A DNA stretch of 61,576 nucleotides from Bacteroidales bacterium. GTDB lineage: Bacteria > Bacteroidota > Bacteroidia > Bacteroidales > Muribaculaceae. Position numbers and translations under genes: made by a program. Positions 1 to 61,576 of the stretch are shown here, piece after piece. The stretch lies in contig JAAVFL010000046.1 of the NCBI GenBank assembly GCA_014800795.1, positions 1 through 61,576 on the forward strand, read 5' to 3'. Every line of letters begins with the position of its first letter. The stretch's first letter is position 1. A model generated the notes under the pieces. The model ran no database searches. It was not told where the DNA came from and saw nothing but the letters and a program-made list of their open reading frames with translations.

Positions 1-1525
1 CTAATTCAGGAAGATTTCTGGTTGTATTTACATAGTGAAAAATGCCTCCTCCACCATTATTTAAGACCACGATTTTTAATTTCTGAGTTATCAATCCTGA
101 AAAGAATGCGCTCAGATCATATTCCGTACTCATATCGCCGATTATAAGCAAGGTATTGCCACTATAAGCGCATGATGCACCGATCGCCGTAGAAAGACAC
201 CCGTCAATTCCACTGACGCCCCTGTTGGAGTCTACTCTATGAAAGCGACATAGATGATCAGAAACAAGCCCATACCTTACGGCCATACCATTCCCGAGCT
301 GAATATTCCAATTTGATGGCATCGACTGAAGAATATAATCTACTGCCGACATTGCATTGAATTGCATAGGCGGAAGCTGTTTCTTCACACCGCTCGATAC
401 TGTTACTGATTGTACGTATCTTTTCCATATTTCAGCATAATCACCTTTTTTTTCAGAGTTCCTTGATATATGAGCAAGTGAAGATGCAAACCTTGGGAAA
501 AAGCCTTCCGGATTCAATTCTATTCTGGCCGTGAGTTTGCGGAAACAATCGATAGCGTTATCACTCTTGCCAACATGCCAGTGAATTGCCGAATTACATC
601 TTCTTAAGAACTTCTTGAATTTAGCCGACACAGGTGCTCCGCCGAAACTAATAATAATATCTGGCGAAAGGAACTTTAATTGCTCTTCGTTCATTGAATC
701 GGGGAAAAGTGTATCACATCCGTTCAGAACATTCATCGCATGGATATTACTTAACCCTTCACATACCACTGCCACATTCGGAAGAGCCGCCAATGTCCCG
801 ATAGCTTTGTTTAGCCTATTGTCAGGCAATGAAATAAAACCGGTTATAAGTAATTTTTTCCCATGAACCTGAAAGGCAAGATCGCGGGCTGCTTCTACAG
901 GAATTTTATCTGTGAAATCATATCGGTCGATTTTATGGAACTGTCGGGTAATATTATCATTATATTCATTGGTTAGAGGCATCGACAGCGGAACATTTAT
1001 ATGTACCGGTCCTCGTACGCCGGAAACACACAACTGAAGTATATCGTTAATCTTTCTGTTGGCGAACTCAATCTCTTCATTGTTATAAAGCTCACCCTTA
1101 ATACATACTGACCCACGAACGACCTGTGACAGTGCTTGCAGCTGCCGTATAGTCTGGCTATCGTTCTGATCTATCCATTCCTCAGGACGGTCAGCACTGA
1201 TAGCAATCAAAGGTAAATGCCTATAGTAAGCTTCAGAAAGAGCCGGTGCATAATTTAGAATTGCACTGCCAGAAGTACACACAATTGCGACAGGTTCACA
1301 ACTTATTTCTGCAATTCCAAGAGCAACAAAAGCAGCCGATCGTTCATCTATTACAGAATATGTCTTGAAATACTTGTTTCTGGCAAATACCATGATTAAT
1401 GGAGCATTACGGCTTCCCGGAGATAGTACCACATGCTTGACCCCATATGCCTCCATTGCCTCCCCTATAAGCCTGCAGCCGGCCTTTTCAGTAGTGCGAA
1501 ATGTTCTGAATTCAGAGTCGTTCAT
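1..1525 (-). CDS. menD: MenD, SEPHCHC synthase (3' end cut by window edge)
   Basis: Thiamine-diphosphate enzyme of menaquinone synthesis that joins isochorismate and 2-oxoglutarate; cytoplasmic. The frame opens with ATG at 1525-1523 and stays open for 508 codons to the left edge, so roughly the last 40 residues of a usual ~550-residue MenD are missing. Visible are SPGSRNAPL (residues 35-43), the ThDP-activating Glu in DERSAAFVALG (E61), ISADRP and DQNDSQTI in the N-terminal domain, and the ThDP/Mg site GDMS (463-466) followed by LNNGGGGIFH. It lies downstream of serA on the same strand, separated by 184 bp that hold a long hairpin (1616-1669), so it may be partly uncoupled from serC-serA. Presence of MenD implies a quinone-based anaerobic respiratory chain. 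Identification is firm. Confidence 0.96.
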   Translation of the reverse strand, partial: MNDSEFRTFRTTEKAGCRLIGEAMEAYGVKHVVLSPGSRNAPLIMVFARNKYFKTYSVIDERSAAFVALGIAEISCEPVAIVCTSGSAILNYAPALSEAYYRHLPLIAISADRPEEWIDQNDSQTIRQLQALSQVVRGSVCIKGELYNNEEIEFANRKINDILQLCVSGVRGPVHINVPLSMPLTNEYNDNITRQFHKIDRYDFTDKIPVEAARDLAFQVHGKKLLITGFISLPDNRLNKAIGTLAALPNVAVVCEGLSNIHAMNVLNGCDTLFPDSMNEEQLKFLSPDIIISFGGAPVSAKFKKFLRRCNSAIHWHVGKSDNAIDCFRKLTARIELNPEGFFPRFASSLAHISRNSEKKGDYAEIWKRYVQSVTVSSGVKKQLPPMQFNAMSAVDYILQSMPSNWNIQLGNGMAVRYGLVSDHLCRFHRVDSNRGVSGIDGCLSTAIGASCAYSGNTLLIIGDMSTEYDLSAFFSGLITQKLKIVVLNNGGGGIFHYVNTTRNLPEL

Positions 1526-1615
1526 TTATGTCGTTATTCTGAGAATTTAAGTAATGCATACTAATCGTATGATTGTATCACAATCTAACATTGGAGCCAC
1601 CTTTCGTCAATACTA

Positions 1616-1669
1616 CATCGCAGTGCGCAATTTCAGCCAACGATATGGCAAATTATCCGCACTGCGATG
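1616..1669 (-). other. Long near-continuous hairpin in the serA-menD spacer
   Basis: Two perfect 12-bp inverted arms (catcgcagtgcg at 1616-1627 and its complement at 1658-1669) enclose 30 nt that fold further: aattt pairs with aaatt, gcca with tggc, around a 6-nt loop. In the minus-strand transcript it sits about 90 nt upstream of menD. It is not followed by a U-tract, so it is not a standard intrinsic terminator. It may be an mRNA processing or stability element, an attenuator, or a protein site. The structure is seen; its function is unknown. Confidence 0.6.
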
Positions 1670-1709
1670 AAAAATATGTTATAACTCAGGCCCTTTTCAC
1701 CTGATCGGA

Positions 1710-2630
1710 TTATCTATTGACCCGGAAACGATCAATACCATCCCGAAGAAATGCCACTACCTGATTTGCTGCGGCTATCCCTGCATTGATATTTGCTTCA
1801 GATGTCTGTGCACCCATTTTTTTGGGGGTAAAGAATACTCTACCTGCAAATTCTTCCTCAAGTTCATTTGCAATATCCGGACGAATATCAGCTACATATT
1901 TCAAGTCAGAACGCTCGCTGAGCGCTTTTCTCAGACCTTCCTCATCTATCACCTCCTTGCGTGCCGTGTTGATTAGCACCCCGTTTTTGGGCATCAATGT
2001 GATAAGGTCATATCCTACAGAATTGCGTGTCTCGTCTGTTGCCGGTATGTGAAGAGATACTACCTGATTATTTTTATATAGGTCTTCAACAGAGTGAATC
2101 GGTGTCACGCCTGCTTCAGCAATGACCTCATCCGGGCAATAAGGATCAAGAGCCGAGACTGACATACCGAACCCCTTTGCTATTCTCGCCACATTCCTTC
2201 CTACCTGACCAAATGCATGGATTCCAAGTGATTTTCCCTTTAATTCACTGCCTGAAGTTCCATTATACATGTTACGGACTGCCATTATTGCCATACCGAA
2301 CACAAGCTCTGCAACTGCATTCGAATTTTGACCGGGTGTATTTTCTACACATACACCATGAACCGTGGCTGCGGCAAGATCCACATTATCATATCCCGCA
2401 CCGGCACGTACTACAATCTTCAGATTTTTCGCAGCGTCAAATACCTGAGCATCTACTTTATCAGAACGGATTATCAGACCATCAGCTGCTTTAACAGCAT
2501 CAAGCAGATCCTGTTTTGAAGAATACTTTTCAAGAAGCACCAATTCATACCCGGCATTCTCTATCACTTCTCTAATGCCATTTACAGCTACTGCAGCAAA
2601 CGGCTTTTCTGTAGCGACTAATACTTTCAT
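1710..2630 (-). CDS. serA: D-3-phosphoglycerate dehydrogenase, short ACT-less type
   Basis: Oxidises 3-phosphoglycerate to 3-phosphohydroxypyruvate with NAD, the first step of serine synthesis. The 306 residues hold only the substrate and nucleotide domains; the C-terminal ACT regulatory domain of longer SerA proteins is absent, so serine feedback through ACT is not expected. NAD-binding GxHxFGxVG spans 136-144, with D162 at the end of the second strand; the substrate Arg lies in NTARKEV (R224). Where most family members have the catalytic His (TPHxG), this protein reads TPKKMG (269-273), so Lys271 takes its place. The same replacement is known in the Entamoeba histolytica enzyme. It follows serC by 27 bp and is surely co-transcribed with it. 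Confidence 0.95.
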   Translation of the reverse strand: MKVLVATEKPFAAVAVNGIREVIENAGYELVLLEKYSSKQDLLDAVKAADGLIIRSDKVDAQVFDAAKNLKIVVRAGAGYDNVDLAAATVHGVCVENTPGQNSNAVAELVFGMAIMAVRNMYNGTSGSELKGKSLGIHAFGQVGRNVARIAKGFGMSVSALDPYCPDEVIAEAGVTPIHSVEDLYKNNQVVSLHIPATDETRNSVGYDLITLMPKNGVLINTARKEVIDEEGLRKALSERSDLKYVADIRPDIANELEEEFAGRVFFTPKKMGAQTSEANINAGIAAANQVVAFLRDGIDRFRVNR

Positions 2631-2657
2631 ATACAGTTTTCTATTGAAGTATCACTA

Positions 2658-3728
2658 TCAGTATTTTTCTGCATATTCCTTCATCGCAGCCACCAACACA
2701 TCAACGCTTTCCATCGGAAGCGCATTGTAAAGAGAAGCGCGGAAACCGCCAACGGAGCGATGCCCCTTGATACCTACAATACCTTTTGAAGTGGCGAATT
2801 CCATAAATGTCTTCTCCAATTCCGTATATTCGGGCTTGAGTACGAAGCAGACATTCATTATCGACCGATCCTCATGATTGGGTACAGTTGCCTCGAACAG
2901 TCTGCTTGAGTCAATCGCATCATACAGTTTCTCAGCCTTGGCGATATCCCGTTTTTCCATTTCCTTGATACCTCCAATCTCTTTATAGTAACGTAATGTC
3001 TGTAATGCACTATAAATCGGAAGCACAGGAGGCGTGTTGAACATCGAGCCTTTATCTGAGTGTGTCTTATAGTTCAGCATGGTAGGAATCGGACGATTTA
3101 CATGACCGAGGGCATCTTCGCGGACAATCACGATCGTTGCACCTGCCGGAGCGAGATTCTTCTGAGCGCCGGCATATATTACATCATACTTGCTCACATC
3201 AACAGGACGAGAGAATATATCCGACGACATATCTGCCACCAGACGTGCCTTTACATCCGGGTCTTTGCGGATTTCAGTACCATATATGGTATTGTTGGTG
3301 GTATAGTGGAAGTAATCAACATCTGAAGGAACTTCATATCCTTTGGGAATATAATTATAGTTCTTATCTTCTGATGATGCAACTACGTTCACATCACCGA
3401 ATAGTTTGGCCTCTTTTATGGCTTTATGAGCCCATACACCCGTGTCAAGATATGCCGCTTTAGTCTGGAGAAGATTAAACGGAACCATGGCGAACTGAAG
3501 ACTCGCACCTCCTCCCAGAAACAATACATGATACCCCTCGGGAACTTCAAGAAGCTCTTTCACCAGGGCCTGGGCCTCATCCATTACAGCCTGAAACTCT
3601 TTCGAACGATGCGATATTTCAAGTATTGAAAGACCGGTATTCGCAAAATCGAGAACTGCATCAGCAGTATTTTTGATTGTGTAGGGAGTCAGAATCGACG
3701 GACCCGCGTAAAAATTATGCTTCTTCAT
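2658..3728 (-). CDS. serC: Phosphoserine aminotransferase
   Basis: PLP enzyme that converts 3-phosphohydroxypyruvate and glutamate to phosphoserine and 2-oxoglutarate. The 356 residues match the family length. The start [13 protein letters not shown] is typical. [16 protein letters not shown] (72-87) and the PLP-binding Lys in [12 protein letters not shown] (K190) are present, and the C-terminal [15 protein letters not shown] substrate loop is intact. It is the first gene of the serC-serA(-menD) unit, with a clear promoter at 3793-3823 and a leader of about 60 nt. No serB phosphatase is seen in this window. Confidence 0.97.
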
Positions 3729-3792
3729 ACTTTTAAGCTATGAATTGATGAAATTTTATTTCGAACCTTATATCATGAGAGGAGGTCTTTTG

Positions 3793-3823
3793 CAAAGATA
3801 ATATAAATTTACGTGTGGGCAAA
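3793..3823 (-). promoter_or_regulatory. Promoter of serC-serA-menD
   Basis: On the minus strand TTTG (3823-3820) is followed after 19 nt by TATCTTTG (3800-3793), the Bacteroidetes primary-sigma consensus. It predicts transcription from about 3787 and a 60-nt leader for serC. The 220 bp between rlmB and serC contain nothing else that I can support. Confidence 0.75.
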
Positions 3824-3950
3824 CCATTTTCTGCTACTTTTTTACAGAAAATACAATAGCCTCCACACGACGTCTTTTCAACCGATAACCGTAGCGTAAG
3901 ATTTATGTCGGAGGCCATCTTAATAGTAGAGCATGGAACTGAGGACTGAA

Positions 3951-4703
3951 TCACTTCTCTGCCTCAAGACGCTGGCGTACCACCTCATATATCATTACAC
4001 CCGCTGCCACCGATACATTGAGCGACCCGATTTTCCCCAGCTGAGGGATAGATACCATAGTGTCGCAGAATCGTAGTACATCTTCGGATATTCCCACATC
4101 TTCTGCCCCCATCACAATTGCTACTGGCACGGACGCATAATCGGCGCGGGTGTAATTTAGTTCAGACTTTTCTGAGGCTGCAAAAACTTTAAAACCATTA
4201 TCCTTCAGAAATTTCACAGCGTTCAGAATACTTGTTTCCCGACATACCGGCAGATAATTGAGTGCTCCGGCAGAAGTTTTCATGGCATCCCCGTTTACCC
4301 CGACTCCACCACGTCGCGGGATAACGATTGCATCCACACCGGCACATTCACATGTTCGTGAGATTGCTCCGAAATTTCGTACATCCGTTACTCCGTCGAG
4401 AAGTACTATAAACGGCAATCTGCCGTCTTCATAAATTCCTGGAATCAGATTAGAGAGACTGTCATAAGTTACAGCAGAAAGAATAGCTATGACACCTTGA
4501 TGATTGCGCCGGGTGATTCTATCAATTTTTTCTGCCGGAACCTTCTGAACGAGAATATTGTGGCTCTTTAGAACATGCATTAGTTCACGGGCAAGGTCAC
4601 CATGAAAATCACGGTTTACCAACACCTTGTCAATATCTTTACCGGATTCTACAGCCTCAATAACTGCACGTATACCATATATATAATCACTCTTTTCAAG
4701 CAT
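3951..4703 (-). CDS. rlmB: TrmH-family rRNA 2'-O-methyltransferase (RlmB-like)
   Basis: SpoU/TrmH methyltransferase of the SPOUT class, likely methylating the ribose of a guanosine in 23S rRNA. The N-terminal part (1-75) is the L30e-like RNA-binding domain of the RlmB type, beginning YIYGIRAVIEA. The three SPOUT motifs are complete: DVRNFGAISRTCE (N110-R116), IVMGAEDVGIS (197-205) and IPQLGKIGSLNVSVAAGV (219-236), the trefoil knot that binds AdoMet. At 250 residues it has the normal length. It is the last gene of the dnaN operon, 36 bp after recN. Assignment to RlmB rather than another TrmH paralogue rests on the N-terminal domain. Confidence 0.9.
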   Translation of the reverse strand: MLEKSDYIYGIRAVIEAVESGKDIDKVLVNRDFHGDLARELMHVLKSHNILVQKVPAEKIDRITRRNHQGVIAILSAVTYDSLSNLIPGIYEDGRLPFIVLLDGVTDVRNFGAISRTCECAGVDAIVIPRRGGVGVNGDAMKTSAGALNYLPVCRETSILNAVKFLKDNGFKVFAASEKSELNYTRADYASVPVAIVMGAEDVGISEDVLRFCDTMVSIPQLGKIGSLNVSVAAGVMIYEVVRQRLEAEK

Positions 4704-4739
4704 AACAAGTATGTATTGATCTAATTCAAATTATATCTT

Positions 4740-6410
4740 TTATCTGGCATTGGTCTGCTCAAGCAACGACCGGGCGTTTTCCAAAGCGGCCTTATCCACC
4801 GCAGAACCTGATAACATTACGGCCAGCTCACCAACACGCTCGTCGGCAGACAGTTCTTTGATTCGGGTTATCGTTGCGTTTTCGGTATCCTCCTTATAAA
4901 CCTTAAAATGATGCGCACCCTTTGATGCCACCTGCGGTAGATGAGTAATTGTCAGCACTTGGATATTATTTGCAATGTGTCTCATCATTTCACCCATCCT
5001 GTTGGCAACATCACCGGACACACCTGTATCAACCTCATCGAATATAATAGATGGCAACTGCATCTTATCGGCAACTATCGACTTTATCGACAACATAAGC
5101 CGTGATATTTCACCTCCGGAAGCTGCATTTCCTACCGGCATAAGAGGTTGATTCTTGTTAAAGGAAAACAGGAATTCAACCTGATCGATCCCTGTCGATG
5201 TAAGTTCTGTATCACGGACAGACACTTTACATCCCAGATTTTTCATCCCTAAAGGCAGCGCACGTTCTTTCAGAATAGCGGCAAAACGTTCAGCCTCCGA
5301 ATGTCTCTGTTTTGATATACGGGCAGCAATCTCAAGCGCTTTTCTTTTAGCCTGTTTAGCTTCCATTTCAAGATTACGCAATGTCTCTCCGCCGACATCG
5401 ATACCATTTAGTCGCGACTTCATATCATCACGTAGTATAATGAGTTCTCCTACACTTCCAGCCTTATATCTACGTAAAAGATCATAAATAATATTCAACC
5501 GCTCCTCGACTTCATCCAGTCGTCCTGGATCGGAATTGAGCGTTTTATCATAATCTGCAAATGTCGAAGCTATATCCTGCACCTCTACCCTCAGACCATG
5601 CAACCGTTCTGCCATAGAATCTGCATCATCTATCAGATCTGATATCTGCGCAGATTCATCAGCGGCGCGGCGAAGAAACTGATCCGCACTCTCATCACCT
5701 TCCGTCAGTACATTAAGAATCACACTTAACGACTCCTTGACATCAGCCATATTAATGAGAAGTTCACGCTCATGTTCAAGCTCTTCCTGCTCGTTTTCTT
5801 TAAGATCTGCATCTTTAAGACGCTGATACTGAAAACGCAGGAATTCCTCATCGTCCTTTGCCTGTTCAATTGATCTTCGCTCTATCTTATAACGCTTTAA
5901 AGCAACGCGATAATCATTGTATGCCTCATTTAATTCTTTCAGAAGCCCTTCGTTCCCGGCCATAGAGTCTATGACTCTGAGCTGATATGGTGGAGATGCA
6001 AGCAGAAGATTTTGATGCTGAGAATGAATATCAATCAACGATACGGCTATCTGTTGCAAAATACTGAGATTGACAGGACAATCATTTATAAACGCACGCG
6101 ATCTACCTGCTGGAGTTATCTCACGCCTGAGAATCATAGTCTCATCATCCCAATCGATGTCATTCTCTGCGCACATGGTTTTGAGATATTCATAACCCTG
6201 TATGGAAAATGATGCCTCTATCACAGATTTTTGCTGAGGATTCCGAACTGCTTTACTCTCGGCTCTTCCCCCTAAAAGGAGTGAGAGCGCGCCAAGTATG
6301 ATCGACTTACCTGCTCCCGTTTCACCAGTCACGATATTAAGTCCGGCATGAAACGCGATATCAATACTGTCGATCAGAGCATAATTCGATATATGAAGTG
6401 TCTGAATCAT
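4740..6410 (-). CDS. recN: DNA repair ATPase RecN
   Basis: SMC-like ATPase that acts in double-strand break repair. It starts with MIQTLHISNYALIDS and has Walker A GETGAGKS (29-36), a long coiled-coil middle (about 150-380), the ABC signature SGGE (431-434) and Walker B IIFDEVDTGVSG (455-466), followed by the H-loop region ITHLPQVA. The length of 556 residues is usual. It begins 7 bp after the DUF4835 gene ends, so the genes are co-transcribed. All ATPase motifs are intact. Confidence 0.97.
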   Translation of the reverse strand: MIQTLHISNYALIDSIDIAFHAGLNIVTGETGAGKSIILGALSLLLGGRAESKAVRNPQQKSVIEASFSIQGYEYLKTMCAENDIDWDDETMILRREITPAGRSRAFINDCPVNLSILQQIAVSLIDIHSQHQNLLLASPPYQLRVIDSMAGNEGLLKELNEAYNDYRVALKRYKIERRSIEQAKDDEEFLRFQYQRLKDADLKENEQEELEHERELLINMADVKESLSVILNVLTEGDESADQFLRRAADESAQISDLIDDADSMAERLHGLRVEVQDIASTFADYDKTLNSDPGRLDEVEERLNIIYDLLRRYKAGSVGELIILRDDMKSRLNGIDVGGETLRNLEMEAKQAKRKALEIAARISKQRHSEAERFAAILKERALPLGMKNLGCKVSVRDTELTSTGIDQVEFLFSFNKNQPLMPVGNAASGGEISRLMLSIKSIVADKMQLPSIIFDEVDTGVSGDVANRMGEMMRHIANNIQVLTITHLPQVASKGAHHFKVYKEDTENATITRIKELSADERVGELAVMLSGSAVDKAALENARSLLEQTNAR

Positions 6411-6417
6411 ATCAATT

Positions 6418-7371
6418 TCATTTTATGGCCCCCGATTTTATCTTGTTGATGCGTTCCATTTCCGTAGGATATATCGGAGATAAAAGATCATAAACACTTT
6501 GTCTTTCGGTCTGAGGTGCATTACTGTACACATTGACCAACTCGTCAAGTTTCGCATCCTTAAACATTGACAGTACCACAGACATCGGATCGACATTATA
6601 TATATCTGAAAGACGATTTAGGGAATTAGTTATTGAACTGCGGCCCTTGTCCGGTGATTGAAACATCTGATCCAATCCCATACGATGATAATCATACATT
6701 AATGAACGGATACCACTCGTCTGCCCCGATGTATATGCATCCAATATAGCTGAACGGTTTTTCTTATCCTCGAAAGCCTTCCATCCCCCTTCGCCCGATG
6801 ATTGAGCGAACTGCACTATAGTTTTCAAACGGTCGAATGCCTCCTCCCCACCATTCGGAGCGAAGGAATCCCGGTCAAGCGCTATTATCAGATATGCATA
6901 GAAATTTAGAATCGCTGTGAGTTGGCTTTCCATCGAATTTACTGTGAAGTTCAATGGCTCACCCTCCTGATAAGAAAATTCTATTTTATTGTCTTTGAAA
7001 TTCAGTAATGTTGTAGTATATGTGCTGTTGTATACAGGGCGCGACGATTGAACCTGAAGATCCCCCTTAAGCACTCCATCGGTATATTCACCGATAGTAA
7101 AAAACAATCTACAGTCAATACGTTCATTTGTCGAATACTGATCATTGGTGAAATGAGTCGTATTCATATATTCTCGCACAGCTTCCTCCAGGGTCTTGAA
7201 TACACTGTTATTTGTTCCCTGAATCTGATCCGTATTTATTGATACCTCACAATTAAGCTCCTGAGCTTTTGAGGTACTACCCCAAAACATCAGAAGCATA
7301 AGCATAGATAACCAACATATTACACTATGCCGGTCATTGACTGAACAATGTTTTGCATACGGTTTATCCAT
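6418..7371 (-). CDS. DUF4835 family exported protein (PorD-like)
   Basis: Secreted or envelope protein of 317 residues. An N-terminal signal segment (about 16-36, rich in W, L and M, ending near STSKAQ) is followed by a soluble region beginning ELNCEVSINTDQIQGTN, typical of DUF4835. The family is nearly confined to Bacteroidetes and usually sits between coaBC and recN, exactly as here. I recall that some databases link it to the type IX secretion system under the name PorD, but nothing in the sequence proves that role. Its ATG overlaps the end of coaBC by 8 bp, which suggests translational coupling. The first 15 residues are polar, so a start slightly downstream is possible. Confidence 0.85.
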   Translation of the reverse strand: MDKPYAKHCSVNDRHSVICWLSMLMLLMFWGSTSKAQELNCEVSINTDQIQGTNNSVFKTLEEAVREYMNTTHFTNDQYSTNERIDCRLFFTIGEYTDGVLKGDLQVQSSRPVYNSTYTTTLLNFKDNKIEFSYQEGEPLNFTVNSMESQLTAILNFYAYLIIALDRDSFAPNGGEEAFDRLKTIVQFAQSSGEGGWKAFEDKKNRSAILDAYTSGQTSGIRSLMYDYHRMGLDQMFQSPDKGRSSITNSLNRLSDIYNVDPMSVVLSMFKDAKLDELVNVYSNAPQTERQSVYDLLSPIYPTEMERINKIKSGAIK

Positions 7372-8623
7372 TTGTATTCTCTAAAATTGAATCCCATATG
7401 TCGGATGCTACAGCCTTTTTATCCTTGAGACCGAATTCTTTGCTCCGGCCATCCGATGTATGGATGGTGACTTTATTCGTGTCTGTACCAAATCCGGCCC
7501 CTTCATCACGAAGTGAATTCATTACAATCATGTTCAAGTTCTTACGATTCAGTTTTTCTATCGCGTTCACATTTTCATGATCAGTTTCCAACGCAAATCC
7601 CACCATATACTGATTATCTCGCTTCCGCTTACCAAGAATAGCAGCGATATCCGGGTTCTTTACGAACTCAAAGCTCGGGATCTCATTATTTTCCCGTTTT
7701 ATTTTCACTTCAGATGGATGCGCTACTGTATAATCAGCCACAGCCGCACACATTATGGCAATATCTGTAGAAGGAAAATACCTTTCACATACATCGAGCA
7801 TATCACGGGCAGACTCTACGTTTACCACCATAACTCCACTCTCCGTAGGACTGGCATTACACGGTCCTAAAACCAAAGTAACATCAGCACCACGTCTGGC
7901 AGCTTCGTCTGCAATCGCCACTCCCATCTTACCGGTAGAGTAATTGCTGATGAACCGTACCGGATCAAGGCGCTCACGTGTCGGACCTGCTGTTATCAGA
8001 ACTCTCTTGTTCTTCAGCTGAGCGGCAGCCTTGCCGTCACATCCGTTTATTTCAGGATTCAGGTTATATTTCTCGTTTTCTATAAGAAACGTAGCGACAC
8101 GGCGGAATATTGCATCCGGTTCCTCCATGCGCCCCTTCCCTATCAGATGTGAGGCAAGCTCTCCTTCCGCAGGTTCAATTATAGTACAACCATCCGAACG
8201 TAAAGTCTCAATATTACGCACCGTACTTGGATGCATCATCATATCCATATCCATCGCCGGAGCTACAAAAACCTTTGCACGCGTGGAAAGATATGAAGTA
8301 ACAAGCATATTGTCAGCTACTCCTGTCGCCATTTTGGCTATAGTTGAGGCCGTTGCCGGAGCTACAATGAAAGCATCTGCCCACAAGCCTAAATCCACAT
8401 GTGAGTGCCACTCCCCTGTGTTAGCCGTAAAAAACTCACTTATTACAGGCTTTCCACTCAATGTTGATAAGGTCACAGGAGTGATGAATTCCTTGGCATG
8501 AGGAGTCATGATCACTTGCACCTCAGCGCCGGACTTTACAAACAGGCGCACAAGATTCGCGCTCTTATATGCAGCGATCCCACCTGTTATACCTATTACG
8601 ATATGCTTGCCTGAAAGTTTCAT
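7364..8623 (-). CDS. coaBC: Bifunctional phosphopantothenoylcysteine decarboxylase / synthetase
   Basis: Two steps of coenzyme A synthesis in one chain. The N-terminal CoaC half (1-190) is an FMN-dependent HFCD decarboxylase with GITGGIAAYKSANL (11-24), the catalytic His in HSHVDLG (H75) and APATASTIAKMATG (88-101). The C-terminal CoaB half (from about 205) has ITAGPTRERLDPVRFISN and NYSTGKMG for CTP-dependent synthesis, and the K/R motif KIKRE. Two positions differ from the E. coli enzyme: PAMD (D125) instead of PAMN, and LASH (S158) where the E. coli Dfp has its essential Cys. It is 28 bp downstream of the exonuclease gene and overlaps the DUF4835 gene. Confidence 0.96.
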   Translation of the reverse strand: MKLSGKHIVIGITGGIAAYKSANLVRLFVKSGAEVQVIMTPHAKEFITPVTLSTLSGKPVISEFFTANTGEWHSHVDLGLWADAFIVAPATASTIAKMATGVADNMLVTSYLSTRAKVFVAPAMDMDMMMHPSTVRNIETLRSDGCTIIEPAEGELASHLIGKGRMEEPDAIFRRVATFLIENEKYNLNPEINGCDGKAAAQLKNKRVLITAGPTRERLDPVRFISNYSTGKMGVAIADEAARRGADVTLVLGPCNASPTESGVMVVNVESARDMLDVCERYFPSTDIAIMCAAVADYTVAHPSEVKIKRENNEIPSFEFVKNPDIAAILGKRKRDNQYMVGFALETDHENVNAIEKLNRKNLNMIVMNSLRDEGAGFGTDTNKVTIHTSDGRSKEFGLKDKKAVASDIWDSILENTNG

Positions 8624-8651
8624 ATATTACGTAGATCAACAAGATGATTTG

Positions 8652-9413
8652 CTATTTGTTTCTTAGCCTGATGGCCATAATCTTGCGTTTGAAGTCAGAG
8701 GGGAAATCACCTTGTTGAATCCAACCCAGATATCCTGGATCCTTACGCAGTACTTCAGTCACAAGCTGCCCCTTGTATTTTCCGAAATTGATTACTTCGC
8801 GATGCTGATCATCATATATCATACGCCCCATCAGATCCACATTTTTATTCTGCGACGAAAACTCAGCCAATGCGTCGATGTCGTTTGGCAGATCTTCATA
8901 ACGGTCGAGCTGAGCCATCAGAACCTCATAGGTTGCCCTTGTATCGGCATTTGCCGAATGTGCATCGTCAAGTTCCTTTCCACAGTAAAAACGATAGGCA
9001 GCCACAAGAGTGCGCTGTTCCTTTTTATGGAATATGGTCTGTACATCTATAAACCGGGCACGTGAAAAGTCAAAATCAACACCGGCACGGGCAAATTCCT
9101 CCGCAAGCATCGGTATATCAAACTTATTTGAATTGAACCCGGCAATATCACATCCTTCGAAACTTTGTGCCAGAGCTTTGGCAATCTGCTTGAAGGTGGG
9201 TTTATCAGCTACATCTTCATCGCTGATGTGATGTATGGCCGTTGATTCAGGAGGGATCGGTATTGTGGGATTCACCCTTAGCGTCCGTTGATCATCATGT
9301 CCGTCCGGAAATACTTTTATCATGGAGATTTCCACTATACGGTCATGAAGTATATTAGTGCCGGTGGTTTCAAGATCAAAGAACACCACCGGCTTTGTAA
9401 TATTTAGCTTCAC
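8652..9413 (-). CDS. DnaQ-like 3'-5' exonuclease with C-terminal DUF3820-like segment
   Basis: DEDDh exonuclease of the DNA polymerase III epsilon type. ExoI VVFFDLETTGTN carries D13 and E15; ExoII GFNSNKFDIPML carries D99; ExoIII HSANADTRATYEVL carries H152 and D157. Residues 205-250 (VINFGKYKG ... DPGYLGWI) resemble the DUF3820 module found in some exonucleases. The start is GTG at 9413; an upstream in-frame stop lies only 9 bp before it. Placement just after dnaN (26 bp) suggests a role at the replication fork or in repair, but whether it is the proofreading subunit cannot be told here. Confidence 0.9.
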   Translation of the reverse strand: MKLNITKPVVFFDLETTGTNILHDRIVEISMIKVFPDGHDDQRTLRVNPTIPIPPESTAIHHISDEDVADKPTFKQIAKALAQSFEGCDIAGFNSNKFDIPMLAEEFARAGVDFDFSRARFIDVQTIFHKKEQRTLVAAYRFYCGKELDDAHSANADTRATYEVLMAQLDRYEDLPNDIDALAEFSSQNKNVDLMGRMIYDDQHREVINFGKYKGQLVTEVLRKDPGYLGWIQQGDFPSDFKRKIMAIRLRNK

Positions 9414-9439
9414 TGTCAGTGATTAACTAAGTTATGATT

Positions 9440-10570
9440 TTAAAAATCTTGAATATTCATAACCATCAGAACAATGAGAAGATCTGTATTCTCTTCATTT
9501 TCTTCTGGCTGGAAAACGCCTGGACGCGAAGGATCTGCGAGTTTTATTATTACATTTTCAGTAGGCAGTATACCGAAAATCTCAAGAAGATATCCTGCTC
9601 CGAAACCGATTACCATCTGATCACCTGTAAAATCGCAGGCAACTTCTTCATGCGCGAAAGTATTCATGTTCAGGTCGTCTACTTTCATCTCCACGTTATT
9701 GGGATGAAAGCGGAACTTGATCAGACCATGACTCGGATCAGAACATACCGATACGCGACGGACAGCTGTCATGATTGCTCCGCGGTCAACGGTAACCTGA
9801 TATGGATTATTGGGGATTACACGATTATAATCGGGGAACTTGCCGCGGATAAAACGGCAATGAAGTGTAAGAGTTTCCGTACGGAGAACGGCGCTCTTGG
9901 GTGATAGGGTCACATTCACCACATCCTCCTTACCAAGTAAGGATTTCAGAATAACAGCAGGTTTCACCGGCATGATGCAGGAAGCCTTTATTCCGGGAGC
10001 AGAAGTGCGGTTTATATATTTTACAAGCTTGCGAGAATCAGTCGCGACAAACGTGATTCCATCCTCATTTATATCCCATAGAATACCTGTCATCTGGGGA
10101 ATGCGGTCATCATTACCTACTGCGAATAGCGTATGTTCTATACCGGCGATAATCTGGGAGGCCGGACAGGTCATGGTACACGTCTCCTCCGGATCAGTTT
10201 CCTCAATTGTACGGGGATACTGGGAACCTTGAAGTGCTACCAGATCAAAACTACCACCGGGGAATAAAATGGACATAGCTCCGGTTTCCATGTTGATGCT
10301 GATTTCAACATCGACATCAGGCAATTCCTTGGCCATATCGACAACGCGACGGGCATTGACACAAACACTACCCGACCCACCTTCTACATTCTTAACAGGA
10401 ACCTGGGCTGTAAGGGTATTTTCTGCATCAGATGCTGTTATAACAAGTTTATCCTCATCTATCTCCCAAAGGAAATTATCAAGAATTGAAATCGTATTTT
10501 TAGGATTTATCACTTTACTCACCCCCGAAAGAGTTGAATAAAGGGCCTTGCTCGCGATTTTAAAATTCAT
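9440..10570 (-). CDS. dnaN: DNA polymerase III sliding clamp (beta)
   Basis: Ring-shaped processivity clamp. The 376-residue chain begins MNFKIASKALYSTLSGVSKVI and shows the three-domain beta fold, with the domain I motif TASDAENTL, the domain II segment GRKL-like ATDSRKLVKY and the domain III FRFHPNNVEM region. It is the first gene of the operon dnaN-exonuclease-coaBC-DUF4835-recN-rlmB, with a promoter at 10601-10632 about 30 bp ahead of the ATG. It is not next to dnaA, which lies 27 kb away in this window. Confidence 0.97.
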   Translation of the reverse strand: MNFKIASKALYSTLSGVSKVINPKNTISILDNFLWEIDEDKLVITASDAENTLTAQVPVKNVEGGSGSVCVNARRVVDMAKELPDVDVEISINMETGAMSILFPGGSFDLVALQGSQYPRTIEETDPEETCTMTCPASQIIAGIEHTLFAVGNDDRIPQMTGILWDINEDGITFVATDSRKLVKYINRTSAPGIKASCIMPVKPAVILKSLLGKEDVVNVTLSPKSAVLRTETLTLHCRFIRGKFPDYNRVIPNNPYQVTVDRGAIMTAVRRVSVCSDPSHGLIKFRFHPNNVEMKVDDLNMNTFAHEEVACDFTGDQMVIGFGAGYLLEIFGILPTENVIIKLADPSRPGVFQPEENEENTDLLIVLMVMNIQDF

Positions 10571-10600
10571 ATTTAGTTTATTTTGATTTTCTTACACCAA

Positions 10601-10632
10601 CAAAATTAGTGATTTATTCCCACTTAATCAAG
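10601..10632 (-). promoter_or_regulatory. Promoter of the dnaN operon
   Basis: Minus-strand TAATTTTG (10608-10601) with CTTG (10632-10629) 20 nt upstream. It predicts a leader of roughly 25 nt. It drives the whole six-gene unit down to rlmB. Confidence 0.6.
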
Positions 10633-10664
10633 CCCCCTTCGAGATTTTATATTACCCCCACACA

Positions 10665-11639
10665 TCATAGCCGATCTCTGCGCATCGACATCAGACCAGG
10701 TATCACATTATAAAGTATCTTATGGATCCTTTCCAATTTATATTCATTTTTCGATGCCCCCAGTCGATTGTAGAACGTGGCTAGGATTTTAGCTTTAAGC
10801 TCCTCAGGGTAATCAGAGCGCTTTATATGCTTTATAAATGTCCCATGTCTTATTATCCTGCGATATGCCCCTACCAGATATTTATCTTCAATATACTTTA
10901 ATACTTCAATGTCCTCAAAGCATATATTACCGGATTTGTAACCGTTTTCTGTGACATTATTATCATGCCGCCTCAATACGTTCAGCACCTCATAGATTTC
11001 GGCGACCTTACCTTTCCCCATTAATTTAGTCCAGAATAGCCAGTCACCAGAATTTCGCATTTTAGCACTTTCCTCCAGCATATTTGCGGTGACATACGAA
11101 CGTCTGAATAACGTAGCACTAGCATTATACACATAGCATCCCCAATACATATTGTGGACAATATATTCAGCTCCATCATGTACAACAATGTCACCAATAC
11201 GTTTCTCCATACGTTTCCCTTTCCAGATGGTATAATCACGTTGAATCACTTCATTGTTCTGGTTCACCACCGTACAACCGGTGAAACATAGCACTACATC
11301 CTGATTCGCCTCCATCGTTTCGACACATTTTTTCAGGAAAAGAGGAGTCGATGAATCGTCTGCTTCAGCAATCCATATATATTTTCCACGTGCAAGTTCC
11401 AGCCCTTTCTTCCATTGGGCAAATGGACTTCCAGTATTACTCTGATTTATAACGAAATGAGAAACTTTAGGATGCTTTGAATATGTCTGCAATATATCTA
11501 CTGAATTATCCGTAGATGCATCGTCCAGAATAATCAATTCAAAATCCTGAAATTCCTGATTTAAAATTGACTCTATTCGCTCCGGAAGATAACGTGCATA
11601 ATTGTAGTTAGGAAGTATGACGGAAACTAAGGGTGACAT
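10665..11639 (-). CDS. Family 2 glycosyltransferase
   Basis: GT-A fold glycosyltransferase of 324 residues that probably transfers a sugar to a surface glycan or glycolipid; donor and acceptor unknown. VSVILPNYNYARYLPERI (5-22), the nucleotide-binding ILDDASTDNS (37-46) and the metal-binding EADD (92-95) are present. No membrane segment is visible, so it should act at the inner face of the membrane. Sequence here is AT-richer than in the flanking housekeeping genes, and no other polysaccharide genes adjoin except the divergent partner at 11762. Confidence 0.88.
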   Translation of the reverse strand: MSPLVSVILPNYNYARYLPERIESILNQEFQDFELIILDDASTDNSVDILQTYSKHPKVSHFVINQSNTGSPFAQWKKGLELARGKYIWIAEADDSSTPLFLKKCVETMEANQDVVLCFTGCTVVNQNNEVIQRDYTIWKGKRMEKRIGDIVVHDGAEYIVHNMYWGCYVYNASATLFRRSYVTANMLEESAKMRNSGDWLFWTKLMGKGKVAEIYEVLNVLRRHDNNVTENGYKSGNICFEDIEVLKYIEDKYLVGAYRRIIRHGTFIKHIKRSDYPEELKAKILATFYNRLGASKNEYKLERIHKILYNVIPGLMSMRRDRL

Positions 11640-11686
11640 TCAATATGTAATTAGATATGTGTAGATGCTGTTGATACATTTACGCG

Positions 11687-11694
11687 CAAATTTA
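11687..11694 (-). promoter_or_regulatory. -7 element for the leftward glycosyltransferase
   Basis: TAAATTTG on the minus strand, 48 bp before the start at 11639. No clear -33 partner is seen, so confidence is moderate. Confidence 0.4.
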
Positions 11695-11715
11695 CGAAAA
11701 TAAAATAAAAAAGAG

Positions 11716-11723
11716 TAATTTTG
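11716..11723 (+). promoter_or_regulatory. -7 element for the rightward glycosyltransferase
   Basis: TAATTTTG on the plus strand, 38 bp before the start at 11762. Together with 11687-11694 it makes a back-to-back promoter pair in an AT-rich 122-bp spacer. Confidence 0.45.
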
Positions 11724-11761
11724 TCTCCTATTTAAGTTCAATAACTCAAAGAATCTCAAGT

Positions 11762-12784
11762 ATGTCAAACATCAGTTATGCGAAAATCAGCGTAATAATT
11801 CCCGTGTATAACGTAGAGAATTATTTGGAAAAATGCCTAGATTCTATAATAAACCAATCATTTAAGGAGCTTGATATTATAATCGTTGATGATGGTTCTA
11901 CTGATAATTCTGGGAAAATATGCGACAGATATGCATCTTCCGATCCTCGCATTAGAGTTATACACCAGAAAAACAAAGGTGTTGCGAGTGCCAGAAATAC
12001 CGGCATCTCAATTTCGGTAGCCGATACAATTGCTTTCGTAGATAGTGATGACTGGATTGAACGGGATATGCTTATTAACCTATGGAAAGGGATGACTGAT
12101 ACGGACGCAGATATCGCAATGTGCAATTTCTGTTATGATTATGACAACCGGTCACTTCCTGAAAATAGACTTGCCAATGTTGGGAGTAGTGTTTACTCAT
12201 CATCTCAAGCAATAAATTTACTTATGGAGGGTGAGAAAATACACTATTACGTATGGAACAAATTATTCCGTAAGGATATAATCGGCAAAGGATTTGAAGA
12301 AGGGGCTTTATATGAGGATATTTTAGCAATGCCACAGTTATTATATTCTGCGCGCAGAATCTGCTATATACCATACGTCGGATACCATTATGCGCATCGA
12401 CAGAGTAGCATCGTAAACCGCCCATCTGTAAAGGCACGTATAGCATATCTAAGCGCTCTATGCCGGCAGATGATATTTATACGGTCTATTTCCATATCGC
12501 CGGAAATTTATTCTGCCAAGTTGAATCAGCTTGCTACAGTTGGAATTGGAATTTGTCGTGATGAGGCAGAATATCATAAATATGATACTCTACAACATCG
12601 ACACGTTGATGATGTTATATCGCTGCTTCAACCGTTTGAGATAGAATTTATGCCGATAATATCGGTCAAAAAGCGCAACAGATATAAAATGCTAAAAAAT
12701 AATCCGAAACGTTTCTATGGTATTATCTATACTAGAAAATTCATAAAGTCACTATTTCTAAGTCTATATAAGAAGCGTCCGTAA
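11762..12784 (+). CDS. Family 2 glycosyltransferase
   Basis: GT-A glycosyltransferase of 340 residues, of the EpsJ/WcaA-like kind. ISVIIPVYNVENYLEKCLDS (9-28), IVDDGSTDNSG (41-51), GVASARNTGI (73-82) and the metal-binding DSDD (94-97) are all clear. The C-terminal third is basic and low in conserved features. It is transcribed away from the glycosyltransferase at 10665-11639. The pair probably acts on the same surface glycan, an inference from position only. The coding sequence is AT-rich compared with its neighbours. Confidence 0.9.
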   Translation: MSNISYAKISVIIPVYNVENYLEKCLDSIINQSFKELDIIIVDDGSTDNSGKICDRYASSDPRIRVIHQKNKGVASARNTGISISVADTIAFVDSDDWIERDMLINLWKGMTDTDADIAMCNFCYDYDNRSLPENRLANVGSSVYSSSQAINLLMEGEKIHYYVWNKLFRKDIIGKGFEEGALYEDILAMPQLLYSARRICYIPYVGYHYAHRQSSIVNRPSVKARIAYLSALCRQMIFIRSISISPEIYSAKLNQLATVGIGICRDEAEYHKYDTLQHRHVDDVISLLQPFEIEFMPIISVKKRNRYKMLKNNPKRFYGIIYTRKFIKSLFLSLYKKRP

Positions 12785-12812
12785 TAATTGCATCTACGAA
12801 TGAAAGCATAAT

Positions 12813-12856
12813 AAAACACCCCCGCGAAATCGCAAAACAATTCGTGGGAGTGTTTA
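12813..12856 (-). terminator. Terminator of rpsP
   Basis: Inverted repeat with arms 12813-12828 and 12841-12855 (core CCCCCGCGAA / TTCGTGGGAG) that ends in a T-run when read on the minus strand, 36 bp after the rpsP stop. It also separates the convergent glycosyltransferase gene. Confidence 0.8.
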
Positions 12857-12891
12857 AGGTTGAGCAAAAAGTATCTTCTTGCAGAAAAGCT

Positions 12892-13446
12892 TTATTCTGC
12901 AGCAGCTTCCTCAGTTGCAGGAGCCTCTTCCGCTGGGGCTGCTTCAGCAGCTTTCGCAGCCTCTTCAGCAGCCTTTGCGGCAGCGAGTTCTGCTTTTTTC
13001 TTTGCTACTTCTTCAGCTTTAGCGGCATTCTTGGCTTTTTCAGCTTCAAGGCGATCCTTTTCTGCGAGTTCACGCTGGCTTGCCATAGAAACTTTCAGTT
13101 TGTCAACTGACTGCTGCTTCTGAGCTTTCCATGCATCAAAACGCTTCTGTGCCTCTGCTTCATCGAAAGCACCTTTCTTAACACCACCCTGAAGATGTTT
13201 CATAAGAAGAACGCCTTCGTTGGAAAGAATGCTACGAACTGTGTCGGTGGGCTCTGCACCAACATTAACCCAATACAAAGCGCGCTCGAAGTTAAGAGTA
13301 ATTGTAGCAGGATTAGTGTTCGGATTATAGGAACCTATCCTCTCAATAAATCTACCATCTCGTGGTGCCCTGCTGTCGGCGATAACAATAGGATAGAACG
13401 CATAGTTCTTACGACCATGACGTTGCAGTCTGATTTTTGTTGCCAT
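12892..13446 (-). CDS. rpsP: 30S ribosomal protein S16 with long acidic/alanine tail
   Basis: Ribosomal protein S16. The core (about 1-85) starts [26 protein letters not shown] and includes [16 protein letters not shown]-terminal extension of about 100 residues follows, ending in a low-complexity stretch of Ala, Glu and Lys (about 125-184) that should form a charged helix and then a flexible tail. Bacterial S16 is usually 80-90 residues; such tails are common in Bacteroidetes. It stands alone, with its own promoter (13533-13563), a leader hairpin (13493-13521) and a terminator; rimM, trmD and rplS, its partners in many bacteria, are not nearby. Confidence 0.96.
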
Positions 13447-13492
13447 TCTTTAAAAGAATAATTATTTTAAGTGGTTTGTAATGGTTTGCCGC

Positions 13493-13521
13493 GGAGGCAC
13501 GAGCAATACATGCTCTCCTCC
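13493..13521 (-). other. Leader hairpin in the rpsP mRNA
   Basis: In the 80-nt rpsP leader, GGAGG and GAGC at the 5' side pair with GCTC and CCTCC at the 3' side, with small internal mismatches and a 7-nt loop (arms 13512-13521 and 13493-13504). It has no U-tract. It is a candidate ribosomal-protein autoregulatory leader; the fold is seen, the role inferred. Confidence 0.5.
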
Positions 13522-13532
13522 TAAAGCGACTG

Positions 13533-13563
13533 CAAAGATAAGCAGATTTTCTGATAATACCAA
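13533..13563 (-). promoter_or_regulatory. Promoter of rpsP
   Basis: Minus-strand TTGG (13563-13560), 19 nt, TATCTTTG (13540-13533). A strong consensus match, giving a leader of about 80 nt. Confidence 0.75.
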
Positions 13564-13625
13564 CTGGGGTGAAGAAGATTTCTGATTTTCCTGCCCTGAA
13601 ATTCTTACTTTTATTCTTTTTTATC

Positions 13626-13633
13626 TAATTTTG
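13626..13633 (+). promoter_or_regulatory. -7 element for the AddB-like nuclease and hemW
   Basis: TAATTTTG on the plus strand, about 90 bp before the ATG at 13722. The -33 region is only T-rich. Confidence 0.45.
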
Positions 13634-13721
13634 CATTGAAGGCACGCAACTCCACGTTTCTACTTTTGATGAACCATGTGTTTGCCGGGCCAATCAAAAA
13701 TACACCAGAGCAATCATTTTA

Positions 13722-16700
13722 ATGAAACCATTCTTATATTCCATTGCGGAAGCATATTACAATAACGAAGCCGACAAACTTGCTGACTTCTGCTTTATAT
13801 TCCCGAACAAACGATCTGTAACTTTTTTCACCCATTATCTTAGTGCTATTATAAAAAAAAACGGCATCAACGGCTTTTCACCGTTAATCATGCCTCATAC
13901 AACCACCATCACTGACTTTGCGGAGAGCTTTTCAGATGGCTTCGCATCTGCCGACAGAATGGAGATGATTTTCATACTATACGATGTATATCGGCAAGTC
14001 GTAACCCGGAACAACGGATATGAAGAAGCGGCGAAAGTTGATTTCAACAAATTTGTATTCTGGGCAGATACACTTATACAGGATTTTGACGATGTCGATA
14101 ATGCTCTTTCTGACCCATATCAGATATTTAGAAATGTCAGCACTCTTAAAGAAATTTCTGCAAATTATCTGACTGATGAACAGGCAAAAATTGTCAGTGA
14201 ATTTTGGAAAGACTTTGATATAAGCCCCGAACTTCAGGATTTTTGGAATCATATCGCGCATACCGCATCCGCCACCGATAAAAACACCGGCCATAATAAC
14301 CGGAGAAGCGCTCGCGCCGGTTTTCTGAAATTATGGCAGGTTATGGGTGATATATATAATGGTTTCCGGGATCGATTAAAACATATGGGGCTGCATACCG
14401 CAGGAATGAATTCACGTATTACGGCAGAAAAATTAAAAGAGAAAGCACCATCGGAACTCCCCTACCAAAGATATATTTTTGTCGGATTCAACAGTCTTTC
14501 AGTTGCTGAAAAAACAATATTCCGTGCATTGTCCCAAAAGAAAAACCCAAGCGATGGGATATCTCTCGCTGACTTTTATTGGGATCTCGGCTCCCCCGTA
14601 TTTTCAGATAATTCATTGCCTGGAATAGGAAAAGTGCAAGCCTATGCCGATGAGTTTAAATCACGATATGACTGTGTGGAACCTATTGAGAGTTTTCCTG
14701 ATATCAGTGTCGTGGGCATCCCATCGAGAGTCGGTCAATGTAAGGCTATAAGCACGGCATTGGGACATTTATATCCGGATGTGGCTGATCCTATAAAGTT
14801 GAGACGCACTGCTATAGTGCTACCTGAAGAAAGTTTGCTATTACCTCTTGTAAACTCATTACCTCAACAAATCTCACCACTGAACATAACAATGGGATAC
14901 AAACTGAAAAATACAGCCGTAGCCGGTCTTATACGTCTGATTGTATCCTTGCAGATGAGAGCATACAAGTCAAAGGTAGCAAAGACATTCTTCTACGAAG
15001 ATGTGTTGCGTGTGCTTACCAATCCCCTTGTACGGGCCGTTAACCGTAATGTTGTCGACCGCATGCTCACAGAAATCAAGAGCAGACGTCTTTTCAATAT
15101 CTCCGAAGAATTTTTCAGAACAGAAGAGTTCGCTGTTTTTACTCCGGTATTTACCATGGTTGCCGACAAGAAGAATTGTAATGATGTATTCGTTTATCTC
15201 AGACAACTTCTCGAATGGCTGGATGAAGCTCTTGTCACAACATGGAATCTCGACTCTCTGTCCGGAATACACGATTTCTGCTCTGAAGAATCTGACAACG
15301 AACCAGATGCGCATGTAACTGATACCCCGGCCACAACTCCGGCCAGTGACAGAGGCCTGGCATTACAACAGGCATATATTCGTAGATATACCAACGCCGT
15401 CATTCAGTTACAGAAACTTCGAGAGCGCTATCTGGAAACTCCGGATGGTGCCCCCCTTGTATACATGGAAGATGCCACTGTATTCAATCTTGTTGAGAAG
15501 ATTGTAAAAGGCGAAATGCTTAATTTTGATGGTGTTCCACTCAAAGGTCTTCAGATTATGGGAGTTCTTGAAGCAAGAGCCCTTGATTTTGAAACAATCA
15601 TTATCCCCTCAATGAACGAACGGATTTTCCCGAGGTCAAAATTCGGCACAACATTCATTCCGATGGTACTCAGAAGGGCTTATCACCTTAACACGACCGA
15701 AGATCAGGAAAATGCATATGTATATTTCTTCTATCGAATGATCTCGCGAGCCAAACAAGTTCACCTGCTTTATGATGCACGGACTTCCGGATTGAAAAGC
15801 AGCCAGCCATCAAGATTCATACACCAGCTACGTAGAATTATAGTGCCGGATAAATTGATTTTCAAAATTCTGCCCTACCGTCTGTCAAGTATCGCCACTC
15901 CGGATGTTTATGTACGGAAAACTCCTGAAATTATGGAGAAAATCAATCGGTTCAGAAGTTTAGAAAACCCAATGTATCTTTCTGCGACATCGATAGAGCG
16001 CTATCTCGGTTGCCCGGTGGCGTTCTACCTCGAGAACATCGCCGGCTTCAGGCAGGGTGAAGATATGAACGAATGGATGGATGAAGGTACCTATGGAGTA
16101 ATAGTTCACGAAGTTTTTGAAACATTGTACAATAATGAGCTTAAACTCCGAGGAAATGCCAATGGTGTTATGATTACTGCCGATAATCTTGAGGAGATGG
16201 CACAGAACCACACGGCTTTAGACAAAATTATAACCCAAACAATCAACAAGCATTTTTCACGTTTGGGAGATGAAAACGATACCCCGCTTGTCGGAGACGC
16301 GCTTATTATAGGAAAAATAATGAAAATGCTGGTGGAATCCACTCTTCGGCGTGAAAAAGAACACGCGCCCTTCATATACCAATTCGGAGAATGGGACAAG
16401 CGCATGCATTTAATACTCGAAGGCTCTGATAATAAATCTATTGGAATTAATTTTACGTGTAAAATCGACCGTATAGACACGGTTGACATAAACGGCCAGT
16501 TCCCGCATCGCCGTATTGTAGATTATAAGACAGGAGGAGATCTTACAAGTGCGCGTAGTGTCCCGGCTGTATTCTCTGATTATAAAGTAAAGGCATTTCT
16601 ACAACTGATGCTGTATTGTCAGGCATACGCCGGATATACAGGCTATAATGAGGCAATTCAACCGATTATTTTTCCCATCCGCACAGTTATGGTACGCAAA

Positions 16701-16955
16701 CTTGAGCCGCTCCAATGGTCTGAACCGGAAGATAGCGAAGGAATTGAGCATGAATCTATGAAGAAGCCATCCGGCAGAAGTACCAGGTGGAAAGTCCTTG
16801 ACTATCGTGACTACAGGAAAGAGTTTAACAATCACCTTATTACAGCTCTCGAAAATCTCTTCAATCCTGAAGTTCCATTTCGTTGTCCCGACAGCAATGA
16901 TGCTTGTAAATATTGTCATTTCCTGGAAATATGTCGTCGTGAGATCCCAAGATAA
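13722..16955 (+). CDS. PD-(D/E)XK nuclease family protein, AddB-like
   Basis: Large protein of 1077 residues with the layout of AddB/RexB: a helicase-like N-terminal region without a usable P-loop, and a C-terminal nuclease of the RecB type. The nuclease core shows IVDYKTGGD (D934, K936). Four cysteines suited to an iron-sulfur cluster are placed as in AddB: C764 in SATSIERYLGCPVAFYLE, then C1062, C1065 and C1071 in ACKYCHFLEIC. It probably resects or processes DNA ends with an AddA-like UvrD helicase, but no such gene is within this window. hemW follows after 21 bp. Gene name left open because the partner is not seen. Confidence 0.85.
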   Translation: MKPFLYSIAEAYYNNEADKLADFCFIFPNKRSVTFFTHYLSAIIKKNGINGFSPLIMPHTTTITDFAESFSDGFASADRMEMIFILYDVYRQVVTRNNGYEEAAKVDFNKFVFWADTLIQDFDDVDNALSDPYQIFRNVSTLKEISANYLTDEQAKIVSEFWKDFDISPELQDFWNHIAHTASATDKNTGHNNRRSARAGFLKLWQVMGDIYNGFRDRLKHMGLHTAGMNSRITAEKLKEKAPSELPYQRYIFVGFNSLSVAEKTIFRALSQKKNPSDGISLADFYWDLGSPVFSDNSLPGIGKVQAYADEFKSRYDCVEPIESFPDISVVGIPSRVGQCKAISTALGHLYPDVADPIKLRRTAIVLPEESLLLPLVNSLPQQISPLNITMGYKLKNTAVAGLIRLIVSLQMRAYKSKVAKTFFYEDVLRVLTNPLVRAVNRNVVDRMLTEIKSRRLFNISEEFFRTEEFAVFTPVFTMVADKKNCNDVFVYLRQLLEWLDEALVTTWNLDSLSGIHDFCSEESDNEPDAHVTDTPATTPASDRGLALQQAYIRRYTNAVIQLQKLRERYLETPDGAPLVYMEDATVFNLVEKIVKGEMLNFDGVPLKGLQIMGVLEARALDFETIIIPSMNERIFPRSKFGTTFIPMVLRRAYHLNTTEDQENAYVYFFYRMISRAKQVHLLYDARTSGLKSSQPSRFIHQLRRIIVPDKLIFKILPYRLSSIATPDVYVRKTPEIMEKINRFRSLENPMYLSATSIERYLGCPVAFYLENIAGFRQGEDMNEWMDEGTYGVIVHEVFETLYNNELKLRGNANGVMITADNLEEMAQNHTALDKIITQTINKHFSRLGDENDTPLVGDALIIGKIMKMLVESTLRREKEHAPFIYQFGEWDKRMHLILEGSDNKSIGINFTCKIDRIDTVDINGQFPHRRIVDYKTGGDLTSARSVPAVFSDYKVKAFLQLMLYCQAYAGYTGYNEAIQPIIFPIRTVMVRKLEPLQWSEPEDSEGIEHESMKKPSGRSTRWKVLDYRDYRKEFNNHLITALENLFNPEVPFRCPDSNDACKYCHFLEICRREIPR

Positions 16956-16976
16956 TATATTCATATTGCGATAGTT

Positions 16977-18116
16977 ATGGCCGGTTTATATATACATATT
17001 CCATTTTGCAGACAGAAATGCGCATATTGCGACTTCTTTTCTTCGTCCAATGCTGCCGAAAACATGGTTCAATATATCGAAGCACTTGGGAATGAATGGG
17101 ATATACGCAAAAATGAGATTGATTTAACTAAATTGACAACTCTCTATCTGGGTGGTGGGACTCCTTCTCTTATCCCTTTCGCATTACTGAAACGACTGTT
17201 TGACAAACTAAAAAAAGACATTGACATACTATCTCTTGAAGAGGTTACATTAGAGGCTAACCCTGAAGATATTACATCCGAATCCTTGAAACGTTACAGT
17301 GATCTCGGAATAAACCGCGTCAGCGTCGGAATACAATCTTTCGCCTCACGGGAACTTACCGAAATAGGTCGCGACCATACTCCGAAAGCCTCGCGGGAGG
17401 CCCTTCAGACCCTTGCGACCGCCGGTTTCAACTATAGCGCCGACCTGATGTATGGGCTTCCCGGACAATCCGCATCTGACTGGGAAAAGAACCTCTCGGA
17501 ACTGCTTTCCTATTCGCCGCCGCACTTCTCGGCATACCTTCTTTCTTACGAACCGGGCACACGGCTTTACGCCCGTATGATGCAGGGGAAGGTTGAGGAA
17601 GCAACCGAGGAAGTCGCCTACGAAATGTTCAACATCTTATGCAATGAAGCTGATAGTGCCGGATATCACCATTATGAAATATCCAATCTCGCTCTCCCCG
17701 GTATGGAAGCCATACACAATTCTTCGTATTGGAACTACACACCATATATCGGACTGGGACCAAGCGCGCATAGCTTCGACGGAAACATACGCAGATTTAA
17801 TCCTCCGGGGATAAAGAACTACATAACTAAACTTCTGAAAAAAACACTTACTGTTGAAACAGATAACGAGAATAAAACAAGCCGATTCAACGATTATATC
17901 ATAACATCACTGAGAACCGATCGTGGTTTTGATTTCCGCATGGCTGAAAAACTGTTCGGAAAAAGACTGCTACAAGAATTCTGCAAGCAGATTCCCCGAC
18001 TTTTCGAAAATGGAGATGTTGAATTCTCTGAAACAAACGTGCAAGGCAAGTTTTTAAGAATACCACGGAAACGATGGCTTACGTCCGATGGGGTAATGCG
18101 TGAACTAATCCTCTGA
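16977..18116 (+). CDS. hemW: HemW-like radical SAM protein (heme chaperone family)
   Basis: Coproporphyrinogen dehydrogenase-like radical SAM protein. The cluster motif is CRQKCAYC (C11, C15, C18, plus F20), the CxxxCxxCxF form usual for HemW rather than HemN. LYLGGGTPSLIP and LEANPEDIT follow as the AdoMet-binding glycine motif and ribose-binding region, and GLGPSAHSFDG lies in the C-terminal HemW domain. The 379-residue length fits. HemW binds and delivers heme; it was long misannotated as an oxygen-independent CPO. Co-transcribed with the upstream nuclease. Confidence 0.92.
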   Translation: MAGLYIHIPFCRQKCAYCDFFSSSNAAENMVQYIEALGNEWDIRKNEIDLTKLTTLYLGGGTPSLIPFALLKRLFDKLKKDIDILSLEEVTLEANPEDITSESLKRYSDLGINRVSVGIQSFASRELTEIGRDHTPKASREALQTLATAGFNYSADLMYGLPGQSASDWEKNLSELLSYSPPHFSAYLLSYEPGTRLYARMMQGKVEEATEEVAYEMFNILCNEADSAGYHHYEISNLALPGMEAIHNSSYWNYTPYIGLGPSAHSFDGNIRRFNPPGIKNYITKLLKKTLTVETDNENKTSRFNDYIITSLRTDRGFDFRMAEKLFGKRLLQEFCKQIPRLFENGDVEFSETNVQGKFLRIPRKRWLTSDGVMRELIL

Positions 18117-18174
18117 ACGGATCTAACCGCGATCTCCAAGGCGAGCATCCGGCTCTATGCCACATCGTCGGAAT

Positions 18175-18648
18175 TCAGTCGTGATGATATGGAAGATTGC
18201 GCGAGATGGCACATGCACGGTAAAGCTGTTCAACAAAGAACATTCTGACCATTTCGTGAGGAAATGTCATCTTAGACAGAGACATCATTGAATTTGCCCT
18301 GTCATACACGCCCTGTGAGAATCCATACGGACCTCCGACAACGAAATACAGGTTCTTTGATACCGCCATTGTCTGACGTTCGATAAATTCTGAAAACTGG
18401 CGGGAGGTGAACTCCTTACCCCTTTCATCAAGCAGAACAACATGATCTCCTCCCTGAAACTGCGAAAGAATCATCTCCCCTTCCGATATCTTCTGTAACT
18501 CAGGAGTCAGTTTCTTTGATGTCTTAACATCGGGAAGATTTCTCATCTCGAATTGAATCATTCTTGAAATCCGGCTTATGTATTCTTCTATACCTTCTTT
18601 CAGGTATGGTGTGGTTGTTTTTCCAATTGTAAGCAAACAGATCTTCAT
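18175..18648 (-). CDS. rlmH: 23S rRNA pseudouridine-1915 N3-methyltransferase
   Basis: SPOUT methyltransferase of 157 residues that methylates a pseudouridine in helix 69 of 23S rRNA on assembled 70S ribosomes. YFVVGGPYGFSQGV (101-114), LSKMTFPHEMVR (124-135) and the C-terminal NLPYHHD (151-157), which helps form the active site, are all present; most homologues end in YHHE or YHH, so the final Asp is a mild variant. Convergent with hemW across 58 bp with no clear terminator. Confidence 0.95.
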   Translation of the reverse strand: MKICLLTIGKTTTPYLKEGIEEYISRISRMIQFEMRNLPDVKTSKKLTPELQKISEGEMILSQFQGGDHVVLLDERGKEFTSRQFSEFIERQTMAVSKNLYFVVGGPYGFSQGVYDRANSMMSLSKMTFPHEMVRMFFVEQLYRACAISRNLPYHHD

Positions 18649-18686
18649 CTATTATTATGTAAACAGGCTGATATGATTAAACGCCA

Positions 18687-18726
18687 GACAGCCTCCTACG
18701 AGTTAATGCTTTCGCAGAAGGCTGTC
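18687..18726 (-). terminator. Probable terminator hairpin after lpxA
   Basis: Arms GACAGCCTCCT (18687-18697) and AGAAGGCTGTC (18716-18726) pair over 10 of 11 positions, 34 bp past the lpxA stop. The U-tract on the minus strand is poor, so the call is tentative. Confidence 0.45.
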
Positions 18727-18759
18727 AGACTATGTTGTTTGTAATCGTATGACCAATAA

Positions 18760-19536
18760 TTATACATAACCGCGTACGATACCCCGACGCGAGTTACGTA
18801 TAAATTCAATAATTTCATCACGCTCTTTAGTAGCGGGTATTTCCGCTTCAATGCGATCCACTGCATCTGAAACATTCAGACGCGACAGATACAGATATCT
18901 ATAGATTTCCTGAATGTCGCGGATCTGATCGTTTGTGAAGTTACGACGGCGCAGACCTATCGAATTGACACCGGTGTATGCGATAGGATCGCGACCGGCT
19001 TTCACAAAAGGCGGAATATCTTTATTTATCTTCGCACCACCCTGAATCATAACATGAGCTCCGAGATGGCAGAACTGGTGAATCAGAGTTCCGCCCCCAA
19101 TGACAGCAAAATCATCAATCTGTACCTCTCCTGCAACCTGAGTCGCATTCGACATAATAACGTTGTTACCGATCATACAGTCATGGGCAACGTGTGAATA
19201 AGCCATGATCAGGCAGTTGTTGCCTACACGTGTAAGCCCCTTTGATGCCGTGCCTCGGTTAACGGTAACGCACTCACGGATAGTTGTATGATCTCCGATT
19301 ATTGCCACGGTCTCTTCACCTTTGAATTTGAGATCCTGAGGAATTCCCGAAATCACCGCACCGGGGAAAATATTGCAATATTTACCTATGCGGGCACCCT
19401 CCATTATGGTTACATTGCTACCGATATGTGTACCTTCGCCGATTTCAACATTCTGATCAATAGTTACGAACGGCTCTATCACCACACTGGGATGAATTTT
19501 GGCGGCCGGATGTATGTATGCAAAAGGTTGTTTCAT
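18760..19536 (-). CDS. lpxA: UDP-N-acetylglucosamine acyltransferase
   Basis: First step of lipid A synthesis: transfers a 3-hydroxyacyl chain from ACP to the 3-OH of UDP-GlcNAc. The 258 residues form a left-handed beta helix of hexapeptide repeats (about 5-185, many [LIV]-G-x4 units), then a helical C-terminus. The catalytic His lies in YSHVAHDCMIGNN (H118). It follows lpxC-fabZ by 25 bp. Order lpxD, lpxC-fabZ, lpxA on one strand is the usual Bacteroidetes lipid A block. Confidence 0.97.
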   Translation of the reverse strand: MKQPFAYIHPAAKIHPSVVIEPFVTIDQNVEIGEGTHIGSNVTIMEGARIGKYCNIFPGAVISGIPQDLKFKGEETVAIIGDHTTIRECVTVNRGTASKGLTRVGNNCLIMAYSHVAHDCMIGNNVIMSNATQVAGEVQIDDFAVIGGGTLIHQFCHLGAHVMIQGGAKINKDIPPFVKAGRDPIAYTGVNSIGLRRRNFTNDQIRDIQEIYRYLYLSRLNVSDAVDRIEAEIPATKERDEIIEFIRNSRRGIVRGYV

Positions 19537-19561
19537 TCTTATGGGATTTCAGATGACAATC

Positions 19562-20944
19562 TTATTTATTCTTCACAATCTGTGCCATGAACTCACACTC
19601 GCATACGACCTTGTCGCCTACAAATGCTACTCCTTTCATCAGGGCGCATCCACGACGTAGCGGTGTAAGGAATGAGACATGAAACAACAATGTATCTCCG
19701 GGAACAACTTTCTGACGGAACTTCACGTTGTCTATCTTCATGAAGTATGTCGAATAACGCTCTGGGTCTTCCACTGTTCCGAGTACCAGCAATCCGCCGG
19801 TCTGCGCCATAGCCTCTACCAACAGAACTCCCGGCATTACAGGTTCCTGCGGGAAATGCCCCTGGAAGAAGGGTTCGTTGACTGTGACATTCTTAACTCC
19901 AACAATATAGCTGTCGCCTTTATCTATAATTTTATCGACAAGCAGCATCGGATAGCGGTGCGGGAGATGCTCACGTATGGCATTGATATCCATCAGCGGT
20001 TCTACAGACGGATTATAAAGCGGTGCTTGTAGTTCCTGACGCTGTATATCCTTACGGATCTGTTTTGCAAAGGTCGTATTGATCTTATGTCCCGGACGAC
20101 AAGCGATAATACGTCCTTTCAGCGGACGGCCGATAAGAGCCACATCACCAAGGACATCAAGAAGTTTATGGCGGGCAGGTTCATTCTCGAATACAAGCGG
20201 ACGGTCGTTGATATATCCGAAATCGCAGACTTTCTTATGGGGAACTCCAATAAGATCGGCCAGATAATCGAGTTGTTGCTGAGGAACAATGCGATCGTAA
20301 ATTACAATCGCATTGTCAAGATCACCTCCTTTTATAAGATTTGCATTGAGCAGAGGTTCTACTTCGCGTACGAATACGAATGTCCGGCTTGACGCTATCT
20401 CAGAACGGAAATCCGACATATTCTCCAAACGGGCATACTGATTAGCCAGTATCGGAGAATCATAGGAGATCATCACATCCACTGAGAAATCTGAGTCCGG
20501 AAGGACTGTAAGATGTGCGCCGGTTTCTTCATCGCGTACCTCGATCTTGTGTTTTACAATATAGAAGTTCTTATCAAGATTCTGCTCGCAAAGGCCAACA
20601 CGATCAATTTCCTCTACATATTTTCCCGCGCTTCCATCAAGTATCGGCAGTTCAGGGGCATTCAATTGAATGAGACAGTTGTCGATTCCGGCGGCGTACA
20701 GAGCTGCTAAAGCATGCTCGATTGTGGAAATACGCACATCTCCGCGTGAAATAACCGTGCCGCGCTCAGTCTCCGTGACGTTCTCTGCCAGCGCATCGAT
20801 TACCGGCTGATCAGGCAGATCAACACGTTGAAATTTGTATCCGTGATTTTCCGGAGCCGGAAGGAAACGGGCTTCAATCTCCAGACCTGTGTGAAGACCT
20901 TTTCCTTTTACCATGAACTCGCCGTTGAGAGTTTGCTGCTTCAT
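19562..20944 (-). CDS. lpxC-fabZ: Bifunctional LpxC deacetylase / FabZ dehydratase
   Basis: Fusion of two enzymes that share the 3-hydroxyacyl-ACP branch point. Residues 1-300 are the zinc deacetylase LpxC that commits UDP-3-O-acyl-GlcNAc to lipid A: Zn ligands H77 (STIEHALAA), H259 and D263 (ARHKLLDVLGD), general base E98 (APELPILDG) and H286 (PGHKINT). Residues from about 315 are FabZ, the hotdog-fold 3-hydroxyacyl-ACP dehydratase: LPHRYPMLLVD, catalytic H363 in GHFPQEPVMPG and E377 in LLVEAMAQTGG. Both active sites look complete. The fusion is characteristic of Bacteroidetes and Chlorobi and ties lipid A and fatty acid synthesis at fixed stoichiometry. Confidence 0.97.
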   Translation of the reverse strand: MKQQTLNGEFMVKGKGLHTGLEIEARFLPAPENHGYKFQRVDLPDQPVIDALAENVTETERGTVISRGDVRISTIEHALAALYAAGIDNCLIQLNAPELPILDGSAGKYVEEIDRVGLCEQNLDKNFYIVKHKIEVRDEETGAHLTVLPDSDFSVDVMISYDSPILANQYARLENMSDFRSEIASSRTFVFVREVEPLLNANLIKGGDLDNAIVIYDRIVPQQQLDYLADLIGVPHKKVCDFGYINDRPLVFENEPARHKLLDVLGDVALIGRPLKGRIIACRPGHKINTTFAKQIRKDIQRQELQAPLYNPSVEPLMDINAIREHLPHRYPMLLVDKIIDKGDSYIVGVKNVTVNEPFFQGHFPQEPVMPGVLLVEAMAQTGGLLVLGTVEDPERYSTYFMKIDNVKFRQKVVPGDTLLFHVSFLTPLRRGCALMKGVAFVGDKVVCECEFMAQIVKNK

Positions 20945-21056
20945 ATCTAAAGGTATCTATATCATAGGCAAGCGATTCTGATATGTCATTGTATCTGAAT
21001 GCAACAAAGCATAATACAATCGTTCGCCAGTGAATATTAATTATTTATCTTATTTC

Positions 21057-22091
21057 TTATTTATTCTCTAATTCCACAATACGTTTCTCAAGATCCTTTA
21101 TCCGTTCGAACATCCATGGCAGATTTTTGGATAACGCGGCCTGACGAACATATTTTCCCATATCGACTGCAGGAGACCCCATCAACCTACTGTTATCGCG
21201 GGCATTGCCGCTGATACCGGACTGTGCCCCGATCATAACATTGTTCCCGATAGTCACATGTCCTTTGAAACCAACTTGACCACCTACCATACAATTATCA
21301 CCGATTTTTGTAGATCCGGCAATACCGGCCTGGGCAGCCATAACCGTATTCTGACCGATTACACAATTATGTGCGACCTGAATCAAGTTATCGAGTTTTG
21401 TTCCTCGTTTTATGAGAGTATGTCCCATTGTGGCCCGGTCGACTGTAGTATTTGCTCCGATCTCTACATCATCTTCGATTTCCACAATACCGATCTGCGG
21501 AATCTTATTATAATGCCCGTCAACAGGAGCGAAACCGAATCCATCTGCTCCTATGACAGCACCGGAATGAATAATACATCTCTTACCGATCTTACAATTA
21601 TGGTATACTACTGCATCGGGATAAATCACTGTAGCATCGCCGACCGAAACATTCGCTCCGACATATGCATTAGGATAGATTTTAGCCCCGGCACCGATTA
21701 CTGCTCCTTTCCCTATATATGCAAAAGCACCGATATATGCATCTTCCGGCACTGCAACTCCTTCTGCGATAAAGCATGGCTGTTCAATGCCGGTTAGATT
21801 TGGTTCCATCATCTTGGACACCATTTCAAGCAACGCTGCTACAGTTGCATAAGGATCTTCAACCCTGATCAATGTGCATTTCAGCGGTTTTTCCGGAATG
21901 AAGTCATTAGCTACCAGTACAACAGACGAACCGGTAGTATATATATATTGGGTATATTTAGGGTTCGCCAAAAATGAAATGGCTCCCTCATGTCCTTCCT
22001 CTATCTTTGCAAAAGAGTTAACAACGGCGTCGCCGTTTCCCTCTATAACACCGCCTGCAATAGCGGCTATCTGAGAAGCTGTAAAATGCAT
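21057..22091 (-). CDS. lpxD: UDP-3-O-acylglucosamine N-acyltransferase
   Basis: Third enzyme of lipid A synthesis; adds the N-linked 3-hydroxyacyl chain to the LpxC product. It has the N-terminal uridine-binding domain (1-95, with ISFLANPKYTQYIYTT), the hexapeptide beta helix (105-300), the signature GADGFGFAP (181-189), catalytic H241 in QVAHNCVIG, and a short C-terminal coiled helix ending RIKDLEKRIVELENK. Length 344 is normal. The gene leads the lpx block, 112 bp ahead of lpxC-fabZ; the space in front holds inverted repeats but only a weak promoter match. Confidence 0.97.
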   Translation of the reverse strand: MHFTASQIAAIAGGVIEGNGDAVVNSFAKIEEGHEGAISFLANPKYTQYIYTTGSSVVLVANDFIPEKPLKCTLIRVEDPYATVAALLEMVSKMMEPNLTGIEQPCFIAEGVAVPEDAYIGAFAYIGKGAVIGAGAKIYPNAYVGANVSVGDATVIYPDAVVYHNCKIGKRCIIHSGAVIGADGFGFAPVDGHYNKIPQIGIVEIEDDVEIGANTTVDRATMGHTLIKRGTKLDNLIQVAHNCVIGQNTVMAAQAGIAGSTKIGDNCMVGGQVGFKGHVTIGNNVMIGAQSGISGNARDNSRLMGSPAVDMGKYVRQAALSKNLPWMFERIKDLEKRIVELENK

Positions 22092-22404
22092 CGGTTATCT
22101 TTTAAATAAATTACAATGCAGATAATCAACAAATTAGCGTTAATTTACACTGCATTGAAACCAATTAATAAGTACCGTCCGTCAGTATCCGAGTATCTGA
22201 CGTGGGGATTTATCATGCAAAGTAACCAAAAAAAAATGAAAAAACCTTATTTTTAGTCATTTTTTGCATCAACGGGAATATTATCGATGTCAGCCCACAC
22301 CCCCGGTATCATTGTCTCAATGATACCGGTGCCGATATATCATCATGAATCATATAAGGAATCTTTATGCATTCCTCATAATTCTTGATAAGTTGATTAG
22401 TGGA
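22092..22404. other. 313-bp spacer between FKBP gene and lpxD
   Basis: It contains a perfect 12-bp hairpin at 22303-22329, an AT-rich hairpin with a T-run around 22230-22265 that could end the FKBP transcript, an 8-bp inverted repeat (caatgcag 22114-22121 / ctgcattg 22150-22157) just before lpxD, and a weak TTACTTTG near 22216-22223 on the minus strand that could start lpxD. No reading frame is supported. Confidence 0.5.
22303..22329. repeat. Perfect 12-bp inverted repeat with 3-nt loop
   Basis: CCGGTATCATTG (22303-22314), loop TCT, CAATGATACCGG (22318-22329). It lies 75 bp past the FKBP stop. No U-tract follows on either strand, so it is a stable hairpin that could act as an RNA 3' end or a protein site. 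Confidence 0.7.
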
Positions 22405-22803
22405 TTATGATATGCCGAGTAATTCGATATCAAAAATAAGCGTTGAGCCTCCAGGTATACCGGGTATTGAGCGCTTACCATATCCTTGTTCAGCCGGTAT
22501 ATAGATTTCATATCTGTCACCGGGGTTCATTCGGCATAACGCGATATTCCATCCGGGGATAAGATCGCGCAATCTGAATGCCGGTGCAACACCCGATCTG
22601 CTGCTGTCGAAAGTTTTTCCATTAATCGTTTTACCCGTATAATGAACTGTCACTACGCTCGAACGATTGGGAGAGTTTGCCGCGCTGTTTCCTTTCTTAA
22701 TCACTTTATACAACACGCCCTTTTCAAGTTGAAAAATTCCAGGTTCCTCAGCCTTTTTTCTTAACCACTCCCGATTTTTCTCTATATATTCTTCTTTTGC
22801 CAT
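22405..22803 (-). CDS. FKBP-type peptidyl-prolyl cis-trans isomerase
   Basis: Small FKBP domain protein of 132 residues without a signal peptide, hence cytoplasmic. VVTVHYTGKTINGKTFDSS (50-68), LIPGWNIALCRMNPGDRYEIYIP (81-103) and the C-terminal GGSTLIFDIELLGI (118-131) make up the FKBP fold. An N-terminal helix of about 25 residues precedes it. Prolyl isomerase and general folding-helper activity is expected. It is 64 bp downstream of tsaB and probably shares its transcript. Confidence 0.93.
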   Translation of the reverse strand: MAKEEYIEKNREWLRKKAEEPGIFQLEKGVLYKVIKKGNSAANSPNRSSVVTVHYTGKTINGKTFDSSRSGVAPAFRLRDLIPGWNIALCRMNPGDRYEIYIPAEQGYGKRSIPGIPGGSTLIFDIELLGIS

Positions 22804-22867
22804 ATAAATATCATCAATTACAATTACCGATGCAACATTTAATGATTCCTGAGCTGCATAAAATCTC

Positions 22868-23560
22868 TCAAAAGAGTGGTTTAGGACGTGTAGCCTGAAA
22901 ATCTTTCAGATAGGTCGGAACCGAATACGCCAGCGAAAGAAACTCATGCTCCCGATACGCCTTATCTGCAAGTGCCTGCATATCAACAGCCAGAGGAGTG
23001 ATCCCTTCAATAAAGCGAGCGTTTGAAGATGTGATCAGCTGACGGGCCTTGTCACTCCCATTACCGAAAAACAATACTTCTCTTTCAGAAAGCCAAGTGC
23101 TGTATGACATCTCGTCGAGAATCAAAGGCGCCGGTGAGGCAAGGGTTTCTAAAGCGAGATTATACACGGCTGTATATACTTCCATCCTACGCGCATCTAT
23201 CATCGGCGCGAACAATACATCCGGATTATCAATATCATGACTGAACATTACTGAAACAGCCATCAGCTTAAGTGTATCTACACCGATAAGCGGAACATTC
23301 AAAGCATATGCAAGTCCTTTCCCCTCAGATAACCCGATCCGTAACCCTGTGTAACTTCCCGGTCCAAGACTCACGGCAACCGCATCAAGTGACATTTCAT
23401 GGCGACGGAGATGATCCAATGCCCCCTTTATGAAACCGCTTAAGACCACCGCATGATTCCGGCCGTTAAATTCTTCATAATGTTCCAAGACGGCCCCGTC
23501 GGAGGTAAGAGCCACTGAACATACATCGGTAGACGTTTCTATATTTAAAATAGTAGCCAT
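22868..23560 (-). CDS. tsaB: tRNA threonylcarbamoyladenosine protein TsaB
   Basis: Partner of TsaD and TsaE in making t6A37 of ANN-decoding tRNAs; a degraded member of the ASKHA fold. It begins MATILNIETSTDVCSVAL and carries VSLGPGSYTGLRIGLSEGKG, the family hallmark. I place the start at ATG 23560 rather than a GTG three codons earlier because it gives the normal N-terminus and because a -7 element lies at 23584-23591. The resulting 230 residues fit TsaB. Confidence 0.93.
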   Translation of the reverse strand: MATILNIETSTDVCSVALTSDGAVLEHYEEFNGRNHAVVLSGFIKGALDHLRRHEMSLDAVAVSLGPGSYTGLRIGLSEGKGLAYALNVPLIGVDTLKLMAVSVMFSHDIDNPDVLFAPMIDARRMEVYTAVYNLALETLASPAPLILDEMSYSTWLSEREVLFFGNGSDKARQLITSSNARFIEGITPLAVDMQALADKAYREHEFLSLAYSVPTYLKDFQATRPKPLF

Positions 23561-23583
23561 TATTATCACAATTTTTTTCAGTA

Positions 23584-23591
23584 CAAAATTA
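23584..23591 (-). promoter_or_regulatory. -7 element of the tsaB promoter
   Basis: TAATTTTG on the minus strand, 24 bp before the tsaB ATG; T-rich sequence about 19 nt further upstream. The leader would be under 20 nt. Confidence 0.5.
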
Positions 23592-23613
23592 ATGCTTTCA
23601 CATGAAAAATATA

Positions 23614-23621
23614 TAAATTTG
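23614..23621 (+). promoter_or_regulatory. -7 element for yicC-gmk-nadD-ligA
   Basis: TAAATTTG on the plus strand, about 100 bp before yicC; -33 partner unclear. It sits back to back with the tsaB promoter. Confidence 0.4.
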
Positions 23622-23721
23622 CACTATGTTTGTCGTTAAATTCTGTTCGCCTCAGATTATAAAGGTTATGGAATTTACTGACCCGCAGTAGATAAATGAC
23701 TTAACATCAGTAAGGAATACC

Positions 23722-24597
23722 ATGCTACTATCTATGACAGGATTCGGGAATGCCACCGTAGAATGCCCGACAAAAAAAATAACCATTGATATAAAATCGC
23801 TTAACAGCAAGCAGCTTGATCTGTCTGCGAGGGTACCGGCCGGTTACCGTATGCTCGAAGCAGAGATACGCAGTATCGTTCAGGCGACTCTCGAAAGAGG
23901 TAAAGTGGAACTCAATATGTCAGTAGAAAGTCTGACAACCGATACATCCGTACATCTCAACACTCAGGCACTTGCCGGGTATAAGGAACAGATCGAGAAT
24001 GCCTCTGCTGATCTGCATATTGATGAACCTGCAGATATGTGGAGTATTCTGATGCGCTTTCCTGACGTAATAAAGAGCGAGAATGCTCCTGACGTCAGTG
24101 ATGAAGAGCGGCAAGCTACTTTGCAGGCTGTCAAACTTGCTGTCGATGCCCTTATGGATTATCGCAGGACAGAAGGTCTGAAACTTGAGGAATTCTTTAT
24201 TCAAAGAATTTCAACCATAGGTTCCTTGCTCGAAGAGATACCCCGCTATGAATCGGAGCGCCTGATAAAGATCCGGAGTCGCATAGAGGACGGACTGAAT
24301 TCCATACCCAAAGTGGATTATGATAAAGGACGTCTCGAACAGGAGATGATATTCTATATCGAGAAACTTGACATCAACGAGGAAAAGCAGCGTCTACGCC
24401 AGCATCTCGATTACTTCATGGATACTCTCCGCGGTCCCAAAGGTCAGGGTAAGAAACTTGGTTTTATTTCTCAAGAAATGGGAAGGGAGATCAACACTAT
24501 GGGGTCGAAAAGCAATCATGCCGATATGCAGATTCTTGTCGTAAAAATGAAAGATGAACTCGAGCAGATCAAGGAGCAGGTTCTTAACGTCATGTGA
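23722..24597 (+). CDS. YicC/YloC family endoribonuclease
   Basis: Widely conserved RNase family (YicC/YloC), which in other bacteria cleaves small or structured RNAs. It starts MLLSMTGFGNA and ends with the YicC signature KLGFISQEMGREINTMGSKSNH followed by VVKMKDELEQIKEQVLNV, the conserved acidic helical terminus. Length 291 is normal. It leads a plus-strand operon and lies 39 bp before gmk, a pairing seen in many bacteria. Confidence 0.93.
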   Translation: MLLSMTGFGNATVECPTKKITIDIKSLNSKQLDLSARVPAGYRMLEAEIRSIVQATLERGKVELNMSVESLTTDTSVHLNTQALAGYKEQIENASADLHIDEPADMWSILMRFPDVIKSENAPDVSDEERQATLQAVKLAVDALMDYRRTEGLKLEEFFIQRISTIGSLLEEIPRYESERLIKIRSRIEDGLNSIPKVDYDKGRLEQEMIFYIEKLDINEEKQRLRQHLDYFMDTLRGPKGQGKKLGFISQEMGREINTMGSKSNHADMQILVVKMKDELEQIKEQVLNVM

Positions 24598-24636
24598 TAT
24601 CTTAAAAGTAAAAATAATCCCAAACAACGATATTGT

Positions 24637-25212
24637 ATGGAAAAGATTGGTAAACTCATTGTTATTTCCGCTCCGTCCGGATGCGGTAAATCAACCATTA
24701 TCGGGGATATAATGGATCGTGGAGAACTGGACCTGCAATTCTCCGTATCAGCGACCAACCGCAAACCGCGCGAAGGTGAAACCGACGGCGTAAGTTATCA
24801 TTTTCTGTCGGATCAGCAATTCAAGGATCTTATCGCGGAGGGTGCTTTCGTTGAGTATGAAGAAGTGTATCCCGGTAGATATTACGGCACTCTCCGCAGT
24901 GAGATTCAGAACAGGATTGCATCCGGCAAGAATGTGATTCTCGATATCGATGTCAAGGGAGGAATAAATGTAAAAAAACAGTTCGGTGAGACTGCAATAA
25001 GTATTTTTATCGCCCCTCCCTGTATTGAAGAATTACGTCGGCGCCTCAAAGGGAGAGGATCAGACAGTGATGAGGAGATAGAGCAGCGTGTAGGACGCGC
25101 CGAATATGAGCTCGGCTTCAGTAAAGATTATGATTATGTGGTAATCAATGATAATCTGGCGGAAGCAATATCGGCTGTAGAAAAAATAATGGCCGACTTT
25201 ATCCGGAAGTAA
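24637..25212 (+). CDS. gmk: Guanylate kinase
   Basis: Phosphorylates GMP to GDP with ATP. The P-loop is SAPSGCGKST (11-20). The GMP-binding region SVSATNRKPREGETDGVSYHF and the DIDVKGG motif are complete, as is the lid RRLKGRGSDSDEEIEQR. The 191-residue length is typical. Second gene of the operon, 13 bp before nadD. Confidence 0.97.
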   Translation: MEKIGKLIVISAPSGCGKSTIIGDIMDRGELDLQFSVSATNRKPREGETDGVSYHFLSDQQFKDLIAEGAFVEYEEVYPGRYYGTLRSEIQNRIASGKNVILDIDVKGGINVKKQFGETAISIFIAPPCIEELRRRLKGRGSDSDEEIEQRVGRAEYELGFSKDYDYVVINDNLAEAISAVEKIMADFIRK

Positions 25213-25225
25213 GTTAAAAAACGGA

Positions 25226-25795
25226 ATGACTGTAGGAATTTTCGGCGGTTCATTTAATCCGGTGCATAACGGGCACCTTATGGTGGCAAAAACCATAGTG
25301 GAACGTAATATAGCCGGTGAGGTGTGGCTTACAGTATCACCTCTGAACCCTATAAAAAAGGATCCGGAGTGTCTATTGCCTGACAGAGAACGTATGGAAA
25401 TGGCGAGACTTGCAGTTGAAGACATTTCCGGGCTGAAAGCTTCGGATATAGAATTAACTCTGCCACGTCCATCCTATACGATCACCACTCTCAGAACACT
25501 GTCAGAGTTATATCCGAATTACACATTCCGCCTTATAATCGGTTCGGACAATATGCTGATCTTTGACAGATGGAAAGATCATGATGAGATTATGAGATTG
25601 TATACGCCTATAGTATATCCCCGACCGGGATACGAGTGCGATATCGCTCTGAAAGATTTTCCGGAAATGGAGATATCGAGTACTGAAATCAGAGAACGTC
25701 TCAAAAATAATCAGCCGGTTGACACTCTCCTGCCTCAAAATGTATATCACTACATTAAACAATATCATCTCTACGGTGTAACTGATACCGAGTGA
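25226..25795 (+). CDS. nadD: Nicotinate-nucleotide adenylyltransferase
   Basis: Adenylates nicotinate mononucleotide in NAD synthesis. GIFGGSFNPVHNGH (4-17) has the HxGH-type nucleotidyltransferase motif (H14, H17), and ISSTEIRERL (150-159) is the second ATP-binding signature. The 189-residue length fits. It lies between gmk and a DUF5063 gene and upstream of the NAD-dependent ligase, a pleasing but probably incidental functional link. Confidence 0.96.
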   Translation: MTVGIFGGSFNPVHNGHLMVAKTIVERNIAGEVWLTVSPLNPIKKDPECLLPDRERMEMARLAVEDISGLKASDIELTLPRPSYTITTLRTLSELYPNYTFRLIIGSDNMLIFDRWKDHDEIMRLYTPIVYPRPGYECDIALKDFPEMEISSTEIRERLKNNQPVDTLLPQNVYHYIKQYHLYGVTDTE

Positions 25796-25828
25796 TACAA
25801 ACTGTAATGATTTATTTAGCTGCGAACA

Positions 25829-26335
25829 ATGGCTACATCATTAAATACTAATGCAATTGCATTCATTGGGCTGTGCAGTGAATTCTGTTCGGCCGTTGAG
25901 ACTACAACAGAAACCGAACGTGAGTTTTTTATTGGCAATATGCTGAAACTGCTCCCTCGCATTTATATTTCAGCGACAGATCTGACAACTGATTTTGCCG
26001 ACGGTATAGACGGGTACATAGAAAGTGCCCTTTCGGAAGAGCATTATGATATCGCACGTAGCAATATAGAAGCGTTGATGGGTGAAGAGGACGTTTTTCT
26101 GGAAGTCTTCGAGGAAGATATGAAATACTCAGAGACTCCTGTAGCTGCCAGCGTATCGGAAAGCCTCGCCGACATATTCCAAGTTTTGTATAACTTTCTG
26201 TCGGCTATTCGTGATACCACTGATGAGACAGCACAAGAAATGCTGGCTACCGTACGTGAAGATTTCCATTCTTACTGGAGTGCGCCGTTATGCAATGTTT
26301 TGCGTGCATTGAATCGTATAAAGATGAATGAATAA
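25829..26335 (+). CDS. DUF5063 family protein
   Basis: Acidic protein of 168 residues, predicted mostly helical, with no signal peptide or membrane segment. It resembles DUF5063, a family of unknown function found mainly in Bacteroidetes; recognisable are the opening IAFIGLCSEFCSAVE and LPRIYISATDL near residue 48. It lies between nadD and ligA (33 and 21 bp), so it is co-expressed with them. No catalytic motif is evident. Confidence 0.8.
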   Translation: MATSLNTNAIAFIGLCSEFCSAVETTTETEREFFIGNMLKLLPRIYISATDLTTDFADGIDGYIESALSEEHYDIARSNIEALMGEEDVFLEVFEEDMKYSETPVAASVSESLADIFQVLYNFLSAIRDTTDETAQEMLATVREDFHSYWSAPLCNVLRALNRIKMNE

Positions 26336-26356
26336 CCTTTCGAAACTCTGAAAAAT

Positions 26357-28372
26357 ATGCCTACTTCCGATCCACGACAGCGCATATTGGAATTGCGCGA
26401 CGAACTGAATCGCCATAATCACAACTATTATGTTTTGAATTCCCCGGAAATATCCGACCGGGAATTTGATTCACTGATAAAGGAACTCGCTGAACTGGAA
26501 GAAAAATATCCAGACATGAGTGACGAACTGTCGCCGACCAGAAGGGTCGGTTCTGATCTAACTGACGGTTTTGAGCAAATAGCTCACATATATCCGATGC
26601 TCTCGCTGTCGAATACATATTCTATCGAGGAAGTTGATGAGTGGTTCGCAAGGGTAAGAAGCGGGCTCGGAGGTGAAAAATTTGAGATTACCGGAGAAAT
26701 GAAATATGACGGTACATCGATATCGCTCATATACGAACATGGGAAACTGATAAGAGCCGTCACACGCGGAGATGGGGAAAAGGGAGATATAGTAACTGAA
26801 AATGTAAAAACGATCAAAAGTATCCCGCTTAAACTGCAGGGATCAGGATGGCCGGATTTATTTGAAATACGCGGTGAGATACTGATGCCGTGGGAAGCTT
26901 TCGAGCGACTGAACAAAGAAAGAGAATTTAACGAGGAACCGTTATTCGCCAATCCGCGTAATGCAGCATCAGGCACGCTGAAAATGCTAAATTCACGTGA
27001 AGTTGCCAAACGTGGACTTGATGCATATTTTTATTATCTATTGGGTCCGGAACTTCCATATGACAATCATTTCGATAATATGATGGCAGCAAGAGAATGG
27101 GGATTCAAAGTTTCGGAAATAATGACCCTTCTGACATCTATCGAGAAAGTTGATGAATTCATCAGTCACTGGGATAGTGCCCGAAGAGAATTGCCAGTGG
27201 CTACCGATGGCCTTGTTTTTAAAGTAAACAATCTTCGACAGCAACTGAATCTCGGATATACAGCGAAATCGCCGCGATGGGCTATCGCATATAAATTTCC
27301 TGCCGAAAAAGCATTGACGCGCCTGCGGTATGTGAGTTTCGAAGTAGGCCGAATGGGTATAATAACTCCGGTTGCCAATCTTGAGCCGGTTCTTTTGTCT
27401 GGAACCATTGTAAAACGGGCATCGCTCCATAATGAGGATATCATCAAAACACTCGGTATACATGAGAATGATCTGCTCTACGTTGAAAAAGGTGGCGAGA
27501 TAATTCCAAAAATCACCGGTGTAGACGAAAACGGAAGAGATGCGGACGCTGAACCGATAAAATTCGTAACCAGATGCCCGGCTTGCGGCACTCCACTTGT
27601 CCGCGTAGAGGGGGAAGCGTCCTGGCTGTGTCCTAACAAATTCGGATGCCCGCCGCAAATTGCCGGCCGTGTAGAGCATTTCGTTGGGAGAAAAATGATG
27701 AACATCGATGGAATCGGCGAAGAAACATCCCAACAACTTTTTGCGAGCGGTATAGTAAGAAATATAGCTGATTTATACGATCTTACGAAAGAAAAGCTAT
27801 TAACTCTGGAGGGGTTCGGACAGAAGAGTGCCGATAGAGTTCTCGAGGGATTGGAAGCTTCAAGGAATATTCCTTATGATCGTGTGATATATGCCTTATC
27901 CATTCCCTTTGTGGGAGATACCGTAGCCAAGAAAGTTGCAAAGGCATTCCCTGATATTGATAGTCTGATGAATGCAACAGCTGAAGAACTTGCTTCTGTA
28001 AAGGATATCGGTCCGCGAATTGCAGAAAGTATTGTGGAATATTTCGGAAATCCGATAAATCGCGAAATTGTAGCTCGCCTTAGAAATGCAGGTCTGCAAT
28101 TTTCCGGAACTGACGCAGGAGAAAGTCTGTCGGACGTCCTTGCAGGGAAGACATTCGTAATAAGCGGTACTTTCGCACATCACTCGCGCGATGAGTATAA
28201 ACGCCTCATCGAACTTCACGGTGGTAAAAATGTAAGCTCTATTTCAAAAAAGACAGATTACGTATTCGCCGGTGAAAACATGGGACCTGCAAAACTTGAG
28301 AAAGCAACGAATCTCGGGATTCCGATTATTGATGAAAATACATTCCTCGAAATGATCGGTGAGAAAAACTGA
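26357..28372 (+). CDS. ligA: NAD-dependent DNA ligase
   Basis: Seals nicks in replication and repair using NAD. Domain order: Ia with the NMN-binding [15 protein letters not shown]; adenylation domain with the AMP-accepting Lys in MKYDGTS (K116); OB fold; four-cysteine zinc finger C407, C410, C425, C431; helix-hairpin-helix repeats (about 440-580); and a BRCT domain (about 590-671, with [10 protein letters not shown] and [15 protein letters not shown]). The length of 671 is standard. It ends the yicC operon and faces the murU-like gene with only 11 bp between stops. Confidence 0.98.
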
Positions 28373-28383
28373 TTACTTGAAAA

Positions 28384-29136
28384 TCAGGCTTGACAAAACG
28401 CAATTCCTGCAGCCTTTAGTTTTTCAGGAGTACCTATATCAAACCATCTGAACGGTGATGGAGGACACCATCCGTAGATAGCCAACTGATTGATTGCCCA
28501 CAAATAGAACGGCATTATAGAAAAGGGATTGCCCTCTCCGGCAATCTCTTTTTCATACCGTCGGAGAAGCTTGAAGATATCTGGAGATACTATATGAACT
28601 CCCCCAAAAGCCATCGAAATATAATTTTCAAGATTTACGGATACCGGAATTTGTTGCCCTGAGTTAAGATTTTTCCAACCCTGCAGCAGATTGGATTGTG
28701 AAAAATATAGCATTCGTGATGAACTACGTGATGACACCAAAAGAGTTACATCACTTCCATGCGACAGATGGGACTGTTTCATGTCAGAGATAGAAGCATC
28801 GGTTATTATATCTGCATTATGGAGAAGAATCGGTTCCGATCCCATCAATAATTCTTCTGCCTTCAGCAACCCTCCCCCTGTATCAAGCAGGCGCCCGGTT
28901 TCATCGCTTATGGTGACATCGAGTCCGAAGAACGAATTATGTTCAAGAAACTCAATAATCTGCGAAGCAAAATGGTGTACATTCACAACCACTTTCTTAA
29001 TGCCGGCATCCCTGACACGGATCAAAACCCTTTCAAGAGCAGGAACACCGCAAACAGGAGCAAGCGCTTTCGGATGACTGTCTGTAAACGGTTTCAGTCT
29101 TGAGCCGATACCGGCCGCGAATATCATTGCTTTCAT
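28384..29136 (-). CDS. MurU-like nucleotidyltransferase (NDP-sugar pyrophosphorylase family)
   Basis: Rossmann-like nucleotidyltransferase of 250 residues. GIGSRLKPFTDSHPKALAPVCG (9-30) is the nucleotide-binding signature; VVVNVHHFASQI and the LLHNADIITDASI strand with its metal-binding Asp follow. It lies 13 bp after a sugar kinase of the AmgK type. By analogy with the Pseudomonas and oral Bacteroidetes recycling route, it probably converts an anomeric amino-sugar 1-phosphate (MurNAc-1-P) to the UDP-sugar. Mannose- or glucose-1-P specificity cannot be excluded from sequence. Confidence 0.8.
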   Translation of the reverse strand: MKAMIFAAGIGSRLKPFTDSHPKALAPVCGVPALERVLIRVRDAGIKKVVVNVHHFASQIIEFLEHNSFFGLDVTISDETGRLLDTGGGLLKAEELLMGSEPILLHNADIITDASISDMKQSHLSHGSDVTLLVSSRSSSRMLYFSQSNLLQGWKNLNSGQQIPVSVNLENYISMAFGGVHIVSPDIFKLLRRYEKEIAGEGNPFSIMPFYLWAINQLAIYGWCPPSPFRWFDIGTPEKLKAAGIAFCQA

Positions 29137-29149
29137 TACAGTTTCAGCG

Positions 29150-30634
29150 TCATAGAGTTGTCAATACTGTCAGGAGGTTTTGCTCGCGGTGATGAACAAC
29201 GACCCGCACCAGGGGATACTTCACTGCAAAATGGTGAGCCAATGTTTCTGCACTGTACACAGAACGATGGCGCCCGCCGGTACATCCGAAGGCGACACAC
29301 AACGAAGAGAATCCGCGTTGCATGTAACATTCCACAGACTTTTCTACGATTGCCGTAGCGTTTGACAGGAAGCTTATTATTTCCCCGTCCTCCTCGAGAA
29401 ATCTCCGAACCGGAGCATCCAGGCCTGTCAATGATCTGTATTCCTCATATCTACCGGGATTATTAATACCACGGCAATCAAATACGAATCCGCCTCCGTT
29501 ACCGGACAAATCGTATGGCACTCCCCTTTTATACGAAAAACTACTTACAGTCAGTGTAAGCCCGTTATATTGTGGCAATCCTGCAATTGCTTTGAGATCC
29601 AAAATTTTCTGCGAATCGGCGATTCTTGCAGATAACTCTTTAAGGTATGGGAATCGCGAGGCTGCATTGGCAAACTCTGTATCCATCGGCGATGCGAAAA
29701 AATTAAATAAACTTTTGACACCATTAGGTATACTTCGAAGAAAGTGTGGCTTGCGCTCAGTCCATCCTCTGAATCCATATGCTCCCAATGTCTGTAATAT
29801 GCGGAACAACACATATACGGGTAGTAGTGTTCGGAACTTATCTTTATCGAACTTTGGAGAGATTGAGGCCGCTTCGTCAATATATGCCTCGATCATATGT
29901 TGTTTGATCTCATCAGGAAAAGCCGCCTTCGCCTGCCAGAGGAATGAGACAAGATCGTATTGAGCAGGTCCTATACGGCCTCCTTGGAAATCTATTACAT
30001 AAGGGTTCCCATCTTTAAGCATTATATTACGACTTTGAAAATCACGTACCATAAAAGTTACGGAGGTCTTTGCATCGTCGTATATTATATCGCGTAAACT
30101 TTCAAGTTCACTATCGAGAGCGCATTCGTCAAAGTCTAATCCCACTGATTTAAGAAAACAATATTTGAAATAGCTTAAATCATTTGAGATCGTACGCATA
30201 CTCAATCTTTGCTCCGGGTAACATCGGGAAAAATCCATTCTACAAGCGCCAGTCATCTGTATATGCGGGAGCAGACGTATACAGCGCTCTATGATCTTTT
30301 TTGTTTCCGTTGAATATGAGCCGTCGGGAGATAGCATGTCGGAAAGCGATGTATCACCGAGATACTCCTGAATATATACCATCTCATCATCCGAGACCGC
30401 ATATACCTCCGGTACCGGAATGCCATGGCTCCGAAAATGACGTGCCAGATATATGAATGCACGGTTTTCGGCTGTGTCAGCACCGACTGTCGCTATGGCC
30501 TGCCTGCCATCACTTCCGGTAACAAGAAAATATGAGCGATCGGAGCCAGATACAGGGAGCTTGGTTATTTTATCCGGCAGAATACCATAACAGCTCTGAA
30601 ATAGCTGCGAAACAGTAGTGGCGACATTGTTCAT
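29150..30634 (-). CDS. AmgK-like sugar kinase fused to a RapZ C-terminal domain
   Basis: Two-domain protein of 494 residues. Residues 1-350 are an aminoglycoside phosphotransferase-type kinase like AmgK, the anomeric MurNAc/GlcNAc kinase: catalytic VRDFQSRNIML (D198, N203) and metal-binding VIDFQGGR (D215). Residues 358-485 match the C-terminal domain of RapZ, with FDCRGINNPGR (385-395), LTGLDAPVRRFL (402-413) and the phosphosugar pocket GCTGGRHRSVY (450-460). In E. coli that domain binds glucosamine-6-phosphate and the small RNA GlmZ; the RapZ P-loop ATPase half is absent here. The fusion suggests a kinase sensing amino-sugar status, an inference. Co-transcribed with the murU-like gene. Confidence 0.85.
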   Translation of the reverse strand: MNNVATTVSQLFQSCYGILPDKITKLPVSGSDRSYFLVTGSDGRQAIATVGADTAENRAFIYLARHFRSHGIPVPEVYAVSDDEMVYIQEYLGDTSLSDMLSPDGSYSTETKKIIERCIRLLPHIQMTGACRMDFSRCYPEQRLSMRTISNDLSYFKYCFLKSVGLDFDECALDSELESLRDIIYDDAKTSVTFMVRDFQSRNIMLKDGNPYVIDFQGGRIGPAQYDLVSFLWQAKAAFPDEIKQHMIEAYIDEAASISPKFDKDKFRTLLPVYVLFRILQTLGAYGFRGWTERKPHFLRSIPNGVKSLFNFFASPMDTEFANAASRFPYLKELSARIADSQKILDLKAIAGLPQYNGLTLTVSSFSYKRGVPYDLSGNGGGFVFDCRGINNPGRYEEYRSLTGLDAPVRRFLEEDGEIISFLSNATAIVEKSVECYMQRGFSSLCVAFGCTGGRHRSVYSAETLAHHFAVKYPLVRVVVHHREQNLLTVLTTL

Positions 30635-30744
30635 TTTTGCAAGCTACAGTAAAAAAAAGAATTAAACGATTGAAGTAGCGACAGGATATTATCCGATAAT
30701 AATGTTATTTATCAAATATCTATACGGTAATTATATAAATAACA

Positions 30745-30786
30745 ACGCAGGGATCGACCGACCAATTCAAGCGATCTACCCTGCGT
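30745..30786 (-). terminator. Terminator of the DUF5606 gene
   Basis: ACGCAGGG (30745-30752) pairs with CCCTGCGT (30779-30786), with an additional gatcg/cgatc inner stem. On the minus strand it is followed by TGTTATTTAT. It isolates the DUF5606 gene from the kinase gene downstream. Confidence 0.7.
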
Positions 30787-30805
30787 ATTGATTCAGTTCG
30801 TTATC

Positions 30806-31255
30806 TTACTTGGTTTGTGCCTCATCAGCTTCTTCTGCTTTTTCAGCGGCTTCATCCTGAGCGATCTCTTCATCCTTGAACTCGGTAACGCCGGCGGCTA
30901 TCAGCTGATTGTACCAGCTGAAAAGCTTACGGATATCTGTAGTGTAAACTCGATCTTCATCAAAATCTGGAAGTATGGATTTGAAGTACTCCCGAAGATC
31001 TGTATCGCTCATAGATTTTGCCTCAACCGACTGGCCGCCTGTAGCTTGCTTGATTTTATCAAGTACCTCGGTGAGAGGCACATCTGCCTCGTTTGTATAA
31101 ATTGCTATATCGCCAAGTGATACAACTTTATCACGGGCATACGCAGGCATACGTTTCCCATTGGCTATATTTTCGACTATAAGCATATTTTTGCCCTGGT
31201 TTACCAATTTATATAGACCTGGTTTACCAGCAATAGACAGTATTCTTTTAAGCAT
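30806..31255 (-). CDS. DUF5606 family protein
   Basis: Protein of 149 residues of unknown function, cytoplasmic by sequence. The opening MLKRILSIAGKPGLYKLV, and GLYKLVNQGKNMLIVENI with KRMPAYARDKVVSLGDIAIYT further on, form a small beta-rich N-terminal domain characteristic of DUF5606. The C-terminus is acidic and Ala/Glu-rich (about 125-149). It is single, with a strong promoter (31291-31321) and its own terminator, which suggests abundant expression. It is divergent from purT. Confidence 0.85.
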   Translation of the reverse strand: MLKRILSIAGKPGLYKLVNQGKNMLIVENIANGKRMPAYARDKVVSLGDIAIYTNEADVPLTEVLDKIKQATGGQSVEAKSMSDTDLREYFKSILPDFDEDRVYTTDIRKLFSWYNQLIAAGVTEFKDEEIAQDEAAEKAEEADEAQTK

Positions 31256-31290
31256 AACTGTTTTAATTTATTATATTCATAAATATGATA

Positions 31291-31321
31291 CAAAGTTAAC
31301 CAACTTCCGTCAATCTTACAA
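31291..31321 (-). promoter_or_regulatory. Promoter of the DUF5606 gene
   Basis: Minus-strand TTGT (31321-31318), 19 nt, TAACTTTG (31298-31291). The leader would be about 30 nt. Confidence 0.7.
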
Positions 31322-31381
31322 CCGTTTCCATGATATTTAGCATGATAAAGAAAAAAAATATCTGTGTATGTCACAGAAGCG

Positions 31382-31412
31382 TTGTGTGAACGAGGAGTTA
31401 TTACTAACTTTG
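31382..31412 (+). promoter_or_regulatory. Promoter of purT
   Basis: TTGT (31382-31385), 19 nt, TAACTTTG (31405-31412). Its position inside the longest open frame decides that purT starts at 31442 rather than at the GTG at 31364. Confidence 0.75.
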
Positions 31413-31441
31413 CAAATCAAATCATCACATCAACCTCATAT

Positions 31442-32632
31442 ATGGCAAAAATAGGATCAGTTCTGACTCCTGTAGGTCGCAAGGCATTATTGCTCGGAAG
31501 CGGCGAACTCGGAAAAGAAGTAGCAATCGAACTCCAGCGTTACGGTATCGAAGTAGTGGCATGTGACCGCTATCCCGGAGCTCCTGCCATGCAAGTAGCT
31601 CATCGGTTCCATGTAATAAATATGTTGGATCCGGAGGAACTTCGCAGAGTAATCGAACTTGAAAAACCGGATCATATCATTCCGGAAGTTGAAGCAATCG
31701 CAACACCGGAACTTCTCAAACTTGAAGAGGAAGGTTATCGTATAACTCCGACAGCACGTGCGGCATGGCTTACAATGAATCGAGAAGGTATCAGGAGACT
31801 TGCAGCAGAAGAATTGGGATTACCCACCTCCCCCTATAAATTTGCAGATAATCACGATGATTTCGTTGCCGCAGTAAAAGAGATTGGAATACCATGCGTG
31901 GTTAAACCAGTGATGAGTTCATCGGGTCACGGCCAGAGTACGATAAAGAAGGAGGAGGATATAGAGGCTGCTTGGAAAGAAGCTCAGGAAGGAGGCCGTG
32001 CAGGTGCCGGAAGAGTTATCGTAGAAGGGTTTGTGGATTTTGATTATGAGATTACACTTCTTACTGTGCGATCTCTTTCAGGAACCACATTCTGCGAACC
32101 GATAGGTCATATTCAGGTCAATGGCGATTACCGCTACTCATGGCAGCCACAGCCCATGAGCAAAAAAGCTCTCGAACAAGCCCAGACTATCGCGGCTGCC
32201 ATTACCGAAGCCTTGGGAGGGTATGGTATCTTTGGTGTAGAACTCTTCATTAAAGATGATAATGTAATTTTCAGTGAAGTATCACCACGCCCTCATGATA
32301 CTGGCATGGTAACAATGATTTCTCAGGATCTGAGTGAATTTGCTCTGCATGCACGCGCTCTTCTGGGTCTTCCCGTTCCTGAAATCAAATTCCTCGGATG
32401 TTCTGCATCACGAGCTGTTGTAGTTGAGGGTGATACTGATAAAATTGAGTTTGAAAACCTTGAGAATGTGCTTAGAGAAGGTGGTGTTCAGATGCGTATA
32501 TTCGGAAAACCTGAAGTGAAAGGACACCGACGTATGGCTGTAATTCTGGCAACAGATGAAACTGTTGCAGCAGCCCGGGCAAAAGCCGAACGCGCATTCA
32601 ACATGTTAAAAATCAACGTTTTACCACGCTAA
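31442..32632 (+). CDS. purT: Formate-dependent phosphoribosylglycinamide formyltransferase
   Basis: ATP-grasp enzyme of purine synthesis that makes formyl-GAR from GAR, formate and ATP, without folate. It begins [21 protein letters not shown], with the substrate-binding GSGELGKEV (19-27), ATP-binding [26 protein letters not shown] and [15 protein letters not shown] near the active site. The ATG at 31442 gives 396 residues, close to E. coli PurT, and lies 30 bp after the -7 element. PurT fits a formate-rich anaerobic lifestyle. Confidence 0.96.
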
Positions 32633-32654
32633 TTAATCCATTGCAATAAACGAT

Positions 32655-32694
32655 AAAACCGCGCTCATCTGTTCATAGAGATGAGCGCGGTTTT
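32655..32694. terminator. Bidirectional terminator between purT and malQ
   Basis: Perfect 16-bp arms AAAACCGCGCTCATCT (32655-32670) and its complement (32679-32694), 8-nt loop, with T-runs on both strands. It serves the two convergent genes. Confidence 0.92.
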
Positions 32695-32720
32695 ATCATT
32701 TATCATGATGTATCTCATGA

Positions 32721-35405
32721 TTACAGTCGGCCTGATTCTGCTATCAAATCACGTACCTTTCCGGAAAAGCTTTTTTCCTTGACCAATCGTTCTAATGTCA
32801 GATGCATACGATATCGCCAATAATGGCGGGAAATTGCAGGAATATTAATCTGTTCCTCACGAGGATTATCGCGACGAAGTTTTCCATCGACAGATAACCA
32901 GTCCTGCAACGGAAGAATACACAGCATGGAGGGAGCCTTAAGATTCGATTCTACAATTTTTTCACATATCCATGGTTCAGCAGACTCCGGGGCAGTACCC
33001 TGTTCATGAAGCATATGATTGAAGAAACTTTGAGTTTGCACCCGGTTTTCCTCCCACCACTGTCGGATTCCACCCATATCGTGGGTTGATGTCGTACATA
33101 CCGAATAATATGGGTAATTCGCAGGATTACCAAATTGCTCAGCAGGATTCTTCGGCATTCGCTGAATATCTAAAGTCAGAATTTCAAGCGCACTCATTAC
33201 AGCGGGCACACAAGCCGGAATCATCCCGAGATCTTCAGCACATGTAAGCATCGATGTGGCATCTATAATCGGAGGTAGCTTCCACATCGCTTTGTCATAC
33301 CAGAACTTGTTATGACGATGATAGAAAAAGTCGGTATACAACCGGTCGAAACACCATCTCTGATAGTCGTTCAGCGTGCGATATATATATGTATGCTGAG
33401 CCGAAATTCGCGGATGGTATTTACCCTTTTCGATAGGGTCTTCAATAAACAGAACCTGATCGATAAGTTCCATCAGCCCATTGCACAAACAATGATTCTT
33501 GCTGTCGTGAGACCTATTTGCAAAATAATCTGCTATACGACGCTGTGTATTGAATTCAGAACGCAACCTATATACCCCCCTACCGGTATTTTCTAAGAAC
33601 CGTTCTTTTACCTCATCGACATATTCACCGAAAATATCGGGGAGAAACCAATCGCGTACATATGGAAGTGTATGTTCATTTACATCAAACCTGAAATCAA
33701 ATTCAGAGCTAATATCTTCCGGAGTAAACGGTAGAGCCGGATTAAATATTCCAAGTAACCCGTGAAGCTGATCCATCGGTATCTGCCATATACGGAAGAA
33801 GCCGAGAACATGATCAATACGGTAAACATCGAAATATTCCGCCATTTTAGCAAAGCGGGCTTTCCACCAAGCGAAACCGTCACGCCCCATCTCTTCCCAA
33901 TTATACGTCGGGAATCCCCAATTCTGCCCGAGTACAGAAAAATCATCCGGAGGAGCCCCTGCCTGACAGTCAAGGTTGAACAAGTGTGGAGATATCCATG
34001 CATCTACACTGTCACGCGATATTCCGATGGGGATATCACCTTTTAATGATACCTGGCGCGAATGAGCGTACTCTCTTACCTGCTTCATCTGATTAGCGAG
34101 ATTCATTTGAATCCAGAATACATAATTGGCTTCAAATGTATTTTCAGCAAGCAGGCGGTCCACCTTATCTTCATCATAAATTTCAAAGTCTCTCCATCTT
34201 TTGAATTCAGGTGTACCGAATTGATCACGAAGAATACAGTATGCGGCATACGGTTTCAGCCATAAACTGTTTTCCTCAATATATTTCTTAAACTCTCCGG
34301 AGGCAGTGACTTGATCGTTAATTTCACAGAACAGCTCACGTGTATACGCATTCTTGGTGGCATTTACCCGTTCATAATCAACATCTTCCAACGAGTTTAA
34401 TTCCTGTCGTATTGTCTCATAGTAATCTTCTCTGGCCGCATCCGAAAGTTTTCCGACTGTGGGAATATGGAGATACATAGGATGCAACGCAAAGCAGGAA
34501 TTGGCATTATATGGATATGAATCAGTCCATGTATGCGTCATGGTTGTATCGTTGACGGGAAGTACCTGAATGAATTTTTGTCCGGTCATTACCGCCCAGT
34601 CAACAAGTTTACATAAATCATGAAACTCTCCTACACCAAAATCATCATCAGAACGTAGAGAAAACACTGGAATAGCAACACCAGCTCCACGCCAATTACT
34701 TTGAGGATTGGCAAAACGCAATCCACTTACAACAATACATGCTCCTTTGGTATATGGATTGACTGACAAACGCCTGTTGTCGTTTAACTCCCACCCAATT
34801 ATCTTTCCGGTATTTTTTTCAATGAGTATGAATTTATATTCAATAGAGTACGGTAGTTCTGTCAGAGGTATTGAACAACGCCAGGTCGGATAATCAGCAT
34901 CACTGAGGCGGATGGAACGTTTTGTATCCCAGTTCCCCATCGCATCGCAGGATCCGCATACGGCCAACACCTGATCCGGCGTGATCATAGGAGCGTCAAC
35001 ACTCAAGAGTAAGGTTCCCTCAACCGGCAATACGGGAAGCGCAGGATTTTGACGCCGGCATATACAATCAGAAAATACAACAGAATAATATGGTTTATTC
35101 CATGGTTGATCTTGCCAGCTATCATATATCTCGTATTCATGAACTCTTGTTCCAGGAACAAATGAATGGGGCTTTTTCCCCCATTCATAACGTCGGGTTC
35201 CATTTTCACGACATACTATATATGAGTATTCGAACTTATCGGTATAATCCGGCAAATGTATATTCAGAGACCAAGTACGATCTCCCTCAATATCCATTTT
35301 GACGGCACAATCGGGATCGCCTCCACCGAGTTCGGGAATCGAGCCGGATATACATAGTGTCTCTCCCCATCTGGTCCGATAATCTATATTGAACTTTATG
35401 TTCAT
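32721..35405 (-). CDS. malQ: 4-alpha-glucanotransferase (GH77), DPE2-type with two CBM20 modules
   Basis: Amylomaltase that transfers glucosyl units between maltodextrins or onto larger glucans. The 894 residues begin with two starch-binding CBM20-like modules (about 1-100 and 115-225), then the GH77 barrel. Nucleophile D531 lies in YRIDHVLGFFR, acid/base E724 in CAEDLGMI and the third carboxylate D776 in TSTHDMGG. The 193-residue gap between nucleophile and acid/base is about 145 longer than in E. coli or Thermus MalQ, matching the insertion in plant DPE2, which also has two CBM20 modules. No signal peptide, so it is cytoplasmic and likely acts on stored glycogen or imported maltodextrin. 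Confidence 0.93.
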   Translation of the reverse strand: MNIKFNIDYRTRWGETLCISGSIPELGGGDPDCAVKMDIEGDRTWSLNIHLPDYTDKFEYSYIVCRENGTRRYEWGKKPHSFVPGTRVHEYEIYDSWQDQPWNKPYYSVVFSDCICRRQNPALPVLPVEGTLLLSVDAPMITPDQVLAVCGSCDAMGNWDTKRSIRLSDADYPTWRCSIPLTELPYSIEYKFILIEKNTGKIIGWELNDNRRLSVNPYTKGACIVVSGLRFANPQSNWRGAGVAIPVFSLRSDDDFGVGEFHDLCKLVDWAVMTGQKFIQVLPVNDTTMTHTWTDSYPYNANSCFALHPMYLHIPTVGKLSDAAREDYYETIRQELNSLEDVDYERVNATKNAYTRELFCEINDQVTASGEFKKYIEENSLWLKPYAAYCILRDQFGTPEFKRWRDFEIYDEDKVDRLLAENTFEANYVFWIQMNLANQMKQVREYAHSRQVSLKGDIPIGISRDSVDAWISPHLFNLDCQAGAPPDDFSVLGQNWGFPTYNWEEMGRDGFAWWKARFAKMAEYFDVYRIDHVLGFFRIWQIPMDQLHGLLGIFNPALPFTPEDISSEFDFRFDVNEHTLPYVRDWFLPDIFGEYVDEVKERFLENTGRGVYRLRSEFNTQRRIADYFANRSHDSKNHCLCNGLMELIDQVLFIEDPIEKGKYHPRISAQHTYIYRTLNDYQRWCFDRLYTDFFYHRHNKFWYDKAMWKLPPIIDATSMLTCAEDLGMIPACVPAVMSALEILTLDIQRMPKNPAEQFGNPANYPYYSVCTTSTHDMGGIRQWWEENRVQTQSFFNHMLHEQGTAPESAEPWICEKIVESNLKAPSMLCILPLQDWLSVDGKLRRDNPREEQINIPAISRHYWRYRMHLTLERLVKEKSFSGKVRDLIAESGRL

Positions 35406-35448
35406 AAGATATTAAAGCAACGCATTTTACCTATGTAAGTCTACAATC

Positions 35449-35491
35449 AAAACGAGTTTAAGATGGCACAACACCATCTTAAACTCGTTTT
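35449..35491 (-). terminator. Terminator of the MCE gene
   Basis: Perfect 18-bp arms (35449-35466 and 35474-35491, core CGAGTTTAAGATGG) with a 7-nt loop; AAAA leads in and TTTT leads out on both strands. It lies just after the MCE stop and separates it from malQ downstream. Confidence 0.9.
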
Positions 35492-35495
35492 CTTT

Positions 35496-36392
35496 TTAGA
35501 GCAACTTAATACTAATGTATCTTTTCGGATTCTTTTTCACATCAATCAACAGCGAGTCAAGCGATGCCGCACAATTATTCAGATTATCGTATAATGTGCT
35601 ATCATGGGTTATTAGACCCAAAGAAGACTCCGGATTATTCAAAGTTCCAGATAATTCTTTTAGATTTGCAGAAAGCACATTCAGATTCTGAATCATTGAG
35701 TCAATAGGAGCCTCTTTCAGATTTCCTGCAACTTGCGCGAGATCACTACTCATCGTGTTAAGATTACCTGTCAGAGAATTGATATTTTGCATAACAGGAG
35801 GAAGAGCTCCTGCAGTAGTCCTGATCTGCTTCATCGTAGCCTCGAGATTACCAGTTATGGCATCTAAACGTTTCACTGACTGAGATACAGACGAATCCCC
35901 TACGAGTCGATTTAAGTTAGTTAGCAATGAATCTACTTTTGGGAATATCGCACTTATTGAAGGCATCAGACTACCTGATATATTATCCAGCATGCCTGTT
36001 GCGGTGCGACTCGCAATTGTACTACCGACCTCTTCATAGTCGGAAGCATCGCTCAGGTGAAGAACCACCGTTGCCGTTCCGAGAATATCCTGCTCAATTA
36101 CTGCCTCTGAACCTTTCGGGATGCGCAATGCTTTATCCACACTGAGTTCCACCCTGACATGTCCCGGATTAGTGAAATCATAATCTATTTCTCTCACCTG
36201 CCCGACCTTAAATCCATTCAGGGTCACCGGAGCAGATTTTTGGAGACCAGCGACATTGGTATATGTACCATAATAGTAATTCGCTGCTTTAAAAACATTG
36301 ATGCCCTTAAGAAAGTCAATCCCGAAGAAGAGAACAAGTAAGGCCACCACCACACATAATCCTATGATTAATTCTTTTTTTAGCGACTTCAT
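35496..36392 (-). CDS. MlaD/MCE family protein (lipid transport)
   Basis: Single-pass inner-membrane protein of 298 residues. A transmembrane helix (about 8-26, IIGLCVVVALLVLFFGIDF) is followed by one MCE domain (about 36-118, with YYGTYTNVAGLQKSAPVTLNG and VGQVREI) and a long helical region (about 140-298) that in MlaD/PqiB-type proteins forms the periplasmic channel. It probably carries phospholipid between membranes together with an MlaE permease and MlaF ATPase, which in Bacteroidetes are often encoded elsewhere, as seems the case here. It follows the amidase gene by 76 bp. Confidence 0.9.
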   Translation of the reverse strand: MKSLKKELIIGLCVVVALLVLFFGIDFLKGINVFKAANYYYGTYTNVAGLQKSAPVTLNGFKVGQVREIDYDFTNPGHVRVELSVDKALRIPKGSEAVIEQDILGTATVVLHLSDASDYEEVGSTIASRTATGMLDNISGSLMPSISAIFPKVDSLLTNLNRLVGDSSVSQSVKRLDAITGNLEATMKQIRTTAGALPPVMQNINSLTGNLNTMSSDLAQVAGNLKEAPIDSMIQNLNVLSANLKELSGTLNNPESSLGLITHDSTLYDNLNNCAASLDSLLIDVKKNPKRYISIKLL

Positions 36393-36468
36393 ATGCCGAA
36401 TTATTGAGTTTCTATAAATTGACAGTTAATCTATTCCGGATTATTGTCACACCGTCTGTATATTGTCC

Positions 36469-37719
36469 TTATTTAATAAAATCTACTCTTTTACCGTTTA
36501 CCATTTTTATAATAAAGCAACCCGGAAAGGTTCGCCGTATTGTTTTCATAAGTGTCTGTGCTTCTGAAACCTGAGTTGTCTTGCCGACAGCATATTTATA
36601 CATTCCTCCATCCTTATAATATTCTACATCGGTCAAACCCTTCAGTTCTGACGATCCCTTTTTTACAGCCTCAGCACTGGCAAGTATCTGAACATAATAC
36701 ATGGGCTCATCTGTATCGGATGATATTTCAGGAATTCCAGCTGTCTGTTTTACATTGGTAATGGTTTCTGCATAGACTTTCGCTCCGGTTTCATCATTCG
36801 TCGAACCAATCTCAGGTATATTGACAGCAAGATGCGGCGCTTCGCCAGACGCATGACGATGGTAGCCTGCATGTGTAGGAACCAACGCCTCCGCAACCTT
36901 GATATTCTCACCTGTTGTCTGGGCGCCATATGTATTGATATATGCACAGAGGGCATTATACAAAGCTATTACCATTTCCTCCTGTCCTTCATCCGATGCC
37001 ATAAATTTCTCCGCCTCCGGATTACAGATGAAATCAAGTTCCACCAATACAGACGGCATAGATGTGGCCCATAATACCCAGAAGCCGGCCTGGCGTACGC
37101 CTTTAGGTTCACGACCAGCTGTTTTAACAAGTTGTCCGTGAATAGCGTCCGCGAATTCAATGCTTTGATCCAAACGATGATTCTGTGACAATTCAAACAC
37201 GATATCGCTTTCCAGAGAATTCGGATTAAAACCGGCATATTTCTCTGTATGATCCGCCTCAAGCTCCATAACAGCATTTTCCCGCTTGGCGACTGCCAGA
37301 TTTTCGGCAGTCTTATGAAGTCCCAATGTATATACCTGACAGCCGGTAATCCGAGTGCGGTTCCGATTTTTTTTATCTACGGAGTTGATATGCACAGACA
37401 TAAATAAATCGCTACCAGCCTTATTAGCTATTGCCGCACGCTCACTAAGCTCAACAAAGACATCTTTATCACGCGTATACACAACCTTTACATCCGGCAA
37501 ATTCTGTTCAATCAAGGCCCCTAATTGCTTAACGACCGATAGAGTAACAGTTTTCTCATTGGTTTTGACACCTATAGCTCCATAATCCTTTCCGCCATGG
37601 CCCGCATCAAGTGTCACTACAAATTGGCGCGCTGACAGAGTCCCGAAAACGGGTGTTATCAGCACCAGACATAGCACACAGATAAGTCGGCCTACATGTG
37701 AGATTCCGGAACAATGCAT
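36469..37719 (-). CDS. N-acetylmuramoyl-L-alanine amidase with C-terminal SPOR-like domain
   Basis: Secreted zinc amidase (Amidase_3, AmiC-like) that cleaves peptide stems from peptidoglycan at division. Numbered from ATG 37719: signal sequence 1-30 (RLICVLCLVLITPVFGTLSA), zinc ligands H41 in TLDAGHGG, E55 and H110 in MSVHIN, catalytic E227 in VLVELDFICNP. Residues about 338-412 (MYYVQILAS ... FPGCFIIKMVNG) look like a SPOR domain that would target septal denuded glycan. The frame continues 16 codons upstream to a TTG, but the promoter (37737-37767) lies in that stretch, so 37719 is preferred; the leader is then very short. Confidence 0.93.
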   Translation of the reverse strand: MHCSGISHVGRLICVLCLVLITPVFGTLSARQFVVTLDAGHGGKDYGAIGVKTNEKTVTLSVVKQLGALIEQNLPDVKVVYTRDKDVFVELSERAAIANKAGSDLFMSVHINSVDKKNRNRTRITGCQVYTLGLHKTAENLAVAKRENAVMELEADHTEKYAGFNPNSLESDIVFELSQNHRLDQSIEFADAIHGQLVKTAGREPKGVRQAGFWVLWATSMPSVLVELDFICNPEAEKFMASDEGQEEMVIALYNALCAYINTYGAQTTGENIKVAEALVPTHAGYHRHASGEAPHLAVNIPEIGSTNDETGAKVYAETITNVKQTAGIPEISSDTDEPMYYVQILASAEAVKKGSSELKGLTDVEYYKDGGMYKYAVGKTTQVSEAQTLMKTIRRTFPGCFIIKMVNGKRVDFIK

Positions 37720-37736
37720 ATTTGCTAAACTTTTCA

Positions 37737-37767
37737 CAAAGTTAATAAAAAACGTTGTCACCCGCAA
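37737..37767 (-). promoter_or_regulatory. Promoter of the amidase gene
   Basis: Minus-strand TTG (37767-37765) about 20 nt before TAACTTTG (37744-37737). It sets the amidase start at 37719 with a leader of about a dozen nucleotides. Confidence 0.65.
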
Positions 37768-37878
37768 CCGAAATTCGCTATTAATTTATGTAGTTCTCTT
37801 TTATACTATATTTATCGCCAAACGCACCAAATCAAGCTGTTATTTAAACAGAGATGCATTTGGAAATAATCAAAACTA

Positions 37879-37932
37879 ATATCCGGTAATATAATGCCAC
37901 TTGTCAGACAAGCGATTCATATTACGGGATAT
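37879..37932 (-). terminator. Terminator hairpin of dnaA
   Basis: Arms ATATCCGGTAATAT (37879-37892) and ATATTACGGGATAT (37919-37932) pair at 13 of 14 positions around an inner CTTGT-cag-ACAAG hairpin (37900-37912). It starts 9 bp past the dnaA stop, with TAGTTTTGATTATTT downstream. Confidence 0.7.
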
Positions 37933-37941
37933 TCATGTTGT

Positions 37942-39321
37942 TCAATCCTCAATAAATGATTTTTCAATTGCAGCAACATCGTCCTGAAGCTGCTTTTCAA
38001 ATGGAAGTCGTTCTTCTATATTACGACAGGCATATATTACAGTTGAATGATTTCTGGTCAGACGTGTGCCAATAGCCGTCAACGGCATATGCGCATGCTT
38101 CTTAGCCATGTACATAACCATCTGGCGGGCATCAGAAATCTCGCGTTTTCTTGATTTGCTGAAAATTGCATCCGGATCAAGACCGTAATGTGTAGCTACA
38201 CCTTGCGCGATCATCTCAAAATTAATAGTCTTACGTTGCATACGCACTACCCTATTCATCACCATGCGCGCCAAATCAATATTTATATCACGATTGGTGA
38301 CTGTAGCATGAGCAAGCAACGAAACAACAATGCCTTCAAGCTCACGAACGCTGTCAGTTACATTTTCTGCAATAAAATCCATTACATCAGCTGGAATTGA
38401 CAGACCATCCTGACGAGCTTTCAAACGTAACACATCTTTACGCAACTGGAGATCAGGACGTTCCAATTCAACAGTCATGCCCCATTTAAAACGAGACAGA
38501 AGTCGATCCGGCATACCTTTTAGTTGTGTAGGAGCACAATCTGATGATAGGATTATCTGCCGCTGATTCTGATGAAGATGATTGAAGATATGGAAAAACG
38601 TTCCTTGCGTACGCGGTTTGTCGATTAGATCCTGTATATCATCAATAATCAAAGTGTCAATACTTTGATAAAAATTGATAAACTCGTTTATTTTACCATT
38701 ATGTGACGCAACGGTAAATTCGCTTTCGAACAGACGGGCACTCACATAACGGATTCTCGCCAACGGATTATGTTCCCGGATTTTAATACCTATAGCCTGA
38801 ATAAGATGTGTCTTACCGACTCCGGTAGGCCCGTAGACGAACAGCGGGTTGAATGTCTTACATTTAGGATCGTTAGCTATCGCTTCACCGATAGCCCGTG
38901 CTATTTTGTTTGAATTCGATCCGCAATAATTCTCGAACGTATATCGAGGATTAAGCTGCGGATCAAACGAGGTTACTTCCGCAGTGCGGAACAACCCGTT
39001 ATACGTCGGTCGCACCGCAGGAGATTCGGTCAGGCCGGCTTCATGAACAGCCGTATCAGGAAGATGGCTAACCTGCTTGTACTCATAAAGAAGCTTAAAG
39101 CCTTCGCCATACACGCGACGCATGGTTTTCCCCAAAAGCGCGAGATAAGTGCTTTCTATATGCTCCTTGAAGTATGCGGAGGGCACAAAAAGTGTGACCT
39201 CCCCATTTATATAGCTCAATGGGACTATAGGTTCAAACCAGGCTTTGTATTGTTCCTTGGGAATATTGTCGCCTATTATCCGGAGACAATCTTCCCAAAG
39301 CTCTTTGTGAGTCTTATTCAT
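37942..39321 (-). CDS. dnaA: Chromosomal replication initiator protein DnaA
   Basis: AAA+ initiator that binds DnaA boxes and opens oriC. Numbered from ATG 39321: domain I (1-80, starting MNKTHKELWEDCLRII), short linker, AAA+ domain with Walker A GPTGVGKT (164-171) and Walker B LIIDD (224-228), and domain IV with the DnaA signature TRNHSTVIYACRNIEERL near the C-terminus. The frame extends nine codons upstream to a GTG; the ATG gives 459 residues and the usual N-terminus. The promoter is at 39395-39426. The large non-coding region upstream is the natural place to look for oriC. Confidence 0.97.
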   Translation of the reverse strand: MNKTHKELWEDCLRIIGDNIPKEQYKAWFEPIVPLSYINGEVTLFVPSAYFKEHIESTYLALLGKTMRRVYGEGFKLLYEYKQVSHLPDTAVHEAGLTESPAVRPTYNGLFRTAEVTSFDPQLNPRYTFENYCGSNSNKIARAIGEAIANDPKCKTFNPLFVYGPTGVGKTHLIQAIGIKIREHNPLARIRYVSARLFESEFTVASHNGKINEFINFYQSIDTLIIDDIQDLIDKPRTQGTFFHIFNHLHQNQRQIILSSDCAPTQLKGMPDRLLSRFKWGMTVELERPDLQLRKDVLRLKARQDGLSIPADVMDFIAENVTDSVRELEGIVVSLLAHATVTNRDINIDLARMVMNRVVRMQRKTINFEMIAQGVATHYGLDPDAIFSKSRKREISDARQMVMYMAKKHAHMPLTAIGTRLTRNHSTVIYACRNIEERLPFEKQLQDDVAAIEKSFIED

Positions 39322-39394
39322 ATAATGCGTAAATTCAAACTTCAACACCGTATACCACCCTTGGAGTATCCGATATCGTCAATCTTTTCCGATA

Positions 39395-39426
39395 CAAAGT
39401 TCTTCCATTTTTTATTTAAAAACAAA
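39395..39426 (-). promoter_or_regulatory. Promoter of dnaA
   Basis: Minus-strand TTTG (39426-39423), 20 nt, GAACTTTG (39402-39395), one base from the TAnnTTTG consensus. Leader about 70 nt. Confidence 0.6.
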
Positions 39427-39926
39427 CCGCTTTTTATTTGCTTTTTTCAACGCCTACTTAATATGGCTGAAATCCAATAGATTATATTTATGGGAAAATT
39501 CCCAGTTATTCATTGTTCCAATAGAGCTACCATTCAACAAATTACAATGTTGTAACCGAGTTTTAACAGCCACATCCAATACGTCATAACCTTGTAGTTT
39601 ATACTGTCTTACTCATAATCTAATATGAATAATTGAATAATTTAACTGCATTTCTTTTATTCAGAACAGTTCCGGATAAGCCTCTTTTGGATACAATAAC
39701 GATTGCTGAAATTTAGGGATATACCGACCATATTTTACACTACAATGTAAGCCCGATACCACAATCATTCCACCTCCAGCCTATCGGGTAATATATTTGA
39801 GAATTCCGGCTATAATCGTCACTATAATCACATTTAACATTGATTAACACAGTACCTTTGTGTGCCGCAGAACTATGTTTTTTAGCATAATTTCAACCTT
39901 TCAAGAGGGGCTATTAACAAACTCCA

Positions 39927-39958
39927 TTTGGTAATCAGGCGTTTAATTCATACCTTTG
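39927..39958 (+). promoter_or_regulatory. Promoter of the structured leader and thioredoxin-like gene
   Basis: TTTG (39927-39930), 20 nt, TACCTTTG (39951-39958). It predicts a start near 39965 and thus an unusually long leader of about 160 nt. Confidence 0.7.
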
Positions 39959-39964
39959 TACCGA

Positions 39965-40123
39965 AAGAGCAAGTAATCGGGAGTGCAGAGGCATTCCCAT
40001 AGCCGAAAATCGGCAAGGAATACCATAACTTCCACGTATTGGGTTTCCCACACGAAGAATGAACTTTATCTGAATTAAGACTATCTGACGGTATTCCTGT
40101 ATTATGAACCTCAAATTGTTGTA
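39965..40123 (+). ncRNA. Candidate structured leader or small RNA
   Basis: Downstream of a good promoter and with no reading frame, the transcript can form: hairpin GGGAGTGC-agag-GCATTCCC (39979-39998); hairpin GCCGA-aaa-TCGGC (40002-40014); and a 9-bp long-range helix AGGAATACC (40016-40024) with GGTATTCCT (40090-40098), which closes a domain containing a further hairpin built of CTTC/GAAG, CGT/ACG and GGG-ttt-CCC. The helix closes 25 nt before the ATG of the thioredoxin-like gene. No U-tract follows, so a cis-acting leader seems likelier than a free small RNA. It matches no riboswitch consensus that I recognise. Confidence 0.5.
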
Positions 40124-40633
40124 ATGAAGAAACTAAAATTATTAATTGTAAGTTTCGCAGTATTACTCATAGCGACTTCTGCGTTTGCTGATAAACATCA
40201 GGATGTCGCGATTGGCAACGAAATGCCCCCGATGGTTATAAAAACCGACTCAATGGATATTTCGCTCCCCTCTCTCAGAGGAAAATGGGTAATTCTTTCC
40301 TTTTGGTCAGCAAGTGACGCGGGGTCACGTATGGCTCAAAACCGGATGGTGACTATTACGCGTCAGTTAACTCAGAATAATCTGAACACTCCGGTAGAGA
40401 TGGTTTCAGTGAATTTCGACCGTTCGGAACAGTTGATGCACGAAATCATTAATATTGACCAACTGAGCAGCGAAATGCAATTCCACATTAAAGACAAGGA
40501 TGAAATTGCGACATTACGCAAAACATTAAGAATGGACAACGCACTCCGTACATTTGTTATTAATCCTCAAGGGGAATTAACGTCAGTTGATCCTACGGAG
40601 GATGAACTAAGACAAATTTTCTTTAACGCTTAA
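40124..40633 (+). CDS. Secreted thioredoxin-fold protein lacking CxxC
   Basis: Protein of 169 residues with a signal peptide (1-22, KKLKLLIVSFAVLLIATSAFA) and a TlpA/redoxin-like fold: GNEMPPMVIKTDSMDISLPSLRGKWVILSFW is the usual lead-in strand and the segment before the active site. Where TlpA proteins have WCxxC, this reads WSASDAGS (61-68), so both redox cysteines are gone. The rest, including VSVNFDRSEQ and RTFVINPQGELTSVDP, keeps the fold and the cis-Pro region is altered. It may be a binding or scaffold protein rather than a thiol oxidoreductase. Single gene after a long structured leader. Confidence 0.8.
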   Translation: MKKLKLLIVSFAVLLIATSAFADKHQDVAIGNEMPPMVIKTDSMDISLPSLRGKWVILSFWSASDAGSRMAQNRMVTITRQLTQNNLNTPVEMVSVNFDRSEQLMHEIINIDQLSSEMQFHIKDKDEIATLRKTLRMDNALRTFVINPQGELTSVDPTEDELRQIFFNA

Positions 40634-40685
40634 AGTTTATTTGTACGGATTCACAAGCATTATCGCATCAGTATTCCCCTGATTG

Positions 40686-40735
40686 AACACGACCGTCCCT
40701 CCATTATTAAAAATTGGAAAGGGCGGTCGTGTTTT
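40686..40735 (+). terminator. Terminator of the thioredoxin-like gene
   Basis: AACACGACCGTCC (40686-40698) pairs with GGGCGGTCGTGTT (40721-40733) over 12-13 positions, with TTTT following on the plus strand, 53 bp after the stop. Confidence 0.75.
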
Positions 40736-40776
40736 AAGCGATCAATCCAGCCGACATTATCGGTTTACCCTGTACA

Positions 40777-41811
40777 TCAGTCGAATTTGAAACATATGGT
40801 TCGTTCATATTTTTCACCAGGATTCAGACGCTGCGAGGGTACCTTCGGATTATTCGGTGCATCTGGAGCACCCTGACATTCTATCGCTACAGCGTCATAA
40901 TCATGATATGTGCAACCACCTTTCCCTTCGGGACATCCTTCGAGCCAGTTGCCAGTATATACCTGGGCAAACGGCTGATCTGAATATACGGTCACTTTCC
41001 GGCCATTTTTCTCAGAAGTCAGTGTAGCAATTTCCCTGAGAGTACCATCATACCCGTCAACCATGAAACTGTGGTCATAGCCCTTTCCTATCTTTAAAGC
41101 TTCGAAATCATCGTTGATGCGGGCTCCGATCTTACAACCTTCAGTAAAATCCATCGGTGTGTCCTTGACCGGTGCTGGATCTCCGAGTGGTATCTGAGTT
41201 GCATCTGTAGGGAGATATTCCGAACAGTTCATTTTCAATACATGATCAAGCACTGTTCCTGAATCATGCCCGTTCATATTGAAGTATGTGTGATTTGTAA
41301 GATTGATATAAGTTGGAGCGTCGGTTTCAGCCTCGTATTTCATAGTCAGGCGATTTTCATTGTCCCATGTATATGTTACCTTGATATCTACCGCCCCGGG
41401 ATATCCAGCGTCGCCATCCGGACTATGAAGTGTAAATATGACATTATCACCATCCATGGCCGCGTTCCACACATGATTCTGATATCCATCAGGCCCACCA
41501 TGAAGGTGATTGGGACCATTATTGATCGGAAGATCATATTTCTTACCATCAATAGTTATATGACCTTTCGCAATACGATTGGCATAACGTCCAGGAGTTT
41601 TACCGGCACATGGCCCGTCAGCAAAATATGCTTCCGGATTATCGTAACCGATTACAACATCCAGCAGAGTGCCATCCGGCTGAGGTAGTTTTACCGCAAC
41701 CACACCTGCTCCAAGAGAGGATAATACAACACTCGCACCTCGCTCATTTGTAAGTGTAAACCAGGTTATTTCACCTTTGTGCGATGGGAAAGACTGAACT
41801 TTAATTTCCAT
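40777..41811 (-). CDS. galM: Aldose 1-epimerase (galactose mutarotase)
   Basis: Interconverts the alpha and beta anomers of aldoses such as galactose or glucose. NNGPNHLHGGPDGY (97-110) with H104, the general acid in NLTNHTYFNMNG (H174), and the general base in VAIECQGAPDAPN (E311) are intact, with R79 in the substrate pocket region GRYANRI. The 344 residues carry no signal peptide, so it is the cytoplasmic form. Promoter at 41864-41871. No galactokinase or transferase gene is adjacent. Confidence 0.95.
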   Translation of the reverse strand: MEIKVQSFPSHKGEITWFTLTNERGASVVLSSLGAGVVAVKLPQPDGTLLDVVIGYDNPEAYFADGPCAGKTPGRYANRIAKGHITIDGKKYDLPINNGPNHLHGGPDGYQNHVWNAAMDGDNVIFTLHSPDGDAGYPGAVDIKVTYTWDNENRLTMKYEAETDAPTYINLTNHTYFNMNGHDSGTVLDHVLKMNCSEYLPTDATQIPLGDPAPVKDTPMDFTEGCKIGARINDDFEALKIGKGYDHSFMVDGYDGTLREIATLTSEKNGRKVTVYSDQPFAQVYTGNWLEGCPEGKGGCTYHDYDAVAIECQGAPDAPNNPKVPSQRLNPGEKYERTICFKFD

Positions 41812-41863
41812 GATATATCGATTATTATTTTCTCAAACCCGGAATACCCGGATTGTCATGAGA

Positions 41864-41871
41864 CAAAGTTA
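41864..41871 (-). promoter_or_regulatory. -7 element of galM
   Basis: TAACTTTG on the minus strand, 53 bp before the ATG; -33 region not distinct. Confidence 0.5.
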
Positions 41872-41915
41872 CAATTTTTTTTCATTTAACCGGCCAATCT
41901 CTCATGGGAAAGAAT

Positions 41916-41923
41916 TAATTTTG
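41916..41923 (+). promoter_or_regulatory. -7 element of priA
   Basis: TAATTTTG on the plus strand, 59 bp before the priA start, back to back with the galM promoter. Confidence 0.45.
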
Positions 41924-41981
41924 TATTTAGGAGAAACTCATTCCCTACACCAAATTATGAGGGTTCACCACCACGAATCGC

Positions 41982-44480
41982 ATGCAAAATAAAAAAGACT
42001 ACGCCAATCAACCGAATGAGACATATGTAGAAGTACTCCTCCCGCTTCCGTTGTCGGCGACATTCACATATAGAATTCCAAGTCACGACAATACGGAAGT
42101 CGGAATAGGATACAGAGTGATAGTCCCCTTCGGTAGAAAGAAATTCTATACCGGAATTGTTATCAGCCGCCCAATCTCTATTCCGACAGGAATGGAGATA
42201 AAAGATGTGGCAATGATTCTTGACAATGCTCCTATAATCCGTCATCCCCAGATAAAATTCTGGGAATGGCTTGCCGAATATTATCTGTGTGCGTGCGGAG
42301 ATGTATATAAGGCCGCTGTACCAGCCGGTCTTAAGTTGGAAAGCGAAACGTTTGTAGAACTCAATCCGGATTTTGATTTATCTGTAGATACCGGCAATAC
42401 TCCATCGTCGCTCGAAACATCAATAATGCAGCTGCTTGATCATTACGGAGCATTGTCAGTAAGTGGACTCAGTGCAAAACTTGAAGGAACAAGAGGGGTG
42501 ACATCCACTGTCAACCGCATGATTGAAAAGGGAATTCTAATAATTTCTGAAAAACTCGTTGAGCGATATCGCCCGCGTTATGAAACTTATGTTGAGTTCA
42601 CAATCCATAAAGATGATCTTGAAGAAGCTTTCGCGCGTGTAAAAGGTGCTAAGAAGCAGGAGCATCTTCTATTGGCCATGTTGGAGATGAGTGGTTTTAG
42701 CCGAGGAAATATTACGGATGTAAGAAAAGAAGATTTACTAAAGAGAGCCGATGTAGCGCCGGCAATTCTGTCTGCGGTTGTTAAAAAGGGAATTTTACAA
42801 ACTTTCCGAAAGGAAATCAATCGATTCAGATATACAGGTTCTACTGTAGATAAATTACCGGATCTTAGCCAGGCACAAAATATTGCACTCGACCAGATAC
42901 ACCGATCTTGGCTGGATCGAAACGTCACCTTGCTACATGGGGTAACATCATCCGGAAAAACTGAAATTTATATTCATCTTATAGACTATGTACTGAAACG
43001 AGGCGATCAATGCCTGATGCTGGTTCCGGAAATAGCTTTGACTACCCAACTGACCAGACGTCTACAGATTGTATTCGGTGATAAGGTTATAATTTATCAT
43101 TCGAGATTCACTGACAACGAGCGTGTCGATATCTGGAAAAAGCTTCTGACCGACAATTCACCAAGAGTAATAATCGGTGCGCGATCGGCTGTGTTTCTGC
43201 CTTTCTCGCATCTTGGTCTTGTGATAGTTGACGAGGAGCATGATGCAAGCTACAAGCAATTTGATCCTGCTCCGAGATATAACGGTCGAGATGCTGCAAT
43301 TGTATTGGCCTCTATGCATGGAGCTAAGACGCTTCTCGGCTCTGCTACGCCGGCCATAGATACATACCACAAGGCAATCACAGGTAAATTCGGACTGGTA
43401 AAACTGACTGAAAGATATGGCGATGTTGAATTGCCGGATATCAGAATCATAGATATGAAGCAGGCGATCCGTTCCAAAACAGTAAAAGGTACATTCGCAT
43501 ACGACACTGAAAGAATTGCTAACGACGCTTTAAATCATGATGGACAGGTAATTTTCTTTCAGAACCGACGTGGGTATGCTCCTCTGGCACGATGCAAACA
43601 ATGTGCATGGGTTCCTAAATGTGAGCATTGCGATGTCGCATTGACATATCACGCTAATATACGCCAGCTGCAGTGTCATTATTGTGGCTCAATGTATCCG
43701 TTGCCAAACGTGTGTCCACAATGCAAGGAACCCTCCATCGAAATAATCGGATATGGAACAGAGCGTGTGGAAGAAGAAGTTGAACGTATATTCCCCGGAC
43801 GAAAAATGCTGAGGATGGATCTTGATACCACCCGTAATAAAAATGCCTACGAACAGATTATTGATGATTTTTCCGAAAAGAAAGCTGATATTCTCGTGGG
43901 CACGCAGATGGTTACAAAAGGTCTGGACTTCGGTGGTGTAGAGATGGTTGGAGTACTCAATGCCGATGCACTGATCAATTTTCCAGATTTCCGCTCATCG
44001 GAACGAGCGTTCAATATGCTTGAACAAGTCGCAGGGAGATCCGGACGTAGATCCGGATCAAAAGGAATGGTGGTCATCCAGACATATCAGCCATCCCATC
44101 ATGTATTGGCATACGTAAAATCACACAATTACGACGGCTTCTATGATCATGAGATTGTACAGCGCCATAATTTCTTCTATCCACCATTTACCAGAGTCAT
44201 ATACATGTATATCAAACATAGGGACCCTGCCAAACTCAGGCAAATATCCGACGAATATGCCGTAAAACTACGACGTTTATTCGGTGGACGCGTATTCGGT
44301 CCGGAGGAACCATCGGTAGGGCGCGTACAAGGGTTATATATAAGAAAGATCATGCTTAAAATTGAAACCGGAGCATCTATGGCAAAAGTGAAAGAACTGT
44401 TGCGCGACACATATATCTCAATGCATTCGTTACCGCAAATGAAAGGTGTGACTGTATATTATGATGTTGATCCATATTGA
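41982..44480 (+). CDS. priA: Primosomal protein N' (replication restart helicase PriA)
   Basis: Superfamily 2 helicase that reloads the replisome at stalled forks. Domain order: 3'-DNA-binding domain (about 15-115, starting YVEVLLPLPLSATFTYRIP), winged helix, helicase core with Walker A GVTSSGKT (320-327) and DEEH (417-420), and the zinc-binding insert with paired cysteines CKQC, CEHC, CHYC and CPQC, all eight present. The C-terminal domain carries VAGRSGRR. The 832-residue length is usual for Bacteroidetes PriA. Convergent with nrdJ. Confidence 0.97.
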   Translation: MQNKKDYANQPNETYVEVLLPLPLSATFTYRIPSHDNTEVGIGYRVIVPFGRKKFYTGIVISRPISIPTGMEIKDVAMILDNAPIIRHPQIKFWEWLAEYYLCACGDVYKAAVPAGLKLESETFVELNPDFDLSVDTGNTPSSLETSIMQLLDHYGALSVSGLSAKLEGTRGVTSTVNRMIEKGILIISEKLVERYRPRYETYVEFTIHKDDLEEAFARVKGAKKQEHLLLAMLEMSGFSRGNITDVRKEDLLKRADVAPAILSAVVKKGILQTFRKEINRFRYTGSTVDKLPDLSQAQNIALDQIHRSWLDRNVTLLHGVTSSGKTEIYIHLIDYVLKRGDQCLMLVPEIALTTQLTRRLQIVFGDKVIIYHSRFTDNERVDIWKKLLTDNSPRVIIGARSAVFLPFSHLGLVIVDEEHDASYKQFDPAPRYNGRDAAIVLASMHGAKTLLGSATPAIDTYHKAITGKFGLVKLTERYGDVELPDIRIIDMKQAIRSKTVKGTFAYDTERIANDALNHDGQVIFFQNRRGYAPLARCKQCAWVPKCEHCDVALTYHANIRQLQCHYCGSMYPLPNVCPQCKEPSIEIIGYGTERVEEEVERIFPGRKMLRMDLDTTRNKNAYEQIIDDFSEKKADILVGTQMVTKGLDFGGVEMVGVLNADALINFPDFRSSERAFNMLEQVAGRSGRRSGSKGMVVIQTYQPSHHVLAYVKSHNYDGFYDHEIVQRHNFFYPPFTRVIYMYIKHRDPAKLRQISDEYAVKLRRLFGGRVFGPEEPSVGRVQGLYIRKIMLKIETGASMAKVKELLRDTYISMHSLPQMKGVTVYYDVDPY

Positions 44481-44505
44481 TTAAATATGACATATATAAA
44501 AAATG

Positions 44506-44542
44506 AAAGAGCCCGCATACACATCGTATACGGGCTCTTTTT
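44506..44542. terminator. Bidirectional terminator between priA and nrdJ
   Basis: Arms AAAGAGCCCGCATAC (44506-44520) and GTATACGGGCTCTTT (44526-44540) pair almost perfectly around 5 nt; TTTTTATTATT follows on the plus strand and TTTCATTTTTT on the minus. Confidence 0.9.
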
Positions 44543-44561
44543 ATTATTTATCGTATGGGAG

Positions 44562-47108
44562 TCAGCCACACTTTGATGTTCCGCAGGATGTACATATGAG
44601 ACACCCTTCCTGATAAACCAGAGTTTCCTGCCCACAGTTCGGACAGCGCTGTCCGCTTGCCTGAGTTCCATTGGGGAGATACTTTTTCAATGCTCTTTCC
44701 ACTCCCATCTTCCACGTATTGATACTCTGAGAATCAAGTTCGAGCGTACTGACTAACTTAAGAACTTGATCGATTGGCATTCCATAACGTAGCACACCGG
44801 AAATAAGCTTGGCATAGTTCCAGTATTCAGGATTGAACTTGTCACTTAGCCCCTCTATGGTAGTTTTATATCCGCGTTTGTTGACAAACTGGAAGTCGTA
44901 GCGCTTATTACCCTCACTATCTACAGCCTTGATTATCTTTCCGTGATTCACGGATTTCGGACAGAATATACCATCTTCATCATCGGCCAAACCTGTAAAA
45001 ATCTCATATGGGCGACCATCACGCAGACCAACGAAGGCAATCCACTTTTCTTTATTGTTCTGAAAACGTACGACATCTGCGTCAAGTTCGATGGGACGTT
45101 TTATAATGTGCGGATGCAACCCGTCTTTAGATTCCGTTTCAGTTGTTTTTTTCTTTTTATTCTCAAGAGCGACCAACACTCCTGAACGGGAACCGTCGCG
45201 ATATACAGTACAACCTTTGCAACCAGAACGCCACGCCTCAACATATAGCTGATTAACCAGATCCTCACTTACATCGGCCGGTAGATTGATAGTAACTGAA
45301 ATAGAATGGTCAACCCATTTCTGAATGCGGCCCTGCATTTTGACCTTTTCCATCCAGTCAATATCATTTGATGTCGCTCCGGCATACGGGGACTTCGCGA
45401 CTAGAAGATCAAGCTCTTCTTGCGTCATATTGGCGCGTTGCTCTATTCCGTTAATTCTCATCCATTCAAGAAATTTAGGATGATAAACGATATATTCTTC
45501 AAATGCATCACCGGTGTCATCCACATAATCTACCCTTACCTCTGCATCATTGGGATTCACTTTCCGCCGACGTTTATAAACCGGCATAAATACCGGTTCG
45601 ATACCGGAAGTTGTGCGCGTCATAAGACTGGTTGTTCCTGTAGGGGCAATGGTAAGACATGCGATATTCCTGCGCCCATGTCGAACCATATCCTCATACA
45701 TTTCCGGATCCTGCTCTTTCAGACGAAGCATGAAGGGGTTATCTTTTTCCCTCTCCGCATCAAATATTTCAAATGCGCCGCGTTCTTTTGCCATATTTAC
45801 CGAAGAACGGTAAGCCGTTAAAGCGAGTGTCCGATGAACCTTTTCAGAAAAATCAGTCGCTTCAGGTGTGCCGTAACGTAGTCCCATAGCGGCGAGCATA
45901 TCTCCTTCAGCTGTAGTTCCGACTCCTGTACGACGTCCTTTGAGAGTCTTTGTGCGGATTTTTTCCCAGAGATGCCGCTCTGGCTCCTTTACCTCGATTG
46001 TCTCAGGATCAGAATCTATTTTTGCAAGGATAGCATCGATCTTCTCCATTTCAAGATCAATGATATCGTCCATTATACGCTGAGCCTTACATATGTGTTG
46101 CTTGAAGAGTGCAAAATCGAACTCAGCCTCCGGTGTGAATGGATTCTTGACGTAGCTATACAGGTTTACAGCCAACAGACGGCATGAATCATATGGACAT
46201 AGAGGAATCTCGCCGCATGGATTGGTTGAAATTGTGCGGAAGCCGAGATCCGCATAACAGTCAGGCAATGACTCGCGGGTTATGGTATCCCAAAACAGCA
46301 CTCCGGGCTCCGCGGATTTCCATGCATTATGTATAATCTTACCCCAGAATGCCTTCGCATCAATTTCTTTTATAGTATCGGGGGTGACAGAATCAATCGG
46401 ATATGTCTGACGATACGTTTCTCCCGATATCGCCGCACGCATAAATTCATCATCGATTCTCACACTTACATTAGCTCCCGTAACCTTACCTTCTGTCATT
46501 TTGGCATCTATGAATGCCTCGCTATCAGGATGTTTCACCGACACGGTAAGCATCAACGCACCCCTTCTTCCATCCTGAGCCACTTCACGTGTGGAATTAG
46601 AATACCGCTCCATAAATGGTACAAGGCCGGTGGATGTAAGAGCTGAATTTTTTACAGGCGTCCCTTTCGGGCGGATATGACTTAAATCATGTCCGACTCC
46701 TCCACGGCGTTTCATAAGCTGCACTTGCTCTTCATCAATCCTGATGATTCCTCCATATGAATCGGGATTTCCATCTATACCTATTACAAAACAATTTGAA
46801 AGCGATCCGATCTGAAAGTTATTGCCGATACCTGACATAGGACTCCCCTGAGGAACGATATATCTGAAATCTTTCATATAACTGTAGACTTCATCATGGC
46901 TCATTGGATTGGGGTATTTCGCCTCTATACGGGCAATCTCTGAGGCTATGCGATGATGCATATCGTCTGGTGTCTGCTCATAGATATTTCCTATCGAATC
47001 TTTGAGAGCATATTTGCTTACCCATACACGCGCAGCAAGCTCGTCACCATCAAAATATTTCAGACTCTCGGCATAAGCCTGATCATAAGTATAAGTCAAA
47101 TTTTCCAC
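44562..47108 (-). CDS. nrdJ: Adenosylcobalamin-dependent (class II) ribonucleotide reductase
   Basis: Reduces ribonucleotides to deoxyribonucleotides with vitamin B12 as radical source, usable with or without oxygen. Seen are SLSNCFVIG with the first active-site Cys, RRGGVGHDLSHIRP, the radical-site region STNPCGEIPLCPYDSCRLLAVN, CLTIAPTGTTS, and a C-terminal Cys-rich tail (CPNCG ... CLICTSCGTSKCG) that re-reduces the active site and may bind zinc. The open frame runs 32 codons further up to an ATG at 47204, but that stretch encodes a long hairpin and has no NrdJ-like sequence; GTG at 47108 (MENLTYTYDQAYAESLKYF) matches family N-termini and gives 848 residues. Confidence 0.93.
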   Translation of the reverse strand: MENLTYTYDQAYAESLKYFDGDELAARVWVSKYALKDSIGNIYEQTPDDMHHRIASEIARIEAKYPNPMSHDEVYSYMKDFRYIVPQGSPMSGIGNNFQIGSLSNCFVIGIDGNPDSYGGIIRIDEEQVQLMKRRGGVGHDLSHIRPKGTPVKNSALTSTGLVPFMERYSNSTREVAQDGRRGALMLTVSVKHPDSEAFIDAKMTEGKVTGANVSVRIDDEFMRAAISGETYRQTYPIDSVTPDTIKEIDAKAFWGKIIHNAWKSAEPGVLFWDTITRESLPDCYADLGFRTISTNPCGEIPLCPYDSCRLLAVNLYSYVKNPFTPEAEFDFALFKQHICKAQRIMDDIIDLEMEKIDAILAKIDSDPETIEVKEPERHLWEKIRTKTLKGRRTGVGTTAEGDMLAAMGLRYGTPEATDFSEKVHRTLALTAYRSSVNMAKERGAFEIFDAEREKDNPFMLRLKEQDPEMYEDMVRHGRRNIACLTIAPTGTTSLMTRTTSGIEPVFMPVYKRRRKVNPNDAEVRVDYVDDTGDAFEEYIVYHPKFLEWMRINGIEQRANMTQEELDLLVAKSPYAGATSNDIDWMEKVKMQGRIQKWVDHSISVTINLPADVSEDLVNQLYVEAWRSGCKGCTVYRDGSRSGVLVALENKKKKTTETESKDGLHPHIIKRPIELDADVVRFQNNKEKWIAFVGLRDGRPYEIFTGLADDEDGIFCPKSVNHGKIIKAVDSEGNKRYDFQFVNKRGYKTTIEGLSDKFNPEYWNYAKLISGVLRYGMPIDQVLKLVSTLELDSQSINTWKMGVERALKKYLPNGTQASGQRCPNCGQETLVYQEGCLICTSCGTSKCG

Positions 47109-47143
47109 TGCAAGGTTTGTTTGTCTGATTATGATAATAAAGA

Positions 47144-47174
47144 GAGCTCGCCCGCCGCTACAGCAGGCAAGCTC
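47144..47174 (-). other. Stable leader hairpin upstream of nrdJ
   Basis: Arms 47163-47174 and 47144-47155 (read GAGCTTGCCTGC and GCGGGCGAGCTC on the minus strand) make a 12-bp stem with two G-U pairs and a 7-nt loop, followed by TCTCTTTATTATC, 36 bp before the nrdJ GTG. It looks like an attenuator. I see no cobalamin-riboswitch consensus around it. Confidence 0.55.
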
Positions 47175-47217
47175 GATTGTCTGGCACTGGGAAAAGATTG
47201 CCATTTGAATTACACTG

Positions 47218-47249
47218 CAAACTTCGTAAAAAACTCCCTATCCTCCAAA
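47218..47249 (-). promoter_or_regulatory. Probable promoter of nrdJ
   Basis: Minus-strand TTTG (47249-47246), 20 nt, GAAGTTTG (47225-47218). Weak -7 match. The leader would be about 100 nt and include the hairpin at 47144-47174. Confidence 0.45.
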
Positions 47250-47300
47250 TTCTACTGCTCATTTTATCAAGCATGTTGAAAAGTTTTCCGAAAAACCGCT

Positions 47301-47315
47301 CTACAGCTCCTGTAG
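47301..47315. repeat. Palindrome in the nrdJ / nitroreductase spacer
   Basis: CTACAG-ctc-CTGTAG, a perfect 6-bp dyad with a 3-nt centre, between the two divergent promoters. It could be a regulator site; no known operator is recognised. Confidence 0.4.
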
Positions 47316-47396
47316 GACAGAATTATCAACATGTCAATTTAAAAAAATCAACATCATAAAATATCATCACAAGGTTTGATTATCAAAACGCGTAAT

Positions 47397-47427
47397 TTTT
47401 CCGGCTGAAAAATATTCATTATCTTTG
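47397..47427 (+). promoter_or_regulatory. Promoter of the nitroreductase gene
   Basis: TTTT (47397-47400), 19 nt, TATCTTTG (47420-47427), about 60 bp before the ATG. Confidence 0.65.
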
Positions 47428-47488
47428 TACGTACCCACAACAATTTTCACCTTTAATTAAGACCCATTCAAATCAACAATTATAAATA

Positions 47489-48247
47489 ATGAATTTTTCA
47501 GTCACAGACCAATATTTCTCATCGCGCAGGACAATAAGGCGCTACTCAGATAAGGTAATTCCCGAGGCATTACTCTACAAAATGCTGGAATTGGCATCGC
47601 ATGCTCCTACTACCGGAAACATGCAGCTTTATAGCGTGATAATAAGCTCCTCCAGAGAGATACGAGAAGCTCTGGCGCCTCTTCATTTCAATCAGCCTCA
47701 GATCCTTTCCGCTCCCGTGATACTTACTTTTTGCGCTGATTTCAACCGATTCTCCAAATGGTGTGAATTCAATGATGCTGTCCCATGCTACGACAACCTG
47801 CAATCATTTGTCGCTTCGGCAATCGACACTATTGCCTTAGCGCAGCAATTCAATACCATAGCGGAAGCTTACGGGCTCGGAGTATGCTGGATCGGAACCA
47901 CTACATATACGGCACCCAAAATTGCGGAGGTTCTTGAATTACCATCACTTGTTGTACCACTTATCACACTGACTGTCGGTTATCCAGCCGAGGAAGGATC
48001 AGACGTTGGCAGACTACCGACAAACGCATTCATTCACAGCGAACGCTACCAAGACTACTCCCCTCTTCAGATTAAGGAATTGTATTCCGAAAAGGAGGAG
48101 CGCAGCGATTCCAAACAATTTGTTGAAGAGAACCAGAAGAACACATTGGCTCAAGTTTTTACAGATATACGGTACCCACGCGCTAACAATGAGCATTTTT
48201 CTGAGGTATTCCGTGATTTTCTGAGAGATGCCGGATTCGTTAAATAA
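47489..48247 (+). CDS. Nitroreductase family protein (FMN-dependent oxidoreductase)
   Basis: Flavoprotein of 252 residues of the NfsA/FRP branch. The FMN-binding start SSRRTIRRYSDKVIPE, followed by LELASHAPTTGNMQLYSVI, and the later GLGVCWIGTTTY are characteristic. The C-terminal part (about 175-252), with GRLPTNAFIHSERYQDYS, resembles the NfsA-type extension. It probably reduces nitro compounds, quinones or flavins with NAD(P)H; the physiological substrate is unknown. Divergent from nrdJ. Confidence 0.9.
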   Translation: MNFSVTDQYFSSRRTIRRYSDKVIPEALLYKMLELASHAPTTGNMQLYSVIISSSREIREALAPLHFNQPQILSAPVILTFCADFNRFSKWCEFNDAVPCYDNLQSFVASAIDTIALAQQFNTIAEAYGLGVCWIGTTTYTAPKIAEVLELPSLVVPLITLTVGYPAEEGSDVGRLPTNAFIHSERYQDYSPLQIKELYSEKEERSDSKQFVEENQKNTLAQVFTDIRYPRANNEHFSEVFRDFLRDAGFVK

Positions 48248-48315
48248 CCGATTGGATAGACAGCACCTCAGTTTTTTTTAACACGAAGGTGCTATTTTTA
48301 TGCCCAGCCGCCGAA

Positions 48316-48323
48316 TAACTTTG
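48316..48323 (+). promoter_or_regulatory. -7 element of the small-protein gene
   Basis: TAACTTTG, 28 bp before the ATG at 48351, with TATTTT about 19 nt upstream. Supports that the short gene is real. Confidence 0.6.
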
Positions 48324-48350
48324 CACTGAAATATTAAACACATATAGATC

Positions 48351-48608
48351 ATGGGCACAACTATAGTTATCACACCGAATGTCATCAATACCATAAATGC
48401 ACTTCCCGTTGAAGAAAGACTGGCTATAACTGCAGCTCTCGCAAGCGAACTAATTCTTGGAAAAGAATCCGCATCCTCTCTCACTCCGGCACAAGCCATG
48501 ATTTTTTCGATGATAAAGGATTATGTATGCCGCGATACGGAACGTTGTATTAATGGCATCTCAATTATGAGAAACGCCCGCAACTGCAATAGCAGGCGGG
48601 CGTTGTAG
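48351..48608 (+). CDS. Small conserved-looking protein of unknown function
   Basis: Protein of 85 residues, no signal peptide or membrane segment. The body (1-66) opens MGTTIVITPNVINTINALP and continues with EERLAITAALASELILG and a helical LTPAQAMIFSMIKDYVCRDTER; it looks like a compact helical domain. It has its own promoter (48316-48323). The last 12 or so residues, rich in N and R, are encoded by one arm of the convergent valS terminator (48573-48604), so the natural C-terminus may once have been shorter. Family not recognised with certainty; function unknown. Confidence 0.65.
   Translation: MGTTIVITPNVINTINALPVEERLAITAALASELILGKESASSLTPAQAMIFSMIKDYVCRDTERCINGISIMRNARNCNSRRAL
48573..48604 (-). 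terminator. Terminator of valS, overlapping the 3' end of the small gene
   Basis: AACGCCCGC (48573-48581) and GCGGGCGTT (48596-48604) form a 9-bp GC-rich stem; read on the minus strand it is followed by TTTCTCATAATTG. It lies 45 bp past the valS stop and inside the coding frame of the convergent 85-residue protein. Confidence 0.75.
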
Positions 48609-48649
48609 CCATAATATATGGTAAATAAGTATTTCTGTAAACCGCTGAA

Positions 48650-51286
48650 TTAGCTAAGGGCTTCCAATGATGCCCGCAACGACATCAGTTTCTGCTCTGC
48701 ATCAGCTTGTTTTCGCCGCTCCGCTTCTACAACAGCCGCAGGAGCTTTCGATGTGAAGCGTTCATTCGACAATTTTTTCATAACGGAGGAGAGGAAGCCT
48801 TCATAATACTCAATATCCTTTTTAAGGCGTGCTATCTCAGCTTCGACATCCACAGCTCCATTAAGAGGAATATTATATTCCTGAGTTCCCACAAGAAACG
48901 CCGCGGCAGAAGAATCCTTTGGCTGTCTTCCAAGTATTTCAGAAAGATTAGCCATTTTGCGAATCAGAGCATTCAGTCCTTCCGGAGCCGGGGAGTCTCC
49001 ATCCACTACTGCGAGAGTCAAACTCTCACGTGGTGAGATTCCTTTCTGGGCACGCACTGCACGCACTGAGGTTATTATCTCCTTTGCAATTTCCATACTT
49101 GAAAGCAGATATGCGGAATCCTCAGTAATGAATTCTTCCGCAGATATAGTTGCATACATAATGGATTCTCCGGGGCGACGCTCAGAAATATTCTGCCATA
49201 GTTCTTCCGTGATAAATGGCATGAACGGATGCATCAGACGAAGAAGCGCCGAGAAGAATTCAAGCGTGCGATTGTATGTCACAGAGTCTATCGGTGATCC
49301 GTAGGCCGGCTTTACCATTTCAAGATACCACGCCGAGAACTCATCCCAGAAAAGGCGATAGATTGCCATCAATGCCTCTGAGATACGGAATTTAGCCATA
49401 AGACCATCTACCTCGGTAATTGTTGCGGCAAGCCGGGAAGAGAACCACTTCATAGCATATTCATTCTCAGCAGGCATCGGCAGAGAGTTGTCTACATTCC
49501 ATCCCTTCACCAGACGGAATGCATTCCATACTTTATTGCAGAAATTACGTCCGGTTTCGCAAAGCTTGTCATCAAAAAGAATATCATTGCCTGCTGGGGC
49601 CGACAGCATCAAGCCCATACGTACACCATCAGCGCCATAGGTTGCGATAAGATCCAGAGGATCGGGTGAATTACCGAGCTGCTTGCTCATTTTTCGCCCA
49701 AGTTTATCACGAACTATACCCGTGAAATATACGTTTTTGAAAGGCTCTTTACTCTCAAACTCGTAACCGGCAATTATCATTCGTGCCACCCAGAAGAAAA
49801 TAATGTCCGGACCCGTGACAAGATCAGCAGTCGGATAATAATATGATATCTCGGGGTTGCCGGGATCGAGGATTCCATTAAATAGAGAGATAGGCCAAAG
49901 CCATGAGCTGAACCATGTATCCAGACAATCCTCATCAGCACGAAGGTCAGATAGTTCGAGCGAAGGGTTATCGGTTTTCTTTCGGGCTTCTTCAAGAGCC
50001 TCCTCAGGAGTTTCGGCCACGACATAGCCACCTTCCGGCAGGAAATATGCGGGAATCCGGTGCCCCCACCATAATTGACGGCTGATACACCAATCTTTGG
50101 TATCCGTCATCCAGTGGCGATAGGTATTTTTGAATTTAGCAGGATGAAACTGAATATCCCCGTCCATCACTGCTGCGAGAGCCGGCTTGGTAAGTTCATC
50201 CATTTTCAGGAACCACTGCATCGAAAGCTTTGGTTCAATCACTACGTTTGTGCGCTCTGAGTAGCCGACTTTATTGTCGTAATCCTCAATTTTCTCAACA
50301 AGACCGGCGGCACCGAGATCTGCAATAATTTCACGACGTACATCGAAACGATCCTTACCGACATACATACCGCCAGCTTCAGAAATTGTTCCGTTATCAT
50401 TGAATATGTCTATTACCGGCAGATTATATTTTTCTCCCAGCATATAGTCATTGACATCATGGGCAGGAGTCACTTTCAGACATCCTGTTCCGAACTCCAT
50501 CTCAACATATTCATCCATAATGATAGGGACAGCACGTCCGACCAACGGCACAATCACCTTTTTGCCTTTAAGCCAGCCATATCGTTCGTCATTAGGATTT
50601 ACACATACTGCTGTATCTCCGAGAATCGTTTCCGGACGTGTCGTAGCTACTACAATATATTTATCCGGCTCTCCTTCTACAAAATATCTGAGATGATAAA
50701 GTTTCGAATGTTCGTCGTGATATATCACTTCCTCATCAGAGAGTGCGGTCAAAGCGGAGGGATCCCAATTCACCATACGCACACCCCTATATATCAACCC
50801 TTTGCGATACAGTTCGCAAAAAACTTTTATTACGCTCTTGGAGCGTATATCGTCCATTGTAAAGGCAGTCCTGCTCCAATCGCATGATGCGCCCAATTTA
50901 CGCAACTGCGAAAGAATTATGCCACCATGGTGTTCGGTCCATTCCCAGGCATGACGGAGAAATTCCTCACGCGTAAGATCTGATTTCTTTATACCCTCTT
51001 TAGCCAGTTTCGCCACAACTTTTGCTTCGGTCGCGATTGAAGCATGGTCCGTACCTGGAACCCACAGCGCATTTTTTCCCTCCATACGGGCCCGGCGCAC
51101 CAGAATATCCTGAATTGTCTCATTCAGCATATGTCCCATATGCAACACTCCGGTTACATTAGGAGGAGGAATAACAATTGTATACGGTTCACGTCCGTCG
51201 GGTTCGGAATGGAACAGGTTGTGTTCCATCCAGTAGGCATACCATTTGTCCTCTACCTCAGCAGGGTTGTACTTCGTTGCCAGCAT
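48650..51286 (-). CDS. valS: Valyl-tRNA synthetase
   Basis: Class I synthetase charging tRNA-Val. HIGH motif as VLHMGHM (47-53), the editing domain (about 190-340, with [13 protein letters not shown] and [12 protein letters not shown]), the KMSKS loop as KMSKQ (532-536) in [14 protein letters not shown], an anticodon-binding helical domain and the ValS-specific C-terminal coiled coil (about 810-878). The 878-residue length is typical. The -7 element lies at 51331-51338. KMSKQ in place of KMSKS is a conservative variant I believe common in this phylum. Confidence 0.97.
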
Positions 51287-51330
51287 AATCTTATCGTAAT
51301 ATTTACTGTTATATCGTATTTATCTGACTG

Positions 51331-51338
51331 CAAAATTA
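51331..51338 (-). promoter_or_regulatory. -7 element of valS
   Basis: TAATTTTG on the minus strand, 45 bp before the ATG. Confidence 0.5.
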
Positions 51339-51391
51339 CGAAAAAACCTTGGATATACCGCCAGCACCCATCATATTAGCTGTGTTTTTTG

Positions 51392-51399
51392 TAACTTTG
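51392..51399 (+). promoter_or_regulatory. -7 element of the transporter-kinase pair
   Basis: TAACTTTG on the plus strand, 33 bp before the transporter ATG. Confidence 0.5.
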
Positions 51400-51431
51400 C
51401 ATATGATAAATTCAAATGTGAACCATCGACC

Positions 51432-52640
51432 ATGAGCAGAACTGTTCCAAAACACTACATAATACCCTTTATCCTCATCACCTCCCTCTTTTTCATGTGG
51501 GGATTCGCACGAGCGATTCTGGATGTTTTAAACAAACATTTTCAGGAATCCCTTTCAATATCCATAACACAATCCTCACTGATTCAGGCCACCACATATC
51601 TTGGATATTTCCTTATGGCCTTACCGGCGGGAATCATCATTACGCGTTGGGGATATAGAAGAGGAGTGGTTACAGGTCTGCTACTTTTCAGTATCGGCAG
51701 CCTACTTTTCATCCCGGGAGAATTCTTCATGTCCTTTGAATTATTCCTGACCGCGTTATTTATTATAGGATGCGGACTTGTACTTCTCGAAACATCCGCA
51801 AATCCATATGCCGCGGAATTGGGCGAACCAGCCACAGCGGCGTGCCGCCTTAATCTCGCTCAGTCATTCAATGGCCTGGGATGCATTCTTGCCCCAGTGA
51901 TTGTTGGTAGTTTTCTTTTCTCAAATGAAAATGCCGGAGTTGCCCTCCCCTATACTATAATGGGAGTTGCTGTTTTTATTGCAGCGATGATATTTACAAA
52001 GGTTCGACTTCCGGAAATCACTCCAAGCTCCGACAGCGAAGATATTCCCGAAGATTCGGGAATCACAGATACCATCAGACAGCTATGGCAGATTAAAAAG
52101 TTCCGTTACGGCTTAATCGCACTGCTTTGCTATGAGATATCTGAAATTTCCATAAACAGCCTTTTTATAAACTATGCTACCGCAGATGGATGGATGACTA
52201 GATCAACCGCCTCCATAGTGCTTTCGTTCGGTGCCCTCGGGCTTTTCATGATAGCACGTGTTGCCGGAAGTTGGATTATGAGCCGCATCGCAGCCGAAAA
52301 AGTATTGACAGCGTGTGCCATTTTGACCGTTGCAGGTTCTCTTCTCGTAACACTAAACATAGGATGGCTTTCAAGATCCGGCTTATTCATGTGTTATGCA
52401 TTCGAAGCCGTCATGTTCCCTACAATTTTTGCAATCACGATATCCGGAGTTGGAAGGTCGGTAAAAATAGCATCTTCATTTCTTATGATGACGCCTATAG
52501 GCGGGGCTATAGGTACAATACTTATGAGTTGGCTTGCAGATCTTTCCTCCATGTCCACGGCCTTTCTCGTACCAGCAGCCGGTTATACATCAGTGCTTGC
52601 ATATGCCTGTTATTCTATAAGAAAAAATACCACCGCATGA
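51432..52640 (+). CDS. FucP-like sugar MFS transporter
   Basis: Twelve-helix inner-membrane proton symporter of the FucP/GlcP type, 402 residues. Helix 1 carries SLFFMWGFARAILDVLNKHFQ, close to the FucP signature around its key Asp, and helix 4 carries LLETSANPYAAELG with the conserved Glu. SFNGLGCILAPVIVGSFLF and the second-half helices follow. Substrate could be fucose, glucose or another hexose. Its stop codon overlaps the start of a PfkB kinase (ATGA), so imported sugar is probably phosphorylated by that kinase. Confidence 0.9.
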   Translation: MSRTVPKHYIIPFILITSLFFMWGFARAILDVLNKHFQESLSISITQSSLIQATTYLGYFLMALPAGIIITRWGYRRGVVTGLLLFSIGSLLFIPGEFFMSFELFLTALFIIGCGLVLLETSANPYAAELGEPATAACRLNLAQSFNGLGCILAPVIVGSFLFSNENAGVALPYTIMGVAVFIAAMIFTKVRLPEITPSSDSEDIPEDSGITDTIRQLWQIKKFRYGLIALLCYEISEISINSLFINYATADGWMTRSTASIVLSFGALGLFMIARVAGSWIMSRIAAEKVLTACAILTVAGSLLVTLNIGWLSRSGLFMCYAFEAVMFPTIFAITISGVGRSVKIASSFLMMTPIGGAIGTILMSWLADLSSMSTAFLVPAAGYTSVLAYACYSIRKNTTA

Positions 52641-53548
52641 TTCATGAACAGACCTTTCCTCATCGCGAGACTGACATATGTTGTATCGGACACATAACGC
52701 TTGACAAAGTGATAACACCTCGCTTTACGGCTCATATGCCCGGAGGTACTGCATATTATTTTGCCAAGTCACTGAGAAACCTTGATCACTCAGGTTTCAA
52801 ACTCGTCACTTCATTAGGTGAAAGTGAGATGAATGTAGTAAACGACTTGATACACGATGGTTTCGATGTGGAGATTCTTCCAAGTCGTCGCTCTGTATAT
52901 TTCGAAAATAAATACGGCGAAGACATGAATGACCGCTCACAGAGAGTTCTTGCCCAGGCAGATCCATTTACTACCATAAAATTAGCATCCATAAACTCCA
53001 GAATTTTTCACCTCGGCACTCTTCTGGCAGATGATTTCAACATTGATGTAATTAAATTCCTCTCACAAAAAGGAATTGTTTCAGTTGATGTACAAGGATA
53101 TCTGCGAAAGGTAGAAAATGAGCATGTAGTTGCAGTAGATTATGATCTAAAAAAGGAGGCTATGCCATATATCTCTATATTGAAAGCTAACGAAATGGAG
53201 ATGGAAGTTCTCACAGGAACCACTGATCCATACAAAGCGTCCGAGATACTGGCCGATTGGGGATGTAAAGAAGTTTTGCTGACATTGGGAGACAAAGGAT
53301 CACTAATATACGCCGGCGGCCAATTTTTTGAAATACCAGCACTCCCGGCTCATCAACTTATTGATGCTACCGGCTGTGGCGATACATATATGGCCGGATA
53401 TCTGTATAGAAGAAGTAAAGGAGCATCTTATACGGAAGCTGGACTATTCGCAGCAGCCATGTGTTCGCTAAAATTGGGTGTAAAAGGCCCTTTCTCCGCA
53501 ACAGAGGAAGATATCTATTCCTACATAAACCGATATAATGCAAAGTAG
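52637..53548 (+). CDS. PfkB family carbohydrate kinase
   Basis: Ribokinase-fold sugar or nucleoside kinase of 303 residues. GHITLDKV near residue 18 and MPGGTAYYFAKSL form the substrate side; KANEMEMEVLTG, VLLTLGDKGSLIY and DATGCGDTYMAGYL (catalytic base D249 with its anion hole, 246-259) are the PfkB signatures. The start is set at ATG 52637 because it overlaps the transporter stop and gives a normal N-terminus; the same frame is open much further up but that sequence has no family character. Substrate unknown. Confidence 0.9.
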   Translation: MIHEQTFPHRETDICCIGHITLDKVITPRFTAHMPGGTAYYFAKSLRNLDHSGFKLVTSLGESEMNVVNDLIHDGFDVEILPSRRSVYFENKYGEDMNDRSQRVLAQADPFTTIKLASINSRIFHLGTLLADDFNIDVIKFLSQKGIVSVDVQGYLRKVENEHVVAVDYDLKKEAMPYISILKANEMEMEVLTGTTDPYKASEILADWGCKEVLLTLGDKGSLIYAGGQFFEIPALPAHQLIDATGCGDTYMAGYLYRRSKGASYTEAGLFAAAMCSLKLGVKGPFSATEEDIYSYINRYNAK

Positions 53549-53663
53549 TAGAACTCATTAATTCACGTCATAGGAAGAGGGTACGTTTAATGATATTTCT
53601 CATTAAAAATCCGACGATATAACCATCCGCAAAAAATACGTACAAGTTCTGATATATGATATG

Positions 53664-53710
53664 GTGAGCGCCCCCCCCGGAAAAATATTTTTCCGGGGGG
53701 GGGCGCTCAC
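53664..53710. repeat. 47-bp near-perfect palindrome with C8/G9 runs
   Basis: GTGAGCG followed by eight C, then GGAAAAAT, is mirrored by ATTTTTCC, nine G and CGCTCAC. Only one unpaired G breaks an otherwise complete 23-bp dyad with no loop. It lies 115 bp after the kinase gene and directly upstream of the -7 element at 53725 of the S9 peptidase. On RNA it would be a very stable hairpin; a U-tract does not follow, though the apex is A5/T5. Possible terminator, operator or slippage-prone switch. Confidence 0.75.
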
Positions 53711-53724
53711 ATCGAAATTTTTCG

Positions 53725-53732
53725 TAATTTTG
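53725..53732 (+). promoter_or_regulatory. -7 element of the S9 peptidase gene
   Basis: TAATTTTG, 62 bp before the ATG. Its -33 position would fall in the right arm of the 53664-53710 palindrome. Confidence 0.5.
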
Positions 53733-53793
53733 TGGATGATAAATTTTTACCTGATAAGGTGCTTCGAAAAACTATCAACGAAACATAATAATA

Positions 53794-55905
53794 ATGAACA
53801 AAATTCTTATCCCGTTAGCAATGTCAGCTACAGTATTGGCCACTGCTACCGGTTGCTGCGACAAGCAGGAACTCATCGACAAACCGGAGTTTCACTCAAC
53901 CGACGGTATTTTCAGCATCGAAGCGCTTGAAGCGCTCGGAAGAGTAAGCAATCCCCAGGTCTCACCCGACGGTTCAAAAATCCTGTATGGTGTTAGCTAT
54001 GAAAGTGTAGAACAGAACAAATCGAACAATGAACTGTACGTAATGGACATTGACGGTGCCAATGTAAAACGCCTTACCACCACTCCAGGCTCGGAAAGCG
54101 AAGCCGTATGGATTGACGGAGGGCGTAGAGTCGCATTCGTAGCTCCACACGACGGCATTCCTCAAATGTGGGTTATGAATGCTGACGGAACGAACCGACA
54201 AGTTGTCACCCGTATGCAAAATGGTATAGGTGGATTTCTTGTATCGCCGGACGGGACTAAAGTATTACTTATCTCCACCGTAAAATATGGTCGTACACCT
54301 CAGGACGTGTATCCCGACCTTCCCAAAGCAAACGCGCGCATTATAGACGACCTTATGTATAAGCATTGGGATGAATGGGTCACCGAGATTCCTCATCCCT
54401 TCCTGGCGGATTTTACAGGATTCGGTGTTGAAAATATCAGAGACATAATGCAAGATGAACCGTTCGAATCGCCAATGAAACCGTTCGGAGGAGTAGAATC
54501 TTTTGCATGGAGCCCGGACTCGAAACAGCTGGTATACGTAAGCCGTAAAAAGACCGGAATGGAATATGCGGTATCTACAAATTCCGATTTATATCTGTAT
54601 GATATCGAAAAAGGTTCAACTCGCAACCTGACGGAAGGTATGATGGGCTACGATACAGCTCCCGCTTTCTCACCCGACGGTAGCCGTCTTGCATGGTTAT
54701 CCATGGAGCATGACGGTTATGAGTCAGATAAGAACCGTATCTTCGTCATGGATATGAATTCCGGATTAAAAACAGATCTCACAACGGAATGGGACTACAC
54801 TGCAGATGCCATTGCATGGAATCCATCCGGGAACAGCATATATTTCCTGGCTCCATATCAAGGTGTGACACCTATCTTCAGCATTGATGTAGAATCACAC
54901 AAAGTCAACATGGTCACATCTGGAGCCGATATCGCCGATTATGCAGCCCTTGCTCCTGTCGGAACAGATCGTATAGTCACAATGCGCCATTCAATGCTCT
55001 ATCCGAATGAAATATTCATGGTGGAGAATCAGAAGGCACATGCACTTACAGATGTCAATAAAGAGATTCTGTCACAGATTGAAGCCCCTGTCGTTATGAA
55101 AGAGCTTGTTCCAACGACTGATGGTAAATTGATGACTACATGGGTAGTTCTTCCTCCGAATTTTGATGCAGAAAAGAAATATCCTGCTATCTTATATTGT
55201 CAGGGTGGTCCTCAGCAGGCTGTAAGCCAATTCTGGAGCTATCGGTGGAACCTGATGCTGATGGCATCTAACGGTTATATCGTGATCGCGCCAAACCGCC
55301 GTGGTCTCCCCGGTTTCGGAACAGAATGGAATGCACAGATTTCAGGAGATTATCCCGGTCAGAATATGCGCGACTATCTCGCCGCTGTAGACTACATGAA
55401 AGAAAAGCCGTTTGTTGACGAAACTCATATCGGAGCCGTAGGTGCAAGTTATGGTGGTTTCTCCGTTTATATGCTTGCAGGAATACACGAAAACCGCTTC
55501 GCGGCCCTCATTGCACATGCCGGTATTTTCAATATTGAAAGTCAGTATCTTGAAACAGAAGAAATGTGGTTCGCCAACTGGGATATGGGCGGCGCATATT
55601 GGGAAAAAGACAATGCTGTTGCACAGCGTACGTTCGCTAATTCCCCACATAAATTTGTTGACAAATGGAATACACCCATTCTCATAACTCACGGGGAGTT
55701 TGATTACCGCATACTTTCATCTCAGGGTGAGATGGCTTTCAATGCTGCCCATCTGCGTGGTGTTCCTGCAGAAATGGTTATTTTCCCGGATGAGAACCAT
55801 TGGATACTGAAACCACAGAATGCCATTTTATGGCAGCGTGTATTCTTCCGTTGGCTCGACCGCTGGCTCAAACCAAGCGAAAACATTTCAGAGAATAACT
55901 TATAA
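53794..55905 (+). CDS. S9 family (prolyl oligopeptidase-like) peptidase, probable lipoprotein
   Basis: Serine peptidase of 703 residues resembling the DPP5/S9C group of Bacteroidetes, which releases dipeptides from peptides in the periplasm. A signal peptide ends at a possible lipobox ATGC (C21). Residues 45-430 are WD40-like beta-propeller repeats (SPDGSKILYG, SPDGTKVLL, SPDSKQLVYV, SPDGSRLAWL). The alpha/beta hydrolase domain carries nucleophile S552 in GASYGG, D637 in THGEFDYRI and H669 in PDENHWI. A role in nutrient peptide breakdown fits an asaccharolytic or mixed gut lifestyle. Confidence 0.93.
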   Translation: MNKILIPLAMSATVLATATGCCDKQELIDKPEFHSTDGIFSIEALEALGRVSNPQVSPDGSKILYGVSYESVEQNKSNNELYVMDIDGANVKRLTTTPGSESEAVWIDGGRRVAFVAPHDGIPQMWVMNADGTNRQVVTRMQNGIGGFLVSPDGTKVLLISTVKYGRTPQDVYPDLPKANARIIDDLMYKHWDEWVTEIPHPFLADFTGFGVENIRDIMQDEPFESPMKPFGGVESFAWSPDSKQLVYVSRKKTGMEYAVSTNSDLYLYDIEKGSTRNLTEGMMGYDTAPAFSPDGSRLAWLSMEHDGYESDKNRIFVMDMNSGLKTDLTTEWDYTADAIAWNPSGNSIYFLAPYQGVTPIFSIDVESHKVNMVTSGADIADYAALAPVGTDRIVTMRHSMLYPNEIFMVENQKAHALTDVNKEILSQIEAPVVMKELVPTTDGKLMTTWVVLPPNFDAEKKYPAILYCQGGPQQAVSQFWSYRWNLMLMASNGYIVIAPNRRGLPGFGTEWNAQISGDYPGQNMRDYLAAVDYMKEKPFVDETHIGAVGASYGGFSVYMLAGIHENRFAALIAHAGIFNIESQYLETEEMWFANWDMGGAYWEKDNAVAQRTFANSPHKFVDKWNTPILITHGEFDYRILSSQGEMAFNAAHLRGVPAEMVIFPDENHWILKPQNAILWQRVFFRWLDRWLKPSENISENNL

Positions 55906-55940
55906 ACTCCGTATTATAAGCTCTATCTCATAAAACGACT

Positions 55941-55990
55941 GGCTGCATTTCAAAGTCTTATATTACAACTTTTGAAATGCAGCCAATCTT
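55941..55990. terminator. Terminator between the S9 peptidase and the lipoprotein gene
   Basis: Perfect 14-bp arms GGCTGCATTTCAAA (55941-55954) and its complement (55971-55984), then AATCTTTTAT on the plus strand; the minus side also runs into CGTTTTATG. Likely used by both convergent genes. Confidence 0.85.
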
Positions 55991-56032
55991 TTATAAGGTT
56001 GAGATTATGTCTATGCGTATTTACCAGATAGG

Positions 56033-56524
56033 TTACTCTTTCGTCTTTATTATACCATTGATGACTTTCGATGTAGAATTGTCACCTGACACATCTCCGT
56101 TACCTGGAAGCTCTGATGAATCTGCCACGATATTTACATAATACTGAATGTAGCCCCAGCATACAGGATAATCCACGACATAAATTGGCATCTGAGCCTG
56201 AAGAAGATGTCGGCCTATGGGTTGGTCGGATGTATCGACGGTAAGCGTAAAAGGCTGGGTGACATTAGTCCCGATCAGATAATGGTCCCAATAATAGGTT
56301 ACTGCACCCAATGTTCCTTCTTTGTTGGTGTTATTCACCAAAGTAAGACCATCTATAACAAGATCCTCACCCTGAACGACATAAATTTCATCGTCCTCGA
56401 AAACTCCCCCACTGATAGTAGCCTGAATGTTCACGTTAGGCACTTTGTCTTCATCATCGTCACATGAGGTTGTCATGAAACCTAAAGGCAGAGCGAGCAA
56501 TAGATAATAAAAAAACTTCTTCAT
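56033..56524 (-). CDS. Small lipoprotein of unknown function with surface-export-like signal
   Basis: Protein of 163 residues with a lipoprotein signal peptide (KKFFYYLLLALPLGFMTTSC, C21). The residues after the Cys are DDDEDK, an acidic stretch like the Bacteroidetes lipoprotein export signal that sends lipoproteins to the cell surface. The mature part is beta-rich (QATISGGVFEDDEIYVVQG, TLVNNTNKEGT, YYWDHYLIG) and recalls Ig-like or PKD-like folds found in surface glycan-binding lipoproteins. No SusC/SusD pair is near. Function not assignable. Confidence 0.75.
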   Translation of the reverse strand: MKKFFYYLLLALPLGFMTTSCDDDEDKVPNVNIQATISGGVFEDDEIYVVQGEDLVIDGLTLVNNTNKEGTLGAVTYYWDHYLIGTNVTQPFTLTVDTSDQPIGRHLLQAQMPIYVVDYPVCWGYIQYYVNIVADSSELPGNGDVSGDNSTSKVINGIIKTKE

Positions 56525-56616
56525 AATAAATTATCCCTAAATTTTAATAATAAAAAAATATATCATTAGTCGGGAGGATAAGATTCACTCCCATGGTAAT
56601 TGCAGTGATATATACA

Positions 56617-56668
56617 AATCTGCGGGTGAGCCGTTTGCATTGGCTTAAAATCAGCTCGCCCGCAGATT
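56617..56668 (-). terminator. Terminator of clpB
   Basis: AATCTGCGGGTGAGC (56617-56631) pairs with GCTCGCCCGCAGATT (56654-56668), one G-U pair, loop of 22 nt, then TGTATATATC on the minus strand, 33 bp after the clpB stop. Confidence 0.75.
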
Positions 56669-56700
56669 GTATGAAGTATATATGTCTATTATTCAGAACG

Positions 56701-59289
56701 TCAGTTCGTGAATTTAAGTTCACCGTCAACCGCATCAATTACGATCGGTTTCGTCTTATCAACGGCCTGAGACAATATGTCTTTCGAAAGTCGGTTCAAC
56801 ACCAGGCGGTGAATAACACGCTTCACAGGACGCGCACCAAATTCCGGGTCATATCCCTCGTCGGCAAGCAGACTGAGTGCGGCAGGAGTAACTGTAAGAG
56901 TAATACCGTTAGCCGACAACATCTTACTAATGCCCTTCACCTGCAGACCTACGATTTCTTCTATCTCGGCTCTGTTCAGCGGTGTAAACATTATAGTCTC
57001 GTCGATACGGTTAAGAAACTCCGGACGGATTGTCTGTTTCAACATATCAAGCACCTCCTGTTTAGTCTTCTCAACCACTTCGTCATGATTCTCAGGTGTC
57101 ATCTTCGAGAAATTATCACGTATAACGGATGATCCCATATTGGAGGTCATTATAATGATAGTATTCTTGAAGTTCACCATTCTACCCTTATTGTCTGTCA
57201 GACGACCATCATCAAGAACCTGAAGCAGTATATTGAATACGTCCGGATGAGCCTTTTCTATCTCATCGAACAACACTACAGAATATGGTTTGCGACGTAC
57301 AGCCTCAGTCAACTGACCGCCCTCATCGTATCCGACATATCCCGGAGGCGCACCTACCAGACGGCTGACTGCATGCTTCTCCTGATATTCGCTCATATCA
57401 ATTCGGGTCATCATATTTTCGTCATCAAAGAGGTATTCGGCCAAAGCTTTTGCAAGCTCAGTCTTACCCACACCGGTAGTACCAAGGAAAATGAACGATC
57501 CGATAGGACGACGGGGGTCGTTAAGACCGGCCCGTGAGCGACGCACAGCATCAGCTATCGCCCTGATAGCCTCCTCCTGACCGATTACCCTGCCATGGAG
57601 TTCTTCTTCAAGATGGAGCAATTTTTCTTTTTCGCTCTGTACCATCTTATTGACAGGAATTCCGGTCCAACGCGAAACCACATCGGCGATATCATCGGCT
57701 GACACCTCTTCCTTGATCAGCGCTTTCTCACCCTGCATGGCTTTAAGCTGCTCCTGAATTGTCGCATTTTCCTGTTCTTTCTGCTGAACCTTGGAGTATC
57801 TGATCTCAGCAACTTTGGCGTAGTCACCTTCACGTTCGGCCCGGTCTGCATCAAAATTGAGCTGCTCTATGTCGATCTTATTCTGTTGGATGCGGTTGAT
57901 TAATTCCTTTTCAGCCTTCCACTTTGCTGTGAATTCCTTTTCTTCCTCGCGCATAGCCGCAAGATCCTTCTCAATCTCACGAACTTTCTCCTTATCGCCT
58001 TCGCGCTTTATCGCCTCACGTTCAATCTCTTTCTGAGCTATCATACGCGAAATCTCATCAAGAGCCTGAGGTACGGAATCAATCTCCAGACGAAGTTTAG
58101 AGGCTGCCTCATCTACGAGGTCGATAGCCTTGTCGGGGAGGAAACGATCTGTGATATACCGCTCCGACAGCTGTACTGCCGCGATAATCGCTTCGTCGCG
58201 GATACGCACTTTATGATGGTTCTCATAGCGCTCCTTAAGACCACGAAGTATGGCGATAGCACTCATTTCGTCAGGCTCGTTAACCATAACTTTCTGGAAA
58301 CGGCGTTCCAGAGCCTTATCTTTTTCAAAATATTTCTGATATTCATCAAGAGTGGTTGCACCGATACTTCTTAGTTCACCACGAGCGAGAGCCGGCTTCA
58401 GGATATTGGCTGCATCCATCGCACCCTCCCCCTTTCCAGCACCGACAAGAGTATGAATCTCATCGATGAACAGAATAATCTCACCATCGCTCTGAGTGAC
58501 TTCATTCACGATAGCTTTCAGTCGCTCTTCAAATTCACCTTTATATTTGGCACCGGCTACCAGAGCCCCCATATCAAGCGAGAAAATCTGTTTCGTACGG
58601 AGATTTTCAGGAACGTCCCCACGCACGATACGCTGGGCCAGCCCCTCTGCTATGGCTGTCTTACCGGTTCCCGGTTCACCTATCAACATAGGATTATTCT
58701 TAGTTCTGCGACTGAGAATCTGAAGTACACGGCGAATCTCGTCATCACGCCCGATAACAGGATCGAGTTTGCCGGATCGGGCACGTTCATTCAGATTTAT
58801 AGCATATTTGCTGAGTGAATTATATGTTTCCTCTGCACTTTGATCTGTTGCTTTTCTTCCTTTACGGAGTTCCTCTATTGCAGCTCCAAGTTCTTTCTCG
58901 CTCAAACCGGCATCTTTCAATATAGTTGCTGCAGGAGAATTTACCTGAAACAAAGCCATAAGTATGGCTTCAAGCGTGACATATTCGTCGCCTTGTTTTT
59001 TTGCAACGTCAAGCGCCCGTTGCAGCACATCATTAGACGTACGGCTCAGGTACGGCTCACCTCCGGAAACTTTCGGTAGAGAAGCAATCTCACGGTCAGT
59101 CTGAGCCGCTACCGCAACGGGATTGGCTCCGACCTTCTGGAAAATAAACTTCACCAGAGATTCCCCCTCGGTCATAATGGCCTTGAGGATATGTACAGGC
59201 TCTATCTGCTGCTGACCGGCAGCGCGGGTAAATTCCAGAGCCTTCTGTATCGCCTCCTGCGATTTAATAGTGAAACTGTTGAAATTCAT
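56701..59289 (-). CDS. clpB: ATP-dependent disaggregase ClpB
   Basis: Hexameric AAA+ chaperone that, with DnaK, rescues aggregated proteins after stress. Numbered from ATG 59289: N-domain (1-145, [18 protein letters not shown]), first Walker A GEPGTGKT (204-211), the coiled-coil M domain (about 405-525) that marks ClpB rather than ClpA/C, second Walker A GTTGVGKT (603-610), and the C-terminal D2 small domain. The frame is open 32 codons further up, but that part is not ClpB-like; 59289 gives 862 residues, the family norm. No clear TAnnTTTG promoter is seen upstream, so stress-specific control is possible. Confidence 0.97.
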
Positions 59290-59652
59290 ATTATTGTAAT
59301 GATATCTTTTATTTATTTCGTTCTTTATACCATTATTAACAAATCCCATGCCAGAATGTTTGACTGAAAATCTGATACGGGCCACTCTGACATTTTCATA
59401 TAGACGACTGCCGTAGTGATCCGTGAATTAACAGATGCTTCCATATACGAAATTTTCTTAACTTCGCACCTTTATAGTTGCATAAAATGAGCGCTTTAGT
59501 TATCTTTGCAACATACAATGATGTTGCCCCGGGGACAAAACCTGTTCGCGGAGCGCATAAATTGTATAATATCAGCACAATCTCCGTAGAGTCCGCACTA
59601 TCCTGGTTGTTCTGACATATTTTAATAACGAATCATATATGATACAGAGTTT
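59290..59652. other. 363-bp divergent spacer between clpB and the DUF5106 gene
   Basis: Contains the promoter of the rightward gene (59477-59508) and its leader of about 140 nt. Nothing on the minus strand matches the usual -33/-7 pair for clpB. A short CCCCGGGG-centred dyad lies near 59525-59539. No gene supported. Confidence 0.5.
59477..59508 (+). promoter_or_regulatory. Promoter of the DUF5106 gene and mnmA
   Basis: GTTG (59477-59480), 20 nt, TATCTTTG (59501-59508). Leader about 140 nt. Confidence 0.7.
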
Positions 59653-60588
59653 ATGAATAAAATGCCCAACATAATAATCACCCTGCTTTTTGTATTTGCA
59701 TACATTTTTGCCATACCATCTCAAAAAATATTTGCATATACCACCAACGGACAGACATATTTTGAATATCCAAAAGTTCCAGATAATCTTGAGACCCTTA
59801 CCGAACGCTCAAACTTCTTTATTGAACACTTCTGGGATCGTTGCAATATTAAATCGGCTTTTTCGTCAAGAGCTAAAATAACCGAGGCGTTTAACGATTA
59901 CGTAAGTTTTATGCCGTATGCAGATGCCAATGTAGTACATACATCTATTAATAATCTAATCAAGGAAGTTTCCAAGAATCCTAAAAATCTGCTCACATTG
60001 GCTGAAATTGCAGAGGGAACACTTTATGCCGATACTGCCCGTATCGCATGTGACGAATGCTATCTTCCATTTGCTCAAGCTGTTGTGGACAACCGAAAGA
60101 TATCAAAAGCTGAGAAAGCCCGCTTTGAATATCAGGCCAATGCTTTAGCAGCATCGCAGGTGGGAATGCCGGCACCGGAACTCATATATACACGTCCTGA
60201 CGGAACTGAAGGAAAGCTCAGCGATCTCGCAAAAGGAGCATATGTATTGCTATTTTTCAATGATCCCGACTGCACCGAATGTGAACTCGCTCGTGTTCGT
60301 CTCTCAGCCGACTCAAATCTGAACGACCTCGTCTCCTCAGGAAAAATCATCGTGCTTAGTATTTACCCCGGAGAACCGGATGATGAATGGCGCGACAAAA
60401 CCAGTGTCTACAACAGCCGTTGGGAAGTTGGCGCAGTTCCGGATGCCGATGAGTTCTACGATATGCGTAATCCTCCGGTGATATATTATCTTAATAATGA
60501 GCATACGATACTTTCGAAAACATTTGATATAGATAATCTTATAGAAGCGTTCCGACAGGTAAACGCCAAGATGTCAAAAGGTAATTAA
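59653..60588 (+). CDS. DUF5106 / thioredoxin-like secreted protein with CTEC motif
   Basis: Exported protein of 311 residues. Signal peptide about 1-28 ([14 protein letters not shown]). The N-terminal part (35-165, [13 protein letters not shown] ... [13 protein letters not shown]) is the DUF5106 domain; from about 170 ([18 protein letters not shown]) comes a TlpA-like thioredoxin fold with the redox pair DPDCTEC (C207, C210) and the PPVIYYLN cis-Pro loop. Probable periplasmic thiol-disulfide protein of the Bacteroidetes type. mnmA follows after 11 bp, so the two are co-transcribed, though no functional link is known. Confidence 0.87.
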
Positions 60589-60599
60589 CATATCGTCAA

Positions 60600-61576
60600 A
60601 TGAATATTGCAGCTCTAATATCGGGAGGCGTGGACAGCGCCGTCGCAGTTCACAGACTGCTTGATCAAGGGCATGATCCTCACCTGTTTTATATCCGTAT
60701 AGGTCTGGATAACGGAGAGGGAGATTGCTCGGCAGAGGAAGATATAGAAATGTGTAGTCTGATAGCCAACCGTTATCATCTACCGTTTGATATAGTTTCC
60801 CTGCATGAAGAATACTGGGAAAACGTAATGGAGTATGCATTACGCACCGTTAAAAGCGGGCTTACTCCAAATCCGGATATCATGTGTAACAAAATGATCA
60901 AATTCGGATTTTTTGAAGAACGGTGGGGACATGAATTCGATATGACGGCAACCGGTCACTACGCCACCACGCGTCATATCGGAGATAAAGTATATCTGGC
61001 TACAGCATGCGATCCGGTAAAGGATCAGACAGATTTCCTTGCAAGAATTTCCTACAGTCAGTTAAGCCATCTGATGTTTCCCATAGGCGACATTCCCAAG
61101 CACCAAGTCAGAGATATCGCCCGCGAAACCCGTATGCCAAATGCCTTCAGAAAGGATAGCCAAGGCATATGTTTTCTCGGGAAAATCAATTATAATGATT
61201 TTATAAGACGTCATCTCGGCGAAAAAACCGGAGCCATTGTGGAAATAGAAACCGGAAAGAAACTCGGCGAACACCGCGGCTATTGGTTTCACACTATAGG
61301 TCAGCGGAAAGGGCTCGGACTTAGTGGCGGCCCGTGGTACGTTGTAAAAAAGAACATTCAGGACAACGTTATTTATGTCAGCAATGGTTACGATTGCGAA
61401 AAACAATATGGCAAAACGTTACATCTCGATGAAATGCATTTTATTTCAGAAACATCTCCGATCGGTGCGGATGGAACGGCAGAAATAACATTCAAGAATC
61501 GGCATACCCCGACTTTCTCCAAAGCACGCCTTACCCATCTCGGGAATAAGGAATATCTTATAGAATCGGAAGAAAA
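60600..61576 (+). CDS. mnmA: tRNA-specific 2-thiouridylase MnmA (3' end cut by window edge)
   Basis: Adds sulfur to U34 of Lys, Glu and Gln tRNAs. From ATG 60600 the frame stays open for 325 codons to the right edge; a full protein is about 355-370. PP-loop SGGVDSAV (8-15), first catalytic Cys in [13 protein letters not shown] (C96), GHYATT, and the second catalytic Cys in [10 protein letters not shown] (C191) are present, with the C-terminal beta-barrel beginning at [11 protein letters not shown]. Identification is firm; the C-terminus is outside the window. Confidence 0.96.

Follow-up and report, generated by a model that had tools for sequence, protein, structure and literature searches.

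The window, the whole stretch of 61,576 nucleotides of Bacteroidales DNA analysed here, carries on its reverse strand a gene for a 494 amino acid protein (29150 to 30634, stop codon included) in which an AmgK-like kinase is followed by a RapZ C-terminal domain (RapZ_C), as identified from the open reading frame, Pfam and NCBIfam matches, and a structural model. The AlphaFold2 model of the full protein has a mean pLDDT of 91.2. Downstream on the same strand, separated by 13 bases, is a gene for a 250 amino acid MurU-like sugar-1-phosphate nucleotidyltransferase (28384 to 29136; open reading frame, Pfam, NCBIfam, and PDB sequence matches). An earlier note, made from the letters of the sequence, had reported the fusion of a RapZ domain to a kinase, and this observation is confirmed. 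The motifs it listed, RDFQSRN, DFQGG, LTGLD, and GCTGGRHRSVY, are all read in the translation. No description of the fusion was found in the open-access literature, which leaves out most subscription journals, and no biochemistry on this Bacteroidota kinase and RapZ_C family was found there.

The kinase half has both the fold and the catalytic motifs of the APH type, on the evidence of Pfam, alignment, and Foldseek. The Pfam APH family (PF01636) matches at residues 29 to 252 (29879 to 30550) with an E-value of 3.4e-16. Foldseek with the full-length model returns mainly APH-fold kinases, 3CSV being on top (E 1.3e-14), and the PDB sequence matches to the fusion protein place 3CSV next after the E. 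coli RapZ chains. Across 18 aligned rows, R197, D198, F199, Q200, R202, and N203 of the catalytic motif RDFQSRN (residues 197 to 203; 30026 to 30046) are invariant, as are D215, Q217, and G219 of DFQGG (residues 215 to 219; 29978 to 29992), a metal-binding motif. The likeness to AmgK was rightly noticed in the earlier note, AmgK being the top NCBIfam model for the kinase part (E 4.6e-15), yet the scores against the AmgK models, 55.6 of 550 bits and 27 of 500 bits, are under the curated cut-offs.

The situation is similar for the neighbouring transferase, for which MurU is the top NCBIfam model (E 1.6e-32) and the best among the models listed, at 113.2 of 250 bits and 98.9 of 370 bits, again under the curated cut-offs. 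Its first PDB sequence match is 4Y7T and the second is a MurU entry (8HHD group). It also resembles mannose-1-phosphate and other transferases in the NCBIfam and PDB matches. For the two proteins, the E-values of AmgK and MurU are nine to ten orders of magnitude better than that of the best NCBIfam model from another family; since their scores are under the cut-offs, both proteins should be seen as relatives rather than certified members. Identity as a choline kinase and cytidylyltransferase pair (LicA/LicC-like) was considered and rejected, the scores being much weaker. The pairing of the two genes, also remarked upon in the earlier note, extends beyond the window. In an 80-genome subset of the order, the transferase profile is matched in 68 of 72 kinase-bearing genomes versus 2 of 8 that lack the kinase, which bears out the co-occurrence with murU that had been suggested as a check.

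The C-terminal part matches the Pfam RapZ C-terminal domain (PF22740) at residues 360 to 485 (29180 to 29557) with an E-value of 1.1e-32 and 113 bits, the cut-off being 27. When modelled by itself, this part has a mean pLDDT of 92.1 and fits the isolated E. coli domain 5O5S with a TM-score of 0.90 (normalised by 5O5S). E. coli RapZ chains fill the first 16 places among the Foldseek matches to this model (E 4.8e-11 to 5.3e-7). Structure modelling, the check proposed for the RapZ assignment, therefore places the C-terminal part in the RapZ fold. The ATPase half of RapZ is missing, as had been claimed; no match to PF03668, the RapZ N-terminal half, is listed for the fusion protein at E-values up to 1, and NF003828 reaches 102 of 244 bits with the match restricted to positions 156 to 277.

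The arrangement is widespread in the Bacteroidales, which the earlier note had missed. Two samples were searched, one of 247 genomes of this order and one of 247 genomes of the phylum Bacteroidota. RapZ_C is present in 196 of the former and 27 of the latter. With a profile built on the kinase half (E up to 1e-20), 207 of the order genomes are matched, including all 196 with RapZ_C. The same profile matches in 80 genomes of the phylum sample, among them all 27 with RapZ_C, while 52 of the 80 matching genomes belong to a single family, whose kinase is distant (E about 1e-41 to 6e-21), and have no RapZ_C. There are 28 strong kinase matches in the phylum sample, using a cut of E below 1e-60 that was chosen after inspecting the list, and RapZ_C is present in 27 of these, the exception being genome G009. 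RapZ_C is always with the kinase in the sampled genomes, thus the fusion is a member of a conserved module and is not unique. The RapZ N-terminal half was also sought across the order as a second partner and this idea was rejected; in 80 order genomes PF03668 never exceeds its cut-off, and a single sub-threshold match is in G319.

After the removal of 10 re-fetched copies, 81 distinct loci were available for comparison. The kinase and RapZ_C are in a single frame at 68 of these, and at the other 13 RapZ_C is a gene of its own, of 132 to 161 amino acids. Of the 13 separate genes, 11 immediately follow a stand-alone kinase gene of the same strand, and in 8 of these 11 the order is kinase, RapZ_C, transferase. 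In the other two (G180 and G480) the kinase is on another contig. The fused or separate state requires at least six changes on a quick kinase tree with 64 labelled rows. Such repeated fusion or fission is good evidence for a shared function. One locus that seemed to be a triple fusion, a 750 amino acid frame in G249, is actually a B3/4 domain joined to the kinase and RapZ_C, with the transferase in a separate frame.

The phosphate-pocket loop of the RapZ domain, CTGGRHRS (residues 451 to 458; 29261 to 29284), corresponds in the alignment and the model to C247 to S254 of E. coli RapZ. Cys-dependent phosphatases are recognised by a CxxGxxR[ST] loop that connects a strand to a helix. In the AlphaFold2 model the Cys closes the strand 444 to 451 and the Arg starts the helix 457 to 472, as in a phosphatase loop. 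The loop is invariant as CTGGxHRS in all 81 distinct Bacteroidota domains (C247, T248, G249, G250, H252, R253, and S254 in E. coli numbering), position x apart. All 82 RapZ domains, that of E. coli among them, have the pattern CxxGxxR[ST]. It is missing from all 508 other open reading frames of at least 150 amino acids at these loci, and shuffling the window's RapZ domain produced it in 74 of 20,000 trials. This full phosphatase loop signature, which points to an enzyme, had also gone unremarked in the earlier note. Full conservation of the Cys would fit a binding site as well.

For the residues outside this loop, roles in E. coli RapZ were taken from what was available of three papers (PMC7073468, PMC5737377, PMC9841335) and the 81 Bacteroidota domains were aligned to the E. 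coli protein. D182, R184, N188, P189, G200, and H276 are also invariant, and K170 is Lys or Arg in 78 of the 81. A GGG insert ahead of the FDCR motif is invariant in the Bacteroidota domains and missing in E. coli. The putative GlcN6P site has been described as highly conserved among RapZ homologues (PMC7073468). However, the E. coli pocket residue H190 is Gly in 77 of the 81 domains, so the ligand of E. coli RapZ cannot be assumed here.

The likeness of the E. coli RapZ loop to that of Cys-phosphatases has already been published, as speculation (PMC7199280). The E. coli pocket holds sulfate or malonate (PMC5737377). Substitutions C247A and C247S abolish the activity of E. coli RapZ, for which Islam and colleagues suspect a catalytic -SH, and on soaking with GlcN6P the density was interpreted as a likely chemically transformed product (PMC9841335). 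No report of phosphatase activity in E. coli RapZ was found in the accessible portions of the RapZ literature. Among the best 50 of 143 Foldseek matches to the C-terminal model there is no tyrosine phosphatase, and the alkaline phosphatases that are present, at E about 1 to 4, are noise. No HAD match is listed for RapZ_C by Pfam or among these 50; the fold is that of RapZ. Another phosphatase taking the place of RapZ_C beside the kinase was sought in 9 neighbouring frames at 4 RapZ_C-lacking loci and none was found, these frames being a transglycosylase, lipoyl ligase, M48 peptidase, SpoIID, MFS, RNase Y, PS decarboxylase, LacI, and cytidylyltransferase.

AnmK makes MurNAc-6-phosphate and MurQ is a competing consumer of it. 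Among the kinase-bearing genomes of the order sample, 154 of the 196 with RapZ_C have AnmK, compared with 2 of the 11 without; counted by family, this is 84 of 104 versus 0 of 4. In one of the two genomes with AnmK and without RapZ_C (G255) the kinase frame is just 237 amino acids and may be incomplete. In G422, AnmK and the kinase are present and neither RapZ_C nor MurQ was found. MurQ (E up to 1e-30) is found in 31 of 196 order genomes with RapZ_C versus 21 of 51 without. AnmK is present and MurQ absent in 136 of the 196 RapZ_C-bearing genomes.

The association between AnmK and RapZ_C is suggestive within the order. Fisher p-values on the AnmK counts ignore ancestry and are not relied on. 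In a kinase tree of 115 rows, made up of 11 RapZ_C-negative sequences with a near full-length match and 104 sampled RapZ_C-positive ones, there are 4 supported independent pairs that differ in RapZ_C, and the sign test for AnmK is not significant (median p 0.5); with just 4 independent contrasts this test is incapable of reaching significance. AnmK needs at least 20 changes on the kinase tree versus 6 for RapZ_C. In the phylum sample, AnmK is present in 17 of 27 genomes with RapZ_C versus 0 of 53 kinase-matched genomes without, although 52 of these 53 are from one family and so represent nearly a single event. Irrespective of the kinase, there is no association in the phylum sample (17 of 27 with RapZ_C versus 153 of 220 without; p 0.51).

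Neither AnmK nor MurQ was found in the window's own genome or in its three sampled family members, thus no known source of MurNAc-6-phosphate was found in these four. In total, 42 of the 196 RapZ_C-bearing Bacteroidales have no AnmK. A MurK-like source in the genomes without AnmK was considered and set aside. MurK is about 300 amino acids in length. PF01869 (MurK/NagK-like) is too broad for this search, most of its matches above 90 bits being in frames of about 600 to 1500 amino acids, and it has no match in the window's genome.

It is very probable that the two-gene module is an anabolic unit for the salvage of cell-wall sugars, in agreement with the cell-wall recycling setting that had been proposed. 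We infer that the substrates of the kinase and transferase are MurNAc (or GlcNAc). The kinase domain would phosphorylate the sugar at the anomeric position and the adjoining transferase would make the UDP-sugar, so that some of the de novo steps to UDP-MurNAc are skipped. In Pseudomonas, the route runs from AnmK to the phosphatase MupP, then AmgK, then MurU (PMC5371407, PMC13041923). In T. forsythia, MurNAc salvage via AmgK and MurU is assumed (PMC7670621), and the available part of that report names no phosphatase.

RapZ_C may then be a metabolic enzyme of the salvage route, rather than an RNA regulator. The domain would take an amino-sugar phosphate into the CTGGxHRS loop and strip the phosphate, C451 acting as the nucleophile while R457 holds the phosphate group, and the freed sugar would be passed to the kinase. 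We tentatively favour such Cys-dependent phosphatase chemistry, since no other reading predicts the invariant Cys and since it suits the separate genes, which argue that RapZ_C can work as a unit by itself. The first substrate to consider is MurNAc-6-phosphate, in which case RapZ_C would stand in functionally for Pseudomonas MupP, though this particular substrate is a doubtful proposition. As RapZ_C is kept in lineages without AnmK, MurNAc-6-phosphate made by AnmK cannot be the sole substrate if the domain is a phosphatase.

A close rival, just behind the phosphatase and the main suggestion of the earlier note, is that RapZ_C is a non-catalytic allosteric sensor, binding GlcN6P or MurNAc-6-phosphate unchanged and switching the kinase on or off according to the amino-sugar supply. 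This is a real possibility. The phosphate pocket is retained, including the conserved basic residue at K170 and the invariant D182, R184, and N188, and the predominance of fused genes suits a regulatory domain. There are also 10 order genomes, and G009, in which the kinase match is near full-length and RapZ_C is missing, so that the domain might be seen as an addition. However, a sensor does not predict the invariant Cys. Genes that stand apart, in two cases with the kinase on a different contig, are less to be expected of a purely regulatory domain, and H190 of the E. coli pocket is mostly Gly here.

It is unlikely, with the phosphatase still the preferred reading, that the sugar is something other than MurNAc or GlcNAc, for example in a capsule or LPS sugar-1-phosphate route in which RapZ_C would act. 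The scores under the AmgK and MurU cut-offs, and the resemblance of the transferase to those for mannose-1-phosphate and other sugars, would allow this, but the lead of the AmgK and MurU models over all others argues against it. In addition, E. coli made to express MurU and AmgK of T. forsythia, the latter a possible member of this kinase family, can be labelled with MurNAc probes (PMC13041923). Slightly less probable again is a structural role, in which RapZ_C merely holds the kinase and transferase together for channelling and the loop is kept for folding. The RapZ C-terminal domain dimerises on its own (PMC7073468), and the linked separate RapZ_C genes are always behind the kinase, most often with the transferase next. 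Against this, the whole phosphate loop is invariant, the transferase is present on the fetched stretch at just 56 of the 81 loci (stretch lengths vary and some stop at contig ends), and RapZ_C and the kinase are on different contigs in two genomes.

The earlier note had also raised an RNA-binding kinase. On such a reading the domain would, like E. coli RapZ, exert post-transcriptional control, here over salvage, by binding small RNAs or its own mRNA. This does not stand as a leading idea and was dropped on the residue counts. The basic C-terminal RNA-binding region of E. coli RapZ (K270, K281, R282, K283) is absent from the Bacteroidota domains, of which none reaches the 8 Lys and Arg that E. 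coli has in its last 19 residues (median 3, maximum 7; n=81). Of the 81 domains, 76 have Val, Ile, or Leu in place of K270, 80 have an aromatic residue at R238, and 68 have Gln at K251, while K194 is mostly lost. The RNA-binding region is stated to be confined to the Enterobacteriaceae (PMC7073468), and an Rfam scan of the window found no family reaching its gathering score. Therefore, despite a fold shared with an RNA-binding domain (Foldseek) and the retention of two RNA-contact residues, R184 (invariant) and R196 (Lys or Arg in 65 of 81), RNA binding is highly improbable.

The novelty lies in the surroundings: this RapZ domain has lost most of the RNA-binding features, is accompanied by an AmgK-like kinase in every sampled genome that has it, and usually shares a gene or operon with that kinase, a place in which a phosphatase would be useful. 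If RapZ_C is the phosphatase, it would fill a missing salvage step in those Bacteroidales that have AnmK and not MurQ; if it is a sensor, the fusion would be a compact regulated salvage kinase. The module offers a clean test system for the E. coli RapZ question of whether the pocket hydrolyses GlcN6P and why C247 is essential. It is conceivable, if rather speculative, that RapZ_C was originally a Cys-dependent amino-sugar phosphatase. In the Bacteroidota it would still be the pathway enzyme, fused to AmgK and performing the step of MupP although the two folds are unrelated. Elsewhere among bacteria it would have been joined to a P-loop domain, and in the Enterobacteriaceae its active-site pocket would have become a GlcN6P-sensing, small RNA-binding site. 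If true, the Bacteroidota form would be the metabolic ancestor, or at least the metabolic sister, of the RNA regulator.

The Bacteroidota form differs from E. coli RapZ in being without the P-loop N-terminal half and in being joined to, or beside, a sugar kinase, as well as in its GGG insert, the replacement of H190 by Gly, and the lack of a basic RNA-binding tail. With the Pseudomonas type of AmgK, the kinase shares the APH fold, the RDFxxxN and IDFQ motifs, and an adjoining transferase partner, but it scores below both AmgK model cut-offs and bears a RapZ domain. The transferase is likewise a small nucleotidyltransferase with MurU as its best NCBIfam model and a MurU entry as its second PDB match, but at 113 of 250 and 99 of 370 bits it is below the curated MurU cut-offs. 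The Cys-dependent protein-tyrosine phosphatases have in common with RapZ_C the CxxGxxR[ST] loop between strand and helix, but they give no whole-fold match in the best 50 of 143 Foldseek rows, and the phosphatase activity of RapZ_C is put forward as a hypothesis. RapZ_C would share with MupP its proposed place in the route, ahead of AmgK and MurU. However, MupP, the MurNAc-6-phosphate phosphatase of Pseudomonas, is of the HAD type (PMC5371407), whereas RapZ_C has a different fold with a Cys loop. Since the folds differ, RapZ_C would be at most a functional analogue of MupP.

Inspection of the window sequence by eye showed, at 30746-30785 and read on the minus strand, an imperfect hairpin (CGCAGGG...CCCTGCG) with a run rich in T behind it. 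It lies between the DUF5606/DUF6852 gene (30806-31255, minus strand) and the gene for the AmgK-like kinase fused to a RapZ C-terminal domain (RapZ_C). The terminator scan of the window did not list this hairpin, probably because of its long loop. It is probably the terminator of the DUF5606/DUF6852 gene, and thus the fusion gene and the MurU-like nucleotidyltransferase gene downstream are likely to share a separate transcript.

In one genome (G249), a B3/4 domain (PF03483) precedes the fused kinase and RapZ_C in a single 750 aa frame (locus L072, 4076-6325). In G477, a genome without RapZ_C, the kinase gene is neighboured, perhaps by chance, by a gene for RNase Y, the two adjoining at 6378-7976 and 5307-6347 of locus L097. 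In the phylum sample, the 52 genomes of family f18 carry a distant AmgK-like kinase (E about 1e-41 to 6e-21) and no RapZ domain, and this family is absent from the sample's 170 AnmK-positive rows.

Neither AnmK, which makes MurNAc-6-P, nor MurQ, which competes for it, was found in the genome of the window or in the three members of its family sampled (G271, G384, and G479). In four other genomes (G257, G275, G317, and G439) MurQ is adjoined by a frame of 284 to 328 aa that has a weak BadF-type match. These are probably MurK-MurQ pairs, and are likened to the MurK-MurQ pair of Tannerella forsythia.
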